DNA of 64,000 nt from Synechococcus sp. RedBA-s (GTDB taxonomy: Bacteria > Cyanobacteriota > Cyanobacteriia > PCC-6307 > Cyanobiaceae), in contig NZ_JAGQBF010000002.1 in NCBI RefSeq assembly GCF_024345495.1, positions 1 to 64,000 of the forward strand, written 5' to 3'. Below, one piece after another: positions 1 through 64,000 of this stretch. The notes beneath the pieces were generated by a model. The model was given only the letters and a program-made list of their open reading frames with translations, did not search any database and was not told where the DNA came from. Made by a program: the position numbers and the translations under genes. Each line of letters begins with the position of its first letter. The first letter of the stretch is position 1.

Positions 1-31
1 CCTTGCAACAGCATGCGTCTCAGTCAATGGG

Positions 32-478
32 GTGGGCAGGGAGCCATGGGAGCTTGGGGCTGCGAAACCAATCCAATCCCCAGTGGATCCCCAGACCCGG
101 CTCCATCGTGAGCTGATCGGCCTCCTGCGTCAACACAGCGCCTTCTGCGACCAGCGCCACCTGGTGCTGCTGGGCTGGATGATCGCCGGGCTGGTGAGCA
201 GTCTTCAGGGATTCGCCGTGAGCCTGGCCGGCCAGCGCCGCAGCGTCGATCCCCACTGGCAGCGGGTCCTGAGCTTTGTGCGGATCGGCCTGCAGTGGCT
301 GCAACAGGCTGTGGTCCACGCCGGCAGAACTCTGCTGGCCTGGATACCGATCCCGCTGCGAGAGCTGGGGCCCTGCATCCCCAGTCGCGGCGTGCTGCGA
401 CGGCAGAAAGAGCCCTGGTTCACACGGATTGAGCTGCCGCCACCGCCACGCCAGTCCCAACTGCTGGCTGTCGCATGA
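32..478 (+). pseudogene. Transposase remnant with internal deletion (IS4/IS701-like)
   Basis: The reading frame of 148 codons resembles the two ends of cyanobacterial DDE transposases. The N-terminal part (nt 101-210) has the LLRQHSAFCDQRH block and the LLGWMIAGL helix. The C-terminal part (nt 260-478) has LQWLQQAVVHAGRTLLAW followed by the PCIPSRGVLRRQKEPWF tail. The whole central catalytic domain with the DDE residues is missing, so the frame is a deletion product and cannot transpose. No flanking inverted repeats could be recognised, and the left end lies at the window edge. The family name is from memory of similar cyanobacterial elements and is moderately sure; the remnant status is surer. 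Confidence 0.65.
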
Positions 479-754
479 CCGTCTCGGCTGAGATGTGTCG
501 GGCAGTCAGGCTCAGACCTGGATCAGCTCGTCCTGCGAGCAACCGTTTTCTACCCTTCGGTGGTCGTGCCAAGAGGGGGCTCCTGGCTTAGTGACTCTGA
601 GGCAGCCGACATGATGCCGTGAGGCCCCGTGACGAGTTGAGGCACAGAACTTCCAACAGCTGGATACAATCACTGCAGTGACATCACCTGCTGATCTTGC
701 CAGGAATACCATGACCATTCCTTCAGCGCCCAGTACAGGCGTGAGCCAGCCACG

Positions 755-1828
755 ATGAAGTCATCCCAGTCATGGATCACCACACAAGCCGCCATGGCCG
801 CAATCACCGTTGCCGCTTTAGCGCTGGCGTCTGTGCGTGATGTTCAGGCCTGCTCCCGTGTTCTCTACGAAACAGGGCGTCAGAGCTTCATCACTGGACG
901 CACCATGGACTGGGCAGACCCCACGGCCGCTACGGCGCTCTGGGTGTTCCCGAAAGGGATGAAACGTAATGGAGGGGCGGGCTCCAAGCCGATCCAGTGG
1001 ACCTCCAAGCACGGCTCACTGGCCACGTCATTCTATGACGTTGGAACAGCAGATGGAATGAATGATAAAGGATTTGTTGCCAATTTGCTCTATCTTAATG
1101 AGGCAGATTTCGGCGATGGTGCGCGATCAGGAAAACCCACCCTTTCGGTGGGAGCCTGGGCGCAGTACATGCTCGACAACTACGCCACGGTGAAAGAAGC
1201 GGTGGCTGCCATGGCCACTTCGCCCTTCGCCATCATTGCCCCGCCACTGCCCAATGGCAAGGCAGCCGGCCTTCATCTCTCCATTTCTGATGCATCGGGC
1301 GACTCGGCGATTTTTGAATACATCAAAGGCAAGCTGGTCATTCATCACGGCCCGCAATACCAGGTGATGACGAACTCGCCAACCTTTGATCAGCAGCTCG
1401 CGCTGAACGCCTACTGGGAGCAGCTCGGTGGCAACAACTTTCTTCCAGGCACGATCAGTGCTGCCGATCGCTTTGTGCGCTTGAGCTATAACCTCAAATC
1501 TTCGCCCAAGTACAAAGAACCGGAACTGGCACTGGCTTCAGTCTTTTCGCAGATGCGCGCCATGAGCGTTCCGCTTGGCATGTCGAATCCCAATAAGCCC
1601 AATATCGCCATGACCCTGTGGCGAACCGTGGCAGATCAGAAGGCCAAGATCTACTATTTCGAGTCTGTGATTTTTCCCGCCGTCTCCTGGATCGACATGA
1701 GCAAGGTTGACCTGTCTGTGGGAACAGCACCGCAGATGATCCGCATTGAGCAAGGCCAGGCGATTGCGGGTGAGATCTCTGGGATTTTCAAGCCCTCTGT
1801 ACCTTTCAAATGGCTCGGTGCGAAGTGA
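755..1828 (+). CDS. Exported linear amide C-N hydrolase (choloylglycine hydrolase / penicillin V acylase family)
   Basis: An Ntn-fold hydrolase that cleaves linear amide bonds, such as acyl-homoserine lactones, penicillin V or bile-salt conjugates; the natural substrate cannot be told from sequence. Residues 1-32 form a Sec signal peptide ending in Val-Gln-Ala, and the nucleophile Cys33 would become the N-terminal residue after cleavage. Arg49 and Asp52 sit at the family spacing from the Cys (16 and 19 residues). An NDKG block, a TNSP block and the DRFVR segment match the remaining active-site positions. At 357 residues it has the normal family length. The gene stands alone between a transposase remnant and unrelated small genes. 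The start ATG overlaps the stop of a 15-codon frame beginning at 710, which may be chance. Confidence 0.88.
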   Translation: MKSSQSWITTQAAMAAITVAALALASVRDVQACSRVLYETGRQSFITGRTMDWADPTAATALWVFPKGMKRNGGAGSKPIQWTSKHGSLATSFYDVGTADGMNDKGFVANLLYLNEADFGDGARSGKPTLSVGAWAQYMLDNYATVKEAVAAMATSPFAIIAPPLPNGKAAGLHLSISDASGDSAIFEYIKGKLVIHHGPQYQVMTNSPTFDQQLALNAYWEQLGGNNFLPGTISAADRFVRLSYNLKSSPKYKEPELALASVFSQMRAMSVPLGMSNPNKPNIAMTLWRTVADQKAKIYYFESVIFPAVSWIDMSKVDLSVGTAPQMIRIEQGQAIAGEISGIFKPSVPFKWLGAK

Positions 1829-2001
1829 TCGGGATCTTCTCCAAAGAGGTCAAGCCACGCCTGAAACCAAGCGCCCAACATCAGCATGTCAATGCATGAA
1901 CCCGTCGAACCCCGAGTTTCAAATGACCGAGAGGATTGCAGTCCCGTCTCTATCGGCTGTCACCAGGCCAACACCCCCGCCATTAGTGAGGTCTTTGGGC
2001 T

Positions 2002-2646
2002 TCAGGTCGAAGGCTTAGGCTTGGGCGCGGACTTGACCGCAGGCTGTACAACAGGTTTAGCCGCTGGTGGGGCTGCGGGCTTGCTGACTGCGCCGGGCTG
2101 GGCCGGAGCTTCTTTGCTGGCATTGGGAGCTGGTTTGGCATTGGCGCAGAGATTGGCCACCATCAGGTCTTCACCGCCTGTGGCTGCCGATTCGCCCAGG
2201 CTCAACGGCAGCCGCCACGACTCCCACTGGGCCTCGGCGACCTGACGACTGATGCGTAGGCTGGAGCAGAACACTGCCACATTGCCCGTGATCGGCGGAT
2301 CACCGCAGCGGAACATGGTGGTGCGAACACCCTTGGCACTCAAGCGCCAGCTGGTCCAGTCGTATTTGCAGGCCCCGAAGCTGCGCCAGCGGGGGGCCTT
2401 CAGACGACGGATCTGCTCCAGCAGTTCCTTTTCTTTGGCGGTGAGGGCATCAGCCGCTTCAGGAACGAAAACCTTGGCCGGAATGTCGGCCGCTTGGGGT
2501 GCCTCTGCGGGTTGTGGCGTTTCGGCCTGGGCAGCGGCAGGGCCGCTCTTGAGGGTCATCACCGCCAGCAACACGACGCTGAGGAAGGGGCCCGCCCTGA
2601 AGCCGTGCAACGTCAGCTGAAGTGTGCTGGGGGCTCCAAGGGTCAT
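2002..2646 (-). CDS. Hypothetical exported protein with Ala/Pro/Lys-rich tail
   Basis: A 214-residue protein I do not recognise. Residues 1-40 look like a signal peptide: a hydrophobic stretch around LSVVLLAVMTL, then a Gly-Pro-Ala-Ala-Ala-Gln cleavage-like site. Residues 70-150 form the only complex-sequence part, with the segment KAPRWRSFGACKYDW and four cysteines (in ACKY, FRCGD, VFCSS and ANLCA), compatible with disulphides in the periplasm. The last 45 residues are low-complexity Ala, Pro and Lys repeats typical of a wall- or surface-associated tail. It lies 44 nt downstream of, and on the same strand as, the small gene at 2691-2930, so the two may be co-transcribed. No catalytic motif was seen. 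Confidence 0.6.
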   Translation of the reverse strand: MTLGAPSTLQLTLHGFRAGPFLSVVLLAVMTLKSGPAAAQAETPQPAEAPQAADIPAKVFVPEAADALTAKEKELLEQIRRLKAPRWRSFGACKYDWTSWRLSAKGVRTTMFRCGDPPITGNVAVFCSSLRISRQVAEAQWESWRLPLSLGESAATGGEDLMVANLCANAKPAPNASKEAPAQPGAVSKPAAPPAAKPVVQPAVKSAPKPKPST

Positions 2647-2690
2647 CCGTTCGGGGCTGTGGTGCTGACAAGCCGGAGGCTGGAGGAGAA

Positions 2691-2930
2691 CTACTTTGCT
2701 TCCTTCTTCTGCAGATACTCACGCCGCAGCAGGGTGAAGAGATAGTCGGGGGCTTTATACATGCTGGGCAGACAATTGTGGAGTGTCTCCAGGCGGCTCC
2801 AGCACACTGTGCGTTGAATTTCCTGGGAGGTTCTCTCCTCCATGATCAACATTTTCATGGCTTTGCAATAGAGGTGATAGTTCGCCTCAAGCTCGCCGAC
2901 CGTCAGGGAGGCTGCTTCAGTCATGGCCAT
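2691..2930 (-). CDS. Small conserved cyanobacterial protein (DUF3136-like)
   Basis: A 79-residue acidic-then-basic protein with the pattern LTVGELEANYHLYCKAM near the start, a TVCWSRLETLHNCLP core and YKAPDYLFTLLRRE near the end. This pattern matches my memory of DUF3136 proteins, which are restricted to marine and freshwater picocyanobacteria and have no known function. No signal peptide or membrane segment is visible; the protein should be cytosolic and largely helical. An alternative ATG lies two codons in. It precedes the exported protein at 2002-2646 on the same strand. The family assignment is moderately sure; the gene itself looks real because its composition is complex and codon use is normal. 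Confidence 0.7.
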   Translation of the reverse strand: MAMTEAASLTVGELEANYHLYCKAMKMLIMEERTSQEIQRTVCWSRLETLHNCLPSMYKAPDYLFTLLRREYLQKKEAK

Positions 2931-3272
2931 TCAGAACCGGTTTTCAAGGGGATTGGATCCTGGTCTGGATGCAGGGTCGATCAGATCATCCGTGGGCCGA
3001 GATCGATCCGGCATACAGCGGCTCACGGATACACATCAGCCTAAACCTCCGTTGGGGCTGCTGCTGGCCTGGCTTGACGAAGCTTTCGCCTTGATCTTCA
3101 GGCAGTCAGTCCATTCCCGCCTGGGAAGAATGGATTTGTGAACGCATGCAGGCAATGGTTGAAAGATATCGTCACTGGAGTGAACCACAATCAGCCCCCT
3201 TACTGAGGAGAAATACCTAGTGAGGCGTGGTTCCATCTTTTTTGGCAGACTTGGGGGCCGATCAGAACGGCC
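2931..3272. other. 342-nt intergenic stretch without a clear gene
   Basis: No gene with family resemblance was found on either strand. The only item of note is a 24-codon frame at 3146-3220 (+) reading MQAMVERYRHWSEPQ and onward, preceded by in-frame codons for IPAWEEWICER. It could be the end of a decayed small gene. A run of six T residues occurs just after 3235. Nothing that looks like a tRNA or a stable terminator stem was seen. Confidence 0.4.
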
Positions 3273-3683
3273 ATGGATCTGAGCAACGAGCGCTGCGTAC
3301 CCTGCCGCGATGGTGCCCCCATCCTCACCAGCGAGGAGCTGGACGCCCTCATGCCCAGCCTGAGCGGCTGGCAGCTGGTCGACCACCATCACCTCCACAA
3401 GCCATGGTCATTTCCTGATTTTCAATCGGCACTCGACTGGATCAACCGGGCCGGGGCGGTCTGTGAGGCGGCGGGTCACCACGCCGATTTCTCCCTGGGC
3501 TGGGGTCGGGCGGAGGCCGTGATCTTCACCCACAAGGTGGATGGCCTCACCCGGGCGGATGCGGTGCTGGCCGCCAAACTCGATGCCATCAGCGCAGTGC
3601 CACCGGCCACCCCCTACGGAGGCTATGCCGCCGCTTCGCCGGCTTCGGAGCCTGGACCGGAGACCTTGAGCTCAATGGTGTAG
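3273..3683 (+). CDS. Pterin-4-alpha-carbinolamine dehydratase
   Basis: This enzyme dehydrates 4a-hydroxytetrahydropterins to quinonoid dihydropterin; in bacteria it supports pterin recycling. The 136-residue frame has the family layout: a Leu-rich N-terminal strand (SLSGWQLV), a central helix with FQSALDWINRAGAVCEAAG, the catalytic pair His69-His70 followed by Ala-Asp-Phe, and His87 in the FTHKVDGLT strand. The core ends near residue 107; the last 25 residues are Ala/Pro-rich and unusual for the family. That tail lies in DNA shared with the 3' end of the convergent transglutaminase gene (61 nt overlap), so it may have grown by read-through into the neighbour. Cyanobacteria also use a pterin-dehydratase-like RuBisCO assembly factor, but the intact histidines here favour a true dehydratase. 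Confidence 0.85.
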   Translation: MDLSNERCVPCRDGAPILTSEELDALMPSLSGWQLVDHHHLHKPWSFPDFQSALDWINRAGAVCEAAGHHADFSLGWGRAEAVIFTHKVDGLTRADAVLAAKLDAISAVPPATPYGGYAAASPASEPGPETLSSMV

Positions 3684-4516
3684 CTCAGCTGCGAGCCCAC
3701 ATCGGTGCCGCGGTAGGTGCCGGTGGTGGGAGCGGCCATCAGGTGGTCGGGCGAAGCCGCCAGGGCCACATGGCCATCGGCCACCGCCAGCCCCAGGCTG
3801 GGGTCGTAGCCCCGCCAGCCACCGCCCGGCAGGTACACCTCCGCCCAGGCGTGCAGTTCGTGCTCGCTCACCTCCGGCGGGTGATGCATCGAGTAGCCGC
3901 TGACGAAGCGTGCCGCCAGCCCCTGGCTGCGGCAGGCCATCACGTAGAGCATCGCCGTGTCACGGCAGGCCCCGGTGCGGCCCGAGAGAGTCTCCTCCGG
4001 GCTGAAGGGTTCGCCATCGAGGCGGCCGATGTGGTGAAAGCCGTGGTGAATGTCATCGGCCAGCCGCATCAGAAAGTCAGGGGTGGAATGCTCCACCTCG
4101 GCAGCAAGGCCAGCGGCCCAGGCGCCCACAGGATTGGAACCGGGATCGCTGGAGCCCGGTGTGGAGAGGCTGGGAGCCAGGGACCCAGCCTCGGCAGCGG
4201 GGTAGGCCGCCGGCAGCCTCTGGGCCTGTGGGTGGGTGAGGATCCAGTCGAAGGGATTGCAGCGCAGGGTCTCCACCACCGAGCTCACCTGCAGGTGCAG
4301 GCGCTCGCGCTTGTCGCTGAACCAGAGCACTCTGGCGTCGGTGCCATCTGGCTCGAGAATCAGGCTGTGGCCTGCCGGAGCCTCCGTCACCGTCAACGCA
4401 TGGGAGATCAACCGCTGCGTCACGTCCTGGCGTGGACTGAGCCGGACGGTCATCGGCTCGAGAAACACCGGCCGCTCATAGCGGAAGCGGATGGAATGGT
4501 GAATCTCGAACAGCAT
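3623..4516 (-). CDS. Transglutaminase-like cysteine protease superfamily protein
   Basis: A 297-residue cytosolic protein of the bacterial transglutaminase-like group. The N-terminal half (residues 1-95) is the beta-rich domain that starts with FEIHHSIRFRYERPV. The papain-like catalytic core has Cys184 in GACRDTAM, His222 in HAWAEVYLP and Asp238 in YDPSLG, so the triad is complete. A Ser/Pro/Gly-rich linker of about 35 residues separates the two parts. Elsewhere such genes often sit with an alpha-E and an ATP-grasp gene in a peptide-ligase-type cluster; neither is present here. The 3' end overlaps the convergent pterin dehydratase gene. Substrate and role are unknown. Confidence 0.85.
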   Translation of the reverse strand: MLFEIHHSIRFRYERPVFLEPMTVRLSPRQDVTQRLISHALTVTEAPAGHSLILEPDGTDARVLWFSDKRERLHLQVSSVVETLRCNPFDWILTHPQAQRLPAAYPAAEAGSLAPSLSTPGSSDPGSNPVGAWAAGLAAEVEHSTPDFLMRLADDIHHGFHHIGRLDGEPFSPEETLSGRTGACRDTAMLYVMACRSQGLAARFVSGYSMHHPPEVSEHELHAWAEVYLPGGGWRGYDPSLGLAVADGHVALAASPDHLMAAPTTGTYRGTDVGSQLSYTIELKVSGPGSEAGEAAA

Positions 4517-4555
4517 GCCGGTGGTGACGCAATCTCAGGAGGGCCGCTGGTTGGA

Positions 4556-4675
4556 TCAGCGGCGACCGAGCAGATCCTCCCAGCTGGGAGGAGTCTGATG
4601 CTGGGAGGCTGGGGCCGTGCGGCGGCTGGAGCGGTCGGCGGATGCAACGTCCGCCTGGGACAGGATGAAGGTCAT
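4556..4675 (-). CDS. Possible small ORF of 39 codons upstream of the transglutaminase gene
   Basis: Within the 388-nt gap between the transglutaminase and GGDEF genes, the minus strand holds an ATG-started frame reading MTFILSQADVASADRS and ending SWEDLLGRR. Its composition, with one Trp, acidic residues and a charged end, looks more protein-like than most shadow frames. There is no good ribosome binding site in front of the ATG. It could be a genuine small protein, a leader, or the tail of a lost gene. The rest of the gap shows nothing else except an AGCTGGGAGGAG patch around 4580. Confidence 0.25.
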   Translation of the reverse strand: MTFILSQADVASADRSSRRTAPASQHQTPPSWEDLLGRR

Positions 4676-4904
4676 GGGAACAACGTGTGATCTGGATATG
4701 GTTTCTGCACCGGGCGTCACCCGCAGATCCTGAAGGGACCGGCGTAGCGGATGGCGTTGGGAACCTGATGGCCACCCCGGGAAGCAAAGGGAGTGGCGCG
4801 GTGCTGGATCAGGCTCTGTGCGAGCTGCGCGGCTCGCCGGCTTCAGCCTGACTGAATTACCTTAACCCCAGCGTGCCCTCCATGGTTGGAGCGGTCGCAT
4901 GCCG

Positions 4905-5918
4905 TCATGAACCGAGTACGGACGCGATCTGGTTGCGTCCGTTGGTCTTGGCCAGCTCCAGGGCTCGCTCGGCTCGCTGCACCAGGTCGCCGAAGTCGGT
5001 GTCGTCGTGGCCCAGTGCTGAGACGCCACCGCTGACGCTGAGGTGGTATCCGGAGCGCGAGAACACACCGCCCATGCGACTGGTGGCCTGGCGAATCCGC
5101 TCGGCCAGCTGCAGAGCCGCATCGCCGCCTTGATCGATCAGCAGGATCACGAACTCCTCATCCCCGAGGCGGGCGATGAAGTCCTGCTCGCGCAGAAACC
5201 CCTTGCAGAGGTGGCTGAAATCAAGCAGCACCTGGTCGCCGGCGGGATGCCCCCAGCGGTTGTTGATCTGACGAAAGTTGTCGATGTCGAGGCAGATCAG
5301 GGCCATGGGTTCTGCCGCAGCGCGCGCGTCCTCCATCTCCCATTGCCCCACGCTGAACAGAGCGCCGCGGTTGGAGAGTCCCGTCACGGGGCAGAGGCTG
5401 GAGTCGTGGCGCCATTCGATCTCGCGCATCACCACTTCGGCGAGCAGGCGCAACTGCTGGACCTGCTCCGGGCTGAACTCCCTCGGTTTCTGATCGATCA
5501 CGCAGAGGGTGCCGAGGTTGTGGCCGTCCTTGGTGCGCAGGGGAGCGCCCGCGTAGAAGCGGATGCCTGGACCGGAGACCACCAGGGGGTTGCCGCTGAA
5601 GCGCTCGTCGTTGAGGGCATCGGGCACCACCATCACCTCGTCGCTGGCGATGGTGTGGGCGCAGAAGGCCACCTCCCGTGGGGTCTCGCTCACCTCCAGC
5701 CCCTCCCTGGAGAGAAACCACTGGCGGTTGTGGTCCACCAGGGAGATCAGGGCGATGGGCATGTCGAAGATGGCGCTCGCCAGCTTGACGATCCGATCGA
5801 AGTGATGGTCACCCGCCTGATCGAGCAGCTGATGGCGCTGCAGTTCCCGCAGCCGCAGGGCCTCATCGGCGGGAACCGGGTAGGAGCGGGCCGAACCATC
5901 ACCTGCGGTCTCGTTCAC
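4905..5918 (-). CDS. GAF-GGDEF protein, probable diguanylate cyclase with degenerate GDEEF site
   Basis: A cytosolic signalling protein joining a sensory GAF domain (about residues 25-165, with ALISLVDHNRQWF, FCAHTIAS and GTLCVIDQKP) to a GGDEF domain (about residues 175-335). The active-site loop reads ARLGDEEFV instead of the usual GGDEF, so the second Gly and the Asp are altered. The RxxD product-inhibition site is present (Arg-Glu-Gln-Asp, five residues upstream). The frame is open much further upstream, but that part lies over the decayed sugar dehydrogenase in another frame. I place the start at the GTG at 5918, which gives 337 residues; it has only a weak ribosome binding site. It could make c-di-GMP, or act as a receptor through the RxxD site. 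Confidence 0.75.
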   Translation of the reverse strand: MNETAGDGSARSYPVPADEALRLRELQRHQLLDQAGDHHFDRIVKLASAIFDMPIALISLVDHNRQWFLSREGLEVSETPREVAFCAHTIASDEVMVVPDALNDERFSGNPLVVSGPGIRFYAGAPLRTKDGHNLGTLCVIDQKPREFSPEQVQQLRLLAEVVMREIEWRHDSSLCPVTGLSNRGALFSVGQWEMEDARAAAEPMALICLDIDNFRQINNRWGHPAGDQVLLDFSHLCKGFLREQDFIARLGDEEFVILLIDQGGDAALQLAERIRQATSRMGGVFSRSGYHLSVSGGVSALGHDDTDFGDLVQRAERALELAKTNGRNQIASVLGS

Positions 5919-5944
5919 CTTGTCTGCCGCAACCCTGTTGGCAA

Positions 5945-6450
5945 TGTAGGCAAAGCGGCGCCCGCGGGCTCCAGCCGAATCAGGGCCCCATCCCGCACCC
6001 GTTGCCCCACCGACAGGCTGCTCTGCTTCAGCACCTCCCCGCTGGGACCCAGCTCGATGCGGCGCACATCGCCCGACAAGAGTCCGCCGGCGAACAGGTT
6101 GCCATTTCAGGCAGCCACGGCCCTGCCGCTGCCCACCGCCATCAGCGGATTGAGCGCTTCGCCGCCACGGGCGCTGTGCTCGCTGGGCCAGATCCGCCCC
6201 TGCAGCGGGTCGTAGGCCAGACCCTGAATGGTGCGATGACCCAGGCTCCACAGCGCTGGATCAGTACCTCGATCCGAGCGGAAGGGATTGTCGGCGGGGA
6301 TGGAGCCGTCGTCGTTGAAGAGCAACACCTTGCCGAGGCCGCTGGGCTTCGACTGGGCCTTGAGCCGGATCGCCTGGCCCTCCAGCTCGATCGGCGTGGC
6401 GCCCTTCAACAGAGGGGTCGGTGCTGGGGGCCGGGTCTGTCTCGATAGAA
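5945..6450 (-). pseudogene. Decayed PQQ-dependent aldose (sugar) dehydrogenase
   Basis: Two pieces of a soluble PQQ-type sugar dehydrogenase (Asd/YliI, glucose/sorbosone dehydrogenase family) lie in the same frame. The first (about 6430 down to 6110) has GKVLLFNDDGSIPADNPF, then LWSLGHRTIQGLAYDP and a WPSEHSARGGEALN block. The second (about 6106 down to 5945) has NGNLFAGGLLSGDVRRIELG and ends in RVRDGALIRLEP. They are separated by an in-frame TGA at 6107-6109, where the family has Trp (TGG). Over 100 residues that normally lie between the two blocks are missing, and so is the N-terminal half with its signal peptide. The gene is therefore dead through deletion and a nonsense change. Confidence 0.75.
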
Positions 6451-6480
6451 TCTGCCTGACATTTGGCGTGGACTGGAGGT
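6446..6480 (+). promoter_or_regulatory. Putative -10 element and Shine-Dalgarno of the sdhCAB operon
   Basis: The hexamer TAGAAT at 6446-6451 matches the sigma-70 -10 consensus in five of six positions, 40 nt before the sdhC ATG. No convincing -35 is present at the right distance. A GGAGG ribosome binding site at 6475-6479 supports the ATG at 6492, though with slightly long spacing. Prediction only. Confidence 0.4.
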
Positions 6481-6491
6481 CAGGCACTGGC

Positions 6492-7124
6492 ATGGTCCAG
6501 GCGATTCCGATCACGGCATCGATTCTGATGCTGTTCGTGCTGGCCCATGGACTGGGGGCTGGCCTGTCGGTGCTGAACCCAGCGGCGTTCGAGAGCTACT
6601 CCACAGCCCTGCATCACGCCCCCTGGCTGCTGCCCCTGGAAATCAGCCTGGCACTGGCCGCCCTCGCTCACCTGGGGTTCAGCGTTCGGCACCTGATCGC
6701 GAACCACCGGGCCCGGGGGGGGGTGCCCTACAGCCAGTGGCGCAGCAAGCGTGGGCAGCCCTTGGCGGCCCTCTCTGGCCGCATGGCCCCCGTCAGTGGT
6801 GGCCTGCTGCTGCTGTTTCTGGTGGTGCACCTCACCCAGTTGCGCTGGCACCGGCCAGGCGATGGACTGGAGCGCCAGGCCCTAGCCCTGGCGCTGGCCT
6901 CCCCCTGGGCCCTTGTCCTCTACGTGCTGGCCGGAGTGGCCCTAGGCCTGCACCTGCTCCACGGGGCCGAGAGCCTCAGCCGCAGCCTGGGCTGGCTCGA
7001 CGAGAGCAACGCCAAGGGGTTGCGGCTGGCCAGCCGCTCCCTAGCGGCCGTGCTCGGTGCTGGCTTCGCCCTGCTGCCCCTGGCGCTGCGCTCCGCAGGT
7101 GCCGTGGCGGGGGCTGGGCTCTGA
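6492..7124 (+). CDS. sdhC: Succinate dehydrogenase cytochrome b subunit (B-type, five-helix)
   Basis: Membrane anchor of complex II. It binds haem b and passes electrons from the SdhB iron-sulphur clusters to quinone. The 210-residue protein has five hydrophobic segments, as in the Bacillus-type anchor in which SdhC and SdhD are fused. Candidate haem-ligand histidines lie in VLAHGLGAG, STALHHAPW, LVVHLTQLRW and GLHLLHGAESL. The upstream frame is open, but the GGAGG site at 6475 and the onset of hydrophobic sequence place the start at 6492. Its TGA overlaps the ATG of sdhA, which indicates translational coupling in the order sdhC-sdhA-sdhB. Confidence 0.85.
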   Translation: MVQAIPITASILMLFVLAHGLGAGLSVLNPAAFESYSTALHHAPWLLPLEISLALAALAHLGFSVRHLIANHRARGGVPYSQWRSKRGQPLAALSGRMAPVSGGLLLLFLVVHLTQLRWHRPGDGLERQALALALASPWALVLYVLAGVALGLHLLHGAESLSRSLGWLDESNAKGLRLASRSLAAVLGAGFALLPLALRSAGAVAGAGL

Positions 7125-9034
7125 TGCGGCTCGATCCCCAGCTGCCCACGGGTCCGCTGGCTGAGGCCTGGAGCCGGCGACGCCAGGACCTGCCGCTGGT
7201 GGCGCCCGCCAACCGGCGCCACTTCCGGGTGCTGGTGGTGGGCAGTGGCCTGGCGGGCGCCTCGGCCGCCGCAAGTCTGGCCGAGCAGGGCTATCAGGTG
7301 AGGCTGGTCACCTACCACGACAGCCCCAGGCGGGCCCATTCCGTGGCGGCCCAGGGTGGCATCAACGCCGCCCGCAACTATCAGAACGACGGCGACAGCG
7401 TTGAGCGCCTGTTTCGCGACACCGTGCGCGGCGGAGATTTCCGCGCCCGGGAGGCCGGCTGCCACCGGCTGGCTGAGATCAGTGGATCGATCATCGACCA
7501 GTGCGTGGCCCTGGGGGTGCCCTTCGCCCGCGAGTACGGCGGCAGCCTCTGCAACCGCAGTTTCGGAGGCTCCCAGGTGAGCCGCACCTTCTACGCCCGC
7601 GGCCAGACGGGCCAGCAGCTCCTCTACGGCGTGGTTCAGGCCCTGCTGCGCCAGGTGGCGGCGGGTCGGGTGGAGCTCTGCCCCCAGCGCGACCTGCTGG
7701 ATCTGATCTGCCTCGATGGTGTGGCCCGCGGCGCCATCTGCCGTCACCGGCTCAGTGGTGCCCTCGAAACCCACACGGCCCATGCCGTGCTGCTGGCCAG
7801 CGGTGGCTACAGCAACGTCTTCCATCGCTCCACCAACGCGGTGCGCTCCAACGCCAGCGCCCTCTGGCGCGCTCACCGCCGCGGCGCCCTGATGGCGAAT
7901 CCCTGCTTCACCCAGATCCACCCCACCTGCATCCCCAGCGGCGACCCCGACCAGAGCAAGCTCACCTTGATGAGCGAGAGCCTGCGCAACGACGGGCGGG
8001 TCTGGCTGCCGCGGAGGCCGGGGGACCAGCGGCGCCCCGACCAGGTACCCGAGGCGGAACGGGATTACTTCCTGGAGCGGCTCTACCCCAGCTACGGGAA
8101 CATGGTGCCCCGCGATGTGGCCTCCAGGCGCGCCCGCGAACTCTGCGTGGCCGGCCATGGGGTGGGGCCCGGCGGCCGCTCGATCTATCTGGATTTCCAG
8201 GAGGCGATCGAGCGCGTGGGCCGCGGGGTGATCCAAGAGCGCTACGGCAATCTGTTTGCCATGTATGAGCGCATCAGCGGCAGCGATCCCTACCGGGAGC
8301 CGATGCGCATCTATCCCGCTCCCCATTACACGATGGGGGGTCTGTGGGTGGACTACCACCTGATGAGCACGATCCCGGGGCTGTTCGTGCTCGGCGAGGC
8401 GAATTTCTCCGAGCACGGCGCCAACCGCCTGGGGGCCAGCGCCCTGATGCAGGGCCTCGCCGATGGGCTGTTCATCGCCCCGGCCACGGTGCCGGCCTGG
8501 CTGGCCCAGCAGCCCCACCCCGAGCTCGACGAACACCATCCCGCTTGCCGCGAGGCCGTGGAGGGCGTGCGCCAGCGCATCGCCGCCCTGCGTTCCATCG
8601 GTGGCCGCCAGCCAGCTGAAGACCTGCGCCGTCAGCTGGGGGGCCTGCTGATCGAGAGCTGCGGCATCAGCCGCTCGGCCCAGGGGCTGCGCTCAGGCCT
8701 CGAGGAGGTGGCGGCCCTGCGGGCCAGCTTCGATCAGGATCTGCTGCTGGTCGATCCCGGCACACCCCTGGATCCCGAGCTGGAGAAGGCCCTGCAGTTG
8801 CAGGATTACCTCGAGCTTGCGGATCTGATGTTGCGCGATGCCCTGGCGCGGGAGGAGTCGTGTGGAGCCCATTTCCGTGAGGAACACCAGAGCGAGAGCG
8901 GGGAGGCCCTGCGCCGCGACGACGCGTTCAGCCACATCGCCGCCTGGAAGTGGCGGCCGGATGGAGCACCGATCCGCCATCAGGAACCGCTGCAGTTCCA
9001 GGCGATCAGCCCCACGGCCCGGAGTTACCGATGA
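7124..9034 (+). CDS. sdhA: Succinate dehydrogenase / fumarate reductase flavoprotein subunit
   Basis: Catalytic subunit of complex II that oxidises succinate to fumarate. The 636-residue protein has the dinucleotide-binding motif GSGLAG at residues 40-45. His72 in RAHSVAAQGG is the expected covalent FAD attachment site. The substrate-binding block QIHPTCIPSG and the C-terminal capping and helical domains are present. An ANFSEHGANRLGASALMQG block marks the second FAD-contacting region. Length is typical. The start overlaps sdhC by one base and the stop overlaps sdhB. In cyanobacteria this enzyme also feeds the thylakoid quinone pool in the dark, which is known of the family rather than seen here. 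Confidence 0.95.
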   Translation: MRLDPQLPTGPLAEAWSRRRQDLPLVAPANRRHFRVLVVGSGLAGASAAASLAEQGYQVRLVTYHDSPRRAHSVAAQGGINAARNYQNDGDSVERLFRDTVRGGDFRAREAGCHRLAEISGSIIDQCVALGVPFAREYGGSLCNRSFGGSQVSRTFYARGQTGQQLLYGVVQALLRQVAAGRVELCPQRDLLDLICLDGVARGAICRHRLSGALETHTAHAVLLASGGYSNVFHRSTNAVRSNASALWRAHRRGALMANPCFTQIHPTCIPSGDPDQSKLTLMSESLRNDGRVWLPRRPGDQRRPDQVPEAERDYFLERLYPSYGNMVPRDVASRRARELCVAGHGVGPGGRSIYLDFQEAIERVGRGVIQERYGNLFAMYERISGSDPYREPMRIYPAPHYTMGGLWVDYHLMSTIPGLFVLGEANFSEHGANRLGASALMQGLADGLFIAPATVPAWLAQQPHPELDEHHPACREAVEGVRQRIAALRSIGGRQPAEDLRRQLGGLLIESCGISRSAQGLRSGLEEVAALRASFDQDLLLVDPGTPLDPELEKALQLQDYLELADLMLRDALAREESCGAHFREEHQSESGEALRRDDAFSHIAAWKWRPDGAPIRHQEPLQFQAISPTARSYR

Positions 9035-9777
9035 GCGCCCCCAGCAGCCTCAGCCTGCGCCTGAGGATCTGGCGACAGCGTCAGGATGAGCCGGGCGGGC
9101 GCTTTCTCAGCTATCCGCTCACGGACCTGAGCCCCGATCTCTCCCTGCTGGAGGCCCTCGATCGGCTCAATCAACAGCTGCTGCTGGCGGGCGAGCGGCC
9201 GGTGTCCTTCGACCACGACTGCCGCGAGGGCATCTGCGGGTCCTGCGGCTTCCTGATCAACGGCCAGGCCCACGGGCCGCGCAGCGGCACCGCCCTCTGC
9301 CAGCTCTACCTGCGCGAATTCAGCGATGGCCAGAGCCTCACCCTCGAGCCCTGGCGGGCCCGTGCCTTCCCCCTGATCCAGGACCTGGTGGTGGACCGTT
9401 CCGCCCTCGATCGGCTGCTGATGGCCGGGGGGTATGTGTCGATCAACATCGGCAGCGCGCCGGAGGCCAATGCCCTGTCCGTGGCTCGGGAGCAGGCCGC
9501 CCAGGCCTTTGATGCCGCCAGCTGCATCGGCTGCGGCGCCTGCGTGGCGGCCTGTCCCAATGCCTCGGCCAGCCTGTTCGTGGCGGCCAAGCTGGCCCAC
9601 CTCGAGCTGCTGCCCCAGGGTCAGCCCGAGGCCCAGCAGCGCTCCCTGCGCATGCGCGAGCAGATGGCGGCGGAGGGCTTTGGCGCCTGCGGCAACCAGC
9701 TGGAGTGCTCCGCCGTCTGCCCGAAGGAGATTCCCTCCAGCCTGATCAGCCGCATGAACCACCTGGCGCGGGGCTGA
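9031..9777 (+). CDS. sdhB: Succinate dehydrogenase iron-sulphur subunit
   Basis: This subunit carries three Fe-S clusters between the flavin and the membrane anchor. The 248-residue protein shows the 2Fe-2S ligands Cys64, Cys69, Cys72 and Cys90 (DCREGICGSC and, 18 residues later, LC). The ferredoxin-like half has CIGCGACVAACPN, followed by CGNQLECSAVCPKEI for the remaining clusters. Its ATG overlaps the sdhA TGA by four bases. Immediately downstream, after 48 nt, is the pyrF-pyrE fusion gene, which is unrelated in function and could be read from the same transcript. Confidence 0.95.
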   Translation: MSAPSSLSLRLRIWRQRQDEPGGRFLSYPLTDLSPDLSLLEALDRLNQQLLLAGERPVSFDHDCREGICGSCGFLINGQAHGPRSGTALCQLYLREFSDGQSLTLEPWRARAFPLIQDLVVDRSALDRLLMAGGYVSINIGSAPEANALSVAREQAAQAFDAASCIGCGACVAACPNASASLFVAAKLAHLELLPQGQPEAQQRSLRMREQMAAEGFGACGNQLECSAVCPKEIPSSLISRMNHLARG

Positions 9778-9825
9778 GCGGACGGGGGTGGCTTGCACTG
9801 CCATGCTGGCCAAGGGGCAGGCGCC

Positions 9826-11391
9826 ATGAGCTTTTTCGTCAAACTCACCGAAGCGATGGCCAGCCGCCAGTCGCTGCTGATCACCGGCTTGGATCCCAAC
9901 CCGGAGATGCTGCAGACCTGGACGCGCCATAACGCCGGCAGCGGGTCGTTCCTGGCCCAGGCCCGCCGCTGGATCAAGGCGGTGATCGAAGCCACCTCCG
10001 ACAGCGTCTGCGCCTACAAGCCGAGCCTGGGCTTCTACCAGGCCCTCGGGCCCATCGGCCTGGAGTTGCTGCGGGAGGTGCGCGAGCTGGTGCCGCTGGA
10101 GCTGCCGCTGATCATCGATGCAAAGCATGGCGATCTGAACAGCTCCTCAGCCATGGCCCACTATCTGTTCCGCGACCTCGGTGCCGATGCGGTCACCCTC
10201 TCGCCGCTGGCTGGGCAGGACATCGCCGCGCCCTTTCTGCTCTATCCCGATCGGGCTGTGGTGCTCACCTGCCACAGCTCCAATCCCGGCGCCCGGGTGG
10301 TGCAGCACCACCCCAACGAAGACGACCCGCTCTACATCACGATTGTGCGGGAGACCCAGCTCTGGGGCACCCCGGAGCACCTGCTGCTGGAGGTGGGCAC
10401 CAGCGATCCGGCGGTGCTGGCGCGGGTGCGGCGGGAGGCCCCGGAGCGTTTCCTGATCCTGCGCAGCCTCTGGGGAGAGGAAGAGCGCCTGGAGGCCCTG
10501 CTGCAGGCGGGCCTGAACAGTTCAGCCGATGGCCTACTACTGCCGCTCCCCCAACACCTGCTGGTGGAGGAGGGCATGGCGGCGGGCACCAGGGCCCTGC
10601 GCCAGCAGATCGAGACCATGCGGGCGAACTGGGACGGCGGCACGGCCGATCGCTGTGATCTCTGGCTGCCGGCTCCCCGCGGCGGATCAGCGGCTGCAGG
10701 GGCGACAGCAGCGACGACTTCCAGCGCTCCCACCGCCGCCGAGGTCCTTGAGCTGGGGCGGCTCGAAGATCAGCGCCTGGACGACCAGCGGCTTGATGAG
10801 TTGCTGGTGGATCTGTTCGACATTGGCTGCCTGCTCTTCGGAGAGTACGTGCAGGCCTCCGGTGCGGTCTTCAATTACTACATCGATCTCCGGCGGATCA
10901 TCTCCGATCCCAACTTGTTCCACCGGGTGCTGCATGCCTATGCCCAGCCCCTGGCCCAGCTGCAATTCGACCGCATCGCCGGCATTCCCTATGGATCCCT
11001 GCCCACGGCCACGGGACTGTCGCTGCAATTGCATGTGCCCTTGATCTACCCGCGCAAGGAGGTCAAGGCCCACGGGGCCCGGCGCCTGATCGAGGGGGAT
11101 TTCGAGGAGGGCGAAACCGTCGTGGTGGTCGATGACATCCTGATCACCGGCGGCAGCGTGCTGGAGGGCATCGCCAAGCTGGAGTCATCTGGCCTGAAGG
11201 TGCGCGACGTGGTGGTGTTCATCGACCACGGCGGCCAGGCCGTTGCCCGTCTGGAGGCCCAGGGCTACGCCTGCCATGCGGTGGTGGGCATCGAGCGCAT
11301 CACCAGCGCCCTGCGTACGGCCAATCGCCTCAGTCAGGAGCAGGCCGATCTGCTGGCGGCCCACACCCAATCCACCCTGCCCTGCCGTTGA
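9826..11391 (+). CDS. pyrFE: Fused orotidine-5'-phosphate decarboxylase / orotate phosphoribosyltransferase
   Basis: Carries out the last two steps of UMP synthesis in one polypeptide of 521 residues. The N-terminal decarboxylase domain (about residues 1-280) has the catalytic set Asp98-x-Lys100-x-x-Asp in IDAKHGD. The C-terminal phosphoribosyltransferase domain (about 310-521) has the PRPP loop VVVVDDILITGGS near residue 435 and the KEVKAHGARRL flexible-loop lysines. An Ala/Thr-rich linker of about 30 residues joins them. The domain order is the reverse of animal UMP synthase; this inverted fusion is known in cyanobacteria and kinetoplastids. The start was chosen at the ATG after an AAGGGGCAG ribosome binding site. 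pyrC lies 1.4 kb downstream on the other strand. Confidence 0.93.
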   Translation: MSFFVKLTEAMASRQSLLITGLDPNPEMLQTWTRHNAGSGSFLAQARRWIKAVIEATSDSVCAYKPSLGFYQALGPIGLELLREVRELVPLELPLIIDAKHGDLNSSSAMAHYLFRDLGADAVTLSPLAGQDIAAPFLLYPDRAVVLTCHSSNPGARVVQHHPNEDDPLYITIVRETQLWGTPEHLLLEVGTSDPAVLARVRREAPERFLILRSLWGEEERLEALLQAGLNSSADGLLLPLPQHLLVEEGMAAGTRALRQQIETMRANWDGGTADRCDLWLPAPRGGSAAAGATAATTSSAPTAAEVLELGRLEDQRLDDQRLDELLVDLFDIGCLLFGEYVQASGAVFNYYIDLRRIISDPNLFHRVLHAYAQPLAQLQFDRIAGIPYGSLPTATGLSLQLHVPLIYPRKEVKAHGARRLIEGDFEEGETVVVVDDILITGGSVLEGIAKLESSGLKVRDVVVFIDHGGQAVARLEAQGYACHAVVGIERITSALRTANRLSQEQADLLAAHTQSTLPCR

Positions 11392-11398
11392 TTCGCGG

Positions 11399-12784
11399 AT
11401 GCTTCTTGTCCAAACTCTGGCCCCACCCCTCACCCCGATCCTGGCCGCCGCATCGACGGAGCAGGCCAATGCACTGGATTTTCCCATTCAGACGCATCTG
11501 TTGTTCATCGGAGTTCTGTTTCTTGGCACTCTGACCATCAGTCGATTCTCGCCGAAGATCGGCATTCCAGCCATCCTCGGGGTGCTGCTGCTGGGTCTCT
11601 CGATCAATGTCAGCAGCCTCAACATCACCCAGGCCCAGGCGGCGAACTTTCAGTTACTGGGCCTGGCCCTGCTGCTCTTCTACGCCGGGCTCAAGACTGA
11701 TCTGGCGGCAATCCGGGGATTTTTGGAATACGGGATCATCCTTGCCATCGGCGGGGTGGTGGTGTCCTCATTGCTGCTGGGTGGGGTGATCTGGTTCCTG
11801 GCCTCCCCCGGGGCCAGCTCCCTCACCCTGGGGGGCGTGGAAGCCATCCCGATCGGCGCCGCAATGCTGATCGCCGCCTGCCTGGGCTCCACCGACGCGG
11901 GGGCCACCCTGAGCGTGCTGCGCTCGGTGCGACGCCAGGTGCCACTGCGGCTGCAGCACCTGCTGGAATTTGAATCCTCGGTGAATGATCCTTCCGCCCT
12001 GCTCTTCTACGGGCTGGTGGTGGGCATCTGCGTGAGCGCTGGTGCCACCGCAGGCCCCTCCAGCCTGGAGAGCACAGTACTCACCCAGATCAGGTTATTT
12101 CTGCAGCAGATCGGTGCAGGGCTGGTGGTGGGGTTTGTCTTTGGTTATCTGGCTCGCTTCGTGGTCAATTGGCTGGTGGAGGAGCGGTCCCAGCTGTTGG
12201 TGGTGGCCATGTCGGTGGCCTTTGTGGTCTATGGAGCGGCCACCCTGCTCGGGGGCTCTGGCTTCATTGCCATCTACGTGACCGGGCTGTTCCTCACCAA
12301 CACGATATACCGTTCGCCCGAGATCAATCACATCACGATTCAGGAGGTGCTGCTCCCCTTCAACACGATGACGGAGATCACGATCTTCCTGGTTTTCGGT
12401 CTGCTGGTCTATCCGCCTGATCTGATCGATGCCCTGCCGATCGGAGTTCTTGCGTCCCTGGGGCTGATGCTGGTGGCACGGCCCATCAGTGTGCTGATGT
12501 TTCAGCCGTTCTCACCCTTCAGCTTCAAGGAATCACTGCTGGTGTCGTGGTGCGGCCTGCGCGGCGCTGTTCCCCTAGCCCTCGCCCATGACCTCAGCCT
12601 GGCGATTCCCAGAATCCGTGGCATCAACCCCGCCATCGTTGACGAACTCAGCCAGAACGCCGAGAGCATCATCTTCATCGTGGTGGTGGTCAATCTGTTC
12701 GTTCAGGGCATCAGCCTGCCCCACCTGGCCCGGGCCCTGGGACTGGTGCCCAACCCTGCGGCCAAGACCAGCATGATTCCCTGA
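11399..12784 (+). CDS. CPA1-type monovalent cation/proton antiporter
   Basis: A membrane protein of 461 residues with about 12 hydrophobic segments. It resembles the NhaP2/CvrA branch of K+ or Na+/H+ antiporters. The signature region reads ACLGSTDAGATLSVL (in place of the more common STDA/ATDP version), followed by LLEFESSVNDPSALLFY, which holds the conserved acidic ND pair. The late helix CGLRGAVPLALA is also typical. There is no C-terminal TrkA-C regulatory domain, so the protein is shorter than E. coli CvrA. It starts 8 nt after the pyrFE stop, so the two may be co-transcribed. Ion preference cannot be told. Confidence 0.88.
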   Translation: MLLVQTLAPPLTPILAAASTEQANALDFPIQTHLLFIGVLFLGTLTISRFSPKIGIPAILGVLLLGLSINVSSLNITQAQAANFQLLGLALLLFYAGLKTDLAAIRGFLEYGIILAIGGVVVSSLLLGGVIWFLASPGASSLTLGGVEAIPIGAAMLIAACLGSTDAGATLSVLRSVRRQVPLRLQHLLEFESSVNDPSALLFYGLVVGICVSAGATAGPSSLESTVLTQIRLFLQQIGAGLVVGFVFGYLARFVVNWLVEERSQLLVVAMSVAFVVYGAATLLGGSGFIAIYVTGLFLTNTIYRSPEINHITIQEVLLPFNTMTEITIFLVFGLLVYPPDLIDALPIGVLASLGLMLVARPISVLMFQPFSPFSFKESLLVSWCGLRGAVPLALAHDLSLAIPRIRGINPAIVDELSQNAESIIFIVVVVNLFVQGISLPHLARALGLVPNPAAKTSMIP

Positions 12785-12826
12785 ACCGGATCGCCTGAGC
12801 CCAATCGGCTGAGGCCCTTCGCCAGA

Positions 12827-13897
12827 TCAATCGGTTGCGGACTTGATCTGCCAGGGCAGGGTCTCTCCGGCCTGGAACGGCACCAGAGGTTGGGGCGATT
12901 CCCCTGCGCCGCCCAGTTCCATCATCAAGGGAACCTCCAGGGGCTGGCGCACCAGCTCGATCCTGTCTTCGTTGCGCGGCAGGCCGTAGAAGCGGGGCCC
13001 GAACTCCGAGGCAAAGGCCTCCAGCCGCTCCAAGGCGCCCTCCTGCTCGAACACCTGGGCGTAGCTCTCAAGGGCATGGGGGGCATTGAAGATTCCGGCG
13101 CATCCGCAGGCCGACTCCTTCGCCTGACGCGAGTGGGGCGCTGAATCAGTGCCCAGAAAGAAGCGGGGCTCTCCTGAGGTGGCGGCACCGCGCAGGGCGA
13201 TGCGGTGCAATTCCCGCTTGGCCACCGGCAGGCAGTAGGCGTCAGGCCGCAGCCCGCCCCGGAACATGGCGTTGCGGTTGATCTGCAGGTGGTGGGGCGT
13301 GATCGTGGCGGCCAGGGTAGGGGGCCCCGCTGCCACGAAGGCCACAGCTTCGGCGGTGGTGATGTGCTCGAACACCACCTTCAGTCCCTGGTGTCGCCGC
13401 AGCAAGGGATCCAGGTGGCGCTCGATGAACACCTCCTCGCGATCGAAGACATCCACCTCAGGGTCGGTCACCTCCCCGTGGATCAGCAGCGGCATGCCGA
13501 TCCGCTCCATTGCCTCCAGCGCCGGGGTGATGTGGGCCAGATCACTGACCCCGGCCTCGGCGTTGGTGGTGGCCCGGGCCGGGTAGAGCTTGGCGGCCGT
13601 GAACACCCCCTCGGCGAAGCCCCGCTCCAGCTCCGCCGCCGCGATCGTGTCGGTGAGATAGGCCGTCATCAGCGGCTCGAAGCCGGTGCTGGCGTCCACC
13701 GCCGCGAGGATGCGCTCCCGGTAGGCCGCTGCCGCAGCAGCAGTGGTGATCGGCGGCAGCAGGTTGGGCATCACGATCGCCCGCCGGAAGACCCGGGCTG
13801 TTTCCGGCGCCACGGCCCGCAGCATGGCGCCATCGCGCAGATGCACATGCCAGTCGTCGGGGCGGCGGATCAGCAGTTGCCGTGGAATGGCCGCCAT
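12827..13897 (-). CDS. pyrC: Dihydroorotase (type II)
   Basis: Third step of pyrimidine synthesis: cyclisation of carbamoyl-aspartate to dihydroorotate. The protein is 356 residues from the ATG at 13897. An upstream GTG at 13915 would add six residues. The zinc site begins with WHVHLRDG near the N terminus. The carbamylated lysine lies in [12 protein letters not shown]. Further ligands are in LLIHGEVTD and FEHITTAEA, and the late Asp in FLGTDSAPH. All expected ligands are present, so it should be active. This contrasts with the dihydroorotase-like protein at 50202-51485, which lacks a zinc ligand. Confidence 0.94.
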
Positions 13898-13941
13898 GGA
13901 GCCGCTGTCGCGCACAGAAGATCCATCCTCAACCCCGGCGG

Positions 13942-13980
13942 CCGACCTCCCCAGAGCTCAGACGGCTCAAGGGAGGTCGG
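13942..13980. terminator. Hairpin between pyrC and the TrkH remnant
   Basis: A perfect 10-bp inverted repeat, CCGACCTCCC at 13942-13951 and its complement at 13971-13980, encloses a 19-nt loop that itself contains a short GAGC/GCTC pairing. No T-run follows, which is common for cyanobacterial terminators. It lies just beyond the stop of the TrkH remnant and may be the old terminator of that gene. Confidence 0.5.
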
Positions 13981-13982
13981 AC

Positions 13983-14290
13983 TCAGAAGTAGAGCTCCTC
14001 ATGCTGGTACAAGATCCGCGACGTGGGAGGCCTGCCAAAGATCGCCGAGAGCAGCAGCAGCATGCCGATCCGGCCCACGAACATACCCACCATCAGCACC
14101 AGTTGCCCCCAGCGATTCAGCTCGGCGGTCACCCCCACATCCAGCCCCACGGTGGCAATGGCTGAAATGCATGTGAACAGCTTCTGCAGGAAGGAGAACG
14201 CCTGCCCCTCCGTGCTCACGGCTCGGTCCAGGCCCAGCACCAGGGCCATCAGCAGCGTGCCCCCGCCGTTGCTGGAAGGGCTCCAACAGC
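13983..14290 (-). pseudogene. C-terminal fragment of a TrkH/KtrB-type potassium transporter
   Basis: About 95 codons match only the last part of TrkH/KtrB K+ channels. The segment FSFLQKLFTCISAIATVGLD fits the fourth pore loop, where the filter Gly lies in TVGL. It is followed by LVLMVGMFVGRIGMLLLLSA and a short tail ending in HEELYF. The first three pore repeats are absent, and nothing recognisable precedes 14290 except scrambled sequence up to the next gene. It cannot form a pore alone. It is most probably the leftover of a deletion; a partial gene acting with a distant partner is very unlikely. Confidence 0.65.
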
Positions 14291-14449
14291 TCACGGATGG
14301 GGTTGGTGCCGATGGTGGTGGATGGCCTGGAGGAGGAACTGGCTCTGCCTGGCACCCATCGATTCCGCAGAGATCCCATTATCAGCCCGGGTTAGCGGCA
14401 TGTCCGTGGCAGAGCTGGCAAACTGCGCCCACTGCTTTGCTTCCGGTTG

Positions 14450-15520
14450 ATGCAACCCTCGCCCCGCTGGCTCCTCGCCCTGCCCTTGCTGTTGGCCTTC
14501 ACCCTCAGTGGTTGTGCCGACGACAGTGGCAGCGGAGGCGGTGTTCAGAGCATGAAGCTCTCCACCATCCGAGGTCGCGACAAGCTGGTCTGCGGTGTGG
14601 ACGGGAAGCTGCCAGGCTTCAGCTTCCTCGGCCCCGACGGCACCTACAGCGGGCTCGATGCCGACACCTGCCGCGCTGTGGCGGCAGCTGTGCTGGGCGA
14701 CCCGGCCAAGGTGGAGTACCGAGACCTCAACTCCAGTGAGCGCTTCGCGGCCCTGGCCAGCGGTGAGGTGGACATGCTGGCCCGTAACACCACCATGACC
14801 TTGAGTCGTGATTCAGCCGGCGGGAACGGTATTACGTTCGGGCCCACCACCTTCTACGACGGTCAGGGGGTGATGGTGCCTGTGGCCAGCGGAGCCAAGA
14901 CCCTCAAGGATCTGGACGGCAAACCGATCTGCGTGGAGAGCGGCACCACCACCGAACTCAACCTGGCCGATCGCATGCGGGAGCAGGGCATCGCCTACAC
15001 CCCGCTCAAGTTCCAGACCGGCGACCAGACCTATGCGGCCTACCTGGGTGGCCGTTGCGTCGCCGTCACCAGTGATCGCTCCCAGCTGGCAGCCAAGCGC
15101 AGCAGCTTCCCCAATCCCGATGAGCACATCCTTCTGCCGGAGGTGATGAGCAAGGAGCCGCTCACCCCCGCCAGCGTCAATGGCGACCCCGCCTGGGCCG
15201 ATGCCATGCGCTGGACCGTTTTCGCCCTCTTCCAGGCTGAGGAACTGGGCATCACCAAGGCCAACGTGGCCACCAAGGTGGCTGAAGCCAAGGCCAACAA
15301 GAATCTGGCCGACCTGCGCCGCTTCCTGGGGGTGGAGGGTGATTTCGGCAAGCAACTGGGTCTGCCGGCCGACTTCGTTCCCAAGGCGATCGCAGCGGTT
15401 GGCAACTATGGAGAACTCTTTGAGCGCAATGTCGGCAGCGGCTCCCCGCTCAAGCTAGAGCGCGCCGAGAACCGCCTCTGGACCCAGGGTGGACTGATCT
15501 ATTCGCCACCCTTCCGTTGA
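14450..15520 (+). CDS. natF: Amino-acid ABC importer, substrate-binding lipoprotein (NatF/AapJ type)
   Basis: Periplasmic lipoprotein that captures amino acids for the downstream permeases. From the ATG at 14450 it has 356 residues. A hydrophobic signal ends in the lipobox LSGC with Cys22 as the lipidation site. The binding-protein family pattern follows: DKLVCGVDGKLPGFS, then GLDADTCRAVAAAVLG and DMLARNTTMTLSRD. The last is typical of the general L-amino-acid (Aap/Bzt/NatF) subgroup. It heads a four-gene operon with the two permeases and the ATPase. A preference for acidic and neutral polar amino acids is inferred from the Anabaena N-II system. Confidence 0.9.
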   Translation: MQPSPRWLLALPLLLAFTLSGCADDSGSGGGVQSMKLSTIRGRDKLVCGVDGKLPGFSFLGPDGTYSGLDADTCRAVAAAVLGDPAKVEYRDLNSSERFAALASGEVDMLARNTTMTLSRDSAGGNGITFGPTTFYDGQGVMVPVASGAKTLKDLDGKPICVESGTTTELNLADRMREQGIAYTPLKFQTGDQTYAAYLGGRCVAVTSDRSQLAAKRSSFPNPDEHILLPEVMSKEPLTPASVNGDPAWADAMRWTVFALFQAEELGITKANVATKVAEAKANKNLADLRRFLGVEGDFGKQLGLPADFVPKAIAAVGNYGELFERNVGSGSPLKLERAENRLWTQGGLIYSPPFR

Positions 15521-15531
15521 GCGCCACCCCT

Positions 15532-16521
15532 GTGAGCGCCACCCCCGAACGAATCCCCTGGTGGCGCGACCGCCGGGTCATGCCCTGGATCGTCCAGGCG
15601 GTGGTGGGCCTCGTCCTGCTCCTGGTGATCGCGCTTCTGGTGGGCAACCTGGTGCGCAACCTCACCGCGGCGGGGCTACTGCTGAGCTGGCGCTGGCTGG
15701 GCCAGCCCGCCAGCTTCGATGTGGCCGAGAGCCTGATCCCCTTCGATGCCTCAATGCCCTACTGGCGTGCCCTGCTGGTGGGTCTGGTCAACAGCCTGCG
15801 GGTGATTCTCGTGGGCCTGGTGGGGGCCACTCTTTTGGGCACGGCCATGGGCATGGCCTCCTTCAGCGGCAATGGGCTGCTGCGGCGGCTGGCCCGGGTG
15901 TACGTGGAGGTGATCCGCAACATTCCCCTGCTGCTGCAGCTCCTGTTTTGGTACTTCGTTGTGTTTCTGGCCCTGCCCAACGGCACCGCCGCTTTTCAGC
16001 TGCCTGGGATCGTGCTCTCCAAGTCGGGGCTGTATCTGGCCTGGTTCGCCCAGGGCTTCAGCTGGCATGGCCCGGAGCTGGTCAATGGGGTCTGGCAGGC
16101 TCCGCTGCGCTTTTCGGTGGAGTTCACAGCCCTGCTCACCGGCCTGATCACTTATACCGGCGCCTTCGTGGCCGAGGTGGTACGGGGCGGCATTGCCTCG
16201 GTGCCGAAGGGCCAGTGGGAGGCGGCCACCTCACTGGGCCTGCACTGGAGCGCCAGCATGCGCTCGGTGGTGCTGCCCCAGGCCCTGCGGGTGATCGTGC
16301 CGGGCCTGAACAGCCAGTACATCTCCCTGGCCAAGAACTCCTCGCTGGCGGTGGCTGTGGGGTATGTGGATCTGTACTCCGTGTCGGAAACCACCCTCAA
16401 CCAGACCGGACGGGCCCTGGAGGTGTTTCTGCTGCTTCTGGGCTCATACCTGATCATCGATCTGCTGATCTCCGCCGTGATGAACGGCGTGAATCAGTTG
16501 GTGCAGATCCGGGAGCGCTGA
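15532..16521 (+). CDS. natG: Amino-acid ABC importer, first permease (NatG/AapQ type)
   Basis: Inner-membrane permease of about 329 residues. It has a hydrophobic N-terminal helix (VQAVVGLVLLLVIALLVG), a long periplasmic loop and a cluster of helices characteristic of HisM-type permeases. The cytoplasmic EAA loop that docks on the ATPase reads EVVRGGIASVPKGQWEAATS. The start is uncertain: the frame is also open from a TTG at 15517 that overlaps the natF stop. I prefer the GTG at 15532, although neither has a good ribosome binding site. It pairs with the next gene to form the heterodimeric channel. Confidence 0.9.
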   Translation: MSATPERIPWWRDRRVMPWIVQAVVGLVLLLVIALLVGNLVRNLTAAGLLLSWRWLGQPASFDVAESLIPFDASMPYWRALLVGLVNSLRVILVGLVGATLLGTAMGMASFSGNGLLRRLARVYVEVIRNIPLLLQLLFWYFVVFLALPNGTAAFQLPGIVLSKSGLYLAWFAQGFSWHGPELVNGVWQAPLRFSVEFTALLTGLITYTGAFVAEVVRGGIASVPKGQWEAATSLGLHWSASMRSVVLPQALRVIVPGLNSQYISLAKNSSLAVAVGYVDLYSVSETTLNQTGRALEVFLLLLGSYLIIDLLISAVMNGVNQLVQIRER

Positions 16522-16525
16522 GCCG

Positions 16526-17809
16526 ATGACCTCCATCCAACCCGGGCCGGAGTCCGGAAGCACCCCACCCCTTCGCCCAGCCAGGCCGGCTCCGAAGTCT
16601 GTTCAGCCCAGCTGGGCCGGCGCCCTGCGGCAGGAACTGTTCGCCAGCCGGACCGACGGCCTGGTTTCGGTGCTGCTGATCATGGTGATCCTGGCGGCGG
16701 CGGTGGGGCTGCTGCGCTGGGCACTCGGTCAGGCCCAGTGGGCCGTGATCCAGGCCAACACCACCCTGTTCGCCATCGGGCGCTACCCCATCCAGCAGCA
16801 GTGGCGCCTCTGGCTGCTGGTGGTGCTGGTGGCAGCCCTCAGCGGCGTGAGCTGGGGGCTGCTGAGGGCCTTCCCCCGGGCGGATCGCAGCGGCGAGATC
16901 TGGCCGTTCAACGACAGGTTGGCGGTGGCTCTGCTGGGTTTCCTGGCTGCCTGGCTGCCGGCCGCTCTGGCCCTTGGTCTTCCCCTGCAACTGCGCTGGT
17001 GGGTGATCACCGCCCTGCTGGTGGCCACGCGCTGGCTGGCTGGCCACTGGGGGCGGAGCTGGCCTCCGCGGCTGGTGAAGCTGGTGCCCATGAGCTGGCC
17101 GCTGCTCTACCTGTTCGGCATGGTGCTGATCGCCGGTGGGCTGGGCCTTCCCCGGGTGCCGCCGTCGGAATGGGGCGGGCTGCTGCTCACCTTGCTGATG
17201 GCCAGCTTCGCGATCCTGCTCAGCTTTCCAATCGGCGTGGTGGTGGCCCTGGGGCGCCGCAGCAGCCTGCCGTTGCTGCGCTGGGCCTCGGTGCTCTACA
17301 TCGAGTTCATCCGCGGAGCACCGCTGATCACCTTGCTGTTCCTGGGCCAGAACATCCTCGGCTACATGCTCCCCGGCGGCTGGGCACCGGATCGGGTCTG
17401 GCGGGCCGCCTGGGTGCTGACCTTCTTCTGCGGGGCCTATCTGGCCGAGGCGGTGCGCGCCGGCCTCTCCGCCGTTCCCCCCGGTCAGCTGGAGGCCGCC
17501 CGTTCCCTGGGGCTCTCGATGCCCCAGGCACTGCAGCGGGTGGTGTTGCCCCAGGCCCTCCGCATTGCCCTGCCCGGCGCTGTGGGGCAGTTCATCTCGC
17601 TGCTGCAGGACACAACCCTGCTGTCGCTGATCGGCCTACTCGATCTGCTTGGCACCGCCCGTACCGTGATGGCCAATCCCGAATTCCTGGGCAAGAACGC
17701 CGAGGTCTATCTAACCCTTGCTGTGCTGTTCTGGTGCTGCTGCGCGGCCCTCGGGCTGGGCAGCCGGGCCCTGGAACGCCGCCTCGATCCCACCCATTCC
17801 CCCGCCTGA
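16526..17809 (+). CDS. natH: Amino-acid ABC importer, second permease (NatH/AapM type)
   Basis: Second permease subunit, 427 residues, starting 4 nt after natG. It has a Pro-rich cytosolic N terminus of about 40 residues, then about eight hydrophobic segments. The extra helices in the N-terminal half are usual for the AapM/NatH type. The docking loop EAVRAGLSAVPPGQLEAARS is well conserved. Its stop is 3 nt before the ATPase start, so natF-natG-natH-bgtA is one transcription unit. Confidence 0.9.
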   Translation: MTSIQPGPESGSTPPLRPARPAPKSVQPSWAGALRQELFASRTDGLVSVLLIMVILAAAVGLLRWALGQAQWAVIQANTTLFAIGRYPIQQQWRLWLLVVLVAALSGVSWGLLRAFPRADRSGEIWPFNDRLAVALLGFLAAWLPAALALGLPLQLRWWVITALLVATRWLAGHWGRSWPPRLVKLVPMSWPLLYLFGMVLIAGGLGLPRVPPSEWGGLLLTLLMASFAILLSFPIGVVVALGRRSSLPLLRWASVLYIEFIRGAPLITLLFLGQNILGYMLPGGWAPDRVWRAAWVLTFFCGAYLAEAVRAGLSAVPPGQLEAARSLGLSMPQALQRVVLPQALRIALPGAVGQFISLLQDTTLLSLIGLLDLLGTARTVMANPEFLGKNAEVYLTLAVLFWCCCAALGLGSRALERRLDPTHSPA

Positions 17810-17812
17810 ACC

Positions 17813-18556
17813 ATGCCGTCGACCCAGCCGATGATCGAGGCCCGCGGGGTGCAGAAGTGGTATCCCAATGGCTTTCACGCCCTGCGCGGCGTCGACCTGA
17901 GCGTGTCGAAGGGGGAGGTGGTGGTGATCATGGGCCCCTCGGGCTCTGGCAAGAGCACCTTCATCCGCACCTTCAACGCCCTCGAGGAGTTCCAGGAGGG
18001 CAGCATCAGCGTCGATGGGATCGCCCTCTCCAACGACCTGCGCAACATCGATGCGATCCGCTGCGACACCGGCATGGTGTTTCAGCAGTTCAATCTCTTC
18101 CCCCACCTTACGGTGCTGGAGAATCTCAGCCTGGCGCCGGTGGTGGTGCGTAAGCGCCGCCGCAGCGAGGTGGAGGCCCAGGCCATGGCCCTGCTGGAGC
18201 GGGTGGGCATTGCCGAGCAGGCCCGTAAATACCCGGGCCAGCTCTCGGGCGGCCAACAGCAGCGGGTGGCCATCGCCCGCTCACTGTGCATGGAGCCGCG
18301 CATCCTGCTCTTTGATGAGCCCACCAGTGCTCTGGACCCGGAGATGGTGGGTGAGGTGCTGGAGGTGATGCGCAAACTGGCCGCCGACGGCATGACCATG
18401 GTGGTGGTGACCCACGAGATGGGCTTCGCCCGCGAGGTGGCCCACCGGGTGGTGCTGATGTCAGAGGGGCAAATCGTCGAGGAGGCGCCCCCGGAAACCT
18501 TCTTCACCAACCCGCAGCACGAGCGCAGCCGCCAGTTCCTGGCGCAGATTCTCTGA
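17813..18556 (+). CDS. bgtA: Amino-acid ABC importer, ATP-binding subunit
   Basis: Cytosolic ATPase that powers the importer, 247 residues. The Walker A motif is GPSGSGKST, the signature is [10 protein letters not shown], and Walker B is [12 protein letters not shown], followed by the switch His in [10 protein letters not shown]. Its length is normal for the GlnQ/AapP/BgtA group. In Anabaena one ATPase (BgtA) serves both this N-II system and a basic-amino-acid system; whether the same sharing occurs here cannot be seen. The gene converges with the osmoprotectant transporter with only 14 nt between stops. Confidence 0.93.
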
Positions 18557-18570
18557 GGGCCCAGCGGCCT

Positions 18571-20148
18571 TCAACGGGGTCCGCCGGCCTCGATTCCGTC
18601 GAGGAAGCGCTGCACCACCATCCCCACGGTGTCGCCGTCCTGGTCCACCTGGGCGTTCAGTCTCTGCATGGTCTGGGCGCTGAGTTGTCCCTCAAGACTG
18701 TTCAAGGCGGGGCCGATCTGGGGATATCGCCGCAGGCTGGCCCCATGGACCACCGGCACGGCCTGGTAGGGCGGGAAGTAGTGGCGATCGTCGGTCAGGG
18801 CCTTCAACTGGAGGCTGGTGATCAGGCCATTGGTGGAATCTCCGGCGATCAGATCCACCTGGCCGTTGGCCAGGGCGCGGTAGACCAGGCCCAGGTCCAT
18901 CGAAACCGGCCGGGCTGCAAAGCTCAGGCCGTAGCTGCTGGCCAGGCCCCTGTAGCCATCCGCCCTGTTCAGGAATTCATAGCCAAATCCGGCCCGCCAG
19001 CCGGGACTGTGAACCGCCGCCTCCGAGATCGTGTTCAGCCTGAGGCGCCGGGCCGTCTCCTGGCGCACTAGCACGGCAAAGGTGTTCTCAAATCCGAGCG
19101 AAGGGAACACCACCAGATCGAATCGCTCTCGGTAAAGCTTCCGGGTTCGCTCCAGCACGGTCCTGGCGTCCTGCAGGGGCGATTGGTTCAGGATCGTCGT
19201 CCAGGCGGTGCCGCTGTACTCCACATAGGCGGCAATGCGGCCGCTGCGGACCGCCTCCTGGCAGATCGCCGTTCCCCCCAGGCTGAATTGCCTCTCCACC
19301 TGCAGTGTGCTGTGGCGCTCAATCTGCTGGGCAAGCAACTCGCCCAGGAGGATCTGCTCGGTGAAGCTCTTGGATCCGATCGTGATGCGCCCGCCGTTGG
19401 CGGGGTCGGCGCTGAACGGTCCCAGTCCCACCTGGGCCGCCGCCACCAGGGATATCAGGCCGCCAGCGAGGGCGGCGGCCAGCCAGGCGCGGCGCCGGCC
19501 CGATCCCCAGGGCTGAAGGGGCCAGCGCCGGGGTGTGCGCCTCTGCAGCCGGCCGATGGCAGCATCAGCGGCCAGGGCCAGCCCCGCTGCCGGTAGCGCA
19601 CCGGCCAGGATCTGACCATTGTTAACCGTGGCCAGGCCGCGGAAGATGAACACCCCCAGCCCGCCACCGCCGATGGCGGCGGCGATCGTGGCCACCCCCA
19701 CAGTGATCACCGTGGCCACCCGGATCCCGGCCACGATCACCGGCAGAGCCAGGGGCAGCTCCACATGGCGAAGCACCTCTCCCTTGCTCAGTCCAAGGGC
19801 TAGGCCGGCTTCGCGCAGCCCTTCTGGGACGCCGGCCAGGCCGGTGACGATGGAGCGCAGCAGTGGCAACAGCGCATAGAGCACCAGGGCCACCACCGCC
19901 GGTACGGGTCCGATACCCCCCAGAACGGGCACGGTGATCAGCAGGCCGAAGATTGCCAGGCTGGGGATCGTCTGGACCATCCCCGCCAGGGCCAGCGCCA
20001 GGCCTGACCAGCGGGGCCGCGCGTGAATCCAGAGGCCGGCCGGCACGCTGATGGCCAGGGCCAGGGCCATGGCCAAAGCCACCAGCACCAGGTGTTCGCC
20101 GCTGCGTTGCAGGATCTCGGCGATCAGCTCCCTGGCGGGGGCAGCCAT
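18571..20148 (-). CDS. Osmoprotectant (glycine betaine/choline-type) ABC transporter, permease fused to binding protein
   Basis: A single chain of 525 residues. Residues 1-215 form the OpuB/ProW-type permease, with six hydrophobic segments and the docking loop VPEGLREAGLALGLSKGEVL. After a short basic linker and one more hydrophobic anchor (about 225-245), residues 255-525 form the OpuAC/OpuBC-type binding domain. That domain begins ITIGSKSFTEQILLGELLAQ and would face the periplasm. Such fusions are known for compatible-solute importers. No ATPase gene is adjacent: upstream lies the chromate-transporter pseudogene and downstream the convergent amino-acid operon. It must therefore use an ATPase from elsewhere or be an orphan. 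Confidence 0.88.
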   Translation of the reverse strand: MAAPARELIAEILQRSGEHLVLVALAMALALAISVPAGLWIHARPRWSGLALALAGMVQTIPSLAIFGLLITVPVLGGIGPVPAVVALVLYALLPLLRSIVTGLAGVPEGLREAGLALGLSKGEVLRHVELPLALPVIVAGIRVATVITVGVATIAAAIGGGGLGVFIFRGLATVNNGQILAGALPAAGLALAADAAIGRLQRRTPRRWPLQPWGSGRRRAWLAAALAGGLISLVAAAQVGLGPFSADPANGGRITIGSKSFTEQILLGELLAQQIERHSTLQVERQFSLGGTAICQEAVRSGRIAAYVEYSGTAWTTILNQSPLQDARTVLERTRKLYRERFDLVVFPSLGFENTFAVLVRQETARRLRLNTISEAAVHSPGWRAGFGYEFLNRADGYRGLASSYGLSFAARPVSMDLGLVYRALANGQVDLIAGDSTNGLITSLQLKALTDDRHYFPPYQAVPVVHGASLRRYPQIGPALNSLEGQLSAQTMQRLNAQVDQDGDTVGMVVQRFLDGIEAGGPR

Positions 20149-20178
20149 GGTGCGGAACCCTCAGGAACGGCCTTTCAG

Positions 20179-20801
20179 CTTCGCAGGGGTGTGACCAGAG
20201 CGCCCACCAGGGCCGCCACCGCGATCAGCCTGAGCACCGACCAGCGGCGGGCGATCAGCAACCAGCCCGCCAGCAGGATCAGCGCCAGGGCCAGGGCGTC
20301 GAACGGTCCGATGACTCCCTGGGGTCAGAGCAGATGGCCGGCGAAGAACAGCGCCAGATTGGCGATCATCCGCACCGCCGCGGTGGTGCGGATGATCGCC
20401 GTGAGCGGACCCTGCAGCCTCAGCTCACCGCGGCTGGCCTCCACCACTGGACCGCCCACGAGAAAGAACAGGAAGGAGGACAGGAAGGGAACCACCATGA
20501 TCAGGGGACCGGGTGTGCTTTCCCCCAGGGCGAGGCTGTCGATCATCTGATCGCCCCCCAGCCAGCCCTGCTGCTGCTCCACCGCCCCCTGGGCCACGCA
20601 GGGCAGCACGGCATGCCCCTGGCGGCGATCCACACGGGCATGGGCGGGGGTTGGGATGTCATCCCCATACAGGAAGTCCCGTGGAGGCTCGTGATCGTTG
20701 CTGGTGGTCGCCACGGGCTGGGACCGGGAAGGCGCCGGAGCGCTGCTGGTCCCAAGACTCGGGGGCCTGGCGCCAGCTGTCATGCCCAGGCATCCCGGCA
20801 A
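20179..20801 (-). pseudogene. chrA: Decayed chromate transporter (ChrA)
   Basis: The minus strand carries recognisable pieces of the C-terminal half of ChrA: GDDIPTPAHARV from the linker, QMIDSLALGESTPGPLIMVV (a hallmark of the second CHR domain), VGGPVVEASRGELRL and LALFFAGHLL. An in-frame TGA follows where the family has Trp, after which homology resumes with PQGVIGPFDALALAL and runs to a natural-looking end at 20179. The stretch between the LIMVV block and the next helix is shortened by tens of residues, and the first CHR domain is missing. Nonsense change plus deletions make it non-functional. The family call is from motif memory and fairly sure. Confidence 0.75.
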
Positions 20802-20855
20802 TGGACGGAGATGGCCTCAGCAGCGGCGCGGAACGTCAGATTCACCCCAAACAGG

Positions 20856-21332
<477 letters not shown>

Positions 21333-21406
21333 GCCAGGGCCCTCTCTCGCACTGGGGATCGCCGGGCCACTACGGTCTCCGAGATCACGTCGGTACTGGC
21401 GATCCA

Positions 21407-22144
21407 GTGTCAAGCCTTGAACTGCTCGGCCCAGCTCAGCACCTCAGCTCCGCAGCGCTCTTCAGTCAGTCCTCCCTGTTCGGGTTCGGCATCGCCTTCA
21501 GTCCACTGCATATTGCTGTGGTGGTGCTGCTTCTGCTTGGACAAACACCGCTCAGGCGTGCCCTGGCCTTCGTGAGTGGCTGGACCAGTGCCAATGGACT
21601 GGCGATCGTGGCCCTGATGGTGATGGGCGACAGACTTGCCCTGGGTCTCAACCATGGAGAACGCGGGCAGGTGATGATCGATCTGGTGGGTGCGGCCGTG
21701 TTGATGGGCCTTGGCCTTTATCAGCTCACCCCTGCCGCTGCCATCGACGAGCAGGGCATGGCGATGCGTCTGATCAGTCAGCTGCCCGACTTCAGCACTC
21801 CGATGTTGGTGCTGATTGGAGCGGCCAGTGCCTTGCTCACCCCCGAGAATCTAGTCTTTTATCTCAAGGAAGCCGGATTGCTGTTGATCAATCAGCCGGG
21901 GGTGGGAACGGATCTGGAACTCACCGGGGTGTTTGTGCTGCTGGCCAGCTCCCTGCTACTGCTGCCACCCCTGGCCTGGATCGCCACCGGAGGTGGTATC
22001 CGAGAGCCCCTTAGCCGCCTGGAGGGATGGATGGAGCACCACGGCGAATGGCTTGTCGGTGTCCTGGCACTGCTGATCAGTGCCTATCTGGTCTGGGAGG
22101 GTCTGCACGGACTCTGGCTGATGCAGGGAGCCGCACCACTCTGA
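21407..22144 (+). CDS. GAP-family membrane protein (LysE-superfamily-like)
   Basis: A 245-residue integral membrane protein starting at a GTG. It has about six hydrophobic segments: FGFGIAFSPLHIAVVVLLLL, a GWTSANGLAIVAL helix, VGAAVLMGLGLY, a middle helix at VLIGAASALLTPENL, then LLASSLLLLPPLAWIA and a C-terminal helix. The FSPLHI motif and layout fit the GAP/Sap family (PF11139), thought to export small molecules or lipids. It follows the PII gene by 74 nt without an obvious terminator, so co-expression is possible. Function is otherwise unknown. Confidence 0.7.
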   Translation: MSSLELLGPAQHLSSAALFSQSSLFGFGIAFSPLHIAVVVLLLLGQTPLRRALAFVSGWTSANGLAIVALMVMGDRLALGLNHGERGQVMIDLVGAAVLMGLGLYQLTPAAAIDEQGMAMRLISQLPDFSTPMLVLIGAASALLTPENLVFYLKEAGLLLINQPGVGTDLELTGVFVLLASSLLLLPPLAWIATGGGIREPLSRLEGWMEHHGEWLVGVLALLISAYLVWEGLHGLWLMQGAAPL

Positions 22145-22153
22145 AAGTGAGGT

Positions 22154-22555
22154 TCAGCCCGGCAGCATCACCCGGTTGATCACGTGGACAATGCCGTTGT
22201 CGCAGACCACATCGGCGGCATTCACACTGGCGTTCTTCACCTCAAACGGATCGGCGCGGCGAATGGGCAGCGGCGCCCCCTCGAGGGTGGTCCACTCCGC
22301 CTGGGTGAGCAGTTGCTCGCGGGTGTACTGCCCAGAGAGCACGTGATACTTGAGGATTCGTGCCAGCTGCGGCGGATTCTGCACCAGGGTCTGGACGGTG
22401 CCGGCCGGCAGGGCCGCAAAGGCGTCATCCACTGGGGCGAAGACGGTGAAGGGGCCCGGGCTGGCCAGGGCCTCCAGCAACCCTCCGGCTTCAACGGCCG
22501 CCAACAGGGTCTGAAAACAGCCGGCCGCACGGGCGGTGTCAAGGATGTCAGGCAC
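22154..22555 (-). CDS. cupS: CupS-like fasciclin-domain subunit of the CO2-uptake NDH-1 complex
   Basis: A compact fasciclin (FAS1) domain of 133 residues with both signature boxes: [14 protein letters not shown] near residue 40 and [12 protein letters not shown] followed by the late [10 protein letters not shown]. There is no signal peptide, so it stays in the cytosol. In Synechocystis the last gene of the high-affinity operon ndhF3-ndhD3-cupA-cupS (Sll1735) encodes a protein of this size and fold that joins the NDH-1MS complex. The identical order here supports the assignment. It starts at a GTG 32 nt after cupA. Secreted fasciclin adhesins are the alternative, but they carry signal peptides. 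Confidence 0.8.
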
Positions 22556-22587
22556 AGGGATGGTGGTCGGAGGAATGGATGATCAGC

Positions 22588-23880
22588 TCAGCGGTAGTCC
22601 TGGCTCTGGACATCGCGCAGGCGTGCTTCGGGCCGGAGGAAGCGATCCATCTGGCTCTCGAAGAAGCGTCGGTTGGCCAGGAGGTGCTCAGGATCGGGGT
22701 CATCGAGGGGATAGAACAGTGCGGCCCTGAGGGCCTGGATCACCGCGGAGGTCACGTTGTACATCGAGCGCTGGAAGGTGATGCCCAGCTGAATCAGCTG
22801 ATCCTCCTCACCGCGGCGGTGCTGGAGGTAGATCTCCTTGAGATAGGGAGGCAGAAAATGCACCATGTCCTGCATCAGCAGGGTGGGTGGGATGCCTGCG
22901 GAGCCTACAGGGAAGACATCGGCATAGAGGATTCCGTAGTGGAAATCCGCCTGCTCGGCCGGCACCTGCCCCGCCTGGGCGTTATACGATTTAGTACCGC
23001 GAAAGGGTGCCGTGCGGTAAAATACAGCCTCAACATAGGGCAGAGCCGCTTCGTAGAGCCAGGTAAACCCCTCGGATTTAGGGATAATTTCTAGGCACTC
23101 TCCGTTGATGTAAACGTGGTGATAGATCGGCCGGCCCGCAATCGCAAAGATGCCGTTCACCAGGAAGTCCATGGCAGCAGGGACACCGGAAAATCCCCCT
23201 TCATCGTAGATATCACTCATCTCGAAGAAGACCGGAGCCATCACCTCCCAGAACAGGCCGAGGTTGGCGTAGTAACTGAGCTTGCGCACCTGCTCCAGGA
23301 ACATCTGCGGAAACAGCTTGTGCAGCCCCAGCATCAGGGGATTGCCCTTGAAATAGGCCTTGATGGCCCGATCGGCGTTGGCCTTGTAGGTGTCGCTCTC
23401 CAGGTACGCGTAGAAGCGTCCGCCCATGCCCTGGTGCCAGAACATGGCATCCATGCAGGCCTCCGCAAACTCCATGTTGATGCGGTCGTGCCAGAGGTGG
23501 TGGAGCAGCTTGGGCATCCGCCCCGTCTCCCCCTTCTCCATGAACTCCAGCAGCTCGGGGTGAGCCCCGGCCTCGCCGCGCCAGATGCGCAAGTCGGCGC
23601 TGTCTCCGGCATAGGAATTGGGAAGATCGAGATACTCCTGGCTGGGGAAATACTTGAAGGCCGGCAGGGGGTTGAGGAACACCCGCTCAGCGATATAGAG
23701 CAGATCTCGCCAGTAGAAGTCCATCGGCACGGCGTAGGCCTTGTAGATGCCGATGATCTGCTTGAGGTTCTCCGGGCTGTCAGGCAGCATCGAACCTCCC
23801 GCCTCCAGCCGCTGCACCACTTCAGCGAAGGGGTGGGTGGAGGGGGGCAGAACCGTGGGCTTCGGGGTCAACACCGTCAT
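22588..23880 (-). CDS. cupA: CO2-hydration subunit CupA/ChpY of NDH-1MS
   Basis: Peripheral thylakoid protein of 430 residues that turns CO2 into bicarbonate when bound to the special NDH-1 complex; cyanobacterial specialists call it CupA/ChpY or CupB/ChpX. It has the family blocks PMDFYWRDLLYIAERVFLNP, then LLHHLWHDRINMEFAEACMD with conserved His residues, and DIYDEGGFSGVPAAMDFLVN. No transmembrane helix is evident. Its ATG overlaps the ndhD stop by four bases. I choose the A/Y form rather than B/X because a cupS-like gene follows; sequence alone does not let me separate the two. Confidence 0.88.
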   Translation of the reverse strand: MTVLTPKPTVLPPSTHPFAEVVQRLEAGGSMLPDSPENLKQIIGIYKAYAVPMDFYWRDLLYIAERVFLNPLPAFKYFPSQEYLDLPNSYAGDSADLRIWRGEAGAHPELLEFMEKGETGRMPKLLHHLWHDRINMEFAEACMDAMFWHQGMGGRFYAYLESDTYKANADRAIKAYFKGNPLMLGLHKLFPQMFLEQVRKLSYYANLGLFWEVMAPVFFEMSDIYDEGGFSGVPAAMDFLVNGIFAIAGRPIYHHVYINGECLEIIPKSEGFTWLYEAALPYVEAVFYRTAPFRGTKSYNAQAGQVPAEQADFHYGILYADVFPVGSAGIPPTLLMQDMVHFLPPYLKEIYLQHRRGEEDQLIQLGITFQRSMYNVTSAVIQALRAALFYPLDDPDPEHLLANRRFFESQMDRFLRPEARLRDVQSQDYR

Positions 23881-25358
23881 GAGGGGAGCTCCTGAAGGAT
23901 GGGGTTGGAGGGGAGAGAGGCGATCAGGGGTTGGTGGCGAGCCAGCGGAGTGGTGACGGATTCACTCCAGCCCAGGGTGAGCGGCGGCCAGAGCCCCCCG
24001 ATCAGCACCAGGGCGGAGAGCACCAGAGCCGGCAGCCGCTCACTCCAGGTGGTGGCGGGATAGAAGGCCTTGGCGTTATCGAGCTTGCCAAAGCCCACCC
24101 GGTTAAACAGGCGAACCGCATACACCGCCGTGAGGCCAGAAGCGAACAGGCAGCCGAGGGTGGGCAGGGGGAACACGGTCCAGCTGCCCTGGAACACCAC
24201 CAGCTCTGCCACGAAGCCCACCATGCCGGGCAGACCTGCGGCGGCCATCAGGGCCAGCAGGAACAGGCCCAGGGTGAAGGGCAGACCACGCAGGGGATTA
24301 AGCAGGCCGGAGAGTTCAGCGATCTCGGTGGTGCCAGTCTTGGCTTCGATCAGGCCCACGACGCAGAACAGCAGCGAGGAGATCACCCCGTGGGCCAACA
24401 CCTGGGCGACGGCCCCCTGCAGGCTCAGGGGGGTGGCTGCCGCCAGCGCCAGCAGCAGCAGGCCCATGTGCCCCAGGGAGCTGTAGGCCACCAGCCGGCG
24501 CATGTCCGTCTGGGCGATGGCATTGAGGGCTCCATAGACCGCACCGGCGGTGCCCGCCACGGCGATCAGCGGTGCCCACGCTTCCCAGGTGTCACCCATG
24601 AAGCCCACCCCGAAGCGCAGCAGGCCATAGGCCCCGAGCTTGGAGACGGCACCGGCCAGAAGCATCGCCACCGGTGACGAGGCTTCGCTGTAGGCCAGGG
24701 GCTGCCAGCCATGCAGAGGAACCGCCGGCAGCTTCAGGCCAAAGGCCAGCACCAGCAACCCCAGGATCCAGACCTTGGAACCCTCAGGCAGTGCTGCTGT
24801 GGCCATGTCGTCGTAGGCGAGGCTGAAGCCGTTGGCATTGAGCAGGCCGAGGGCCAGCATCGCCGCCAGCAGGGCCACCCCTGACACAGCGCCATACAGC
24901 AGATAGCGAATGGCGGCCTGACGGCTGAGCTGATGGCCCCAGATGGCGATCAGCAGGGTTGTGGGAATCAGGATCAGCTCGAAGGCGATCACGAACAGCA
25001 GGCCATTGCGGGCCAGCAGGGCCCCCTGCAGACCCAGGTTGGTGGCCATGACCAGTGCGAAGAACAGCCGCTCCCTTGGCATCTCCAGACTGGTGGCGGC
25101 AACGGTCATCAAGGTGAGCAGGGCTGTCAGACCCACCAGCGGCAGCGAGAGGCCGTCCTGGCCCAGGTGAAAATCGAGACCCAGCTGGGGCAGCCACTCC
25201 AGCCGCAGGTCGGCGGCCGGTTGAAGTGCCATCCGGACCACCAGCAGCAGCTGAAGGCCGGGGATCCCAAGGGCCAGACGGCGAGGCAAGGGCCCCGCAG
25301 GAGCGACGATCATCGCCAGCGCAGCCGCCAGCGGAAGTAACAGGAGCAGAATCAGCAT
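23877..25358 (-). CDS. ndhD3: NDH-1 subunit NdhD3-type (proton-pumping MrpD-like)
   Basis: A 493-residue subunit with about 14 transmembrane segments, homologous to complex I NuoM and the Mrp antiporters. The proton-antiporter core has LPLVGLTALLTLMTV at the start, SYSSLGHMGLLLLA-type sequence in the middle (here VAYSSLGHMG), and GLPGMVGFVAE late. Conserved Lys and Glu residues of the channel are present. It sits between ndhF and cupA in the operon dedicated to CO2 uptake rather than to respiration. The number 3 follows from the operon partners; NdhD4 is the alternative. Confidence 0.88.
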   Translation of the reverse strand: MLILLLLLPLAAALAMIVAPAGPLPRRLALGIPGLQLLLVVRMALQPAADLRLEWLPQLGLDFHLGQDGLSLPLVGLTALLTLMTVAATSLEMPRERLFFALVMATNLGLQGALLARNGLLFVIAFELILIPTTLLIAIWGHQLSRQAAIRYLLYGAVSGVALLAAMLALGLLNANGFSLAYDDMATAALPEGSKVWILGLLVLAFGLKLPAVPLHGWQPLAYSEASSPVAMLLAGAVSKLGAYGLLRFGVGFMGDTWEAWAPLIAVAGTAGAVYGALNAIAQTDMRRLVAYSSLGHMGLLLLALAAATPLSLQGAVAQVLAHGVISSLLFCVVGLIEAKTGTTEIAELSGLLNPLRGLPFTLGLFLLALMAAAGLPGMVGFVAELVVFQGSWTVFPLPTLGCLFASGLTAVYAVRLFNRVGFGKLDNAKAFYPATTWSERLPALVLSALVLIGGLWPPLTLGWSESVTTPLARHQPLIASLPSNPILQELPS

Positions 25359-25385
25359 GGGAGTTGACGGCTGGGGAGACGGTCT

Positions 25386-27212
25386 TCAGAAACGAAGTAG
25401 GGTCGGCGCCATGGCCGGCTGGCGCACCAGGATCCAGGCCCCCATCAGCAGGACGCCGATCAGCACGGTGAGCGCGTAGCCCTGTACCCGACCTGAGGTG
25501 CTGTAGCTGAGTCGACGGGCTCCCTCCATGGTCAGACCGCCGCTGCGGTCGCTGAAGCCATCCACCAGGCGACGATCCACCCAGCGGCTGGCCGCTGCCA
25601 GCACCACCACCAGACCGACAACGGTTCGGCGGTAGAAGGTTTCGGTATGCAGGTCGGCAGCCAACCAGTGCTGCAGGCCATCGAGGGGGTGAGGGAGCTG
25701 CTGCCAGGTGAGCGCTCCCCCCAGCAAGGTGGAGGCCAGCAGAGGCAGGGCCATGGGGCCCCAGTTGAAGCCACCGAAGGGCGTAGGGGCCAGCAGCACC
25801 GGCAGGTGCAGCACCATCCCCGCTCCCACCATGGTGGGCAACACCATCAGCCAGAGCACCTCAGCCGAGCGGGCCGTGAACACCGACGGAGTTCCACCCC
25901 AGATCCGCCGGAAGATGCGCACCAGGCAGGCGCTGATCAGTCCGTTGGTCAGCAGCACCACCACCAGCAGGGCCGATGGGGCGGACCCCTCCAGCAAGGA
26001 ACCGGCCAGCTCGTTGAGAGCTCCAAACCCAGCCAGTGGAGGCAGGGCCACCATGCCGCCGGCACCGACGAGAAAGGCCAGGCCCGTGAGCGGTCGCCTC
26101 GACCAGAGGCCACCCAGCTGGGTGAGGTCCTGGGTGACGTTGCTGCTGATCACCGTGCCCACGGCCATGAGCATCAGTGCCATCGGCAGGGGGTAGATCA
26201 GCAGCATGTGCCAGGCCGCATCCACGGAGCCACAGCCCACGGCCATGAACAGCAGGCCGAACCAGCTGCTCACCAGAAACGACAGGGCCCGCTTGATATC
26301 CACCTGGGCCAGGGCGATGAGCGCACCCACCAGCGCCGTGGTGCCACCCACAACCACCAGGAAGGCCTGCGCGGTGGGGCTGATGGCCAGCAGGGGATGC
26401 AGACGCAACAGCACCCAGGCACCACCGGCCACCACCACCGAACTGCGCAGGATCGTGGAGGGCAGTGGCCCTTCCATCGCCTCATCCAGCCAGAGGTGAA
26501 GGGGGATCTGGGCGCACTTGCCCATCGGACCGGCCACCAGCGCCAGCAGGATCAAGGTGAGGGCCGGCGACGGTTCGGCCTGGGCCGCCCAATCGGCCAG
26601 ATCGTTGAAGTTCCAGCTGCCCGCCATAGGCAGCAGGGCGATCACCCCGGCCAGCAGCACCAGGTCACCCACCCGTTTGGTCAGGAAGGCATCCCGGGCC
26701 CCCTTCACCACCAGCGACTGGTTGTACCAGGTGCCGACGATCAGATAGGTGCCCAGGGTGAGCAGCTCCAGCACCACATAGGAGAAGAAGAGCGAATCGG
26801 TGACAACCAGGGCACAGAGACCGGCTTCAAACAGATTTAGGGATCCGAAGAAGCGGGGCCAGCCCCAGTCCATCTCCAGATAGCCGATCGCATAAACCTG
26901 CGCCAGGAGATGAACGCCGCAGATCATCGTGATCGCAATCAACACGCTGCGATCAATCGTCGCGTCGAAATTGATGGTGAGTCCGGCTGTGGAGAGCCAG
27001 GTCCAGGTGAAGCTGAGGCTGCGGCCGGAGCAGCCGATCCAGGCCAGCAGACCATGGCTGAACGCCAGAAAATTCATCACCAGGTTGAGATACCCGGCTG
27101 GCCGCGGTCCGCTCTGGCTGATCAGACCAGGCGACCAGAGAAAAGAGAACAAACCGCCGAGTAACGGGTAGAGCGGAATCAACCAGGCCGTCTCGAAGAA
27201 GGGGACGGTCAT
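25386..27212 (-). CDS. ndhF3: NDH-1 subunit NdhF3-type (NuoL-like)
   Basis: First gene of the CO2-uptake operon. A 608-residue antiporter-like subunit with about 16 membrane segments and a long C-terminal lateral helix region (KAPH-equivalent area after residue 500). Key blocks include TMICGVHLLAQVYAIGYLEMD, normal for NuoL (cut here for length), KCAQIPLHLWLDEAMEGP and SFLVSSWFGLLFMAVG. I take the ATG at 27212, which begins MTVPFFETAWLIPLYPLLG, the usual NdhF start; the frame is open 10 codons further. About 240 nt of upstream DNA should hold the promoter and perhaps a LysR-type CcmR/NdhR site, but I could not identify one with confidence. Confidence 0.88.
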   Translation of the reverse strand: MTVPFFETAWLIPLYPLLGGLFSFLWSPGLISQSGPRPAGYLNLVMNFLAFSHGLLAWIGCSGRSLSFTWTWLSTAGLTINFDATIDRSVLIAITMICGVHLLAQVYAIGYLEMDWGWPRFFGSLNLFEAGLCALVVTDSLFFSYVVLELLTLGTYLIVGTWYNQSLVVKGARDAFLTKRVGDLVLLAGVIALLPMAGSWNFNDLADWAAQAEPSPALTLILLALVAGPMGKCAQIPLHLWLDEAMEGPLPSTILRSSVVVAGGAWVLLRLHPLLAISPTAQAFLVVVGGTTALVGALIALAQVDIKRALSFLVSSWFGLLFMAVGCGSVDAAWHMLLIYPLPMALMLMAVGTVISSNVTQDLTQLGGLWSRRPLTGLAFLVGAGGMVALPPLAGFGALNELAGSLLEGSAPSALLVVVLLTNGLISACLVRIFRRIWGGTPSVFTARSAEVLWLMVLPTMVGAGMVLHLPVLLAPTPFGGFNWGPMALPLLASTLLGGALTWQQLPHPLDGLQHWLAADLHTETFYRRTVVGLVVVLAAASRWVDRRLVDGFSDRSGGLTMEGARRLSYSTSGRVQGYALTVLIGVLLMGAWILVRQPAMAPTLLRF

Positions 27213-27454
27213 CGCGTTGTGCGGTTTGAGGGAGAGTCGCAAAACCTTAGGGGTTTCCCGTGCGCCAGGGGCGGCCTAATGAAGTTGCGTTGCCTATGAC
27301 TCCGTTAAGCGTGGTTGATCGGCTCCGCCGCCACCAAGGGTCCCAAGTCAGCCGGCTGGCGCTGGCCACTGCTGCAACCACAGGGCCGAAGCGGCCAGCT
27401 GCATCAGCGCGTTACCCCCCGGGTTCCGCCCAGCATCAGAGCGAAGAAGCTGGG

Positions 27455-27655
27455 CTACAGAGCCTGGGGCACCGCCTCACCGGCTGAGAGCAGCCCCGCC
27501 TGGCGGCTGCTCTCCAGCAGCACGGGTGTGAGCGTGGCCAGCAGCGGGATGTTCGGCACCAGCGACGAGGCCGCCGCAGTGCTGAGCAACAACCACTGGG
27601 TGCCGGCTTCAGCGCTGCCACTGATCAGTCCGTTGAAGGCGGCTGCAGCATCAAC
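27455..27655 (-). pseudogene. Fragment of a membrane permease, possibly ion-transporter superfamily
   Basis: In one minus-strand frame there is a 60-codon piece reading GLISGSAEAGTQWLLLSTAA and then SSLVPNIPLLATLTPVL, ended by a stop at 27455. The helix with the Val-Pro-Asn-Ile-Pro turn recalls ArsB/NhaD/SLC13-type permeases. It has no start of its own and abuts the end of the P-type ATPase remnant in another frame, so it looks like one piece of a deletion junction. The identification is weak. Confidence 0.3.
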
Positions 27656-29690
27656 CCGTCGCAGCGGGGCTCGAAGGCCAGTGCTTTGCCCAGGCTCAGG
27701 TCAACCGCCCGCCCCTCCTCCACGGCGGCTTCGATCGTGGCGAAGTTGTCGTCGGTGAGCAGCATGTTGGCGGCCTCACGGGCCACCTCGGTGCCAACCC
27801 TGCCCATGGCGATACCGATGTCGGCCTGCTGCAGGGCCGGGGCGTCGTTGACCCCATCACCGGTCATGGCCACGATTTCGCCGTTGGTTTGCAGCGCCTG
27901 CACCAGCTCCAGTTTCTGGGCCGGAGCCACCCCGGCGAACACAACCAGCTGGTCCAACTGGTGGGCCAGCTCAGCGGGCGTCAGCAGCGCGAGGGCCAGG
28001 CCATCAAGGCACTCCAGGGGGCCATGGCCTCGGCCCAGGCCGATCTGGGTGGCGATCGCCAGTGCTGTATCCAGGTGATCGCCGGTGATCCTCTTCACCC
28101 GGATGCCAGCGGCACGGCAGGCCGCTACGGCCGCGATCACTTCCGGCCGGGGGGGATCAAGCATCCCCTGCAGACCCACGAACTGCAGCCCCTCTGCCAC
28201 GTGCTGGTCCTCGAGATTGGCTGGCCGGGGTTGGTCCTGGCCCACCGCAATGGCCAACACCCTCTGACCGCGGCCCGCCATGGCGGCCGCCGCCCCGTGA
28301 ATGGCGGTGGCATCAGGGGCTCGTTCTGGCCGCTGGCTCCCAGCTGGCTCAGGAAACGGGGCAGCACGGCCTCCACCGAGCCATTCACCAGGATGCGGGC
28401 ACTGCCATGCAGGGTGGCCATGAACTGCCGCTCCGACACGAAGGGAATGGCGTCGCACCTGGGGTGCTCCAGCAGGCTGCGTTGGGCACCCAGGCCCGCT
28501 GAACGGGCCGCCACCAGCAGGGCCGTTTCCGTGGGGTCCCCCACCAGCCCCTCCTCCTCGCCGTGGCGGGCGTCATTGCAGAGCAACACCGCCAGTAGGG
28601 TTTCGCCCCGGAGGCTCTCGAGCCTGAGCAGGTCGCTGCCGGCATAGATCTCCTGAACCAGCATCCGGTTCTGGCTGAGGGTGCCGGTCTTGTCGGAGCA
28701 GATCACCGTGGTGTTGCCGAGGGTCTCCACGGCAGGCAGCTTGCGGATGATCGCGTTGCGCCGGGCCATGCGCCTGACGCCGATCGCCAGGGTGATGGTC
28801 ACGATCGCCGCAGCTCCTCGGGGATCGCCCCCACCGCCAGCTCCACGGCCCCATCGAACATCTCAGCGGAGCCCCGCTGCCGGATCATGCCCACCGCAAA
28901 GGTGAGGGCGGCCAGCACCAGAATCACCTTCAGCAGGCTCTGGCTGAAGCGCTGGAACTTGCTCGTCAGCGGGGTGCTCAGGCTCTGGTGCTGGCGCAGC
29001 ACCGAGGAGATCCGACCCACTTCGGTGGCCCCGGGACAGGCCACCACCAGCCCATGGCCCAGGCCGGCAGCGATCCCCCAGGGCCACCTCTACCGCAACC
29101 GCCTGGGTTGATATCGCCACCGGCAGGGATTCGCCGGTGAGCGCCGATTCATCCAGCCGAAGTTCTCGCGTCTGGAGCAGGCTCAAGTCGGCGGGCACCC
29201 AGGCGCCAGCGCTGAGGCGCACCAGATCCGCGACAACCAGTTGCTCGGAGGGCAGGCGCAGCTCCCGCCCGCCCGCACCGCATCCACCTCGGTGCGGACG
29301 GATTGCGCCAGCGCCGCGATCGCCGACTCAGCCCGATCCTCCTGAACGAAGCCGATCGCCGCATTGATTTGCGTCACGTTCCAGATCACCAGTGCTTCGC
29401 CGAGGGAGTCGATCCAGAGCTTGATCAGGTCCGTGATCAGCAGGTTGTAGAGCAGTGGATTGTGGAACTGCTCGAGGAAACGCAGCCAGGCCAGCCGTCC
29501 CGGCAGCGCCGTGATCTGGTTGGGACCGAAGCACTCCATGCGCCGGGACGCTTCCCCATCGCTCAGACCCCGCTCCCGGTCGCTGCCCAGCCTGGGGAGC
29601 AACGCTTCGCCAGTGGGGGCCTGAAACGGTTGATCCTGGGGGCTTGCGGCCTCCGGCCGGGCAGTCGGGCCTGAGAGGGAGCCCCGCAGC
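27625..29690 (-). pseudogene. Frameshifted cation-transporting P-type ATPase (P2A, PacL-like)
   Basis: Blocks of one P-type ATPase appear in the correct order but in shifting frames. They are: the N-terminal cytosolic and TM1-TM2 part (FGPNQITALPGRLAWLRFLE, about 29520); the actuator motif DESALTGESLPV (about 29140); TM3-TM4 ending in [12 protein letters not shown] (about 28800); the phosphorylation motif [15 protein letters not shown] (about 28690); the nucleotide-binding domain; and the hinge AMTGDGVNDAPALQ (about 27850). At least four frameshifts separate them, the PEGL motif is broken, and TM5-TM10 are absent after 27650. The gene cannot give a pump. A Ca2+ or Na+ type is suggested by overall similarity. 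Confidence 0.85.
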
Positions 29691-29759
29691 GAAAACTGAC
29701 CCTATCGGCGCCTTCCGCGGCCTGATTGCAGCGGGCAGCCTCGGCAGCCTGCCAACCCC

Positions 29760-32210
29760 TCAGCCTGCCGCCGCCAGCTCGGCCTCGATCGCCGCAATCG
29801 CCAGGCGGGTGGAGATCACCGCATCGGGGTTGAGGCTGATCGAATCGATGCATTCTTCCACCAGAAAACGGGCGAATTCGGGGTAGTCGCTGGGGGCCTG
29901 GCCGCAGAGGCCGATCGGGCGGCCGCAGCGGTGGGCGCCGTGAATGGCGAGGCGGATCATCTCCTGAACGATCGGATGACGTTCATCGAACAGATTCGCC
30001 ACCAGGGAGGAGTCGCGGTCGATGCCGAGGGTGAGCTGGGTGAGGTCGTTGGTACCGATCGAGAAACCATCGAAGTGCTCCGAGAAGGCCTCAACGCCGA
30101 TCACGTTGCTGGGCAGCTCACACATCACATACACCTTGAGGTCGTCCTGGCCGCGCACCAGGCCGTGGCGGGCCATTTCCTCCAGCACCCGCTTGCCTTC
30201 CTCCGGGGTGCGGCAGAAGGGCACCATCGGAATTGTGTTGCGCAGACCCATCTGGCGGCGAACCCTCAGCAGGGCACGGCATTCCAGACCGAAGGCTGAG
30301 CGGAATTCCGGGGAGGTGTAGCGGGCCGCTCCCCTCCAGCCAATCATCGGATTGGCTTCGCTGGGCTCAAAGGCCCGGCCACCGAGCAGGCGGGCGTATT
30401 CGTTGCTCTTGAAATCGGAGAAGCGCAACACCACCGGCCTGGGATGGAAGGCCGCCGCGATCCGTGCCATGCCCTGGGCCAGCCGGTCGACGTAGTACTC
30501 CGTGGGGTCGTCGTAGCCGGCGGTGAGGGTGGCGATGGCCTCCCGCTCGGCTGGATCGCTCACCCGCTCGGGCTGCAGCAACGCCATCGGGTGCACCCGG
30601 ATGTGGTTGGCGATGATGAATTCCAACCGGGCCAGACCGACGCCATCGCAGGGGATAGCCGCAAAACGGAAGGCCTTCTCCGGGTTGCCCACGTTCATCA
30701 GGATGCGGGTGCGCGTGGGCGGAAGCTGCTCCAGTTTCTGCTCCTCCATCTCGTAACGCAGCAGTCCCCGGTAGACCATGCCGTCCTCGCCTTCGGCGCA
30801 GCTGACGGTGATCGCTTCGCCGTCGTGGATGCGCTCGGTGGCGTCGCCACAGCCCACCACGGCCGTGATGCCCATCTCGCGGGCAATGATCGCCGCATGG
30901 CAGGTGCGTCCCCCCTGGTTGGTGATCACACCCCGGGCTTTTTTGAGGATCGGTTCCCAGTCGGGATCGGTGCGCTCGGTCACCAACAGATCGCCCACTT
31001 CAAAGCGATCGATGCCACTGGGGTTGAGGATCACCCGGGCGCGGCCACTGCTGATCGAGGCCCCGATGGCGCGTCCGTGGGTGATCAGTTCCGCCTGGTG
31101 GGGCTTGAGCTGCCAGCGGCAGAGCACCGAGCCCGATCGTCTCGATTCAACGGTTTCAGGGCGGGCCTGAAGAATGAACAGCTCACCGCTCTCCCCGTCG
31201 CGGGCCCACTCGATGTCCATCGGTGTGGCCGCTCCATGGTGGGCGCTGTAGTGGGCCTCGATCAGACAGGCCCAGCGGCCCAGGGTGAGGGCCTCCTCAT
31301 CGCTGATGGCATAACGGCCGCGCTCCTGCAGCGGCACGGGTTCGTTGCGGACTGTGCCGCCTTCGCCGTACACCATGCGGATCGCCTTGCTGCCCAGGCG
31401 CTTGCTCACGATCGCTGCATAGCCTTCGCGCAGGGTGGGTTTGAACAGCAGCAGTTCATCTGGATTCACCGCCCCTTGCACCACGTTCTCTCCCAGGCCG
31501 TAGGCCGCATTGAGCAGCACGGCGTTGCGGAAGCCGGTCTCGGTGTCGATCGTGAACATCACCCCGGCGGCGCCCAGATCAGAGCGCACCATTCGCTGCA
31601 CGCCGATCGACAGGGCCACCTGCAGGTGATCGAAGCCGTTGATCTGGCGGTAGGAGATGGCCCGATCGGTGAACAGGGAGCTGTAGCAGCGGCGGCAGGC
31701 GGCCAGCAGATCCGTCACACCGCGCACGTTCAGGTAGGTCTCCTGCTGACCGGCGAAACTGGCATCGGGCAGATCCTCCGCCGTGGCACTGGAGCGCACC
31801 GCCACCGGACCGCTCCCCAGTTCGCCGTAGGCCGCTGTCACGGCAGCCTCGAGCTCCACTGGCAGCTGGGCGCCAAGGATCAGGTTCCGTGCGCGCTGTC
31901 CGGCCTGCTGCAGCGCCGCGAGATCACCACTGTCGAGCTGGCCCAGGATGGACCTCAGCGGAGCCTCCAGGCCATTGAGCCTGAGAAACAGGCGGTAGGC
32001 GGCAGCGGTGGTGGCGAAGCCACCGGGCACCCTCACGCCCTGGCTGGTGAGCTCCCGGATCATTTCCCCCAGGGAGGCATTTTTGCCGCCCACTTCAGCA
32101 ATGTCTGCAATGCCCACCTCCTCGAACCGCCTCAGCAAAGGGGGATCGCTCACGGCTGGACTGGAGGCGCTGGTGCTGGCGTTGGAGTTGGCGCCGAGGT
32201 TGGGGTCCAT
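29760..32210 (-). CDS. ppsA: Phosphoenolpyruvate synthase
   Basis: Converts pyruvate and ATP to phosphoenolpyruvate, AMP and phosphate. In cyanobacteria it links pyruvate to gluconeogenesis and carbon storage. The 816-residue protein has the N-terminal ATP-grasp nucleotide domain (VGGKNASLGEMI; VAVRSSATAEDLPDASFAGQ). The central swivelling domain has the phosphohistidine in GGRTCHAAIIARE. The C-terminal PEP-binding TIM barrel shows GVGLARLEFI and FSIGTNDLTQLTLGIDRDS. The set is complete and the length normal. A Ser/Ala-rich stretch of 20 residues precedes the first domain. It lies 27 nt downstream of the solute-binding protein gene on the same strand. Confidence 0.95.
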   Translation of the reverse strand: MDPNLGANSNASTSASSPAVSDPPLLRRFEEVGIADIAEVGGKNASLGEMIRELTSQGVRVPGGFATTAAAYRLFLRLNGLEAPLRSILGQLDSGDLAALQQAGQRARNLILGAQLPVELEAAVTAAYGELGSGPVAVRSSATAEDLPDASFAGQQETYLNVRGVTDLLAACRRCYSSLFTDRAISYRQINGFDHLQVALSIGVQRMVRSDLGAAGVMFTIDTETGFRNAVLLNAAYGLGENVVQGAVNPDELLLFKPTLREGYAAIVSKRLGSKAIRMVYGEGGTVRNEPVPLQERGRYAISDEEALTLGRWACLIEAHYSAHHGAATPMDIEWARDGESGELFILQARPETVESRRSGSVLCRWQLKPHQAELITHGRAIGASISSGRARVILNPSGIDRFEVGDLLVTERTDPDWEPILKKARGVITNQGGRTCHAAIIAREMGITAVVGCGDATERIHDGEAITVSCAEGEDGMVYRGLLRYEMEEQKLEQLPPTRTRILMNVGNPEKAFRFAAIPCDGVGLARLEFIIANHIRVHPMALLQPERVSDPAEREAIATLTAGYDDPTEYYVDRLAQGMARIAAAFHPRPVVLRFSDFKSNEYARLLGGRAFEPSEANPMIGWRGAARYTSPEFRSAFGLECRALLRVRRQMGLRNTIPMVPFCRTPEEGKRVLEEMARHGLVRGQDDLKVYVMCELPSNVIGVEAFSEHFDGFSIGTNDLTQLTLGIDRDSSLVANLFDERHPIVQEMIRLAIHGAHRCGRPIGLCGQAPSDYPEFARFLVEECIDSISLNPDAVISTRLAIAAIEAELAAAG

Positions 32211-32237
32211 GGCGATCGAGTCGCGCAGAGACCCAGG

Positions 32238-33431
32238 CTAGGAACGGCTGGCGGCTGGGTCTGCCTTCAGGGGCGTTAGCCGCAGCTCTCCGTCCGGAGG
32301 GATGCCGGGTGAGAGGTCGAGGCGGCTGGCCGCTCCCCGCAGGGCCACCGGCTTGCCGGCTTGGCGGGCTTTGAGGGCAGGGCAGAGATCAAGGGGCTTG
32401 GCCTTGGCATCGAGCCAATCCAACGACCATGTTCTCGACATCTGCCCAGCGACCGAAGCGACCGACACCAGCTGGCCGGTGTCGAAGCCGGCGGCCTCCA
32501 CCAACCCAGGGGAATAGCCGTTGCGTTTCTTGAAGGACACCTCGAAGCGATCCCAGCCCGGCCCGCGGCTGAGGGAATCGACACCCAGCTGGGCCAGGGG
32601 CAGGGGTTCACGCACTGGAAACGGCCAGACCAGGGTCAGGGCCGTGGGCAGATCGAGTTGGGCCACGGCCTGCGTCAGTGGGCTGCCCGGGGTTGTCATC
32701 ACCACCAGCGAGGAGGGGGTGTACCAGTTCACGTCATCGCGCAGCTGGGCCATCAGCTTCTTGGTGGGCTCCACAATCGCCTCCGGGTCGTTGGTGGCAC
32801 CCACGGTCCAGCCGCCGCTGCCATTGATCGTTTCCACGAAGCGATCCGCCAGGGCCGCCTGCTCCGCGCCGCCGTCATGGATCACCATCACCTTGCCCTT
32901 GCCCTCCTCCAGCAGACCCCGTGCCAGCCGATCGGCCTCGAGGCTGCGCGAGGGCAGCACCGGCCAGAGCCTGTCAGCCCCCACCTGACTGGGCAGCCGC
33001 CGCAAGGAATTGCCCCGCTGCAGTGGTAACAGCACGTTCACCTCACGGCTCTGGGCCAGGCGGCCGAAGGGCAGCAAATTGGCAGCGGGAGGGGCGATTA
33101 GCAGCTCCGGCATCGGCACGCCCTGCAACAGAGCCTCTGGATCCTGCTCCGGCGGCAGCCAGCCCAGTCCCTTGCTCGGGGGGCGCACGCCGCAGGCCCG
33201 GGTCTCCTCCATGGCCAGTGCGTAGCCGCGGCGCAGGCCATCCCCCACCCCAGCCAGCAGCCCTTCACTGGGCAGCAGCATCAACACGTCCTGGGAGAAC
33301 GGGCTGCTGGCCGCCAGGCCCTGAACCCCCACCAGCACCGCCGCCAACCCCGCGCCCACACTCCATAGGGGCAACCCCGATCCGCGCCCTGGGGGGGGAT
33401 TCCCTCCGCTTGCCTGTCCCCCAGTGGTCAT
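32238..33431 (-). CDS. Periplasmic solute-binding-like protein (branched-chain amino-acid binding fold)
   Basis: A 397-residue protein with an N-terminal membrane-spanning or signal segment (SVGAGLAAVLVGVQGLAA) after a Gly/Pro-rich start. The rest resembles type-1 periplasmic binding proteins: VLMLLPSEGLLAGVGDGLRRG near the start, KVMVIHDGGAEQAALADRFV in the middle and VEAAGFDTGQLVSVA late. There are no permease or ATPase genes beside it, so it may act as a sensor, or be a LpoA-like envelope protein rather than a transporter part. The order with ppsA downstream does not suggest a specific ligand. Confidence 0.65.
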   Translation of the reverse strand: MTTGGQASGGNPPPGRGSGLPLWSVGAGLAAVLVGVQGLAASSPFSQDVLMLLPSEGLLAGVGDGLRRGYALAMEETRACGVRPPSKGLGWLPPEQDPEALLQGVPMPELLIAPPAANLLPFGRLAQSREVNVLLPLQRGNSLRRLPSQVGADRLWPVLPSRSLEADRLARGLLEEGKGKVMVIHDGGAEQAALADRFVETINGSGGWTVGATNDPEAIVEPTKKLMAQLRDDVNWYTPSSLVVMTTPGSPLTQAVAQLDLPTALTLVWPFPVREPLPLAQLGVDSLSRGPGWDRFEVSFKKRNGYSPGLVEAAGFDTGQLVSVASVAGQMSRTWSLDWLDAKAKPLDLCPALKARQAGKPVALRGAASRLDLSPGIPPDGELRLTPLKADPAASRS

Positions 33432-33504
33432 GACCAGTACCGTCCAGACCAGCGAGGTTACGTGCAGCTTCGTTCCTAGGTTGGAATCTCTCCACTAGGG
33501 ACGC

Positions 33505-34347
33505 ATGTCGGGCCCGATCACCGCGCCGACCAGCGCACGCACCAGCTCAACCACTACTGCACCACTGAGCTCAGGGCCGGTGTGCCCCAGGGGCCTGGGC
33601 CGCCGCCGCCGACTGCTGGCCCTGCTAACCAGCATCGGCGTGGGCTGCAGCGGCTTGATGGGTCTGCTTCAGCCCCTGCCGGCGCTGGCCATTCCCCAGA
33701 AAGAGGCCATGAAAAAGCTGGCGGTCATCCCGGTGTTCGTGCTCGCCGATGCAAAAGGCGTACCGCTGCCATTGCAACGGGAGAAAGCCCTGGTATTGCC
33801 GCTCTACCTCGACCGTGTCAAGGCGGAACAGGAACTGGCGGCATTCCTGAAGGTCAACCCCACGATCAAGGCGGGGGTTCTGCCCATGCCCATGAATGTG
33901 GCCCTGGAGCGGGTGCAGGAGCTCAACAAGACCCTCAAGGGCCTGAAGCTGCTTTCACCGGTGATTCCCACACCGTCCGATCTGAGCCAGGCCCGCACCC
34001 TCCTGGCAAAACAGGGCCTCGATCAGAAAGCGATCCAGCAGGGCCTTTCGGTTCCCGTGTTCTTCACCAAACCGCTGATCACCGTCAAGACACCCCAGGG
34101 GGAGCGCGGGCTCTTCTTCTTCAACTACGCCTCGTTGCAGAAGGCGATGGCGGCAATCCCCGACCGCAACAAGCTCACGGTCCAAGCCGCTGATCTCAGC
34201 GCCGTGATGGATCAGATCGTGAAGCAGTCCAAGGACACCTATGCCTTCTATCCCACACCAGAGTACTTCCGCCTGGTGGAGCAGCAGTCAAGGGCCAAGG
34301 GGGCTGGCTCAGCCGGCGCGCCGCCGCCGGTAGCACCCAAGCGCTGA
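33505..34347 (+). CDS. Tic22-like protein
   Basis: A 280-residue protein with a long Thr/Ser/Arg-rich N terminus, a hydrophobic stretch (LLALLTSIGVGCSGLMGLL) and an Ala-Leu-Ala cleavage site, so it is probably exported to the periplasm or thylakoid lumen. The mature part fits the Tic22 family: VIPVFVLADAKGVPL at the start of a duplicated fold and PVFFTKPLITVKTPQGE in the second half. Cyanobacterial Tic22 (Slr0924 in Synechocystis) helps outer-membrane proteins cross the periplasm and is essential there. It is divergent from the neighbouring binding-protein gene and convergent with the small membrane-protein gene. Confidence 0.85.
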   Translation: MSGPITAPTSARTSSTTTAPLSSGPVCPRGLGRRRRLLALLTSIGVGCSGLMGLLQPLPALAIPQKEAMKKLAVIPVFVLADAKGVPLPLQREKALVLPLYLDRVKAEQELAAFLKVNPTIKAGVLPMPMNVALERVQELNKTLKGLKLLSPVIPTPSDLSQARTLLAKQGLDQKAIQQGLSVPVFFTKPLITVKTPQGERGLFFFNYASLQKAMAAIPDRNKLTVQAADLSAVMDQIVKQSKDTYAFYPTPEYFRLVEQQSRAKGAGSAGAPPPVAPKR

Positions 34348-34366
34348 GGACCGCCTACTGCGGTCC
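34348..34366. terminator. Bidirectional terminator-like hairpin after tic22
   Basis: GGACCGC at 34348-34354 pairs perfectly with GCGGTCC at 34360-34366 around a five-base loop. It overlaps the stop of the convergent small gene and sits one base after the tic22 stop. There is no T-run, so it may work as a weak or factor-assisted terminator for both genes. Confidence 0.5.
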
Positions 34367-34579
34367 CTCCTCGTCCCCGTCCTCGGCGGCTTCAGCTGCT
34401 GCCTCTGGCAGCAGCTGGGTGAGCAGACCTCCGCAGAGCAGCACCGCGGCAATTCCCAGGGCAAGGGGCCGGTTGGCTGCACCTCCCTCGCTGCTCCAGA
34501 GGGCCGCGCTGAGGAAGGCGCCCCCCAGCAGCAGGGTGGGCACCAGCACGATTCCCTTGGCGGTGCGGTTCAGGCTCAT
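34355..34579 (-). CDS. Small two-helix membrane protein of unknown function
   Basis: From the ATG at 34579 the frame gives 74 residues with two hydrophobic helices (IVLVPTLLLGGAFLSAAL and LALGIAAVLLCGGLLTQLL) and an acidic C terminus rich in Glu, Asp and Ala. I do not recognise the family. The ATG overlaps the stop of the SNase-like gene by four bases, which supports the chosen start and coupling of the two genes. Confidence 0.6.
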   Translation of the reverse strand: MSLNRTAKGIVLVPTLLLGGAFLSAALWSSEGGAANRPLALGIAAVLLCGGLLTQLLPEAAAEAAEDGDEEGPQ

Positions 34580-35055
34580 GGCTCCCTGGAGTCGTCCGGG
34601 GTGGTGGGGCAACCCTCGGGCCGAATCAGCGAGGGCAAGGGTTGGGCCAAGCCGGCATGGATCAGGCCTGAGCCCAGATCATCCCCTCCCCGCAACGCCT
34701 GAACGCGGGCCAGCAGCACCCCATCGGCCGACCCCAGCGGCCGCAGGTTCACCCGCGTGCGCCGGGGCAATTCCTTCCGCAGCCAGCGTTCAGCCTCTGC
34801 GGATTGCTCGGGGGTGACGCTGATGCAGCCCAGCTGCACCGGGTAGCTGCGGTTCTGATCACCCACCTGCAGCAGCACACCACTGCGCACCTGCAGCACC
34901 TCCGCCGCGCCAGCGGGCTGGGCCGCCATGGGATCAAACAGCAGGCCCACCGCCAGGATCAAGGCCAACAGCAGCGACAGGGGACTCAGAGCTTGGCGCC
35001 GCAACTGGGACAGAAGAAATGGGCGCTTTCTGTGGTGAAGCCACAGGATCCGCAT
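34576..35055 (-). CDS. Exported SNase-like (thermonuclease-fold) protein
   Basis: Up to 159 residues with an N-terminal signal-like helix ([15 protein letters not shown]). The body follows the staphylococcal nuclease pattern: [20 protein letters not shown], a [15 protein letters not shown] helix, and [12 protein letters not shown] near the end. The first catalytic Arg position (VRL in active enzymes) is Gln here, so activity is doubtful. With the ATG at 35055 the gene overlaps the ilvB end by 70 nt. A TTG at 35004, starting right at the signal peptide, is a plausible alternative that shortens the overlap to 19 nt. It is co-directional with ilvB and the small membrane protein. Confidence 0.6.
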
Positions 35056-36908
35056 TGGCGGGTGGTGTCGATCGCCAGCTCGGGGTGGCTGGGGAGACCC
35101 ACCATCTGAGCGTTGCTGGCGCCGGGGGGCACCATCGGGTAGCAGTTCTCGTTGCGGCGCACCCGCACATCGATCAGGGCAGGGCCTGGATGGGCCAGGG
35201 CCTCGGCCAGCTGCTCGCGCAGGCTCTCCCGCTCGCTGATCCCCACACCCCTGATGCCGAAAGACTCAGCCAGCCTGGGGAAATCAGGCATGCCACGGGT
35301 CATCTCCGAAGCGGAGTAGCGCTCCCCGTAAAAACTCTCCTGCCACTGCCTCACCATCCCCTGCCAGCCGTTGTTGAGGATCACCACCTTCACGGGCAGG
35401 TCGTACTGGGAGAGGGTGCCCAGCTCCTGGATGTTCATCAGGATGCTGGCATCTCCGGCCACGCAGATCACCTGGTCCGCGGGGAAGGCCACCTGCACCC
35501 CCATGGCCGCAGGCAGCCCGAAGCCCATGGTGCCCAGGCCACTGCTGCTGATCCAGTGGCGGGGTGGGTTGTTCAGATACTGGGCGGCCCACATCTGATG
35601 CTGCCCGACATCGGTGGTGACGAAGGCGTCCGGAGCCAGATCGCGAAGGGCCAGCACCACCTCCTGGGGAGCGATGGCCCCCTCCGGGGTGGGGATCACC
35701 AACGGGTAATGGCGCTTCCAGCGGTTGATGCGCTCCAGCCAGGGAGCGGTGCGGCCCTGATCGCTCTCCCCTGCTGAGGCGGCCAGCAGGGCCTCGAGGG
35801 CCAGGCGCACATCCGCAACGATCGGCACCTCAGGCAGGCGGTTCTTGCCCACTTCAGCCGCATCGATGTCGATGTGGATCACCTGGGCGCGGGGGGCGAA
35901 ACTATCCAGCCGTCCGGTGACCCGGTCGTCAAAACGGGCGCCGGTAGCGATCAGCAGATCGCACTCGGTGACGGCGAAGTTGGCGTAGGCGGTGCCGTGC
36001 ATCCCCAGCATTCCCACCGCCAGGGGGTGGCGTTCATCGAAGGCGCCCTTGCCCATCAAGGTGGTGGTGACCGGCAGCTGGAAGCGCTCGGCCAGGGCAA
36101 TCAGGCTGGTGTGGGCTCCGGAGCTGATGGCGCCGCCTCCCACGTAAAGCAGTGGGCGGCGCGCCTGGCGGATCAGCTCGATCGCCTGGCCGATCGCCTC
36201 CGGGGCTGGACCACTGGGCAGCTGGAATCCCGCCGGGATCGAACTGCCCGGCTCCACCGGGGTGTAGTCGAACTCCTCGAGCCCCACATCCTTGGGCACA
36301 TCGATCAACACCGGACCGGGACGGCCGGTGGAGGCGATCAGGAAGGCCTCGGCCACGATCCGGCCGATGTCGGCAGGGTCGCGCACCACCCAGGAGTGCT
36401 TCACGATCGGCAGGGTGATGCCGAAGATGTCGGTTTCCTGGAAGGCGTCGGTGCCGATGGCGGCCCGGGGCACCTGACCGGTGATCACCACCATCGGCAC
36501 CGAATCCATCTGGGCCGTGGCGATGCCGGTGACCAGATTCGTGGCGCCGGGCCCGGAGGTGCCGAAGCAGACCCCCACCCGGCCGGTGGCCCTGGCGTAG
36601 GCGTCGGCGGCGTGGGTGCCCCCCTGTTCGTGCCGAACCAGCACATGCTTCAACCAGCCCCGGCTCTCGGCCTTGTGCAGAGCGTCGTAGATGGGCAGGA
36701 TCGCTCCGCCTGGGTAGCCGAACACGTCGGTGACGCCGTGGCGATGGAGCGCATCCATCAGGGCATCAGCACCGCTCAGCCGCCCCGGCACCGCCTGGTC
36801 CCCAGCCTCAGCGGGAATCGAGCTGACGCCGGTGGGGCCGGCTGAGACAGGCGCAGCCGTGCTGATGGCTGGGCTGGAAGTGGCTGAAGTCCCGGTAGTC
36901 ACGGTCAC
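34986..36908 (-). CDS. ilvB: Acetolactate synthase large subunit with C-terminal zinc ribbon
   Basis: ThDP- and FAD-dependent enzyme of branched-chain amino-acid synthesis, joining pyruvate with pyruvate or 2-oxobutyrate. The three-domain layout is complete. The N-terminal ThDP-binding part has [13 protein letters not shown] and the catalytic Glu in [15 protein letters not shown]. The FAD domain is in the middle, with [15 protein letters not shown]. The C-terminal part has [14 protein letters not shown]. After the usual end, residues continue into a four-Cys motif (Cys-x2-Cys-x11-Cys-x2-Cys) that closes the protein and looks like a zinc ribbon. The start is set at the GTG at 36908; TTG and GTG codons upstream are alternatives. 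The small subunit gene is not nearby. Confidence 0.93.
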
Positions 36909-36951
36909 GGTGGCGAGCAACACACGCAACGAAGACCATCAGCGTAGAAGC

Positions 36952-37548
36952 TCACTTCCGACCTTGGGAGAACTGTTGCGGCAGTGAGGGCTGCAGCCTG
37001 CGGCCGCGCACCATCGCCCGCAGGATCAAACCGGGATCGAGCCAGCTGCCCCGATAGCGGATTCCCCAGTGCAGGTGCGGACCCGTGGTGCGCCCGCTGA
37101 GGCCCACGTGGGCGATCAGCTGACCGGCCCGAATCATCTGACCGGGGCGCAGCAACACCCGGCCACTGGCATAGGCACCATCGCGCACCGCCCCGGCCAG
37201 GTGGCAGTACATATGCTCGTACTCCCCCGAGCGGATCACCAGCCCCACCCCACAGCCGCCGTCATGGAAGACATCGACCACGGTGCCGGCCCACCAGTTG
37301 CGGATCGGCGAACCCAGGGGGGCGGCGATATCGAGACCGGAATGCATCTCCCTGCCACCACCTGGTCCGTTGCGGCGACCGAAATGGCTGGTGTATCCGG
37401 CGAAGTGCACGATGGGAAACACCCCCCGGGCCCAGCGCAGATCCGAGCGGGCCGGTGGGGGAGCCAGCGCCAGATCGAGGCTCAGAGCCAGCGGCAGTCC
37501 CACCAGCCCGGCCACGATACTGAGGGGCTTAGAGGAGACCGAGGGCAT
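36952..37548 (-). CDS. M23-family metallopeptidase
   Basis: A LytM-type peptidase of 198 residues that would act on peptidoglycan cross-links in the periplasm. A hydrophobic signal segment ([19 protein letters not shown]) precedes the domain. The zinc ligands are present: His and Asp in [10 protein letters not shown], and the HLHWG motif near residue 165. A further His is in YCHLAG. Length is short, consisting of the catalytic domain alone with no coiled coil or LysM. The start at 37548 overlaps the hemH stop by 20 nt; an upstream GTG at 37566 is possible. It follows hemH on the same strand. Confidence 0.88.
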
Positions 37549-38704
37549 GAAGCGGACCTCGGCCACTCAACAGTTCCAGCAGGAAGGCGGAGAAGCCGAG
37601 CATGGCCAGGCGGCCGTTCCAGACTTCCGAGCTGTTGTTCCAGCCCCAGGCCCACTTGTCCTGGGGGTAAAGCTTTATCTGGGTGGGCAGGGAGGCGGCC
37701 TGATCCAGGTTCACCTCAGGGCCGGCCTGGGCCAGCTGCACCAGATCCGCAAGCCCCTTGATGAAGGTGGGGTAGGTGTCGAGGGCGGGCACGCGCACGA
37801 AGTTGCTGATGCCGGCTTCGGTGGCGATCTCCCGGTACTCGATGTCGATTTCCTCGAGGGTCTCAATGTGTTCGCTCACGAAGCTGATCGGCACCACCAC
37901 GAGCTCCTCGACCCCCTCCTCACCGAGCCGCACCAGCGCTTCGTCGGTGTAGGGCTTGAGCCACTCCACTGGACCCACCCGGCTCTGGTAAGCCAGGGTG
38001 TAGGGGTTGCCATGGCCGAGCAGCTCTTCCAGCTTGGCCATCACCAAGATGGAGCAGGCTTCGATCTCTTGCTGATAGGGGTCGCCGGCATCCTCCACAT
38101 AGCTCTTGGGCACGCCGTGGGCGCTGAAGAAGACGTGGGCGGAGGCGGGGTTGTGACAGCTTCTCACCCCGGCGGCAACCAGCTCCGCCATCGCCAGCAC
38201 GTAGCCGGGATGGTCGTACCAGCTGCGAATGCAGCGGATCGGCAACTTGCTGAAGGCGGGGTCAGCCTGGCGCAGGCGCTGCAGTTCACGGAAGCTTGAA
38301 CCGCTGGTGCTGATCGAGAAGTGGGGATAGAGCGGCAGCACCACCACCTCATCCACCGAGTCGGCCTTGATGTCGCCCACAGCGGATTCGGTGAACGGAT
38401 GCCAGTAGCGCATCGCCACGTAGGTGGTGGCCTGGACCCCCCGCAGGCGCAGTTCACTCTGGAGTTCGCGGGCCTGCTGCTCGGTGATGCGGCGCAGGGG
38501 GGAGCCGCCGCCGATGGCTCGGTAGGCCTCCTTCGACTTGTTGCTGCGCAGAGTGCTGATCAGCCAGGCCAGAGGCTTCTGCAGCAGGGGCGTGGGCAGC
38601 CGGATGATCTCCGGATCAGCGAAAAGGTTGTAGAGAAAAGGGCCGACATCTTCGATTCGCTCAGGCCCGCCGAGGTTCAGCAGCAAGACGCCGACCCTTG
38701 CCAT
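37529..38704 (-). CDS. hemH: Ferrochelatase with C-terminal chlorophyll-binding-like helix
   Basis: Inserts Fe2+ into protoporphyrin IX, the last step of haem synthesis. The 391-residue protein starts with [13 protein letters not shown]. It holds the catalytic His in LPLYPHFS and the FFSAHGVP block, and [10 protein letters not shown] with the catalytic Glu region. Residues after about 345 are a linker and a single membrane helix with the CAB/HLIP motif ([16 protein letters not shown]). This extension is known from cyanobacteria and plastids and tethers the enzyme to thylakoids, probably sensing chlorophyll supply. It is divergent from the recombinase gene. Confidence 0.95.
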
Positions 38705-38723
38705 ACCTGATCTGATCCATCGG

Positions 38724-39971
38724 TTGGCTCAGAGCGTAACCCTGCTGGTGCCCTCTGGCGGTAGCCGGCAGCGATCGATAACGTCGGCGCGCCCACCGGC
38801 TCCAGCTGCCCTGACCCCTGCCCTTGCCGCCATCGATGCCGAGCTGAGCCAGGAGAATGCCCGTCTGGCAGCCAGCGGCCTGGCCCTGCGCCTGGAGCGG
38901 AGGGGGGGGCGGCTGGCCCTGCGCGGCCCCCTGCCCTGTCCCCGCGGCGGTCCCCAGCGGGTGCAGCGCCTCAGCCTGGGGCTGGAGGCCAACCCCACAG
39001 GACTGAGTCAGGCCCGGCGCGAGTTGAAGCGAGTGCACCAGGCCCTGCGCCAGCAACGTTTCGACTGGGCCGACTGGGGCAGGCCGGTGGATTGTGCATC
39101 GGCTTCGGCGCTGGAGCGGCTGGAGGCTTTTGAGCAGGCCTTTTTCAGCGATCCCCGCCGCCGCCGCAATCCCGCCGGCAGCCGCACCACCTGGAGCGCC
39201 GCCTACCAGCCCTACCTGCGGCGGCTGCGTGCACGGCTGGAGCAGGGGGAGCCCCTGGAGAGCCAGCAGCTGCTAGAGGTGCTGGAGGGTTATCCCCCCG
39301 CCAGCCGCAGCCGCCAACAGTGCGGCACCGCCCTGGCGGCCCTGGCCCGGCAGTTGGAGCTGGCTCTGCCTGACGACTGGCGCGAGCGGGCCGGCGGCTA
39401 TGGCCTACACCTGGCCCAGTACCGGCGCCTGCCCAGCGATGCCCAGCTGCTGGAGTGGTTGGAGCGCATTCCCAACCCTCGTTGGCGGCTGGTGTATGGC
39501 CTGATGGCCACCTATGGCCTGCGCAACCATGAGGTGTTCTTCGCCGATCTTTCCTCCCTGGCCCCCGGCGGTGACCGGGTGATCCGTGTGCTGCCCACCA
39601 CCAAGACCGGTGAGCATCAGGTCTGGCCCTTCCAGCCAGACTGGGTGGATCGCTTTGATCTGGCCCTGCTCGCTGGGGCAGGCCAGCGGCTCCCTGAGGT
39701 CTGCACGGATCTGAGGCGCACCACTCTGCAGCAGGTGGGGCGGCGGGTGGCCGAACAATTCCGCCGCTACCAGCTGCCCTGCACCCCCTACGACCTGCGC
39801 CATGCCTGGGCCGTGCGCACCATCCACATCGGCCTGCCCGACACGGTGGCGGCGCGGATGATGGGCCACTCGGTGGCGATTCACACCCGCACCTATCACC
39901 ACTGGATCACCCGCCGGGATCAGCAGCAGGCCGTCGATGCAGCCCTGGCCCGCCTGCGGCCCACCCCCTGA
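38724..39971 (+). CDS. Tyrosine recombinase/integrase-like protein
   Basis: The C-terminal half is a tyrosine-recombinase catalytic domain. It has the first Arg in YGLRNHEVF, a Lys in TTKTGEH, the His-x-x-Arg box in DLRHAWAVR, a His in MMGHS and the nucleophilic Tyr in RTYHHW near residue 391. The N-terminal half holds a basic, Arg-rich arm and a SAM-like helical domain. The start is uncertain (TTG at 38724 or GTG at 38748; no ATG near). No tRNA, attachment repeat, excisionase or phage gene is close, and codon use matches the neighbours. It therefore looks like a resident chromosomal recombinase, not a recent mobile element. A Xer-like role is one possibility. Confidence 0.8.
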
Positions 39972-40018
39972 GCGGACCTGCGCGTCAGAGTGGCTGGTGG
40001 TTGCCGAGCTCCGCGTCC

Positions 40019-40696
40019 ATGTCGAATCCTCCCGTGGCTGACCCGCTCGATCAGGCGGCCGCTGAGCTGGGCCCCGGCGGGGATCTGGCCCCCGAGCGCG
40101 ACGCCGAGGCCTACCGCCGCCGCATGCAACGGCGCCGGGAGGTGCAGCAGCAGCGGGTGGGCGAGCGCAGCCTGGAGAAGGGGCTGGTGCTGGTGTTCAC
40201 CGGCGATGGCAAAGGCAAGACCACGGCCGCGTTGGGTCTGGTGCTGCGCACCCTGGGCCACGGCGAAGGAGTGGCGGTGGTCCAGTTCATCAAGGGCGGC
40301 TGGCAGCCGGGGGAAGCCCGGGCCCTGCAGCTGTTCGGCGACGATCTGGCCTGGCATGCCCTCGGGGAGGGCTTCACCTGGGAAACCCAGGACCGCGATC
40401 GGGACCGCCAGTTGGTGCAGGAGGCCTGGCAGCGCTCGTTGCAGTACCTCGCCGATCCCGTACGGAAGCTGGTGGTGCTCGATGAGGTGAATGTGGCCCT
40501 CAAGCTGGGCTATCTCGAGCTGGATCAGGTGCTGGAGGGCCTCGATCTCCGCCCGGAGCTCACCCACGTGGCCCTCACCGGCCGGGGAGCGCCGCAGGGC
40601 CTGGTGGATCGGGCTGATCTCGTCACCGAGATGAAGCTGGTGCGTCATCCCTTCCGCGAGCAGGGGGTGAAAGCCCAGGCCGGCATCGAGTTCTGA
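40019..40696 (+). CDS. cobO: Cob(I)yrinic acid a,c-diamide adenosyltransferase
   Basis: Adds the 5'-deoxyadenosyl group to the cobalt of corrinoids in B12 (pseudocobalamin) synthesis, CobA/CobO/BtuR type. The 225-residue protein has the P-loop TGDGKGKTT at residues 61-69, VVQFIKGGW, and the LVVLDEVNVALKLGYL segment, all typical. It ends with HPFREQGVKAQAGIEF, the family C terminus. The ATG at 40019 gives the normal length. It lies between the recombinase gene and pyrH. Another B12 gene, cobK, lies 21 kb further on. Confidence 0.93.
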   Translation: MSNPPVADPLDQAAAELGPGGDLAPERDAEAYRRRMQRRREVQQQRVGERSLEKGLVLVFTGDGKGKTTAALGLVLRTLGHGEGVAVVQFIKGGWQPGEARALQLFGDDLAWHALGEGFTWETQDRDRDRQLVQEAWQRSLQYLADPVRKLVVLDEVNVALKLGYLELDQVLEGLDLRPELTHVALTGRGAPQGLVDRADLVTEMKLVRHPFREQGVKAQAGIEF

Positions 40697-40770
40697 CGCA
40701 CAGCGGCCGCAGCTCGGCATTGGCGGGAGTGCTTGCTACTCTGCCGCCGACTGTGTTCGCCGTGCGCTGA

Positions 40771-41490
<720 letters not shown>

Positions 41491-41514
41491 CCCCGCACAC
41501 TCCCCGCAACGCCC

Positions 41515-42054
41515 ATGGATCTCGACGCCAGCATGCGCAAGTCGCTGGAAGCCACCCAGCGCACCTTCAACACGATCCGCACCGGGCGGGCCAATCCCTC
41601 CCTGCTCGATAAGATCTCCATCGAGTACTACGGCGCTGAAACGCCCCTGCGCTCCCTCGCGAATCTCTCCACCCCCGATTCCCAGACGATTCAGATCCAG
41701 CCCTTCGATGGCGGCGCCATGGCGGCGATCGAGAAGGCCATTTCCATGAGTGATTTGGGACTCACCCCCAACAACGATGGCCGACTGATTCGCATCAACA
41801 TCCCCCCGCTCACCGCTGATCGGCGCAAGGAGTTCTGCAAGCTCGCCTCCCGCTACGCCGAAGATGGCAAGGTGGCCCTGCGCAACATCCGCCGCGACGC
41901 CATCGACAGGATCAAAAAGCAGGAGAAGGACGGGGATCTCTCCGAGGATCAGAGTCGCGATGAGCAGGAGAATGTGCAGAAGCTCACCGATCGCTACGTC
42001 GTGGAACTGGAGAAAAGCCTGGTGGAGAAGGAAGCCGACATCCTCAAGGTGTGA
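41515..42054 (+). CDS. frr: Ribosome recycling factor
   Basis: Releases ribosomes from mRNA after termination, together with EF-G. The 179-residue protein has the RRF helix start ([20 protein letters not shown]), the hinge and beta domain with [10 protein letters not shown] and IQIQPFD, and the long C-terminal helix with [18 protein letters not shown]. It lies between pyrH and the next gene; its TGA overlaps the GTG start of the oxidoreductase by four bases, so the three genes form an operon. Confidence 0.97.
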
Positions 42055-43217
42055 GCGTGGCCAGCGCTGCCAATGGGCCAGCCTGTGATGCCGATGTGAT
42101 CGTGGTGGGGGCCGGCGCGGCAGGAGCTTCGACGGCCTATCACCTGGCTGCCCGGGGCTGGCGGGTGAGGCTGCTGGACGCCCGCAGCCTGCCCAGGCCC
42201 AAGCCCTGTGGCGGCGGCATGGCCGCCTCCGTGCAGACCCTGTTCCCGTTTGATCTCCGTCCGGCCGTGGATCGGGTGATCACCAAGGTGCGCTTCACCT
42301 GGTGCCTGGAGGATCCGGTGATCGCCGAGCTGCCAGGGGAGGCTCCGTTCTGGATCGTGCGCCGCTCCCGCCTGGATCACCTTCTGGCCCGGCAGGCGGT
42401 GGCCTGCGGTGCTGATCTGCTCGAAGCCACCGCCGTGGAGCGGATCTCGCGGGAGGGGGAGCAATGGCGGATCCACACCACGACGGGTGGCGCGCTCAGC
42501 AGCCGGGCGGTGGTGATCGCCGATGGTGCCCGCTCCAGCTTTGGCCAGGGGCTGGGTCTGGGATCGCCCCAGCCCCGCTACGCCTCGGCTGTGTCGGTGG
42601 AGGTGGAGGGTGAGGTGCAGGAGCCTGAGACGGCCCATTTTGAATTCGGTCTGGTGCGCCACGGCTTCAGCTGGGCCTTCCCCCGCCAGGGAGGTCTCAG
42701 CATCGGCGTGGGCAGCTTCATCGGCCGCGAACCGCTGGAGGCCGAGGCGATTCTGGCGCGCCTGTTGCCCAGCTTCGGGCTGCCGCCGGACAGCGGTGAG
42801 CGGCGGATCTCTCCCCTGCGGGTCTGGGACGGGCATCACCGGCTTCACCATGACGGTGGTGCCGTGGTGGTGGGGGATGCGGCCTCGCTTGTGGATCCCT
42901 TTCTGGCGGAAGGACTGCGCCCCGCCCTGCTCAGCGGCACCCGGGCCGCTGAAGCCCTCGACCGCTGGCTGGGCGGTGAAGCCAGGGCTCTGGCGGGCTA
43001 CAGCGAAGCCATGCGGCTGGAGTGGGGCCAGTCGATGGCCTGGGGACGGCGCATCGCCCAGGTGTTCTACCGCCTGCCCCGGGTGGGGTATCAACTGGGG
43101 GTGAAGCGGCCCACCGCCCCACGGCGCATCGCCCAGATCCTCTCAGGGGAACTGGGCTATGGCGACATCGCCCAGCGGGTGATCCGCCGGCTGATGTTCA
43201 ACCGTGGGTCGAGCTAG
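42051..43217 (+). CDS. Geranylgeranyl-reductase-family FAD oxidoreductase
   Basis: A 388-residue flavoprotein. The FAD motif GAGAAGAS starts at residue 20, and PKPCGGGM at 50-57 is the signature of the geranylgeranyl reductase group. DGARSSFGQ and [20 protein letters not shown] are later FAD contacts. Relatives reduce prenyl chains of chlorophyll, tocopherol or lipids. The main chlorophyll enzyme ChlP is usually about 450 residues, so this shorter member is probably a paralogue with another prenyl or lipid substrate. It is coupled to frr by a GTGA overlap. The stop lies inside a short tandem repeat shared with the end of the next gene. Confidence 0.85.
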
Positions 43218-43263
43218 CGCAGAAGTGGTTGAGCTAGCGCAGGCAATCCTTGAGCTGGCGCAG
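43211..43263. repeat. Short tandem repeat at a convergent gene junction
   Basis: The 12-mer GAGCTAGCGCAG occurs at 43211-43222 and 43231-43242, and with one change (GAGCTGGCGCAG) at 43252-43263, giving a period of 20-21 nt. It spans the stop codon of the oxidoreductase gene and the last codons of the convergent cyclic-nucleotide-domain gene. It is probably a small slipped duplication. Confidence 0.75.
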
Positions 43264-43608
43264 GCGTTGATCGATCGAACTGAGCAGTTCAATAGCGAAC
43301 ATCGGTGATTCCTGAATGGCAAAGAGGAACTTCTCGCGGTTCATCACCAGGATCGTGCAGGGACTGATGGCCGTGGCATTGCCATAGCGGCGGTGATCAG
43401 AGGTCACCAGAGCGCCGGCGCCGAAGACATCACCTTCCTTGATCTGCTCGTGGCCGGCCTCTCCATTCCAGCTGAGCTGGACGCTGCCCTGGAGCAAGCC
43501 GAACATGCAGTCTCCGGATTCGCCGGCCTTGAAGATCGGATCACCCGGGGCAAATTCACGCACCTCGCCCTGGGTGGCCAGGGCGCGCAGGGTGTCGAGG
43601 GCATTCAT
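43234..43608 (-). CDS. Stand-alone cyclic-nucleotide-binding-domain protein
   Basis: A single CRP-like beta-barrel of 124 residues with no helix-turn-helix. It shows EFAPGDPIFKAGESGDCMFG in the first strands, the cassette DVFGAGALVTSDHRRYGNATA, and the last helix. The cassette lacks the usual Glu after Phe-Gly (Ala here), and the Arg context is altered, so binding of cAMP or cGMP is doubtful. It may be a protein-interaction or regulator domain. It is upstream of nothing on its strand and convergent with the frr operon. Confidence 0.8.
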   Translation of the reverse strand: MNALDTLRALATQGEVREFAPGDPIFKAGESGDCMFGLLQGSVQLSWNGEAGHEQIKEGDVFGAGALVTSDHRRYGNATAISPCTILVMNREKFLFAIQESPMFAIELLSSIDQRLRQLKDCLR

Positions 43609-43634
43609 GGATCAGGCCAATGGCAATGGTGGGT

Positions 43635-44813
43635 TCAGGCCGCGGTGGCAGCCAGGGCCAGGGGGGCACCCAGGCCGCCCCGCACGTCCTCGGGCACGAG
43701 CCTGCCGTCGTGGTCGGTGTCGAGGGCATCAAAGACCGCATCACTGCCCAGCCACTCCTCGCGGGTGATGCAGCCGTCGCCATCCATGTCGTTGAGCAGG
43801 AAGATCTCCTGGGCGGCATGGGCGAAGGCGGCCTCGCCCTCCAGCTCGGCGAGACGGTGGGCCAACTGGGCCTCCAGGGTTTCGATCGCCTTGCTGAAGC
43901 CGCGAATGCCCTCATCGAGCTTTTCACTGGCCATGCGATCAGCCGCCATGGCAGTGATGTAACTGGAACTATCGAGGCTGAACTGGGCCTCGGTGGCAGC
44001 CGGGTTGAGGGGGTCGAGCTTGCGCGGCAGGGGAGCTTCCGTGTGGCGCAGCTGATCAAGCAGCTTGGGTGAAATCGTGAGCAGGTCGCAACCGGCCAGT
44101 TCGATGATCTCCTCGATGTTGCGGAAGCTGGCTCCCATCACTTCAGTGCGGTAGCCGTAGGTTTTGTAGTAGTTGAAGATCTTGGTGACGGAGATCACGC
44201 CGGGATCTTCAGGGCCGGGATAGTGATCACGGCCAGTGTCATTTTTGTACCAATCGAGAATGCGACCCACAAAAGGTGAAATCAAGGTGACACCCGCTTC
44301 GGCGCAGGCCACCGCCTGGGTGAAGCTGAACAGCAGGGTGAGATTGCAGTGGATGCCCTCCTTCTCCAGGGCCTCTGCGGCCTTGATGCCCTCCCAGGTG
44401 GAGGCCATCTTGATCAGCACCCGCTCCTTGCCGATGCCGGCTTCGGCATAGAGACCAATCAGCTTTCGGGCCTTCTCGATCGTGGCCTCGGTGTCGTAGC
44501 TGAGCCTGGCGTCCACCTCGGTGGACACCCGACCGGGGACGATCTGGAGAATCTCCTTGCCGAAGGTGACACAGATTTCATCGAGGGCTTCGAGCACCAC
44601 CGCTTCAGCCGGTGCGTCGGCCCCGATCACCTGGCGGGAGGCTGTCAGCGATTCATCGATCAGCCCCTGGTAGAGGGGAATCTGGGCGGCCGCCAGGATC
44701 AGCGAAGGGTTGGTGGTGGCGTCACGGGGGGTGAACTGCTTGATCGCTTCCAGTTCACCGGTGTCAGCGACGACCACCGTGATGGCAGCGAGTTGATCGA
44801 GCAGGTTGGACAT
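43635..44813 (-). CDS. tal: Transaldolase with C-terminal EF-hand pair
   Basis: Transfers a dihydroxyacetone unit between sugar phosphates in the oxidative and reductive pentose phosphate pathways. From the ATG at 44813 there are 392 residues. The barrel has [10 protein letters not shown] and the Schiff-base Lys135 in [24 protein letters not shown] is the phosphate-binding part. Residues after about 330 form two calcium-binding EF loops, [12 protein letters not shown] and [12 protein letters not shown], with the Asp-x-Asp-x-Asp-Gly spacing. EF-hand transaldolases are known from cyanobacteria such as Synechocystis. Ca2+ control is inferred, not shown. Confidence 0.93.
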
Positions 44814-44877
44814 GTCCCCGGGCATCGGCGATTGGGCTGAGGCTAGCCAGGCCCCGCTGGACCCACCGAAGGCGTTT

Positions 44878-46734
44878 TCAACCCCGCACCGTTGGCGCGC
44901 TGGCCGGCTTCCTGCCGGTGCTGGGGGGCACCTTCTCCAGCACCAGCAGGGCCTCGATGATCTCCTTGGCCACCGGCACCGCCACGGTGGAGCCGTAGGC
45001 ATTCCCCCCCTGGGGCTCATCCACCACCACCAGCACCACGTAGCGGGGGTCATCGATCGGCAGGTGGGCCACGAAGCTGGTGATCCGCGCCCCAGGGATG
45101 TAGACACCATTGAGGGCTTTCTGGGCGGTGCCCGTTTTACCGCCGATGCGGTAGCCGGGTACCTGGACGCCCTTGCCACTGCCCTTCTCCACCACCGTTT
45201 CGAGCCAGGCCATCACCTGCTGGGTGACGGCGGGTTGCAACAGCTGCAGACCGTTGGCGGCCGGTTCTGGGGCCAGGCTGTCACCGGAGCGCAGGCCACG
45301 GGTGATGTGGGGGCTCACCAGGCGCCCGCCATTGGCCAGCATGGCGTGCAGCTGCAGCAACTTGAGCGGGGTCAGGGAGAAGCCCTGGCCGAAGGCCGCG
45401 GTGGCCGGCTCAATCGGCTGGGTGGTGAACTGCTCGCGGGTCTTGAGCTCGCCCGCCACAGCTCCGGGAAGGTCCGTGTCAGGGATGGTGTCGATGCCGA
45501 TGCGGCGCATCCACTCCCAGTAGATGGAGGGTTTGAGCTGGCGCATGGCCTGCACCATGCCCACATTGCTCGACACCTGCAGCACGGTGGCGAAATCCAG
45601 AATGCCGTTGGCCCGCCGGTCGTGGTTGAAGATCGGCCAGCCGCCGATCGAGAGCTGGCCCACGTCGTTGACGGTGCCATTGGGGTTGATGGCTTTCTCC
45701 TGCAGGGCGATCGCCAGGTTGATCGGCTTGAAGGTGGAACCGGGCTCGTAGAGGTCCTGCACCGACCATTCCCGAAACAGGCCGGGGGAGAACTTCCAGA
45801 ATTTGTTGGGTTCGTAGCTGGGCATGGAGGTGAGCGCCAGCATTTCGCCGTTGCGCACATCCATCACCATGGCCGAGCCACGCTTGGCCTTCCACTGCTT
45901 CAGCTGTTTGGCCAGGGCCTGCTGGGCTACCTGCTGCAGGCGGGCGTCGAGGGTGAGCTGCAGGCGCAGATCATCGGTGTAGAGCACCCCGGCCTGGAGA
46001 CCATCGGGCAGCGGCGTGCCATCAGCGCCACGGCGCAGTTTGCGCACGCTCTCCTGGCGGCGCAGGTCCTTGTCTCGGCTCTGCTCCAGACCCGCCTGGG
46101 CCACCCGTTCCAGGTTGAGGAAACCCACCACGTTGGCGAACAGCGACCCCTGGGGGTAGATCCGCTGGGGATAGGGATCCAGGTCAAGGCCGCTGATGCC
46201 GAGCTCCCGAAGGCGGTGGGCGGTTTCGGGGTCCAGGTCGGAGGCGAGCTTGACGCCAGTTTTACGGCCATCGATCGTGCGCATCAGATCGGCCGCCGGC
46301 ACCAGCAGCACTTTGGCGAGCTTGTCGACGGTCTCGGAGCTGCTGCGGATCAAGTTGGGATCGTCCCCGGGGAAATTGAAATAGCGGGGATGGGCCCAGA
46401 GGGTGAAACGCTCCTCATCAAGGGCCACCAACCGGCCGTTTCGATCCACGATCGGCCGGCGCTTGCCGGTTGGTTTGGTCTTCTGGGTCTGGATCGCCCG
46501 TGCCCGCTGCTGCAGCCGGTCGCCCTCCTTCACCTGCAGCCAGGCCAGCCGACCCGCCAGACCCACCATGGCGAGGCAGAGGGTGAGATACACGGTGAGC
46601 AAACGCCCTGCCGGCACCGGTTGCAGCTGGACCACCCTCCGCCGGCTGCTGCGATGATCGGCCACCTCAGTGGGGCTGAATTCGGCCCCATGCAGGCGGA
46701 TGGGGGGTGAACCGGTGGCGGAGCGTCGCACCAC
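44878..46734 (-). CDS. ftsI: Septal peptidoglycan transpeptidase (PBP3/FtsI)
   Basis: Class B penicillin-binding protein that cross-links septal peptidoglycan. The 618-residue protein has a cytosolic tail, one membrane helix ([19 protein letters not shown]) and the PBP dimer domain with [13 protein letters not shown]. The transpeptidase domain has the active-site Ser in GSTFKPI, the SSN triad in QVSSNVGM, and KTG in IGGKTGTAQ. All catalytic residues are present. The stop is 64 nt before the transaldolase start. The preceding gene encodes an FtsL-like small protein ending 2 nt before this gene, which fits a division pair. The start could be slightly downstream. Confidence 0.93.
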
Positions 46735-46736
46735 CC

Positions 46737-47243
46737 TCAGTACCCGGCCCGAACGATCTGGGAGTTGAGGCTGATGCGAGTGAGTTCCACGCCGACCGCC
46801 CGGGGATCGAAGGACTGCAGATTGAACGTCTTGGGCTGGATCTTGGCGGTGGTGGGCTTAGGCCGGCTCACAGGAGCCTGGGGGCTGGGGGAGGGCAGGT
46901 GGATCAGGCTCTGAAGGCTGGTGGGCACGAGCAGGCCCGGACGGCGGGCGACCGTCAGGTGGTGTTGCTCAAGCACGGCCGTGGATTCCTGCAGGCGGTG
47001 TTCCAGCACCTGGGTGGACTCCAGTTGCTCAAAACTGCGGGTCCACTCACCCTGCCAATGCAGGGTGAGGGCGGTGAGCCCCACCATCGACAGGCCAGCG
47101 GCCACGAGCAGGCCGTCGGAAACTCTGTGCAGACCCGCCAGCCACGGGGCCTGACGCAGCACGCGCCGGGCGGAAAAGGAGCCCTGGATCAGTTCAAGCG
47201 AACGGCGCTTGAAGAAGGGCTGGGGCGATGGAACAGCAACCAT
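46737..47243 (-). CDS. FtsL-like bitopic membrane protein upstream of ftsI
   Basis: A 168-residue protein from the ATG at 47243. It has a basic cytosolic N terminus of about 65 residues, one membrane helix (LLVAAGLSMVGLTALTLHW), then a helical periplasmic stretch (FEQLESTQVLEHRLQESTAV) and a Pro-rich tail ending in a conserved-looking VELTRISLNSQIVRAGY. Size, topology and position directly before ftsI match FtsL, the septal partner, although FtsL sequences are too divergent for direct recognition. The coiled-coil region is short. I infer a division role from context. Confidence 0.65.
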   Translation of the reverse strand: MVAVPSPQPFFKRRSLELIQGSFSARRVLRQAPWLAGLHRVSDGLLVAAGLSMVGLTALTLHWQGEWTRSFEQLESTQVLEHRLQESTAVLEQHHLTVARRPGLLVPTSLQSLIHLPSPSPQAPVSRPKPTTAKIQPKTFNLQSFDPRAVGVELTRISLNSQIVRAGY

Positions 47244-47302
47244 CGGGACCTGACGAATCTTCGCAAGTGAACCATGGGGCGCAAGGGGCAGCAAGGCGAC
47301 GA

Positions 47303-48721
47303 TCAGCGAGCCAGCAAAAGCAGGTTGGTGAAGGTGAGTCCATTCCAGAGGGCGTGGAGCCCCACGCAGGTGCTCAGCCGGCCACTGCTGAGGCGCAGCC
47401 AGCCCAGCCCCAGGCCCAGGGTGAACAGGGGCGGGAACTCCCCGAGGCTCAGGTGGGCCAGGCCGAAGACCGCACTGCTGATCAACACAGCGGGCACAGG
47501 ACCAAGCTCACGGCCCACCACCGGCAGCAGCACCCCGCGGAAGATGGTCTCCTCAAACAGCGGGGCCAACACGATCGCCGTAAAGGCGAAACAGGCCAGG
47601 GTCAGGCCGTTTCCGCTGCGCAGCACCAGCTCCAGCAGGGGGTTGCTGCCGCCGACATCGCTCCAGACCAGCTGCTGCAGCCAGCCCACCAGCGACACCA
47701 GGGGCAGCACGATCAGCAGAGTCTTCAGCGCCTTACGCAGGGCTGATCCCAGGGGCCGCCAGCGGAACTGCAGCCAGCCCCCCTCCGGAGCCTCTCCTGC
47801 CGATCTCAGCAGCCCATAGAGGATCAGCAGCGGCGCCGCCATCAGGCCGAGGTACATGCTGAGCACCGTGACGCCGTCAGCGACGGGCGGCTGGATCACC
47901 AGCGCCTTGAGGGCCGCCTGCAGGAGGGGGCTCAGCAGCACCGGGGTGAGCACTTCGCCCAGCAGCACGAAACCGCCAGCGATCAGCAGCACCACATCGA
48001 TCACCCCCAGGTCAGGGCCGACCAGGGCCGGCAGAGGGGCTTGCTGGCCTCGCCAGCGCCGCCAGCCTTCCCGCAGCAGCAGCAGCAGCCCGGCCAGCAG
48101 GGCCAGGGCGGGCAGCAGATTGATGCCCAGCAGCTGCAGCAGGGCCCGCCGCTCGGCGGCCGGCTGGGAGCAGTCGCTGGCGGACGACAGCAGCTGACAG
48201 CTGAGCCTGCGCACCAGCGGGTCTTCGAGCATCCCCTGGATCTCGGCGGGCCTGCTGCCGCCCTGGGGCAGCAGCAGCAGCTGCTCGATCAGGTCCCGAT
48301 CATCGGTGCCAACTAACCGCTGCAATTGCAGTAGTAGGGGGCGGGCAGCAGCCGACTGCCCCTGGCGCAGCTGCAGCAGGGCTCGCTCCAGCAGGCTGAT
48401 CCTGGCCTCCCGCTCACCGGCACTCCTGGTGGTCGTTGAGGCCGTGGTGCTGTCGCCTCCCTCCTTGGCCTGCTGATCCAGTTCCGCGAGCAGCAGGCCC
48501 TCCGGATCAGCTCCCACCAGCAGCGGCTGCAGGGAGAGTGGCACCACCGGGGAAGCCAGGGCACTGAGCTCCAGTTGGCGGCGGGCCAGATCGTTGCCCA
48601 CCGATGGGCGGTCCAGGCTCTCCAGCAGCCCGTTGAGCCAGAGCAACAGGCTCAGCACCAGGCTGACTATGGCCAGCCCCACTTTCAGCGACCCAGCCCG
48701 TCCTCGCCCAGCTGTTGCCAC
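47303..48721 (-). CDS. CPBP-family intramembrane metalloprotease
   Basis: A membrane protein of about 472 residues. The N-terminal 260 residues hold a signal-anchor, a soluble periplasmic region rich in Leu, Gln and Ser, and two helices. The C-terminal CPBP (Abi/CaaX protease-like) domain has the motifs FEETIFRG, SAVFGLAHLS and GLHALWNGL, which provide the glutamates and histidines of the metal site. The GTG at 48721 is preferred over a TTG at 48736. Cyanobacteria have several such proteins; substrates are unknown. It is co-directional with the FtsL-like gene, 59 nt upstream of it. Confidence 0.85.
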   Translation of the reverse strand: MATAGRGRAGSLKVGLAIVSLVLSLLLWLNGLLESLDRPSVGNDLARRQLELSALASPVVPLSLQPLLVGADPEGLLLAELDQQAKEGGDSTTASTTTRSAGEREARISLLERALLQLRQGQSAAARPLLLQLQRLVGTDDRDLIEQLLLLPQGGSRPAEIQGMLEDPLVRRLSCQLLSSASDCSQPAAERRALLQLLGINLLPALALLAGLLLLLREGWRRWRGQQAPLPALVGPDLGVIDVVLLIAGGFVLLGEVLTPVLLSPLLQAALKALVIQPPVADGVTVLSMYLGLMAAPLLILYGLLRSAGEAPEGGWLQFRWRPLGSALRKALKTLLIVLPLVSLVGWLQQLVWSDVGGSNPLLELVLRSGNGLTLACFAFTAIVLAPLFEETIFRGVLLPVVGRELGPVPAVLISSAVFGLAHLSLGEFPPLFTLGLGLGWLRLSSGRLSTCVGLHALWNGLTFTNLLLLAR

Positions 48722-48825
48722 CCCGACTCCTCGCAATGGCCCGATTCTCCCCTGTGCCCGCAGAGCACTGGTGGCGGCGGATGGCCGTGCGTCGGGCTGG
48801 GTGTTGCTGAGCCACCTCCCATACG

Positions 48826-50202
48826 ATGGCGGCGCTTCCGGTTTCCAGGCCCGTGCCCCTTCGGCTCCTGCTCGTCCGCCATGGACTCAGCAGCTTCAAC
48901 ACCGAGCGTCGCATTCAGGGCCGGGATGATCTCTCCTCGCTCACTGAGGAGGGTCAGAGCCAGGCCCGTCTCACCGGGGCAGCCCTCGCCGACCTGCACC
49001 TCGATGCTGTCTACTGCTCGCCCCTGAGCCGGGCGGCCGCCACCGCCGCCCGGCTGCTGGAGGCCCAGGGGGGCGGCCATCGCGCCCAGCTCGACGACGA
49101 TCTGCTTGAGGTGGATCTGGCCCCCTGGTGCGGTCTGCTGGGCCCAGAGGTGAAAGAACGTTTCCCCGAGGACTATCGCCTCTGGAGGGAAGCTCCTGAT
49201 CAGTTGGAACTGGAACGCCCCGATGGCAGTCGCTTCCGGCCGATCCCGGAGCTGATGGATCAGGCCCGCCGCTGGCTGAATCGCCTGGAGCGAGAACACC
49301 TCGATCAGTCCGGAAATGGGTTGATCACGGTGCTGGCGGTGGCCCACAGCGCCATCCTGCGCTGCCTGGTGCTGCAGCTGCTGGGGCTCCCCGCCAGCCG
49401 CTTTCAAGGACTGCGTCTTGATAACGCCTCCCTTTCGGTGTTCAACCTGCAGCGTCAGGTGGGCGGCGGCGTGCAGGTGCAGATCGAATCGCTCAATGTC
49501 ATCACTCACCTCGGCGCTGGACTTCCCCCGAAGGGAGCAGGGGCGCGGCTGCTGCTGGTGCGCCACGGCGAAACCGACTGGAACCGCCAGGGCCGTTTCC
49601 AGGGGCAGATCGACATCCCCCTCAATGCCAATGGTCTGGCCCAGGCCCATTCAGCGGCCGACTTCCTCAGCGAGGTGCCGATCCAAAAGGCCTTCACCAG
49701 CTCGATGGCCCGGCCCCGCCAGACCGCCGAAGCGATCCTCACGGCCCACCCCGGGGTGAGGCTCAGCAGCCAGGAGGGCCTGGTGGAGATCGGCCATGGT
49801 CTGTGGGAAGGCTGCCTGGAGGAGGAGATTTCCCAGCAGTGGGGGGAGTTGCTGCAGCAGTGGAAAATTGCCCCCCACACCGTGCAGATGCCTGAAGGAG
49901 AAAACCTTCAGCAGGTCTGGGACCGCTCCTTGGCGTGCTGGCGTGCTCTGGCGGAGAGTCTGGAGCCGGTGGAGACCGCCCTGGTGGTGGCCCATGACGC
50001 CGTCAACAAGACGATCCTCTGTGCCCTCCTCGGCCTCACTCCGGCCGACATCTGGATGGTCAAGCAGGGCAATGGTGGCGTGAGTGTGATCGACTGGCCG
50101 GCGCCGGAGAAAGCCGATCGAGGCCTGCCGGTGGTGACCTGCCTCAACCTCACCACCCACCTGGGTGGCGTGATCGACCGCACCGCCGCCGGCGCCCTCT
50201 GA
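48826..50202 (+). CDS. gpmB: Two-domain histidine phosphatase (phosphoglycerate-mutase-like)
   Basis: A cytosolic protein of 458 residues with two complete histidine-phosphatase domains. The first (residues 12-225) has the RHG motif LLLVRHGLSSFN with His19 and a second His in AVAHSAIL. The second (residues 240-440) has LLLVRHGETDWNRQGRFQG with His247 and VVAHDAVNK. Both keep the phosphohistidine, so both might be active, as mutase or phosphatase. Tandem forms of this length are annotated as phosphoglycerate mutase in picocyanobacteria; substrates are not proven. The stop overlaps the start of the dihydroorotase-like gene by one base. Confidence 0.88.
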   Translation: MAALPVSRPVPLRLLLVRHGLSSFNTERRIQGRDDLSSLTEEGQSQARLTGAALADLHLDAVYCSPLSRAAATAARLLEAQGGGHRAQLDDDLLEVDLAPWCGLLGPEVKERFPEDYRLWREAPDQLELERPDGSRFRPIPELMDQARRWLNRLEREHLDQSGNGLITVLAVAHSAILRCLVLQLLGLPASRFQGLRLDNASLSVFNLQRQVGGGVQVQIESLNVITHLGAGLPPKGAGARLLLVRHGETDWNRQGRFQGQIDIPLNANGLAQAHSAADFLSEVPIQKAFTSSMARPRQTAEAILTAHPGVRLSSQEGLVEIGHGLWEGCLEEEISQQWGELLQQWKIAPHTVQMPEGENLQQVWDRSLACWRALAESLEPVETALVVAHDAVNKTILCALLGLTPADIWMVKQGNGGVSVIDWPAPEKADRGLPVVTCLNLTTHLGGVIDRTAAGAL

Positions 50203-51485
50203 TGACGGCCCCGTTGCAGCAGGGTGGCCAGCTGCTCAAGGATGTTCAGCTGCTGCAGGGCCCCCACCAGCCGCTGCTGCGCACGGATGTGCTGCTGGAG
50301 CAGGGCGTGATCACGGCCATTGGAGCCAGCGCCTGGGAGGGGGCGGCTCGCCTGGGCCTGGCCCCTCTGGCTGCGGGCTCCTGGCTGCTGGCACCGGCGC
50401 TGGTGGATCCCCACAGCGTTCTGGAGGAGCCTGAGGACGGCCGCGCTGAAACCCTCGAGAGCCTGGTGCGCTCAGCCGCAGCGGCCGGCTACGGCACCGT
50501 GGCGCTGCTGCCGCGGGCCCGCAACTGGCGTGATCGCCCCGAATGCCTGCGCCTGGCGGCGGCGCCCCCCTTCGAGCTACCCCTGTGGGGCAGCTTCAGC
50601 CTCGGCGGCCGCGGCGAGGACCTCTCGGCCCATGCCGACCTGCTGGCCGCCGGTGCCCTCGGCCTGGCGGAGGAGGGGGAGCTGCCGCCGTTGCCGCTGC
50701 TGGAGCGGGGGTTGAGCATCGGTGAATGCGCGGATCGCCCTGTGCTGCTGGCCCCCCGCAACGCCAGCCTGGATCACGGCGGCTTCGTGCGCGAGGGGGT
50801 GGAGGCCCTACGGGCCGGTTGGCCCCTGGATCCACCCCTGAGCGAAACCATCCCGCTGCAGAACCTGCTGGCCCTGGCGGCCTGCCTGCCCCGGGTGAAC
50901 CTTTGCCTGGCGAATCTCTCCACCGCCGCGGGTGTGAAGCTGCTGCGTGCGGCCAATCCGGCGCCGATGGCCACGGTCTGCTGGTGGCATCTGGTGGCGG
51001 ACAGCGGCAGCCTCGATCCGTTGGCTGAAGGCTGGCGGCTGGTGCCTTCCCTGGGCACCCCCGAGGATCGCCGTGCCCTGGTGGCGGCCCTGGCCGACGG
51101 GGTGATCAGCGCCGTGGCGGTGCACCATCAGCCCCTCGATCCTGAAGAACAGTTGCTGCCCCTGGATCAACGACGGCCTGGCCTGGCAGGGCACCGCTTC
51201 GTGCTGCCGCTGCTCTGGCAGCAACTGGTGCGCGACCAGGGCTGGAGCCCCACGGCGCTCTGGCAGGCCCTCTGCTGGGGACCGGCCCGGCTGTTGGATC
51301 TCCAGGAGCCCGAGCTCCGAATTGGCTCCAGGCGCTGGCTGCTGTTCGACCCCGAGATGGAGTGGATCCCCAGCGCCGATGCCTACGCCTCCCGGGCCGC
51401 CAACCAGCCCCTGAGGGGCGAGCAGCTCAGGGGACGGGTGCTGGCGACGGGGCTGTTGCCGGAACTTTGGCTGGGGCCCCGCTGA
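50202..51485 (+). CDS. Dihydroorotase-like protein lacking a zinc-ligand histidine
   Basis: A 427-residue amidohydrolase-fold protein of the type I dihydroorotase group. It has the N-terminal strand with DVLLEQGVITAIG and the metal-site strand LAPALVDPHSVLEEP. The C-terminal part has WGPARLLDL and a composite beta-sandwich. In active enzymes the metal strand reads DxHxHLREP; here His71 is kept but residue 73 is Val, and the Arg is Glu. The late Asp-His of active enzymes is VHHQPLD here. Catalysis is therefore unlikely; such pseudo-dihydroorotases can serve as a structural partner of aspartate transcarbamoylase. It is coupled to the upstream phosphatase gene and overlaps lepB by 59 nt convergently. 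Confidence 0.75.
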   Translation: MTAPLQQGGQLLKDVQLLQGPHQPLLRTDVLLEQGVITAIGASAWEGAARLGLAPLAAGSWLLAPALVDPHSVLEEPEDGRAETLESLVRSAAAAGYGTVALLPRARNWRDRPECLRLAAAPPFELPLWGSFSLGGRGEDLSAHADLLAAGALGLAEEGELPPLPLLERGLSIGECADRPVLLAPRNASLDHGGFVREGVEALRAGWPLDPPLSETIPLQNLLALAACLPRVNLCLANLSTAAGVKLLRAANPAPMATVCWWHLVADSGSLDPLAEGWRLVPSLGTPEDRRALVAALADGVISAVAVHHQPLDPEEQLLPLDQRRPGLAGHRFVLPLLWQQLVRDQGWSPTALWQALCWGPARLLDLQEPELRIGSRRWLLFDPEMEWIPSADAYASRAANQPLRGEQLRGRVLATGLLPELWLGPR

Positions 51486-52233
51486 GGGGGTCTGGATCCC
51501 CCAGCGGGCCGGTGCGGTTCAGAGGCCAGAAGCGGTAGAAGGCCCGGCCGATGATCTCGCTGCGGGGCAAGAAGGGACCACCGGGCCAGAAGCGACCGTC
51601 CCAGCTGTTGGCGCGGTTGTCGCCAAGGGCCAGCACCGCCCCGGGTGGCACCACGGTGTCGAGGGTGCGGCAGGGGCCGATCCCCTGGCTATCGACAGGG
51701 CAGAAATTCTGGACGTAGGGCTCGCTGATGGCCTGGCCGTTGATGCTGACGTGCCCGCGGGGGTCCACCACCACCCGGTCGCCGGGGACCGCCACCACCC
51801 GTTTGATGTAGGCATCGCAGGCGGGCTCCTGCAGCCCAGGGATTGAGCCGATCACCGGAAGGTTCACCAGCAGGCAGCCCAGGGGGTTGGATCTGCGATT
51901 GGCCTGCAGAGCTGGATCGAAGTGGAAGGGGGAGTGGAAGACCACGATTTCTCCCCGCCGGGGGGCGCGGCTGCGAAGGCTGATTTTTTCCACCAGCAGC
52001 CTGTCCTGGATCTGCAGGCCGGGCAACATCGAGCCCGAGGGGATGAAGCGAGCCTCCAGCAGAAACTGACGGATGCCCAGGGCCACCCCGAGGGTGAGCA
52101 GCACGCTGCGCCAGAAGGCCCAGGAACTCTCCTGTCCCTGGCTGGAGCGATCCTGCGGCTGGGGCCCCTTCTCCGGAGCGGGATCAGGAGCCCCCGCTGG
52201 CGTGGTCGGTGTTGGGGAGTCCTCGGCGCTCAA
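51427..52233 (-). CDS. lepB: Signal peptidase I
   Basis: Membrane-bound serine protease that removes signal peptides. From the TTG at 52233 it has 268 residues: a Pro/Ser-rich N terminus, one membrane helix (WRSVLLTLGVALGIRQFLL), the catalytic Ser in IPSGSMLPGL, the catalytic Lys in YIKRVVAVPGDRV, and the late box ALGDNRANSWDGRFWP. A longer frame begins with an ATG at 52320, but that ATG shares bases with the ATG of the divergent gene and would overlap its start; the TTG before the Pro-rich part looks better. The 3' end runs 59 nt into the dihydroorotase-like gene. Confidence 0.92.
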   Translation of the reverse strand: MSAEDSPTPTTPAGAPDPAPEKGPQPQDRSSQGQESSWAFWRSVLLTLGVALGIRQFLLEARFIPSGSMLPGLQIQDRLLVEKISLRSRAPRRGEIVVFHSPFHFDPALQANRRSNPLGCLLVNLPVIGSIPGLQEPACDAYIKRVVAVPGDRVVVDPRGHVSINGQAISEPYVQNFCPVDSQGIGPCRTLDTVVPPGAVLALGDNRANSWDGRFWPGGPFLPRSEIIGRAFYRFWPLNRTGPLGDPDPLSGAPAKVPATAPSPAPVP

Positions 52234-52318
52234 TGCACACCTGCTGGAGCCGGCCACCTTAGAGCTCTGGAGCGGAGGGAACCCCCTGCCTACCCTGGGG
52301 CGATCGACGCTGTTCTCC

Positions 52319-53833
52319 ATGGTCCGGCCGCGCTGGCATCTGAGGTCCTCGGCAGACGCGTTCCGCCTCGGGCATCGCTGGGATCAGTTCGTCGCCCTCT
52401 GGGCCAGCTTCAACCTGCTCTGGGTGTGCTTCGACATCACCTACGTGCCCCTGCGCACGTTCTGGCTGCAGCGCAACCTCTATCCACTGCCCTCGGCACC
52501 GCTGGTGCTGCGTCTCAGCTTCCTGCCCAACATCACGCCGTACTACGACCGGGTCAAGGGAATCGAGGCCCACCGGGAGACCCAGGCCTACCTGGAGGCC
52601 TTCGATGAGATGGACCGCGCCCTGCTGGCGGGATCCACAGCCAGCGACCTGCGCCAACGTCAGGTGGCGCTCACCGATCAGATGATCGATGACAACCCTT
52701 TCCTTGCCTCGGGTGGCTCCGGCACGCTGGAGAAGATCAAGAACCGGCTGCGCGAGCACGCCGACCAGGATTCGGCCAAACAGTCCGTTCAACAGCTCCT
52801 GGGCGACGATTGGTTGCGCCGCCAGCCCTGGAGCGAGGAGCGCCGCTTCTGGCAGCAGCAGCTTCTGCCTCTGGTGGCCACCAACTACTGGCGCTCGATC
52901 GATGAGAACGGCCGTCCCACCGACAATTTCTGGCGCTTTGATCTGATCCTCTTCCAAAGCGTTTTCCTGGCGGACATCCTGCTGCGGGCGGCACGGCTGC
53001 GCCGCCGCCTGCCGGGCCTGAGCTGGGGGGATGCCCTGCTGCGCCGCTGGACCGATCTGCCACTGCTGATGCCGTTCTGGCGCTTGCTGCGCCTGATCCC
53101 TGTGGTGGAGCGGCTTCAGACCAGTGGCCTGGTGAACATGGAGCCCCTGCGAGCCGTGATCAGCCGGGCTGTGGTGGCCCTCCTGGCGGTGGAGCTGTTC
53201 GAGGTGCTGGCCCTGCAGCTCATGGACGGGGCCCAGGGGTTGATCCGCTCGCCCCAGTGGTCCCAGCGGATTCGCCGCTTGCGCAGCCATCAGAGCGTTT
53301 CGATCAACGACGAGCAGGAGCTGGTGGAGCTGCTGCGGATCTGGGGTCCACTGCTGCTCAGTGATGTGGGTCCTCGGCTCGCGCCCCAGCTGCAGGCTGT
53401 CCTGGCCCATGCCCTGCAGCAATCGCTCCAGTCGATGGCGGTGCCGCCGGGGCTGCGCCAGTTGCAACTGCTGCTGCAGGTGGAGCAGCAACTGACCCAG
53501 CAACTGGCCGCCGGCATGGTCGAGAGCGTGATGGAGCTCTCGCGGGGCGCCGGCTCCAGGCTGCAGCGAAAGGACAATCGCCAGATCGACCTATTGCGCG
53601 ACTGCGTCGATCGCTTCTGGGACGAGCTGGCGGAAGCCCTTGAGCGCGGTCCGGTGCTGGAGCGCAGCCAGCAGCTGATCTGCGCCCTGCTGGAGGAACT
53701 CAAGCTCACCTACCTGGCCCAGATCAACCGCACAGGCATCGATGCCCTGATCCGGGAGCTGGATCAGCTCACGGTGCCGCCGGCAGCAGAGGCTTCAGGG
53801 CCTGCCGCCACGCCTCCGGATCAAAGCCCGTGA
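52319..53833 (+). CDS. Unknown cyanobacterial-type membrane protein with Arg-rich helices
   Basis: A 504-residue protein I do not recognise. The N-terminal part has a hydrophobic helix (FVALWASFNLLWVCFDITYV). A soluble segment of about 150 residues follows. Then come two or three further helices: FDLILFQSVFLADILLRAAR, an LPLLMPFWRLLRLIPVVERL segment with regularly spaced Arg, and VVALLAVELFEVLALQLM. The C-terminal 250 residues are helical and Leu/Gln-rich, probably cytosolic. The FDxI, ADILLR and WRLLRL patterns recall voltage-sensor helices, but no potassium filter (GYG) is present. The start ATG is 86 nt from the likely lepB start; the end overlaps the Spx-like gene by 65 nt. Confidence 0.7.
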   Translation: MVRPRWHLRSSADAFRLGHRWDQFVALWASFNLLWVCFDITYVPLRTFWLQRNLYPLPSAPLVLRLSFLPNITPYYDRVKGIEAHRETQAYLEAFDEMDRALLAGSTASDLRQRQVALTDQMIDDNPFLASGGSGTLEKIKNRLREHADQDSAKQSVQQLLGDDWLRRQPWSEERRFWQQQLLPLVATNYWRSIDENGRPTDNFWRFDLILFQSVFLADILLRAARLRRRLPGLSWGDALLRRWTDLPLLMPFWRLLRLIPVVERLQTSGLVNMEPLRAVISRAVVALLAVELFEVLALQLMDGAQGLIRSPQWSQRIRRLRSHQSVSINDEQELVELLRIWGPLLLSDVGPRLAPQLQAVLAHALQQSLQSMAVPPGLRQLQLLLQVEQQLTQQLAAGMVESVMELSRGAGSRLQRKDNRQIDLLRDCVDRFWDELAEALERGPVLERSQQLICALLEELKLTYLAQINRTGIDALIRELDQLTVPPAAEASGPAATPPDQSP

Positions 53834-54173
53834 GCACCGCCACGCCCTCAGCCAGCAGCAGGGGTCGGCGGATCAGGCGACCATCAGCGGCCAGGGCCGT
53901 GATCGCCTCAGCTGCAGACATGGCCTTCACCTGAGCCGCACCGAGGGCGCGGTAGCTGGCACCACTGGTGTTGAACAGCCGCCTGGGATTCACCAGGCTG
54001 GCCCAGACCTGCTCCAGCTGCTCCCGGGATGGGGGGGACACGGTGATGTCAACGAGATCAACCTCCAGACCCTCAGCAGCCAGCCACTGGAGGGCGGAGC
54101 GACAGGTGGAGCATTTCGCGTAGCTGTAAAGGAGCGGCCGACCTCCGGCGGAGGAGGAGCCGGCCGGGCTCAC
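53769..54173 (-). CDS. Spx/MgsR-family ArsC-like protein
   Basis: A thioredoxin-fold protein of 134 residues. It has a redox motif Cys21-Ser-Thr-Cys24 (YAKCSTCRSA) and RRLFNTSGASYRALG, the typical ArsC/Spx middle, then RPLLLAEGVAVLTGFDPEAW at the end. Two Cys at CxxC spacing fit the Spx/MgsR branch, a redox-sensing regulator, better than classical arsenate reductase, which uses Cys-x5-Arg. It is coupled to the ferredoxin gene by a four-base overlap, so the two probably work in the same redox process. It overlaps the convergent membrane-protein gene by 65 nt. Confidence 0.82.
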   Translation of the reverse strand: MSPAGSSSAGGRPLLYSYAKCSTCRSALQWLAAEGLEVDLVDITVSPPSREQLEQVWASLVNPRRLFNTSGASYRALGAAQVKAMSAAEAITALAADGRLIRRPLLLAEGVAVLTGFDPEAWRQALKPLLPAAP

Positions 54174-54541
54174 TTCCGGCCGACCAGCGATTTAAGGGCA
54201 CCCACCAGGCTGTTGGAGCCCTTGCCCACGGCGGCGTCAGGCCGGGTGCGAATGGTGACGTCGCCGTTGACGCTGGTGCGGCAGCTGAGGCGGAAGTTGG
54301 CAGGGCGATCCGAGAGGTAGACCTGCTCGACATCGCTGCGGGGCGAGAGGTTCTTGGCACCTTCGAGCACTTCGACAACACAGGTGCCGCACTGGCCCAG
54401 GCCGCCGCAATTGTTGAAGTTGTTCAGACCCTTGTAGGGATTGATGCCGGCATCAAGGGCCGCCTGGCGAAGGTTGGCCCCCTCGATGCAACCAACCTTC
54501 TGGTCTTCATTATCGAAGCGGATGGTGGGCACGGGTCGCAT
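54170..54541 (-). CDS. 2Fe-2S ferredoxin-like protein
   Basis: A 123-residue soluble electron carrier. The 2Fe-2S ligands are Cys45, Cys51 and Cys54 (NNCGGLGQCGTC) and Cys87 (FRLSC). This Cys-x5-Cys-x2-Cys spacing differs from the Cys-x4-Cys-x2-Cys of PetF photosynthetic ferredoxins and is nearer to the adrenodoxin-type or extended bacterial class. The last 25 residues, with SNSLVGALKSLVGRK, form an amphipathic tail. It is the first gene of a pair with the Spx-like protein. A specific redox role is not known; the divergent methyltransferase starts 120 nt away. Confidence 0.88.
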   Translation of the reverse strand: MRPVPTIRFDNEDQKVGCIEGANLRQAALDAGINPYKGLNNFNNCGGLGQCGTCVVEVLEGAKNLSPRSDVEQVYLSDRPANFRLSCRTSVNGDVTIRTRPDAAVGKGSNSLVGALKSLVGRK

Positions 54542-54661
54542 CGGCTACTGACGCGAACCAACTTACCTGGCTGGGGGTCGTGGCTTTCCAGCCCTGCAAC
54601 GGTTGTTGGTCCGGCCGCTGGACCGCCGCTGCCTACGATCACAACGAGAGCGCACAGGGCC

Positions 54662-55345
54662 ATGGTTGCAGCGAACAGCGGCGAACTCTCCGGCTACGAC
54701 CTGGTGGTGCAGGGGCTGATCCCCGGCTACGCCAGCCTTGCCCGCCTGGGTGTCGCCCTGCTGGCGGCCTCACCTCTGGCCGGCAAGGCCGGCGCCCAGG
54801 TGCTGGTGGCCGGCTGCGGCACCGGAGCCGAGCTGGTGGAGGCCCTGGCCCAGCGCCCCGACTGGGGGCTGAGCGCGATCGATCCCTCCGAGGCGATGCT
54901 CAAGGCCGCCCAGCAGCGTCTCGGTGAAGCGGCCACTGGCCTGAGCTGGCGGCAAAGCACGGTGGAGGATCTGGACCCCGGAGCCAGCTTCGATGGAGCG
55001 CTCTCGGTGTTGGTGCTGCAGTCCCTCCCCGATGACGGCAGCAAACTGGCGTTTCTTTCCGCCCTGGCCCGCTGCCTCCGGCCTGGGGGCCAACTAGTGC
55101 TGGTGGATCTGATGCGCCCGGCACTGCCTCTCCTGGAGGAGCAGATGGCGGAGGCCTGGGTCGGGTTCCAGAGGGCCTCGCGGCTGGAAGCACCGCTTGA
55201 GCTGCTGGAGCCCCTCACCCACGGCACCCATCCCGTGGGTCTTGCGCGGCTCACTGCGCTGGTGAACGCAGCGGGCTTCGGCGATCCGGCGCGGGTATTC
55301 CAGGCCCTGGATTACGAGGGCTTTCTGCTGCAGCGCGCCTCCTGA
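54662..55345 (+). CDS. SAM-dependent methyltransferase (class I)
   Basis: A cytosolic protein of 227 residues. The SAM-binding loop VLVAGCGTGAELVEAL is at about residues 47-62, and the acidic residue in SAIDPSEAML follows. The third motif, FDGALSVLVLQSL, and RPGGQLVLVDL are typical of Methyltransf_11/25 proteins. The substrate is unknown. Its 3' end overlaps the convergent pyrophosphatase gene by 34 nt. It is divergent from the ferredoxin gene, so a shared upstream region of 120 nt should hold both promoters. Confidence 0.85.
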   Translation: MVAANSGELSGYDLVVQGLIPGYASLARLGVALLAASPLAGKAGAQVLVAGCGTGAELVEALAQRPDWGLSAIDPSEAMLKAAQQRLGEAATGLSWRQSTVEDLDPGASFDGALSVLVLQSLPDDGSKLAFLSALARCLRPGGQLVLVDLMRPALPLLEEQMAEAWVGFQRASRLEAPLELLEPLTHGTHPVGLARLTALVNAAGFGDPARVFQALDYEGFLLQRAS

Positions 55346-55857
55346 TCGGCTCGGGCCGCCTGGATGCAGCTCTCCAGCAGGGCTGGCACCGCAGCGGCGT
55401 CCTGCCAACCGATGATCTCCACCGCTCGCCCCTCCAGATTTTTGTAGGTGCGAAAGAACTCAGCCACATCTTCCAGCTGATTGGCAGCAATCTGGCGAAT
55501 GCTGCGCAGTCCGCTCTGACGGCCATCGGCCTCGGGCACGCACAGCAGCTTGCCGTCATAAGCCCCACAGTCGATCATCTCGAGGAAGCCGATCGGTCGG
55601 GCGCTGATCAGGCAGCCGGCGAAGGTGGGCTCCTCCATGATCACCATGGCATCGAGGGGAGCGCCGTCCTCCGCGAGGGTGTTGGGAATGAAGCCGTAGT
55701 CGAACGGATAGCGGACCGAAGAAAGGAGCACCCGATCGAGGGCCATCAATCCGGCGGCACTGTTGTATTCGTACTTGTTACGGCTACCGGCGGGGATTTC
55801 CACCACCAGATTCACCAATCCCTGGGATGGCGAGGCGGCCAGGCTGCTGATGTCCAC
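55312..55857 (-). CDS. ppa: Family I inorganic pyrophosphatase with an altered metal site
   Basis: Hydrolyses pyrophosphate and so drives biosynthesis. From the GTG at 55857 there are 181 residues, a normal length. Lys and Glu in NKYEY, Arg in LDRVLLSS, Tyr in YPFDYGFI, both Asp of MIDCGAYDGK and the Tyr-Lys of RTYKNLEG match E. coli positions 29, 31, 43, 55, 97, 102 and 141-142. The signature Asp-Gly-Asp-Pro-x-Asp is Asp64-Gly-Ala66-Pro-Leu-Asp69, so the middle metal ligand (E. coli Asp67) is Ala. Activity may be strongly reduced. I recall reports of altered, poorly active family I enzymes in marine picocyanobacteria, not verified here. Confidence 0.88.
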   Translation of the reverse strand: MDISSLAASPSQGLVNLVVEIPAGSRNKYEYNSAAGLMALDRVLLSSVRYPFDYGFIPNTLAEDGAPLDAMVIMEEPTFAGCLISARPIGFLEMIDCGAYDGKLLCVPEADGRQSGLRSIRQIAANQLEDVAEFFRTYKNLEGRAVEIIGWQDAAAVPALLESCIQAARADQEARCSRKPS

Positions 55858-56155
55858 GGCTGATGGGGATGGAAGAGCTGGGATCAGAGCGCAAGGTGCT
55901 GCGCTCCAGCAGAACGGCACCGATTGGAACCATCAGAGCCAGCAGGGCGATGGTGGCTCCCAGCAGCGGCGATCCTGGATCAAGAAACCCGTCAGGGTTG
56001 TAGGGATCTGGACTGGAATCCCCGTTGGCTTGACTGACACCCGGTCCTGACTGGGCGGCAGTGGGTGAAGCAGTGACTGAAGACGTGGCTGAAAACGTAT
56101 GGGCGAGAACGGCTGGGGCTACAGGAGTGCCGGTTCGCGGAGGTTCGGAATCCAT
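55784..56155 (-). CDS. Hypothetical single-helix membrane protein
   Basis: From the ATG at 56155 the frame has 123 residues. A Ser/Thr/Ala/Pro-rich N-terminal half is followed by one strong membrane helix (LLGATIALLALMVPIGAVLLE) and a short polar C terminus. The frame runs 74 nt into the start of ppa. The clear helix suggests a real protein even though most of the sequence is low in complexity. I do not recognise a family. Confidence 0.45.
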   Translation of the reverse strand: MDSEPPRTGTPVAPAVLAHTFSATSSVTASPTAAQSGPGVSQANGDSSPDPYNPDGFLDPGSPLLGATIALLALMVPIGAVLLERSTLRSDPSSSIPISRGHQQPGRLAIPGIGESGGGNPRR

Positions 56156-56336
56156 GGAGAGGGAGGAGGGAGCAGCTTCCGGGGGCAGCGTTGGGGCGGC
56201 ACTCAGGCCGCTCCTGGAGCTGAACAAGGAAGCAGTGCCGGCTGGGCCTTGGGAAGCAGATCGTCCCGCGAGCAAGCAAGAACCAACCTCAATATGCCAC
56301 TTCCGGCAGCCATTGGCCCGTTTGATGTTGAAGAGC

Positions 56337-56816
56337 TCAGGCTGCGGGGCGCGACTGCTCCAGCTGATCGCGCTTGCTGCTGAGCACGGCCGGGCCCTGG
56401 TCCAGTCCCTGGAGACTGTGACGGATGGCCTGCAGTTCCTGCAGGATCGAGCTGAGCAGTTGCTGGGTGGCGGTGGAGGGTGAATTGAGCACCTCCACGG
56501 TCACTTCCTTGATGCGCAGCACATCGCGAGCGAAGCGAGCCACCTCGTTGGGGTGAAACAGCAGCGCCTCCTTCTGATCAGTGCGGTATTCGGGGTTGAG
56601 CTTGCGCGAATTGAAGGGTGGGTTGAGGTTGCGCGGATCGGTGTTGGTGTATCGGTACACCGAGGCCCTGGACCGGTTGAGGGCCTTCTGCACGTCATCG
56701 ATGCCGATGAGCCCTTCGCTCGGCTCGGTGGGCGCGGGGTCGGGCAGGCCGGCAGGCCAGGAGGACGCCACGGTCGGTGGAAGCTCTCCGCCGGAGCCGG
56801 CCGTGGGTGCAACCAT
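56337..56816 (-). CDS. Putative DNA-binding protein with a winged-helix-like core
   Basis: A 159-residue protein from the ATG at 56816 (an ATG at 56846 adds ten). After a Pro/Ser-rich leader, residues 36-110 resemble a MerR/excisionase-type helix-turn-helix: IGIDDVQKALNRSRASVYRY, a wing-like TDPRNLNPPFNSRKLNPEYR, and ALLFHPNEVARFARDVL. The C-terminal part is a Gln/Leu-rich helix (TQQLLSSILQELQAIRHSLQ) that could mediate dimers. It looks like a cyanobacteria-specific regulator or nucleoid protein; the function is unknown. It is divergent from proS. Confidence 0.65.
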   Translation of the reverse strand: MVAPTAGSGGELPPTVASSWPAGLPDPAPTEPSEGLIGIDDVQKALNRSRASVYRYTNTDPRNLNPPFNSRKLNPEYRTDQKEALLFHPNEVARFARDVLRIKEVTVEVLNSPSTATQQLLSSILQELQAIRHSLQGLDQGPAVLSSKRDQLEQSRPAA

Positions 56817-56864
56817 AAGACTTATTTTGGACGGCTGGGAATTCATGCCGACGCTAGCAGAGGA

Positions 56865-56882
56865 GGCCTGGTCAGCCAGGCC
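56865..56882. other. Hairpin in the divergent region before proS
   Basis: GGCCTGG at 56865-56871 and CCAGGCC at 56876-56882 form a perfect seven-base stem with a four-base loop, 98 nt before the proS start and just upstream of the divergent regulator gene. It may be an operator for either gene; a tail of T is absent. Confidence 0.3.
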
Positions 56883-56979
56883 ACTGCAGCGCCCCAGCCG
56901 GTGGGGTGATTAAACCGGCCCATCAGGAGTTCGGCAAGGCCCGGTGATAGGGTCCCAGCCCGCTGAGGCTACCCATTCC

Positions 56980-58812
56980 ATGCGCGTCTCCCGCCTGATG
57001 CTGGTGACGTTGCGGGATGACCCTGCCGAAGCCGAAATCCCGTCCCACAAGCTGTTGCTGCGCGGCGGCTACATGCGCCGGGTCGCCTCGGGCGTCTACG
57101 CCTACCTGCCCCTGCTCTGGCGGGTGCTCAGCAAGATCTCGGCGATCGTGCGCCAGGAGATGGACGCCACAGGCGCCCTGGAGACCCTGTTGCCCGCCCT
57201 ACAACCCGCCAGCCTCTGGGAGCGCAGCGGCCGTTGGCAGGGCTACACCGCCGGGGAGGGGATCATGTTCCACCTGGTGGATCGCCAGGAGCGCTCCCTT
57301 GGGCTGGGTCCCACCCATGAAGAGGTGATCACCTCTCTGGCCGCCGACCTGCTGCGCTCCTACCGGCAGCTGCCGGTGAGCCTCTACCAGATCCAGACCA
57401 AATTCAGGGACGAGATCCGGCCCCGCTTCGGCTTGATGCGCGGGCGCGAATTCATCATGAAGGACGCCTATTCCTTCCACGCCGACGAGGCCGACCTTCG
57501 GCTCACCTATGAGCGGATGGACCAGGCCTACCGCCGCATCTTCAACCGCTGCGGGCTGCGCACCGTGGCGGTGGAGGCCGACAGCGGCGCCATCGGTGGC
57601 TCGGCCAGCCAGGAGTTCATGGTCACCGCCGATGCCGGTGAGGATCTGATCCTCAGCAGTGCCGATGGGCGCTACGCCGCCAACCAGGAGCGGGCCTGCT
57701 CCCTGCCGGAGCCAGCCGTTCCCCTGGTCTGCGCCACGGCTGAGGCGGTGGAGCTGCACACGCCCAGACAGCACAGCATCGAGGCCCTCTGCGCCGCCCA
57801 TGGCTTCGAGCCGAGCCAGACCGTGAAGGTGCTGCTGCTGCTGGCCCGCTGCGCCTTGGGCCAGGCGCGGGTGGTGCTGGTGAGCCTGCGCGGCGATCAG
57901 CAGCTCAACCCCACCAAGCTCGCCAATGCCGTCAGCGGGGCCCTGGCTGAGAGCGCCGGAGCCCTGCTGGACCTGGAGCCGATCACCCCGGAGCAGATCC
58001 GCTTAGAAGGCCTGCCTGGCTGGCCCCTGGGCTGCCTTGGCCCGCATCTGGGCGATGAGTGGCTGGCCGGCGCCCACAGCTGGCAGCCCACTGTTCTGCG
58101 CCTGGCGGATGCCACCGCGGCGGAGCTGGAGGTCTTTGTCTGCGGCGCCAACCGACCCGACACCCACCTGGTGGGAGCCCGCTGGTCGGCCCTCGGCGAC
58201 CCCCGGCCGATCGTGGCCGACCTGCGCTCAGCCCAGCCGGGGGAGCGCTGTCTTCAGGACCCCGGCCAGAGGCTGGAGTCCAGCCGCGGCATCGAGGTGG
58301 GACACATTTTCCAGTTGGGGCGCAAATACTCCCAGGCCCTTGAGGCCACCTTCACCAATGAACAGGGTCTCGACGAGCCTCTGTGGATGGGCTGCTATGG
58401 CATCGGCGTGTCCAGGCTGGCCCAGGCCGCCGTTGAGCAGCACCACGATCAGCACGGCATCTGCTGGCCGGTGGCAATCGCCCCCTTCGAAGTGATCGTG
58501 GTTGTGGCCAGCGCCCAGGACCCCGTTCAGGTGGCCCTCGGCGAGCGCCTCCATGACGAGCTTGAGCAGGCGGGTCTGGAGGTGCTGCTCGATGACCGCA
58601 GTGAACGGGCCGGGGTGAAATTCAAGGACGCCGATCTGATCGGCATTCCCTGGCGGCTGGTGGTGGGCCGCGGGGCCGCCGCCGCCCAGGTGGAGCTGGT
58701 GGAGCGAGCCAGCGGAGCCAAGCGCGACCTGGGCGCGGAGGAGGTGGTGACGCTGCTGCGGGAGCTCATCACCGCCGCCCGCCTCGGACTGACGGCGACA
58801 CAGAGCTCGTAA
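56980..58812 (+). CDS. proS: Prolyl-tRNA synthetase (bacterial type)
   Basis: Charges tRNA-Pro. The 610-residue protein has the class II blocks: motif 1 with LLLRGGYMRRVASGVYAYLP, motif 2 with TKFRDEIRPRFGLMRGREF, and motif 3 with MGCYGIGVSRLAQAAVEQ. The large insertion between motifs 2 and 3 (about residues 225-400) is the editing domain expected of the long bacterial type. The anticodon domain ends the chain (VEVLLDDRSERAGVKFKDAD). The ATG at 56980 gives the usual start MRVSRLMLVTLRDDPAEAE. It is followed by psb27 28 nt downstream. Confidence 0.96.
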   Translation: MRVSRLMLVTLRDDPAEAEIPSHKLLLRGGYMRRVASGVYAYLPLLWRVLSKISAIVRQEMDATGALETLLPALQPASLWERSGRWQGYTAGEGIMFHLVDRQERSLGLGPTHEEVITSLAADLLRSYRQLPVSLYQIQTKFRDEIRPRFGLMRGREFIMKDAYSFHADEADLRLTYERMDQAYRRIFNRCGLRTVAVEADSGAIGGSASQEFMVTADAGEDLILSSADGRYAANQERACSLPEPAVPLVCATAEAVELHTPRQHSIEALCAAHGFEPSQTVKVLLLLARCALGQARVVLVSLRGDQQLNPTKLANAVSGALAESAGALLDLEPITPEQIRLEGLPGWPLGCLGPHLGDEWLAGAHSWQPTVLRLADATAAELEVFVCGANRPDTHLVGARWSALGDPRPIVADLRSAQPGERCLQDPGQRLESSRGIEVGHIFQLGRKYSQALEATFTNEQGLDEPLWMGCYGIGVSRLAQAAVEQHHDQHGICWPVAIAPFEVIVVVASAQDPVQVALGERLHDELEQAGLEVLLDDRSERAGVKFKDADLIGIPWRLVVGRGAAAAQVELVERASGAKRDLGAEEVVTLLRELITAARLGLTATQSS

Positions 58813-58840
58813 GATCCCCCAACGACATGTGGAGATGGTG

Positions 58841-59353
58841 ATGACTGTTGTCTGGGGGGTTCTTTCCCGTGCCGCTGAAACCACCCTGGGGACCGCCCGC
58901 CAGGCCTGTGCAGCTGTCCTGGCAGCACTCAGCAGCCTGTTCGCTCCCCCCAACTGGAGCCGCAGAGTCACCCCCCTGCTGACGTTCGTTCTGGGCCTCA
59001 GTCTCACCCTCAGCAGCTGCGGCAGCGTCAGCAACAGCCTCAGTGGCTCCTATGTCGAAGACACCATGACGGTGGCTGAATCGCTGCTGGGAACCATCGC
59101 CATCAGCCAAGATGACCCGGCTCGCTCCGAAGCAGAAAGCGAGGCGCGCGTCTTGATCAACGATTACATGGCCCTCTACAGGCCGAAGGGACGGGTGAAC
59201 GGACTGCCCTCCTTCACCACCATGCAGACAGCGCTCAACTCCCTGGCCGCGCACTACACGAATTACGCCAACCGTCCACTGCCCGACACGCTCAAGGCCC
59301 GCCTGGAGAAGGAATTGAGGAAGGCCGAAACCAGCGTGGTCCGCGGAACCTGA
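58841..59353 (+). CDS. psb27: Photosystem II assembly lipoprotein Psb27
   Basis: Lumenal lipoprotein that binds CP43 in photosystem II assembly and repair intermediates before the manganese cluster is built. The mature part matches Psb27: SGSYVEDTMTVAESLLGTIA, then ARVLINDYMALYRPKGRVNG and SFTTMQTALNSLAAHYTNYA, forming four helices. The lipobox LTLSSC places the lipidated residue at Cys60. The leader is long (59 residues before the Cys), with extra helical sequence in front of the hydrophobic core; a start further inside is possible but no ATG is found there. It lies between proS and purA, an order I associate with picocyanobacteria. Confidence 0.9.
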   Translation: MTVVWGVLSRAAETTLGTARQACAAVLAALSSLFAPPNWSRRVTPLLTFVLGLSLTLSSCGSVSNSLSGSYVEDTMTVAESLLGTIAISQDDPARSEAESEARVLINDYMALYRPKGRVNGLPSFTTMQTALNSLAAHYTNYANRPLPDTLKARLEKELRKAETSVVRGT

Positions 59354-59464
59354 CGGCTGGGTCCCAACCCTCAGCCAGCTTGCCTGCAGGCCACCGGCCT
59401 TTGACGAAGGGGCTGGTCATCTGAGAGTCTTGGCCCTTGTGCTTAGAAGCGGCTGCGGGCCGCT

Positions 59465-60784
59465 GTGTCCTTGGCCAATGTTGTCGTCATCGGTGCACAG
59501 TGGGGCGACGAGGGAAAAGGAAAAATCACTGACCTGCTGAGCCGATCCGCCGATGTGGTGGTTCGTTATCAGGGCGGTGTCAACGCCGGTCACACCATCG
59601 TGGTCGACGACAAGGTGCTCAAGCTGCACCTGATTCCCTCTGGAATTCTCTACCCCGACACCATCTGCCTGATCGGTTCCGGAACGGTGGTGGATCCGCG
59701 GATCATGCTCGAAGAACTCGACATGCTCGGCGACTACGGGATCGATATCTCGGGGTTGAAGCTGGCTTCCACAGCCCATGTCACCATGCCCTACCACCGC
59801 CTGCTCGATCAGGCGATGGAGCAGCGACGCGGGGAACGCCGCATCGGCACCACCGGCCGGGGCATCGGTCCCACCTACGCCGACAAATCGGATCGCAACG
59901 GCATCCGCGTGATCGACCTGCTCGATCCCGAACGCCTGCGCCAGCGTCTGATGGGGCCGCTGGCCGAAAAAAATCTGATCCTTGAGCGGATCTACGGCCT
60001 CGAACCGCTCGACCCCGAAGAGGTGCTGAGGGAGTACCTGGCCTATGGCGAGCGGCTGGCCCCCCACGTGGTCGATTGCACCCGCACGATCCACAAGGCC
60101 GCCCGAGCCCGTCAGAACATCCTCTTTGAGGGCGCCCAGGGAACCCTGCTGGACCTCGACCACGGCACCTACCCCTACGTCACCTCCTCGAATCCCGTCT
60201 CGGGAGGCGCCTGCATCGGCGCCGGTGTCGGCCCGACGCTGATCGATCGGGTGATAGGAGTCGCCAAGGCCTACACCACCCGGGTGGGCGAAGGACCCTT
60301 CCCCACGGAGCTGCAGGGCAGCCTCAACGACCACCTCTGCGACCGAGGCGGCGAGTACGGCACCACCACCGGCCGCCGCCGCCGCTGCGGCTGGTTCGAT
60401 GGGGTGATCGGCCGCTACGCCGTGGAGGTGAATGGCCTCGACTGCCTGGCCATCACCAAGCTGGATGTGCTCGATGAGCTCGATGAGATCCAGGTGGGCG
60501 TGGCCTATGAGCTCGATGGTGAGCGCATCGAGCATTTCCCCAACAGCGCCGAGACTTTCGCCCGCTGCCGTCCGATCTACCAGACCCTGCCGGGCTGGCA
60601 GTGCTCCACCGCCGAGTGCCGCGCCCTGGAGGATCTGCCCGAACCAGCCATGGCCTACCTGCGCTTCCTGGCGGAGCTGATGGAAGTGCCGATCGCGATC
60701 GTCTCCCTCGGTGCCCAGCGTGACCAGACAATCGTGGTGGAGGATCCGATCCACGGACCCAAGCGCGCCCTGCTGAACGTATGA
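59465..60784 (+). CDS. purA: Adenylosuccinate synthetase
   Basis: Joins IMP and aspartate with GTP on the way to AMP. The 439-residue protein starts at a GTG with [20 protein letters not shown], which includes the GTP P-loop and the catalytic Asp. [11 protein letters not shown] holds the catalytic His, and [14 protein letters not shown] and [20 protein letters not shown] are later signatures. Length is normal. A TTGACG hexamer at 59401-59406 might be a -35 box, but no matching -10 was seen. The stop overlaps the kinase gene by four bases. Confidence 0.97.
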
Positions 60785-61833
60785 CAACCCATGCCACCGA
60801 CCGAACCCTCGATGTGGTGGGCATCGGCAACGCCATCGTCGATGTGCTGGTCAGCTCCGACGACGCCTTCCTTGAAGCGCACGGCCTGAGCAAGGGCGGC
60901 ATGGCCCTGGTGGACGCCGAGCAGGCCCAGCGTCTCTATGCCGCCGCCGGGCCGGGCCTGGAAACCTCAGGCGGCTCGGCCGCCAACACCTTGGCGGGCC
61001 TGGCGATGCTGGGGGCTCGGGCCGGCTTCATCGGCCGGGTGCGCGATGACCAACTGGGGGCGATCTTCAGCCACGACATCCGCTCGGTGGGGGCCCGTTT
61101 CGAGACCCCGGCCGCCAGCAGCGGAGCGGCCACCGCCCGCTGCCTGATCCTGGTGACCCCCGATGCCCAGCGCACGATGTGCACCTTCCTGGGGGCCTCC
61201 GTGGACCTGGAGCCCGCCGACCTCGACCTGGATCTGGTGCGTCAGGCCGGGATGCTCTACCTGGAGGGCTACCTCTGGGATGGGGAGGCGGCCAAGCGGG
61301 CCTTCCTCGCCGCGGCTGAGGTGATGCGCGCCGCAGGCGGCCAGGTCGCCCTCTCCCTCTCCGATGCCTTCTGCGTCGAGCGGCACCGCGACAGCTTCCT
61401 GGAGCTGGTGGATGGCCATGTCGATGTGCTCTTCGCCAACGAAGCCGAGATCACCGCCCTCTATCTATGCGACGACTTTGAGGAGGCGATGGAGCAGGTG
61501 CGCGGCCGCTGCTCCATCGCCGTGCTCACCCGCGGGGCCCTCGGTTCGGTGGTGCTGGGCGGCGGCGAGGTCCATCGCATCGAGCCCCGGGTGATCGGCC
61601 CGCTGGTGGACACAACCGGGGCCGGCGACCTGTACGCCTCCGGCTTCCTCTACGGCCTCAGCCGAGGGGAACCCCTGCAGCGCTGCGGCCAGCTGGGATC
61701 CCTCTGCGCCGGCCAGGTGATCACCCAGCTTGGTCCGCGGCCGCGGGTGTCCCTTCCCCAGCTGGTGGCTGAGCAGCTGGGAGCCCCACCCGCTGCAGCA
61801 ACGGCTCCAGGGGCCACAGCTCAGCCCCACTGA
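60781..61833 (+). CDS. PfkB-family carbohydrate/nucleoside kinase
   Basis: A 350-residue ribokinase-fold kinase. It starts [13 protein letters not shown], has the substrate glycine motif [20 protein letters not shown], and the ATP/anion-hole motif [17 protein letters not shown] with the catalytic Asp. The group often labelled adenosine kinase has the same order, and coupling to purA by an ATGA overlap supports a purine substrate, but a sugar is possible. The last 25 residues (Pro/Ala-rich) lie in DNA shared with the convergent cobK gene: 113 nt overlap, the longest in this window. Confidence 0.88.
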
Positions 61834-62575
61834 TTGGTTCCTCCGGTCGCTTCAGCAGCAGCAGGGTCAACCCCAGCTCAGCGCAGAGCTGCTGCCAGAG
61901 CTGCTCCGTGGGCCCACCCGACTGACGGCAGAGCACAGCCGTGATGGCCCACTGCAGCAGCAGCGCCCTCTCGATGGCGCCTGGGGCTGAGGCCGGCAGA
62001 CCCGTACCGGGCCGGTGACAGGCGAGGGCCTCGGCGCCTAGGCCCGCCGCCAGGGCCAGCCGCAGGCTGGTGGGGCTGGGCAGGATGCGGGCAAAACAGG
62101 CCCCGGCGCCCGCCAGCTCCACCGCTCTGGGCAGGTGGCGGGCACCGATGGCCAGCAGCAGCCGCTCGTCGCCCAGGTCAAGGCCGGCCAGATCCTCCAG
62201 CTGCTCCAGCAGGATCAGCCTGGATCCGGACCGCCAGCGGGCCGGCGGGCGCCGTAGGCGCAACAGCGGCTGGCGGTGCTGGGCGCAGACCGCCGCCAGA
62301 TCAGCGCTGATGCGGCAGGCAAAGGGGTGGCTGGCGTCGATCACCCAGCGGAAGGGAGCCAGGGGAGCCTCCTGCAGCTCGGCTGCGATCGCCCTGGGCC
62401 CCGCCAGTGCCCCCAGGCGACTGCCCAGGCGCGGGTGGGGGGCATAGGCCCGCAGGGCGTCTTCGCTCACCAGCGACACCTGCACGCTCCAGCCGGCGGC
62501 CAGCAGCCGGGCGGCGATCAAGGGGCCCTCACCGGTGCCGCCCAGCAGCCAGATCGTGGAGTTGGGTCCGTGCAT
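61721..62575 (-). CDS. cobK: Precorrin-6A reductase (CobK/CbiJ family)
   Basis: Reduces the precorrin-6A macrocycle with NAD(P)H in corrin synthesis. The 284-residue protein opens with IWLLGGTGEGPLIAARLL, the family's nucleotide-binding start. It has WVIDASHPFACRISADLAAVC in the middle with the conserved His-Pro-Phe, and LLLAIGARHLPRAV later. ATG at 62575 is preferred to the TTG one codon before. The C-terminal 35 residues are Pro/Ala-rich and lie in the region shared with the kinase gene. It is divergent from ssb. Confidence 0.88.
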   Translation of the reverse strand: MHGPNSTIWLLGGTGEGPLIAARLLAAGWSVQVSLVSEDALRAYAPHPRLGSRLGALAGPRAIAAELQEAPLAPFRWVIDASHPFACRISADLAAVCAQHRQPLLRLRRPPARWRSGSRLILLEQLEDLAGLDLGDERLLLAIGARHLPRAVELAGAGACFARILPSPTSLRLALAAGLGAEALACHRPGTGLPASAPGAIERALLLQWAITAVLCRQSGGPTEQLWQQLCAELGLTLLLLKRPEEPISGAELWPLEPLLQRVGLPAAQPPAGEGTPAAADQAG

Positions 62576-62606
62576 CAAGATGGGGCCCGCTGTCGCCGAA
62601 TGGGTC

Positions 62607-63092
62607 GTGAACCAGTGTTTGCTCGAGGTGGTGGTGCTGGAGGCACCCCAGGTGCGCTACACCCAGGACAACCAGACGCCGGTGGCGGAGATGTCCGTCG
62701 AGCTCGACGGGCTCCGCCCCGATGATCCCCCGGGCCAGTTGAAGGTGGTGGGCTGGGGCAATCTCGCCCAGGATCTGCAGAACCGTGTGCAGGTGGGTCA
62801 GCGGCTGATGATCGAGGGGCGCCTGCGCATGAGCACCTTCGCCCGCCCCGATGGCATCAAGGAGAAGCGCGCCGAGTTCACCCTGGCCCGCCTGCATCCC
62901 CTGACGGGCGGGGGATCCGAGGCCGCCACGGCTGCGCCGGCGCGCACGATTCCCCGTCCGGTGCCTTCGGCGCCAAGGCCAGCCACTCCAGCGCCGCGCC
63001 CGGCAGTGGCCGCGGAACCAGCGCCGCCCACCTGGAACACCTCACCGCTGGTGCCAGATCTCGCCGACGACGACGACGAGATCCCCTTCTGA
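62607..63092 (+). CDS. ssb: Single-stranded DNA-binding protein
   Basis: Binds single-stranded DNA during replication and repair. The OB fold (residues 1-105) reads NQCLLEVVVLEAPQVRYTQD, then KVVGWGNLAQDLQNRVQVGQ and RLMIEGRLRMST, as in picocyanobacterial SSB. A Pro/Ala-rich linker follows, and the protein ends in the acidic tip DDDDEIPF that recruits partners. The GTG at 62607 gives the usual start MNQCLLEV; an ATG at 62580 would add nine residues. It is 31 nt from the divergent cobK start. Confidence 0.9.
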   Translation: MNQCLLEVVVLEAPQVRYTQDNQTPVAEMSVELDGLRPDDPPGQLKVVGWGNLAQDLQNRVQVGQRLMIEGRLRMSTFARPDGIKEKRAEFTLARLHPLTGGGSEAATAAPARTIPRPVPSAPRPATPAPRPAVAAEPAPPTWNTSPLVPDLADDDDEIPF

Positions 63093-63100
63093 GGCCTGGA

Positions 63101-63349
63101 TCAGCCGGGTTCGAGCCGCTGGCGGGCCTGGTCGAGCAGCTGACCGAGTTCCCGCTCCAGGGCCGCGAGATCCAACCTCAGATCAGGCCAGCGGCCAGCA
63201 TCGATCTGCTGTAACAGCCAGAGGCGGTCTTCGGTGAGCTGATCCAGCAGCGTCAGCGTGCTGGGGTCGCTGAATGGAATCTCCGACGGGGATGACGACG
63301 CAACGGCAGACGAGATAAGCGGATCGGCATCGGGGCTGGGCTGATCCAT
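63101..63349 (-). CDS. Small hypothetical helical protein
   Basis: An 82-residue acidic protein from the ATG at 63349. It has a Ser/Pro-rich first third, then two amphipathic helices (LLDQLTEDRLWLLQQIDAG and LDLAALERELGQLLDQARQR). It ends 8 nt after the convergent ssb stop. Relatives with this helix pair are common as unnamed cyanobacterial proteins. No motif suggests a function. Confidence 0.6.
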   Translation of the reverse strand: MDQPSPDADPLISSAVASSSPSEIPFSDPSTLTLLDQLTEDRLWLLQQIDAGRWPDLRLDLAALERELGQLLDQARQRLEPG

Positions 63350-63410
63350 GGCCTGTGCGGCTCCTCGGGAATGCTCGCCATCCTGGACCGCGTTGCAGGA
63401 AGATGGCGGG

Positions 63411-63977
63411 ATGGAAGCACTCACATCGCCGGGCAGCCTGCTGACCATCCTGGGCGCGGCGCTCACGGTGATCGGCACGATCGCCTACGCCACCGACAGC
63501 CCCAACATCAGCCTGGCGGGGGTCTTCTACGGGATTCCGGTGCTGCTGGGGGGCCTGGCCCTGAAGTCGTCCGAGCTTCCTCCAGCCCAGCGGCTGACGC
63601 CGGTTGCTGAGCTGCGGGAGCTGCGGGAACGCCCCGAAAACGAGCCCCTGAGGGTGTTGCTCAAGGATGTGACCCGCTGGCGCTACGGCCAGAAGGCCCA
63701 TCTGGAGAGCTCCCTCGAAGCCCTCAAGCTCTGGAACGACGACGCACCTCCGCAGCTGCTGAGCGTGGCCGAGCGGGATGTGGATGGCGGTTATGGCCTG
63801 GTGCTCCACTTCCTCTGCCAGGGGGTGCCGGCGGAGCGCTGGCAGGCCAGGCAGGAGCGGCTGGGTCGTTTCTTCGGGCCCGACCTCCACGCCGAACTGC
63901 GGCTGATCTCCCCTGGAGAGCTGGAGCTCAGCCTGATGCCCGGCGCGGATGTGGCCGAGTCCGCTACCGCAGCCTGA
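63411..63977 (+). CDS. DUF2854-family membrane protein
   Basis: A 188-residue protein with two N-terminal membrane helices (SLLTILGAALTVIGTIAYA and LAGVFYGIPVLLGGLALKSS), then a cytosolic alpha-beta domain with LLKDVTRWRYGQKAHLESSL and GYGLVLHFLCQGVP. This pattern matches DUF2854, found in cyanobacteria and chloroplasts, with no known biochemical role. The ATG at 63411 is 61 nt from the divergent small gene. After its stop only 23 nt of the window remain. Confidence 0.85.
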   Translation: MEALTSPGSLLTILGAALTVIGTIAYATDSPNISLAGVFYGIPVLLGGLALKSSELPPAQRLTPVAELRELRERPENEPLRVLLKDVTRWRYGQKAHLESSLEALKLWNDDAPPQLLSVAERDVDGGYGLVLHFLCQGVPAERWQARQERLGRFFGPDLHAELRLISPGELELSLMPGADVAESATAA

Positions 63978-64000
63978 ACCCCGGCCCCCTCACCCACTCT

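Follow-up and report, generated by a model that had tools for sequence, protein, structure and literature searches.

A dihydroorotase homologue that has lost its metal site is retained across Cyanobacteriia and may be a structural partner of aspartate transcarbamoylase

The window, a stretch of 64,000 nucleotides from Synechococcus sp. RedBA-s (contig NZ_JAGQBF010000002.1), encodes a homologue of type I dihydroorotase (DHO) that, judged from its sequence, is a pseudoenzyme. It is referred to below as a pseudo-dihydroorotase (pDHO). The protein has probably been retained for a structural role, with aspartate transcarbamoylase (ATCase; PyrB) as its most likely partner, in a complex resembling the class A2 ATCase-pDHO of Pseudomonas; the partnership is suggested by analogy and by evolutionary association. 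In a fuller account, the Cyanobacteriia would run a two-component ATCase for which they independently made a pseudo-DHO as the non-catalytic subunit, and one Prochlorococcus group would have deleted this subunit and adapted its PyrB to work alone. The fuller account is a serious possibility that falls a little short of probable. Although NCBIfam names it an enzyme, this near-universal protein of cyanobacteria is probably not one, and pathway annotations or metabolic models in which it counts as a DHO are therefore at risk.

The pseudo-dihydroorotase and its predicted fold

The pDHO gene (50202..51485, forward strand) starts with ATG and encodes 427 amino acids. Its closest named relative is found in a Cyanobium MAG (L090, 97% identity). 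The best NCBIfam match of the window protein is NF005614/PRK07369, named "dihydroorotase", which covers the full length with 279.7 bits and thus remains below the curated cut-off of 456. A Pfam scan with E-values up to 1 returned no match; as a result, NCBIfam and solved structures were used instead. From 80 fetched pDHO loci, one (L156) was dropped due to stops, and the 79 distinct translations left were reduced to 68. In the PDB, a profile of 68 relatives matched eight distinct DHO sequences from bacteria at E < 1e-62, the best at 1.6e-71. Alignment A2 is composed of the window protein and 67 rows, with L154 also omitted.

An AlphaFold model of the window pDHO, calculated with an alignment of its relatives, scored pLDDT = 92.6 and pTM = 0.93. 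The top structural match to the model was Thermus DHO (PDB: 2z00, Z = 47.0, RMSD: 2.6 Å over 409 residues), and the Aquifex DHO bound to ATCase matched with Z = 45.8 (4bjh) and Z = 45.7 (3d6n). TM-scores from Foldseek differ between the bound and unbound forms of Aquifex DHO, the unbound chains being shorter. According to the model, the window protein has a type I DHO fold over the whole of its chain.

The active site

The metal ligands of Aquifex DHO are given in PMC3880350 as H61, H63, D153, H180, H232 and D305, and this numbering is used for the sites discussed below. Active enzymes present a metal and substrate strand of the form D-x-H-x-H-x-R. When the window pDHO is aligned to DHOs, the equivalent strand (50406..50426, forward) is degenerate and reads D69-P-H71-S-V73-L-E75, encoded by codons at 50406-50408 (D69), 50412-50414 (H71), 50418-50420 (V73) and 50424-50426 (E75) with P70, S72 and L74 between them. 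In the DxHxHxR of solved DHOs, the first His corresponds to H71, the second to V73 and the Arg (R65) to E75. The initial annotation had read Asp-Pro-His-Ser-Val in place of Asp-x-His-x-His and a Glu in place of the substrate Arg; both readings were borne out, by D69-P70-H71-S72-V73 at 50406-50420 and by the alignment of E75 on the Arg of the motif.

R65 and N95 are taken here to be substrate residues of DHO, and Asn95 is replaced by R105 (50514..50516, forward). In the same alignment and on the same strand, E157 (50670..50672) lies at or beside the metal ligand Asp153, A184 (50751..50753) replaces the beta-site His180, N238 (50913..50915) replaces the beta-site His232, and H308 (51123..51125) replaces Asp305. 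Since the Asp-Asp pair near E157 is short by one residue in every cyanobacterial row aligned, the register and identity of the remaining Asp are uncertain. The ligand set of a catalytic type I DHO is consequently absent from the window pDHO, the sole metal ligand left being H71 (H61).

Conservation of these sites was followed in an alignment of 112 cyanobacterial rows, composed of 40 from picocyanobacteria (the window included), 23 from Prochlorococcus and 49 from other cyanobacteria, together with six intact type I DHOs from members of the phylum outside Cyanobacteriia. The organisms of this outgroup are presumably non-photosynthetic. L009, a duplicate, and the fragments L046-L048 are not among the rows; since some strains were fetched twice, the 112 rows do not equal 112 independent species, and the residue counts for each site cover the six commonest residues. 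The HxH pair, that is H61 and H63 together, occurs in 0 of the 112 rows. The beta-site histidines are kept in none either (H180 0/112, H232 0/112), and R65 is kept in three rows and lost in 109. Within picocyanobacteria (40/40) and Prochlorococcus (23/23), H61 is kept and H63 is lost. Among the other cyanobacteria, position 61 is a Tyr in 48 of 49 rows and H63 is retained in 36 of 49. D305 is kept in 48 of the 112 rows, all of which belong to the 49 from other cyanobacteria, and is lost in 40/40 picocyanobacterial rows. The rows outside the picocyanobacteria share a conserved altered site in which Y61, R232 and D305 are each present in 48 of 49; by their positions, R232 and D305 might form a salt bridge in the place of the metal.

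Eight further pDHO sequences, one of which (G175) repeats a counted row, were also without the ligand set. When these were added, the six outgroup rows alone carried the full set. All of the sites are present in the six type I DHOs of the outgroup and in the DHO of Collinsella. Conservation of the altered residues had been proposed as a check on the initial annotation; the HxH pair is broken in every cyanobacterial row, and in the window pDHO the other sites, which had been missed at first reading, are gone as well.

Two other accounts of these substitutions were considered and rejected. A sequencing or assembly error does not agree with the loss of the second His, H180 and H232 in 40/40 picocyanobacterial rows, nor with an open frame and dN/dS values of 0.07-0.28. 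The members outside the picocyanobacteria were also considered as active enzymes, which does not agree with the Tyr in place of H61 (48/49) and the loss of H180, H232 and R65.

Aquifex DHO is described in PMC3880350 as functional with one metal; thus, losing the beta-site residues would not by itself have to inactivate a type I DHO. The broken HxH pair combined with the lost Arg should abolish DHO catalysis.

Likely catalytic dihydroorotases in the same genomes

The likely catalytic enzyme of the window is an intact type II DHO encoded by pyrC (12827..13915, reverse strand), which scores 437 bits against TIGR00856 where the cut-off is 292.95. The ligands of E. coli DHO are listed in PMC2770081 as His16, His18, Lys102, His139, His177 and Asp250. 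By eye, the motifs WHVHLRD, AKLYPA, LIHGE, FEHITT and LGTDSAPH of the window PyrC stand at the places of these ligands. A complete type II pyrC with all ligands had been claimed at 12827, and both the score and the motifs confirm it. Among 194 Cyanobacteriia genomes, a type II homologue was identified in 76 (one as a fragment) and a PRK07575-type homologue in 122, such that 191 have one or the other. The three genomes without another DHO homologue are 68% complete, 62% complete and G143. Two PRK07575-type proteins (from G109 and G154) were read and have QxH for HxH, with Gln at H61 and the other sites present by eye. By elimination, the PRK07575-type proteins would be active DHOs.

The pDHO might itself still be catalytic, whether it is an amidohydrolase that has no metal or other metals, or a DHO with an unusual site. 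The conserved altered site outside the picocyanobacteria, with Y61, R232 and D305 each in 48/49 rows, would suit such a protein, as would the one-metal Aquifex enzyme (PMC3880350) and a Pseudomonas PyrC paralogue without zinc residues that PMC2770081 cites as DHO-active. The HxH pair is nonetheless broken in 112/112 rows, Arg65 is lost in 109/112 and Asp305 in 40/40 picocyanobacteria, and the other DHO homologue is available in 191/194 genomes. Different ligands are broken in each lineage, which is unlike a conserved new chemistry. Residual catalysis is therefore quite unlikely.

Retention and selection across Cyanobacteriia

The pDHO family was found in 20/20 relatives and, at E <= 1e-20, in 187 of 194 Cyanobacteriia genomes, with 168 above the family cut-off. 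In control genomes, the same search picked up other DHOs in 13 of 14, above the cut-off in one. All 187 best matches are at 1.4e-58 or better, and a second DHO reaches only about 1e-39 (genome G015). Of the seven genomes without a match, six are from one small-genome genus and one is 62% complete. In a tree of DHO sequences, 22 pDHO rows fall on one side of a 100/100 branch, apart from the intact DHOs. The dN/dS of the window pDHO compared to seven relatives ranges from 0.07 to 0.28 (NG86, YN00), similar to that of the upstream gene, and by this measure the pDHO is under purifying selection. At the level of sequence there is good support for a protein that is maintained although it does not catalyse the DHO reaction, given the loss of ligands in all relatives examined, the purifying selection and the other DHO homologue in 191/194 genomes.

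A vestige that is heading to loss and is kept by inertia would account for the very long branches of the picocyanobacteria and of a Prochlorococcus-like row in the DHO tree. It would also account for the absence of the pDHO from 52 of 61 genomes in one genus and for one split copy (G234). Presence in 187/194 genomes across the class and a dN/dS of 0.07-0.28 that resembles that of the neighbouring gene argue against a vestige and make it very improbable.

Three members from outside the picocyanobacteria were scanned against NF005614 and scored 593.7-670.2 bits, above the cut-off of 456, yet they too are without the ligand set. Since cyanobacterial members above the cut-off also lack the ligands, the family name "dihydroorotase" looks wrong. 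NF005614 and NF006558 both carry this name, and the cyanobacterial members examined are without the HxH pair. Four alphaproteobacterial matches to PRK09059, two of them over the cut-off, are also without it. A search of the open-licence PMC literature found no paper on a cyanobacterial pseudo-DHO.

Genomic neighbourhood

Upstream of the pDHO gene and on the same strand lies a gene for a two-domain histidine phosphatase or phosphoglycerate-mutase-like protein (48826..50202, forward). Its stop codon shares bases with the ATG of the pDHO gene in the sequence TGATG at 50200-50204. The lepB gene (signal peptidase I; 51427..52320, reverse) is convergent and its 3' end overlaps the pDHO gene. The phosphatase/mutase gene is found upstream, on the same strand and at most 1.5 kb away, in 50/50 picocyanobacterial, 28/28 Prochlorococcus and 36/49 other cyanobacterial loci, and lepB is the convergent neighbour in 49/49, 28/28 and 17/49, respectively; these counts are of loci, not genomes, and include the window's own locus and two pieces of one split gene.

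That the constant neighbour of the pDHO is the phosphatase/mutase gene counts against a partnership with PyrB. The pDHO could instead be a partner or regulator of this adjacent phosphoglycerate-mutase-like phosphatase, perhaps translationally coupled to it through the TGATG overlap, and the pairing is unusually durable. However, the pair is split in 13/49 of the other cyanobacterial loci, the phosphatase gene remains where the pDHO has been cleanly deleted (G102, G122), and the phosphatase stem on the pDHO-less branch described below is ordinary (0.112 compared to 0.124 on the sister stem). A phosphatase partnership is for these reasons unlikely.

The distance between the pDHO and PRK07575-type genes was calculated from coordinates for 150 of the 187 pDHO genomes and for 122/122 PRK07575-type genomes. 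In 20 of the 105 genomes with both coordinates listed, the two genes are within 6.5 kb of each other, and in 17 of the 105, from six families (e.g. G125, G023, G060), the PRK07575-type gene follows the pDHO gene on the same strand at a distance of up to 4 kb. A lepB-like gene was present in the flank of six of seven tested loci of this kind. These arrangements point to a probable ancestral cluster of phosphatase, pDHO, lepB and DHO. The proximity in 20/105 genomes would agree with a pDHO whose partner is the catalytic DHO, or an assembly of pyrimidine enzymes more widely, and not PyrB itself. Picocyanobacteria, however, keep the pDHO though a type II PyrC replaces the PRK07575-type protein. 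We know of no precedent for a pseudo-DHO in either of these roles, and such a partnership is considered quite improbable.

Linkage to pyrB was sought in 139 cyanobacterial genomes with coordinates for both genes. Among 57 same-contig pairs, pyrB is within 10 kb of the pDHO in none, the nearest being 19.9 kb away; in the other 82 genomes the two genes are on separate contigs, where linkage is not judgeable in draft assemblies. In the window's genome (G000), the two genes are on different contigs, C4 for pyrB and C12 for the pDHO.

Natural deletion in a Prochlorococcus-like genus

The small-genome genus to which G171 belongs was surveyed in 61 genomes. A pDHO match was found in 9, two of which hold a split or partial copy, and none in 52; of the 21 good genomes, 17 are without it. 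By inference, in part from named relatives, this genus is Prochlorococcus of the high-light type. In two genomes, G102 and G122, lepB directly adjoins the phosphatase gene, which indicates that the pDHO was cleanly removed. A Prochlorococcus pDHO in two pieces was observed at L081 (G234:C15, 1695-2925), and reflects gene decay or else an error of assembly. Since pyrB is kept in 8/8 pDHO-less genomes where it was sought, the dependence of PyrB on the pDHO would not be absolute.

PyrB itself was compared between these eight pDHO-less genomes and six of the genus that bear the pDHO. The two sets show 38 fixed differences, of which 18 arose on the pDHO-less branch and 11 on its sister; for 9 the polarity is unclear. 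With the tree fixed, the ratio of the pDHO-less PyrB stem to the summed crown depths is 2.18, where the median is 0.75, and PyrB ranks 3 of 43 families; these families, PyrB included, lie near the two loci and were kept if present in the five Prochlorococcus-like genomes and a minimum of two more. The rank of 3 was obtained on five measures of the pDHO-less stem, and the sister stem ranks 9. In a smaller comparison of PyrB with nine controls, in which two families were skipped because of missing genomes, the PyrB stem was the longest. An acceleration of PyrB on the pDHO-less branch is suggestive at about 7%, on one branch and with two genes more extreme. The genes with stems beyond that of PyrB are G171_17, a membrane-protein gene, and G171_31, which from its sequence we take to be ThyX-like; both were possibly replaced by transfer.

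Relatives encoded beside pyrB and the origin of the pseudo-dihydroorotase

A search of plasmid and megaplasmid records with a cyanobacterial pDHO matched 890 records, and six of the 20 listed were fetched; this is not a census. In all six comparator loci, pyrB lies at most 1.6 kb upstream of the DHO homologue. The HxH pair is lost in the five proteobacterial comparators (Acinetobacter, Sinorhizobium, Azospirillum, Methylobacterium and Ruegeria) and intact in Collinsella. In Sinorhizobium meliloti, disruption of smc01361, a DHO-like gene that adjoins pyrB, is reported in PMC5929573 to cause pyrimidine auxotrophy, and the name PyrX is proposed there. From its position, the fetched Sinorhizobium locus would be the counterpart of smc01361. 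For P. aeruginosa, PMC7053772 describes a pDHO that is inactive, yet is needed for ATCase activity, with PyrB alone being monomeric.

In another set, 14 stretches were fetched; six hold other amidohydrolases and two hold PRK07575-type DHOs, and five of these eight were used as distant rows only. Within the same phylum, f44 has an intact type I DHO beside pyrB in 3/3 fetched loci, and many f44 genomes gave no match in the search. The 10 kb fetched for each of three f51 loci holds an intact type I DHO and no pyrB. In the PyrB tree, f51 is the neighbour of Cyanobacteriia (91/93), and the position of the f51 DHO away from pyrB counts against a partnership of the pDHO with PyrB. A shared origin with the proteobacterial pseudo-DHOs was considered; the PyrB tree rejects a single clade (p-AU 0.028, with long-branch warnings); the DHO tree does not separate one origin of the cyanobacterial and proteobacterial pseudo-DHOs from the alternative (p-AU 0.302). 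Taken together, the two trees favor an independent loss of catalysis, and the parallel may be convergent.

The initial annotation had offered a scaffold for ATCase as an example of what the protein might be maintained for, and this role remains the best reading, although an indirect one that is partly supported. The pyrB-adjacent relatives, the acceleration of PyrB where the pDHO is lost and the Sinorhizobium genetics point to it; the lack of pyrB linkage in cyanobacteria and the Prochlorococcus-like genomes that keep pyrB without the pDHO weigh against it. In the mechanism proposed here for a structural partner of PyrB, an ancestral type I DHO would have been associated with PyrB, and a second DHO, of the PRK07575-type or type II, would have taken over catalysis. 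The old DHO subunit could then have lost its ligands while retaining its shape and contacts. In one genus with small genomes, most of those sampled would later have deleted the pDHO, with PyrB changing in compensation.

If the pDHO does partner ATCase, pseudo-DHO scaffolding would have arisen more than once. The Prochlorococcus-like deletion with its accelerated PyrB would then provide a paired comparison of an ATCase with and without its dead subunit, and the deletion in the Prochlorococcus group may be considered a natural experiment in the removal of an enzyme scaffold.

Comparison with known systems

The cyanobacterial pDHO may be likened to the pseudo-DHO subunit of class A2 ATCases (PyrC' or PyrX of Pseudomonas and alphaproteobacteria). 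Like this subunit, it is a full-length type I DHO homologue without the HxH pair, it is accompanied in the genome by another, putatively catalytic DHO (the intact type II pyrC in the window; 191/194 genomes), and a homologous PyrB is present. In contrast to class A2, where adjacency to pyrB is usual although not strictly defining, the cyanobacterial pDHO is not near pyrB. The cyanobacterial ligand positions are filled by other residues, and the PyrB tree groups Cyanobacteriia with f51, which has an intact DHO, and not with the proteobacteria. The likeness is an analogy drawn from sequence and model; with the absence of pyrB adjacency among the reasons, the pDHO is not filed here as a proven member of class A2.

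The class A1 ATCase-DHO of Aquifex aeolicus (3d6n, 4bjh) contains a DHO of the same fold as the pDHO model (Z = 45.7 and 45.8). The Aquifex DHO is catalytic, whereas the cyanobacterial pDHO is without its ligands. Another parallel is the pseudo-DHO domain of fungal Ura2, which according to PMC7053772 keeps a DHO fold without catalysis beside ATCase. While the Ura2 pseudo-DHO is a domain of a fused protein, the cyanobacterial pDHO is a separate protein.
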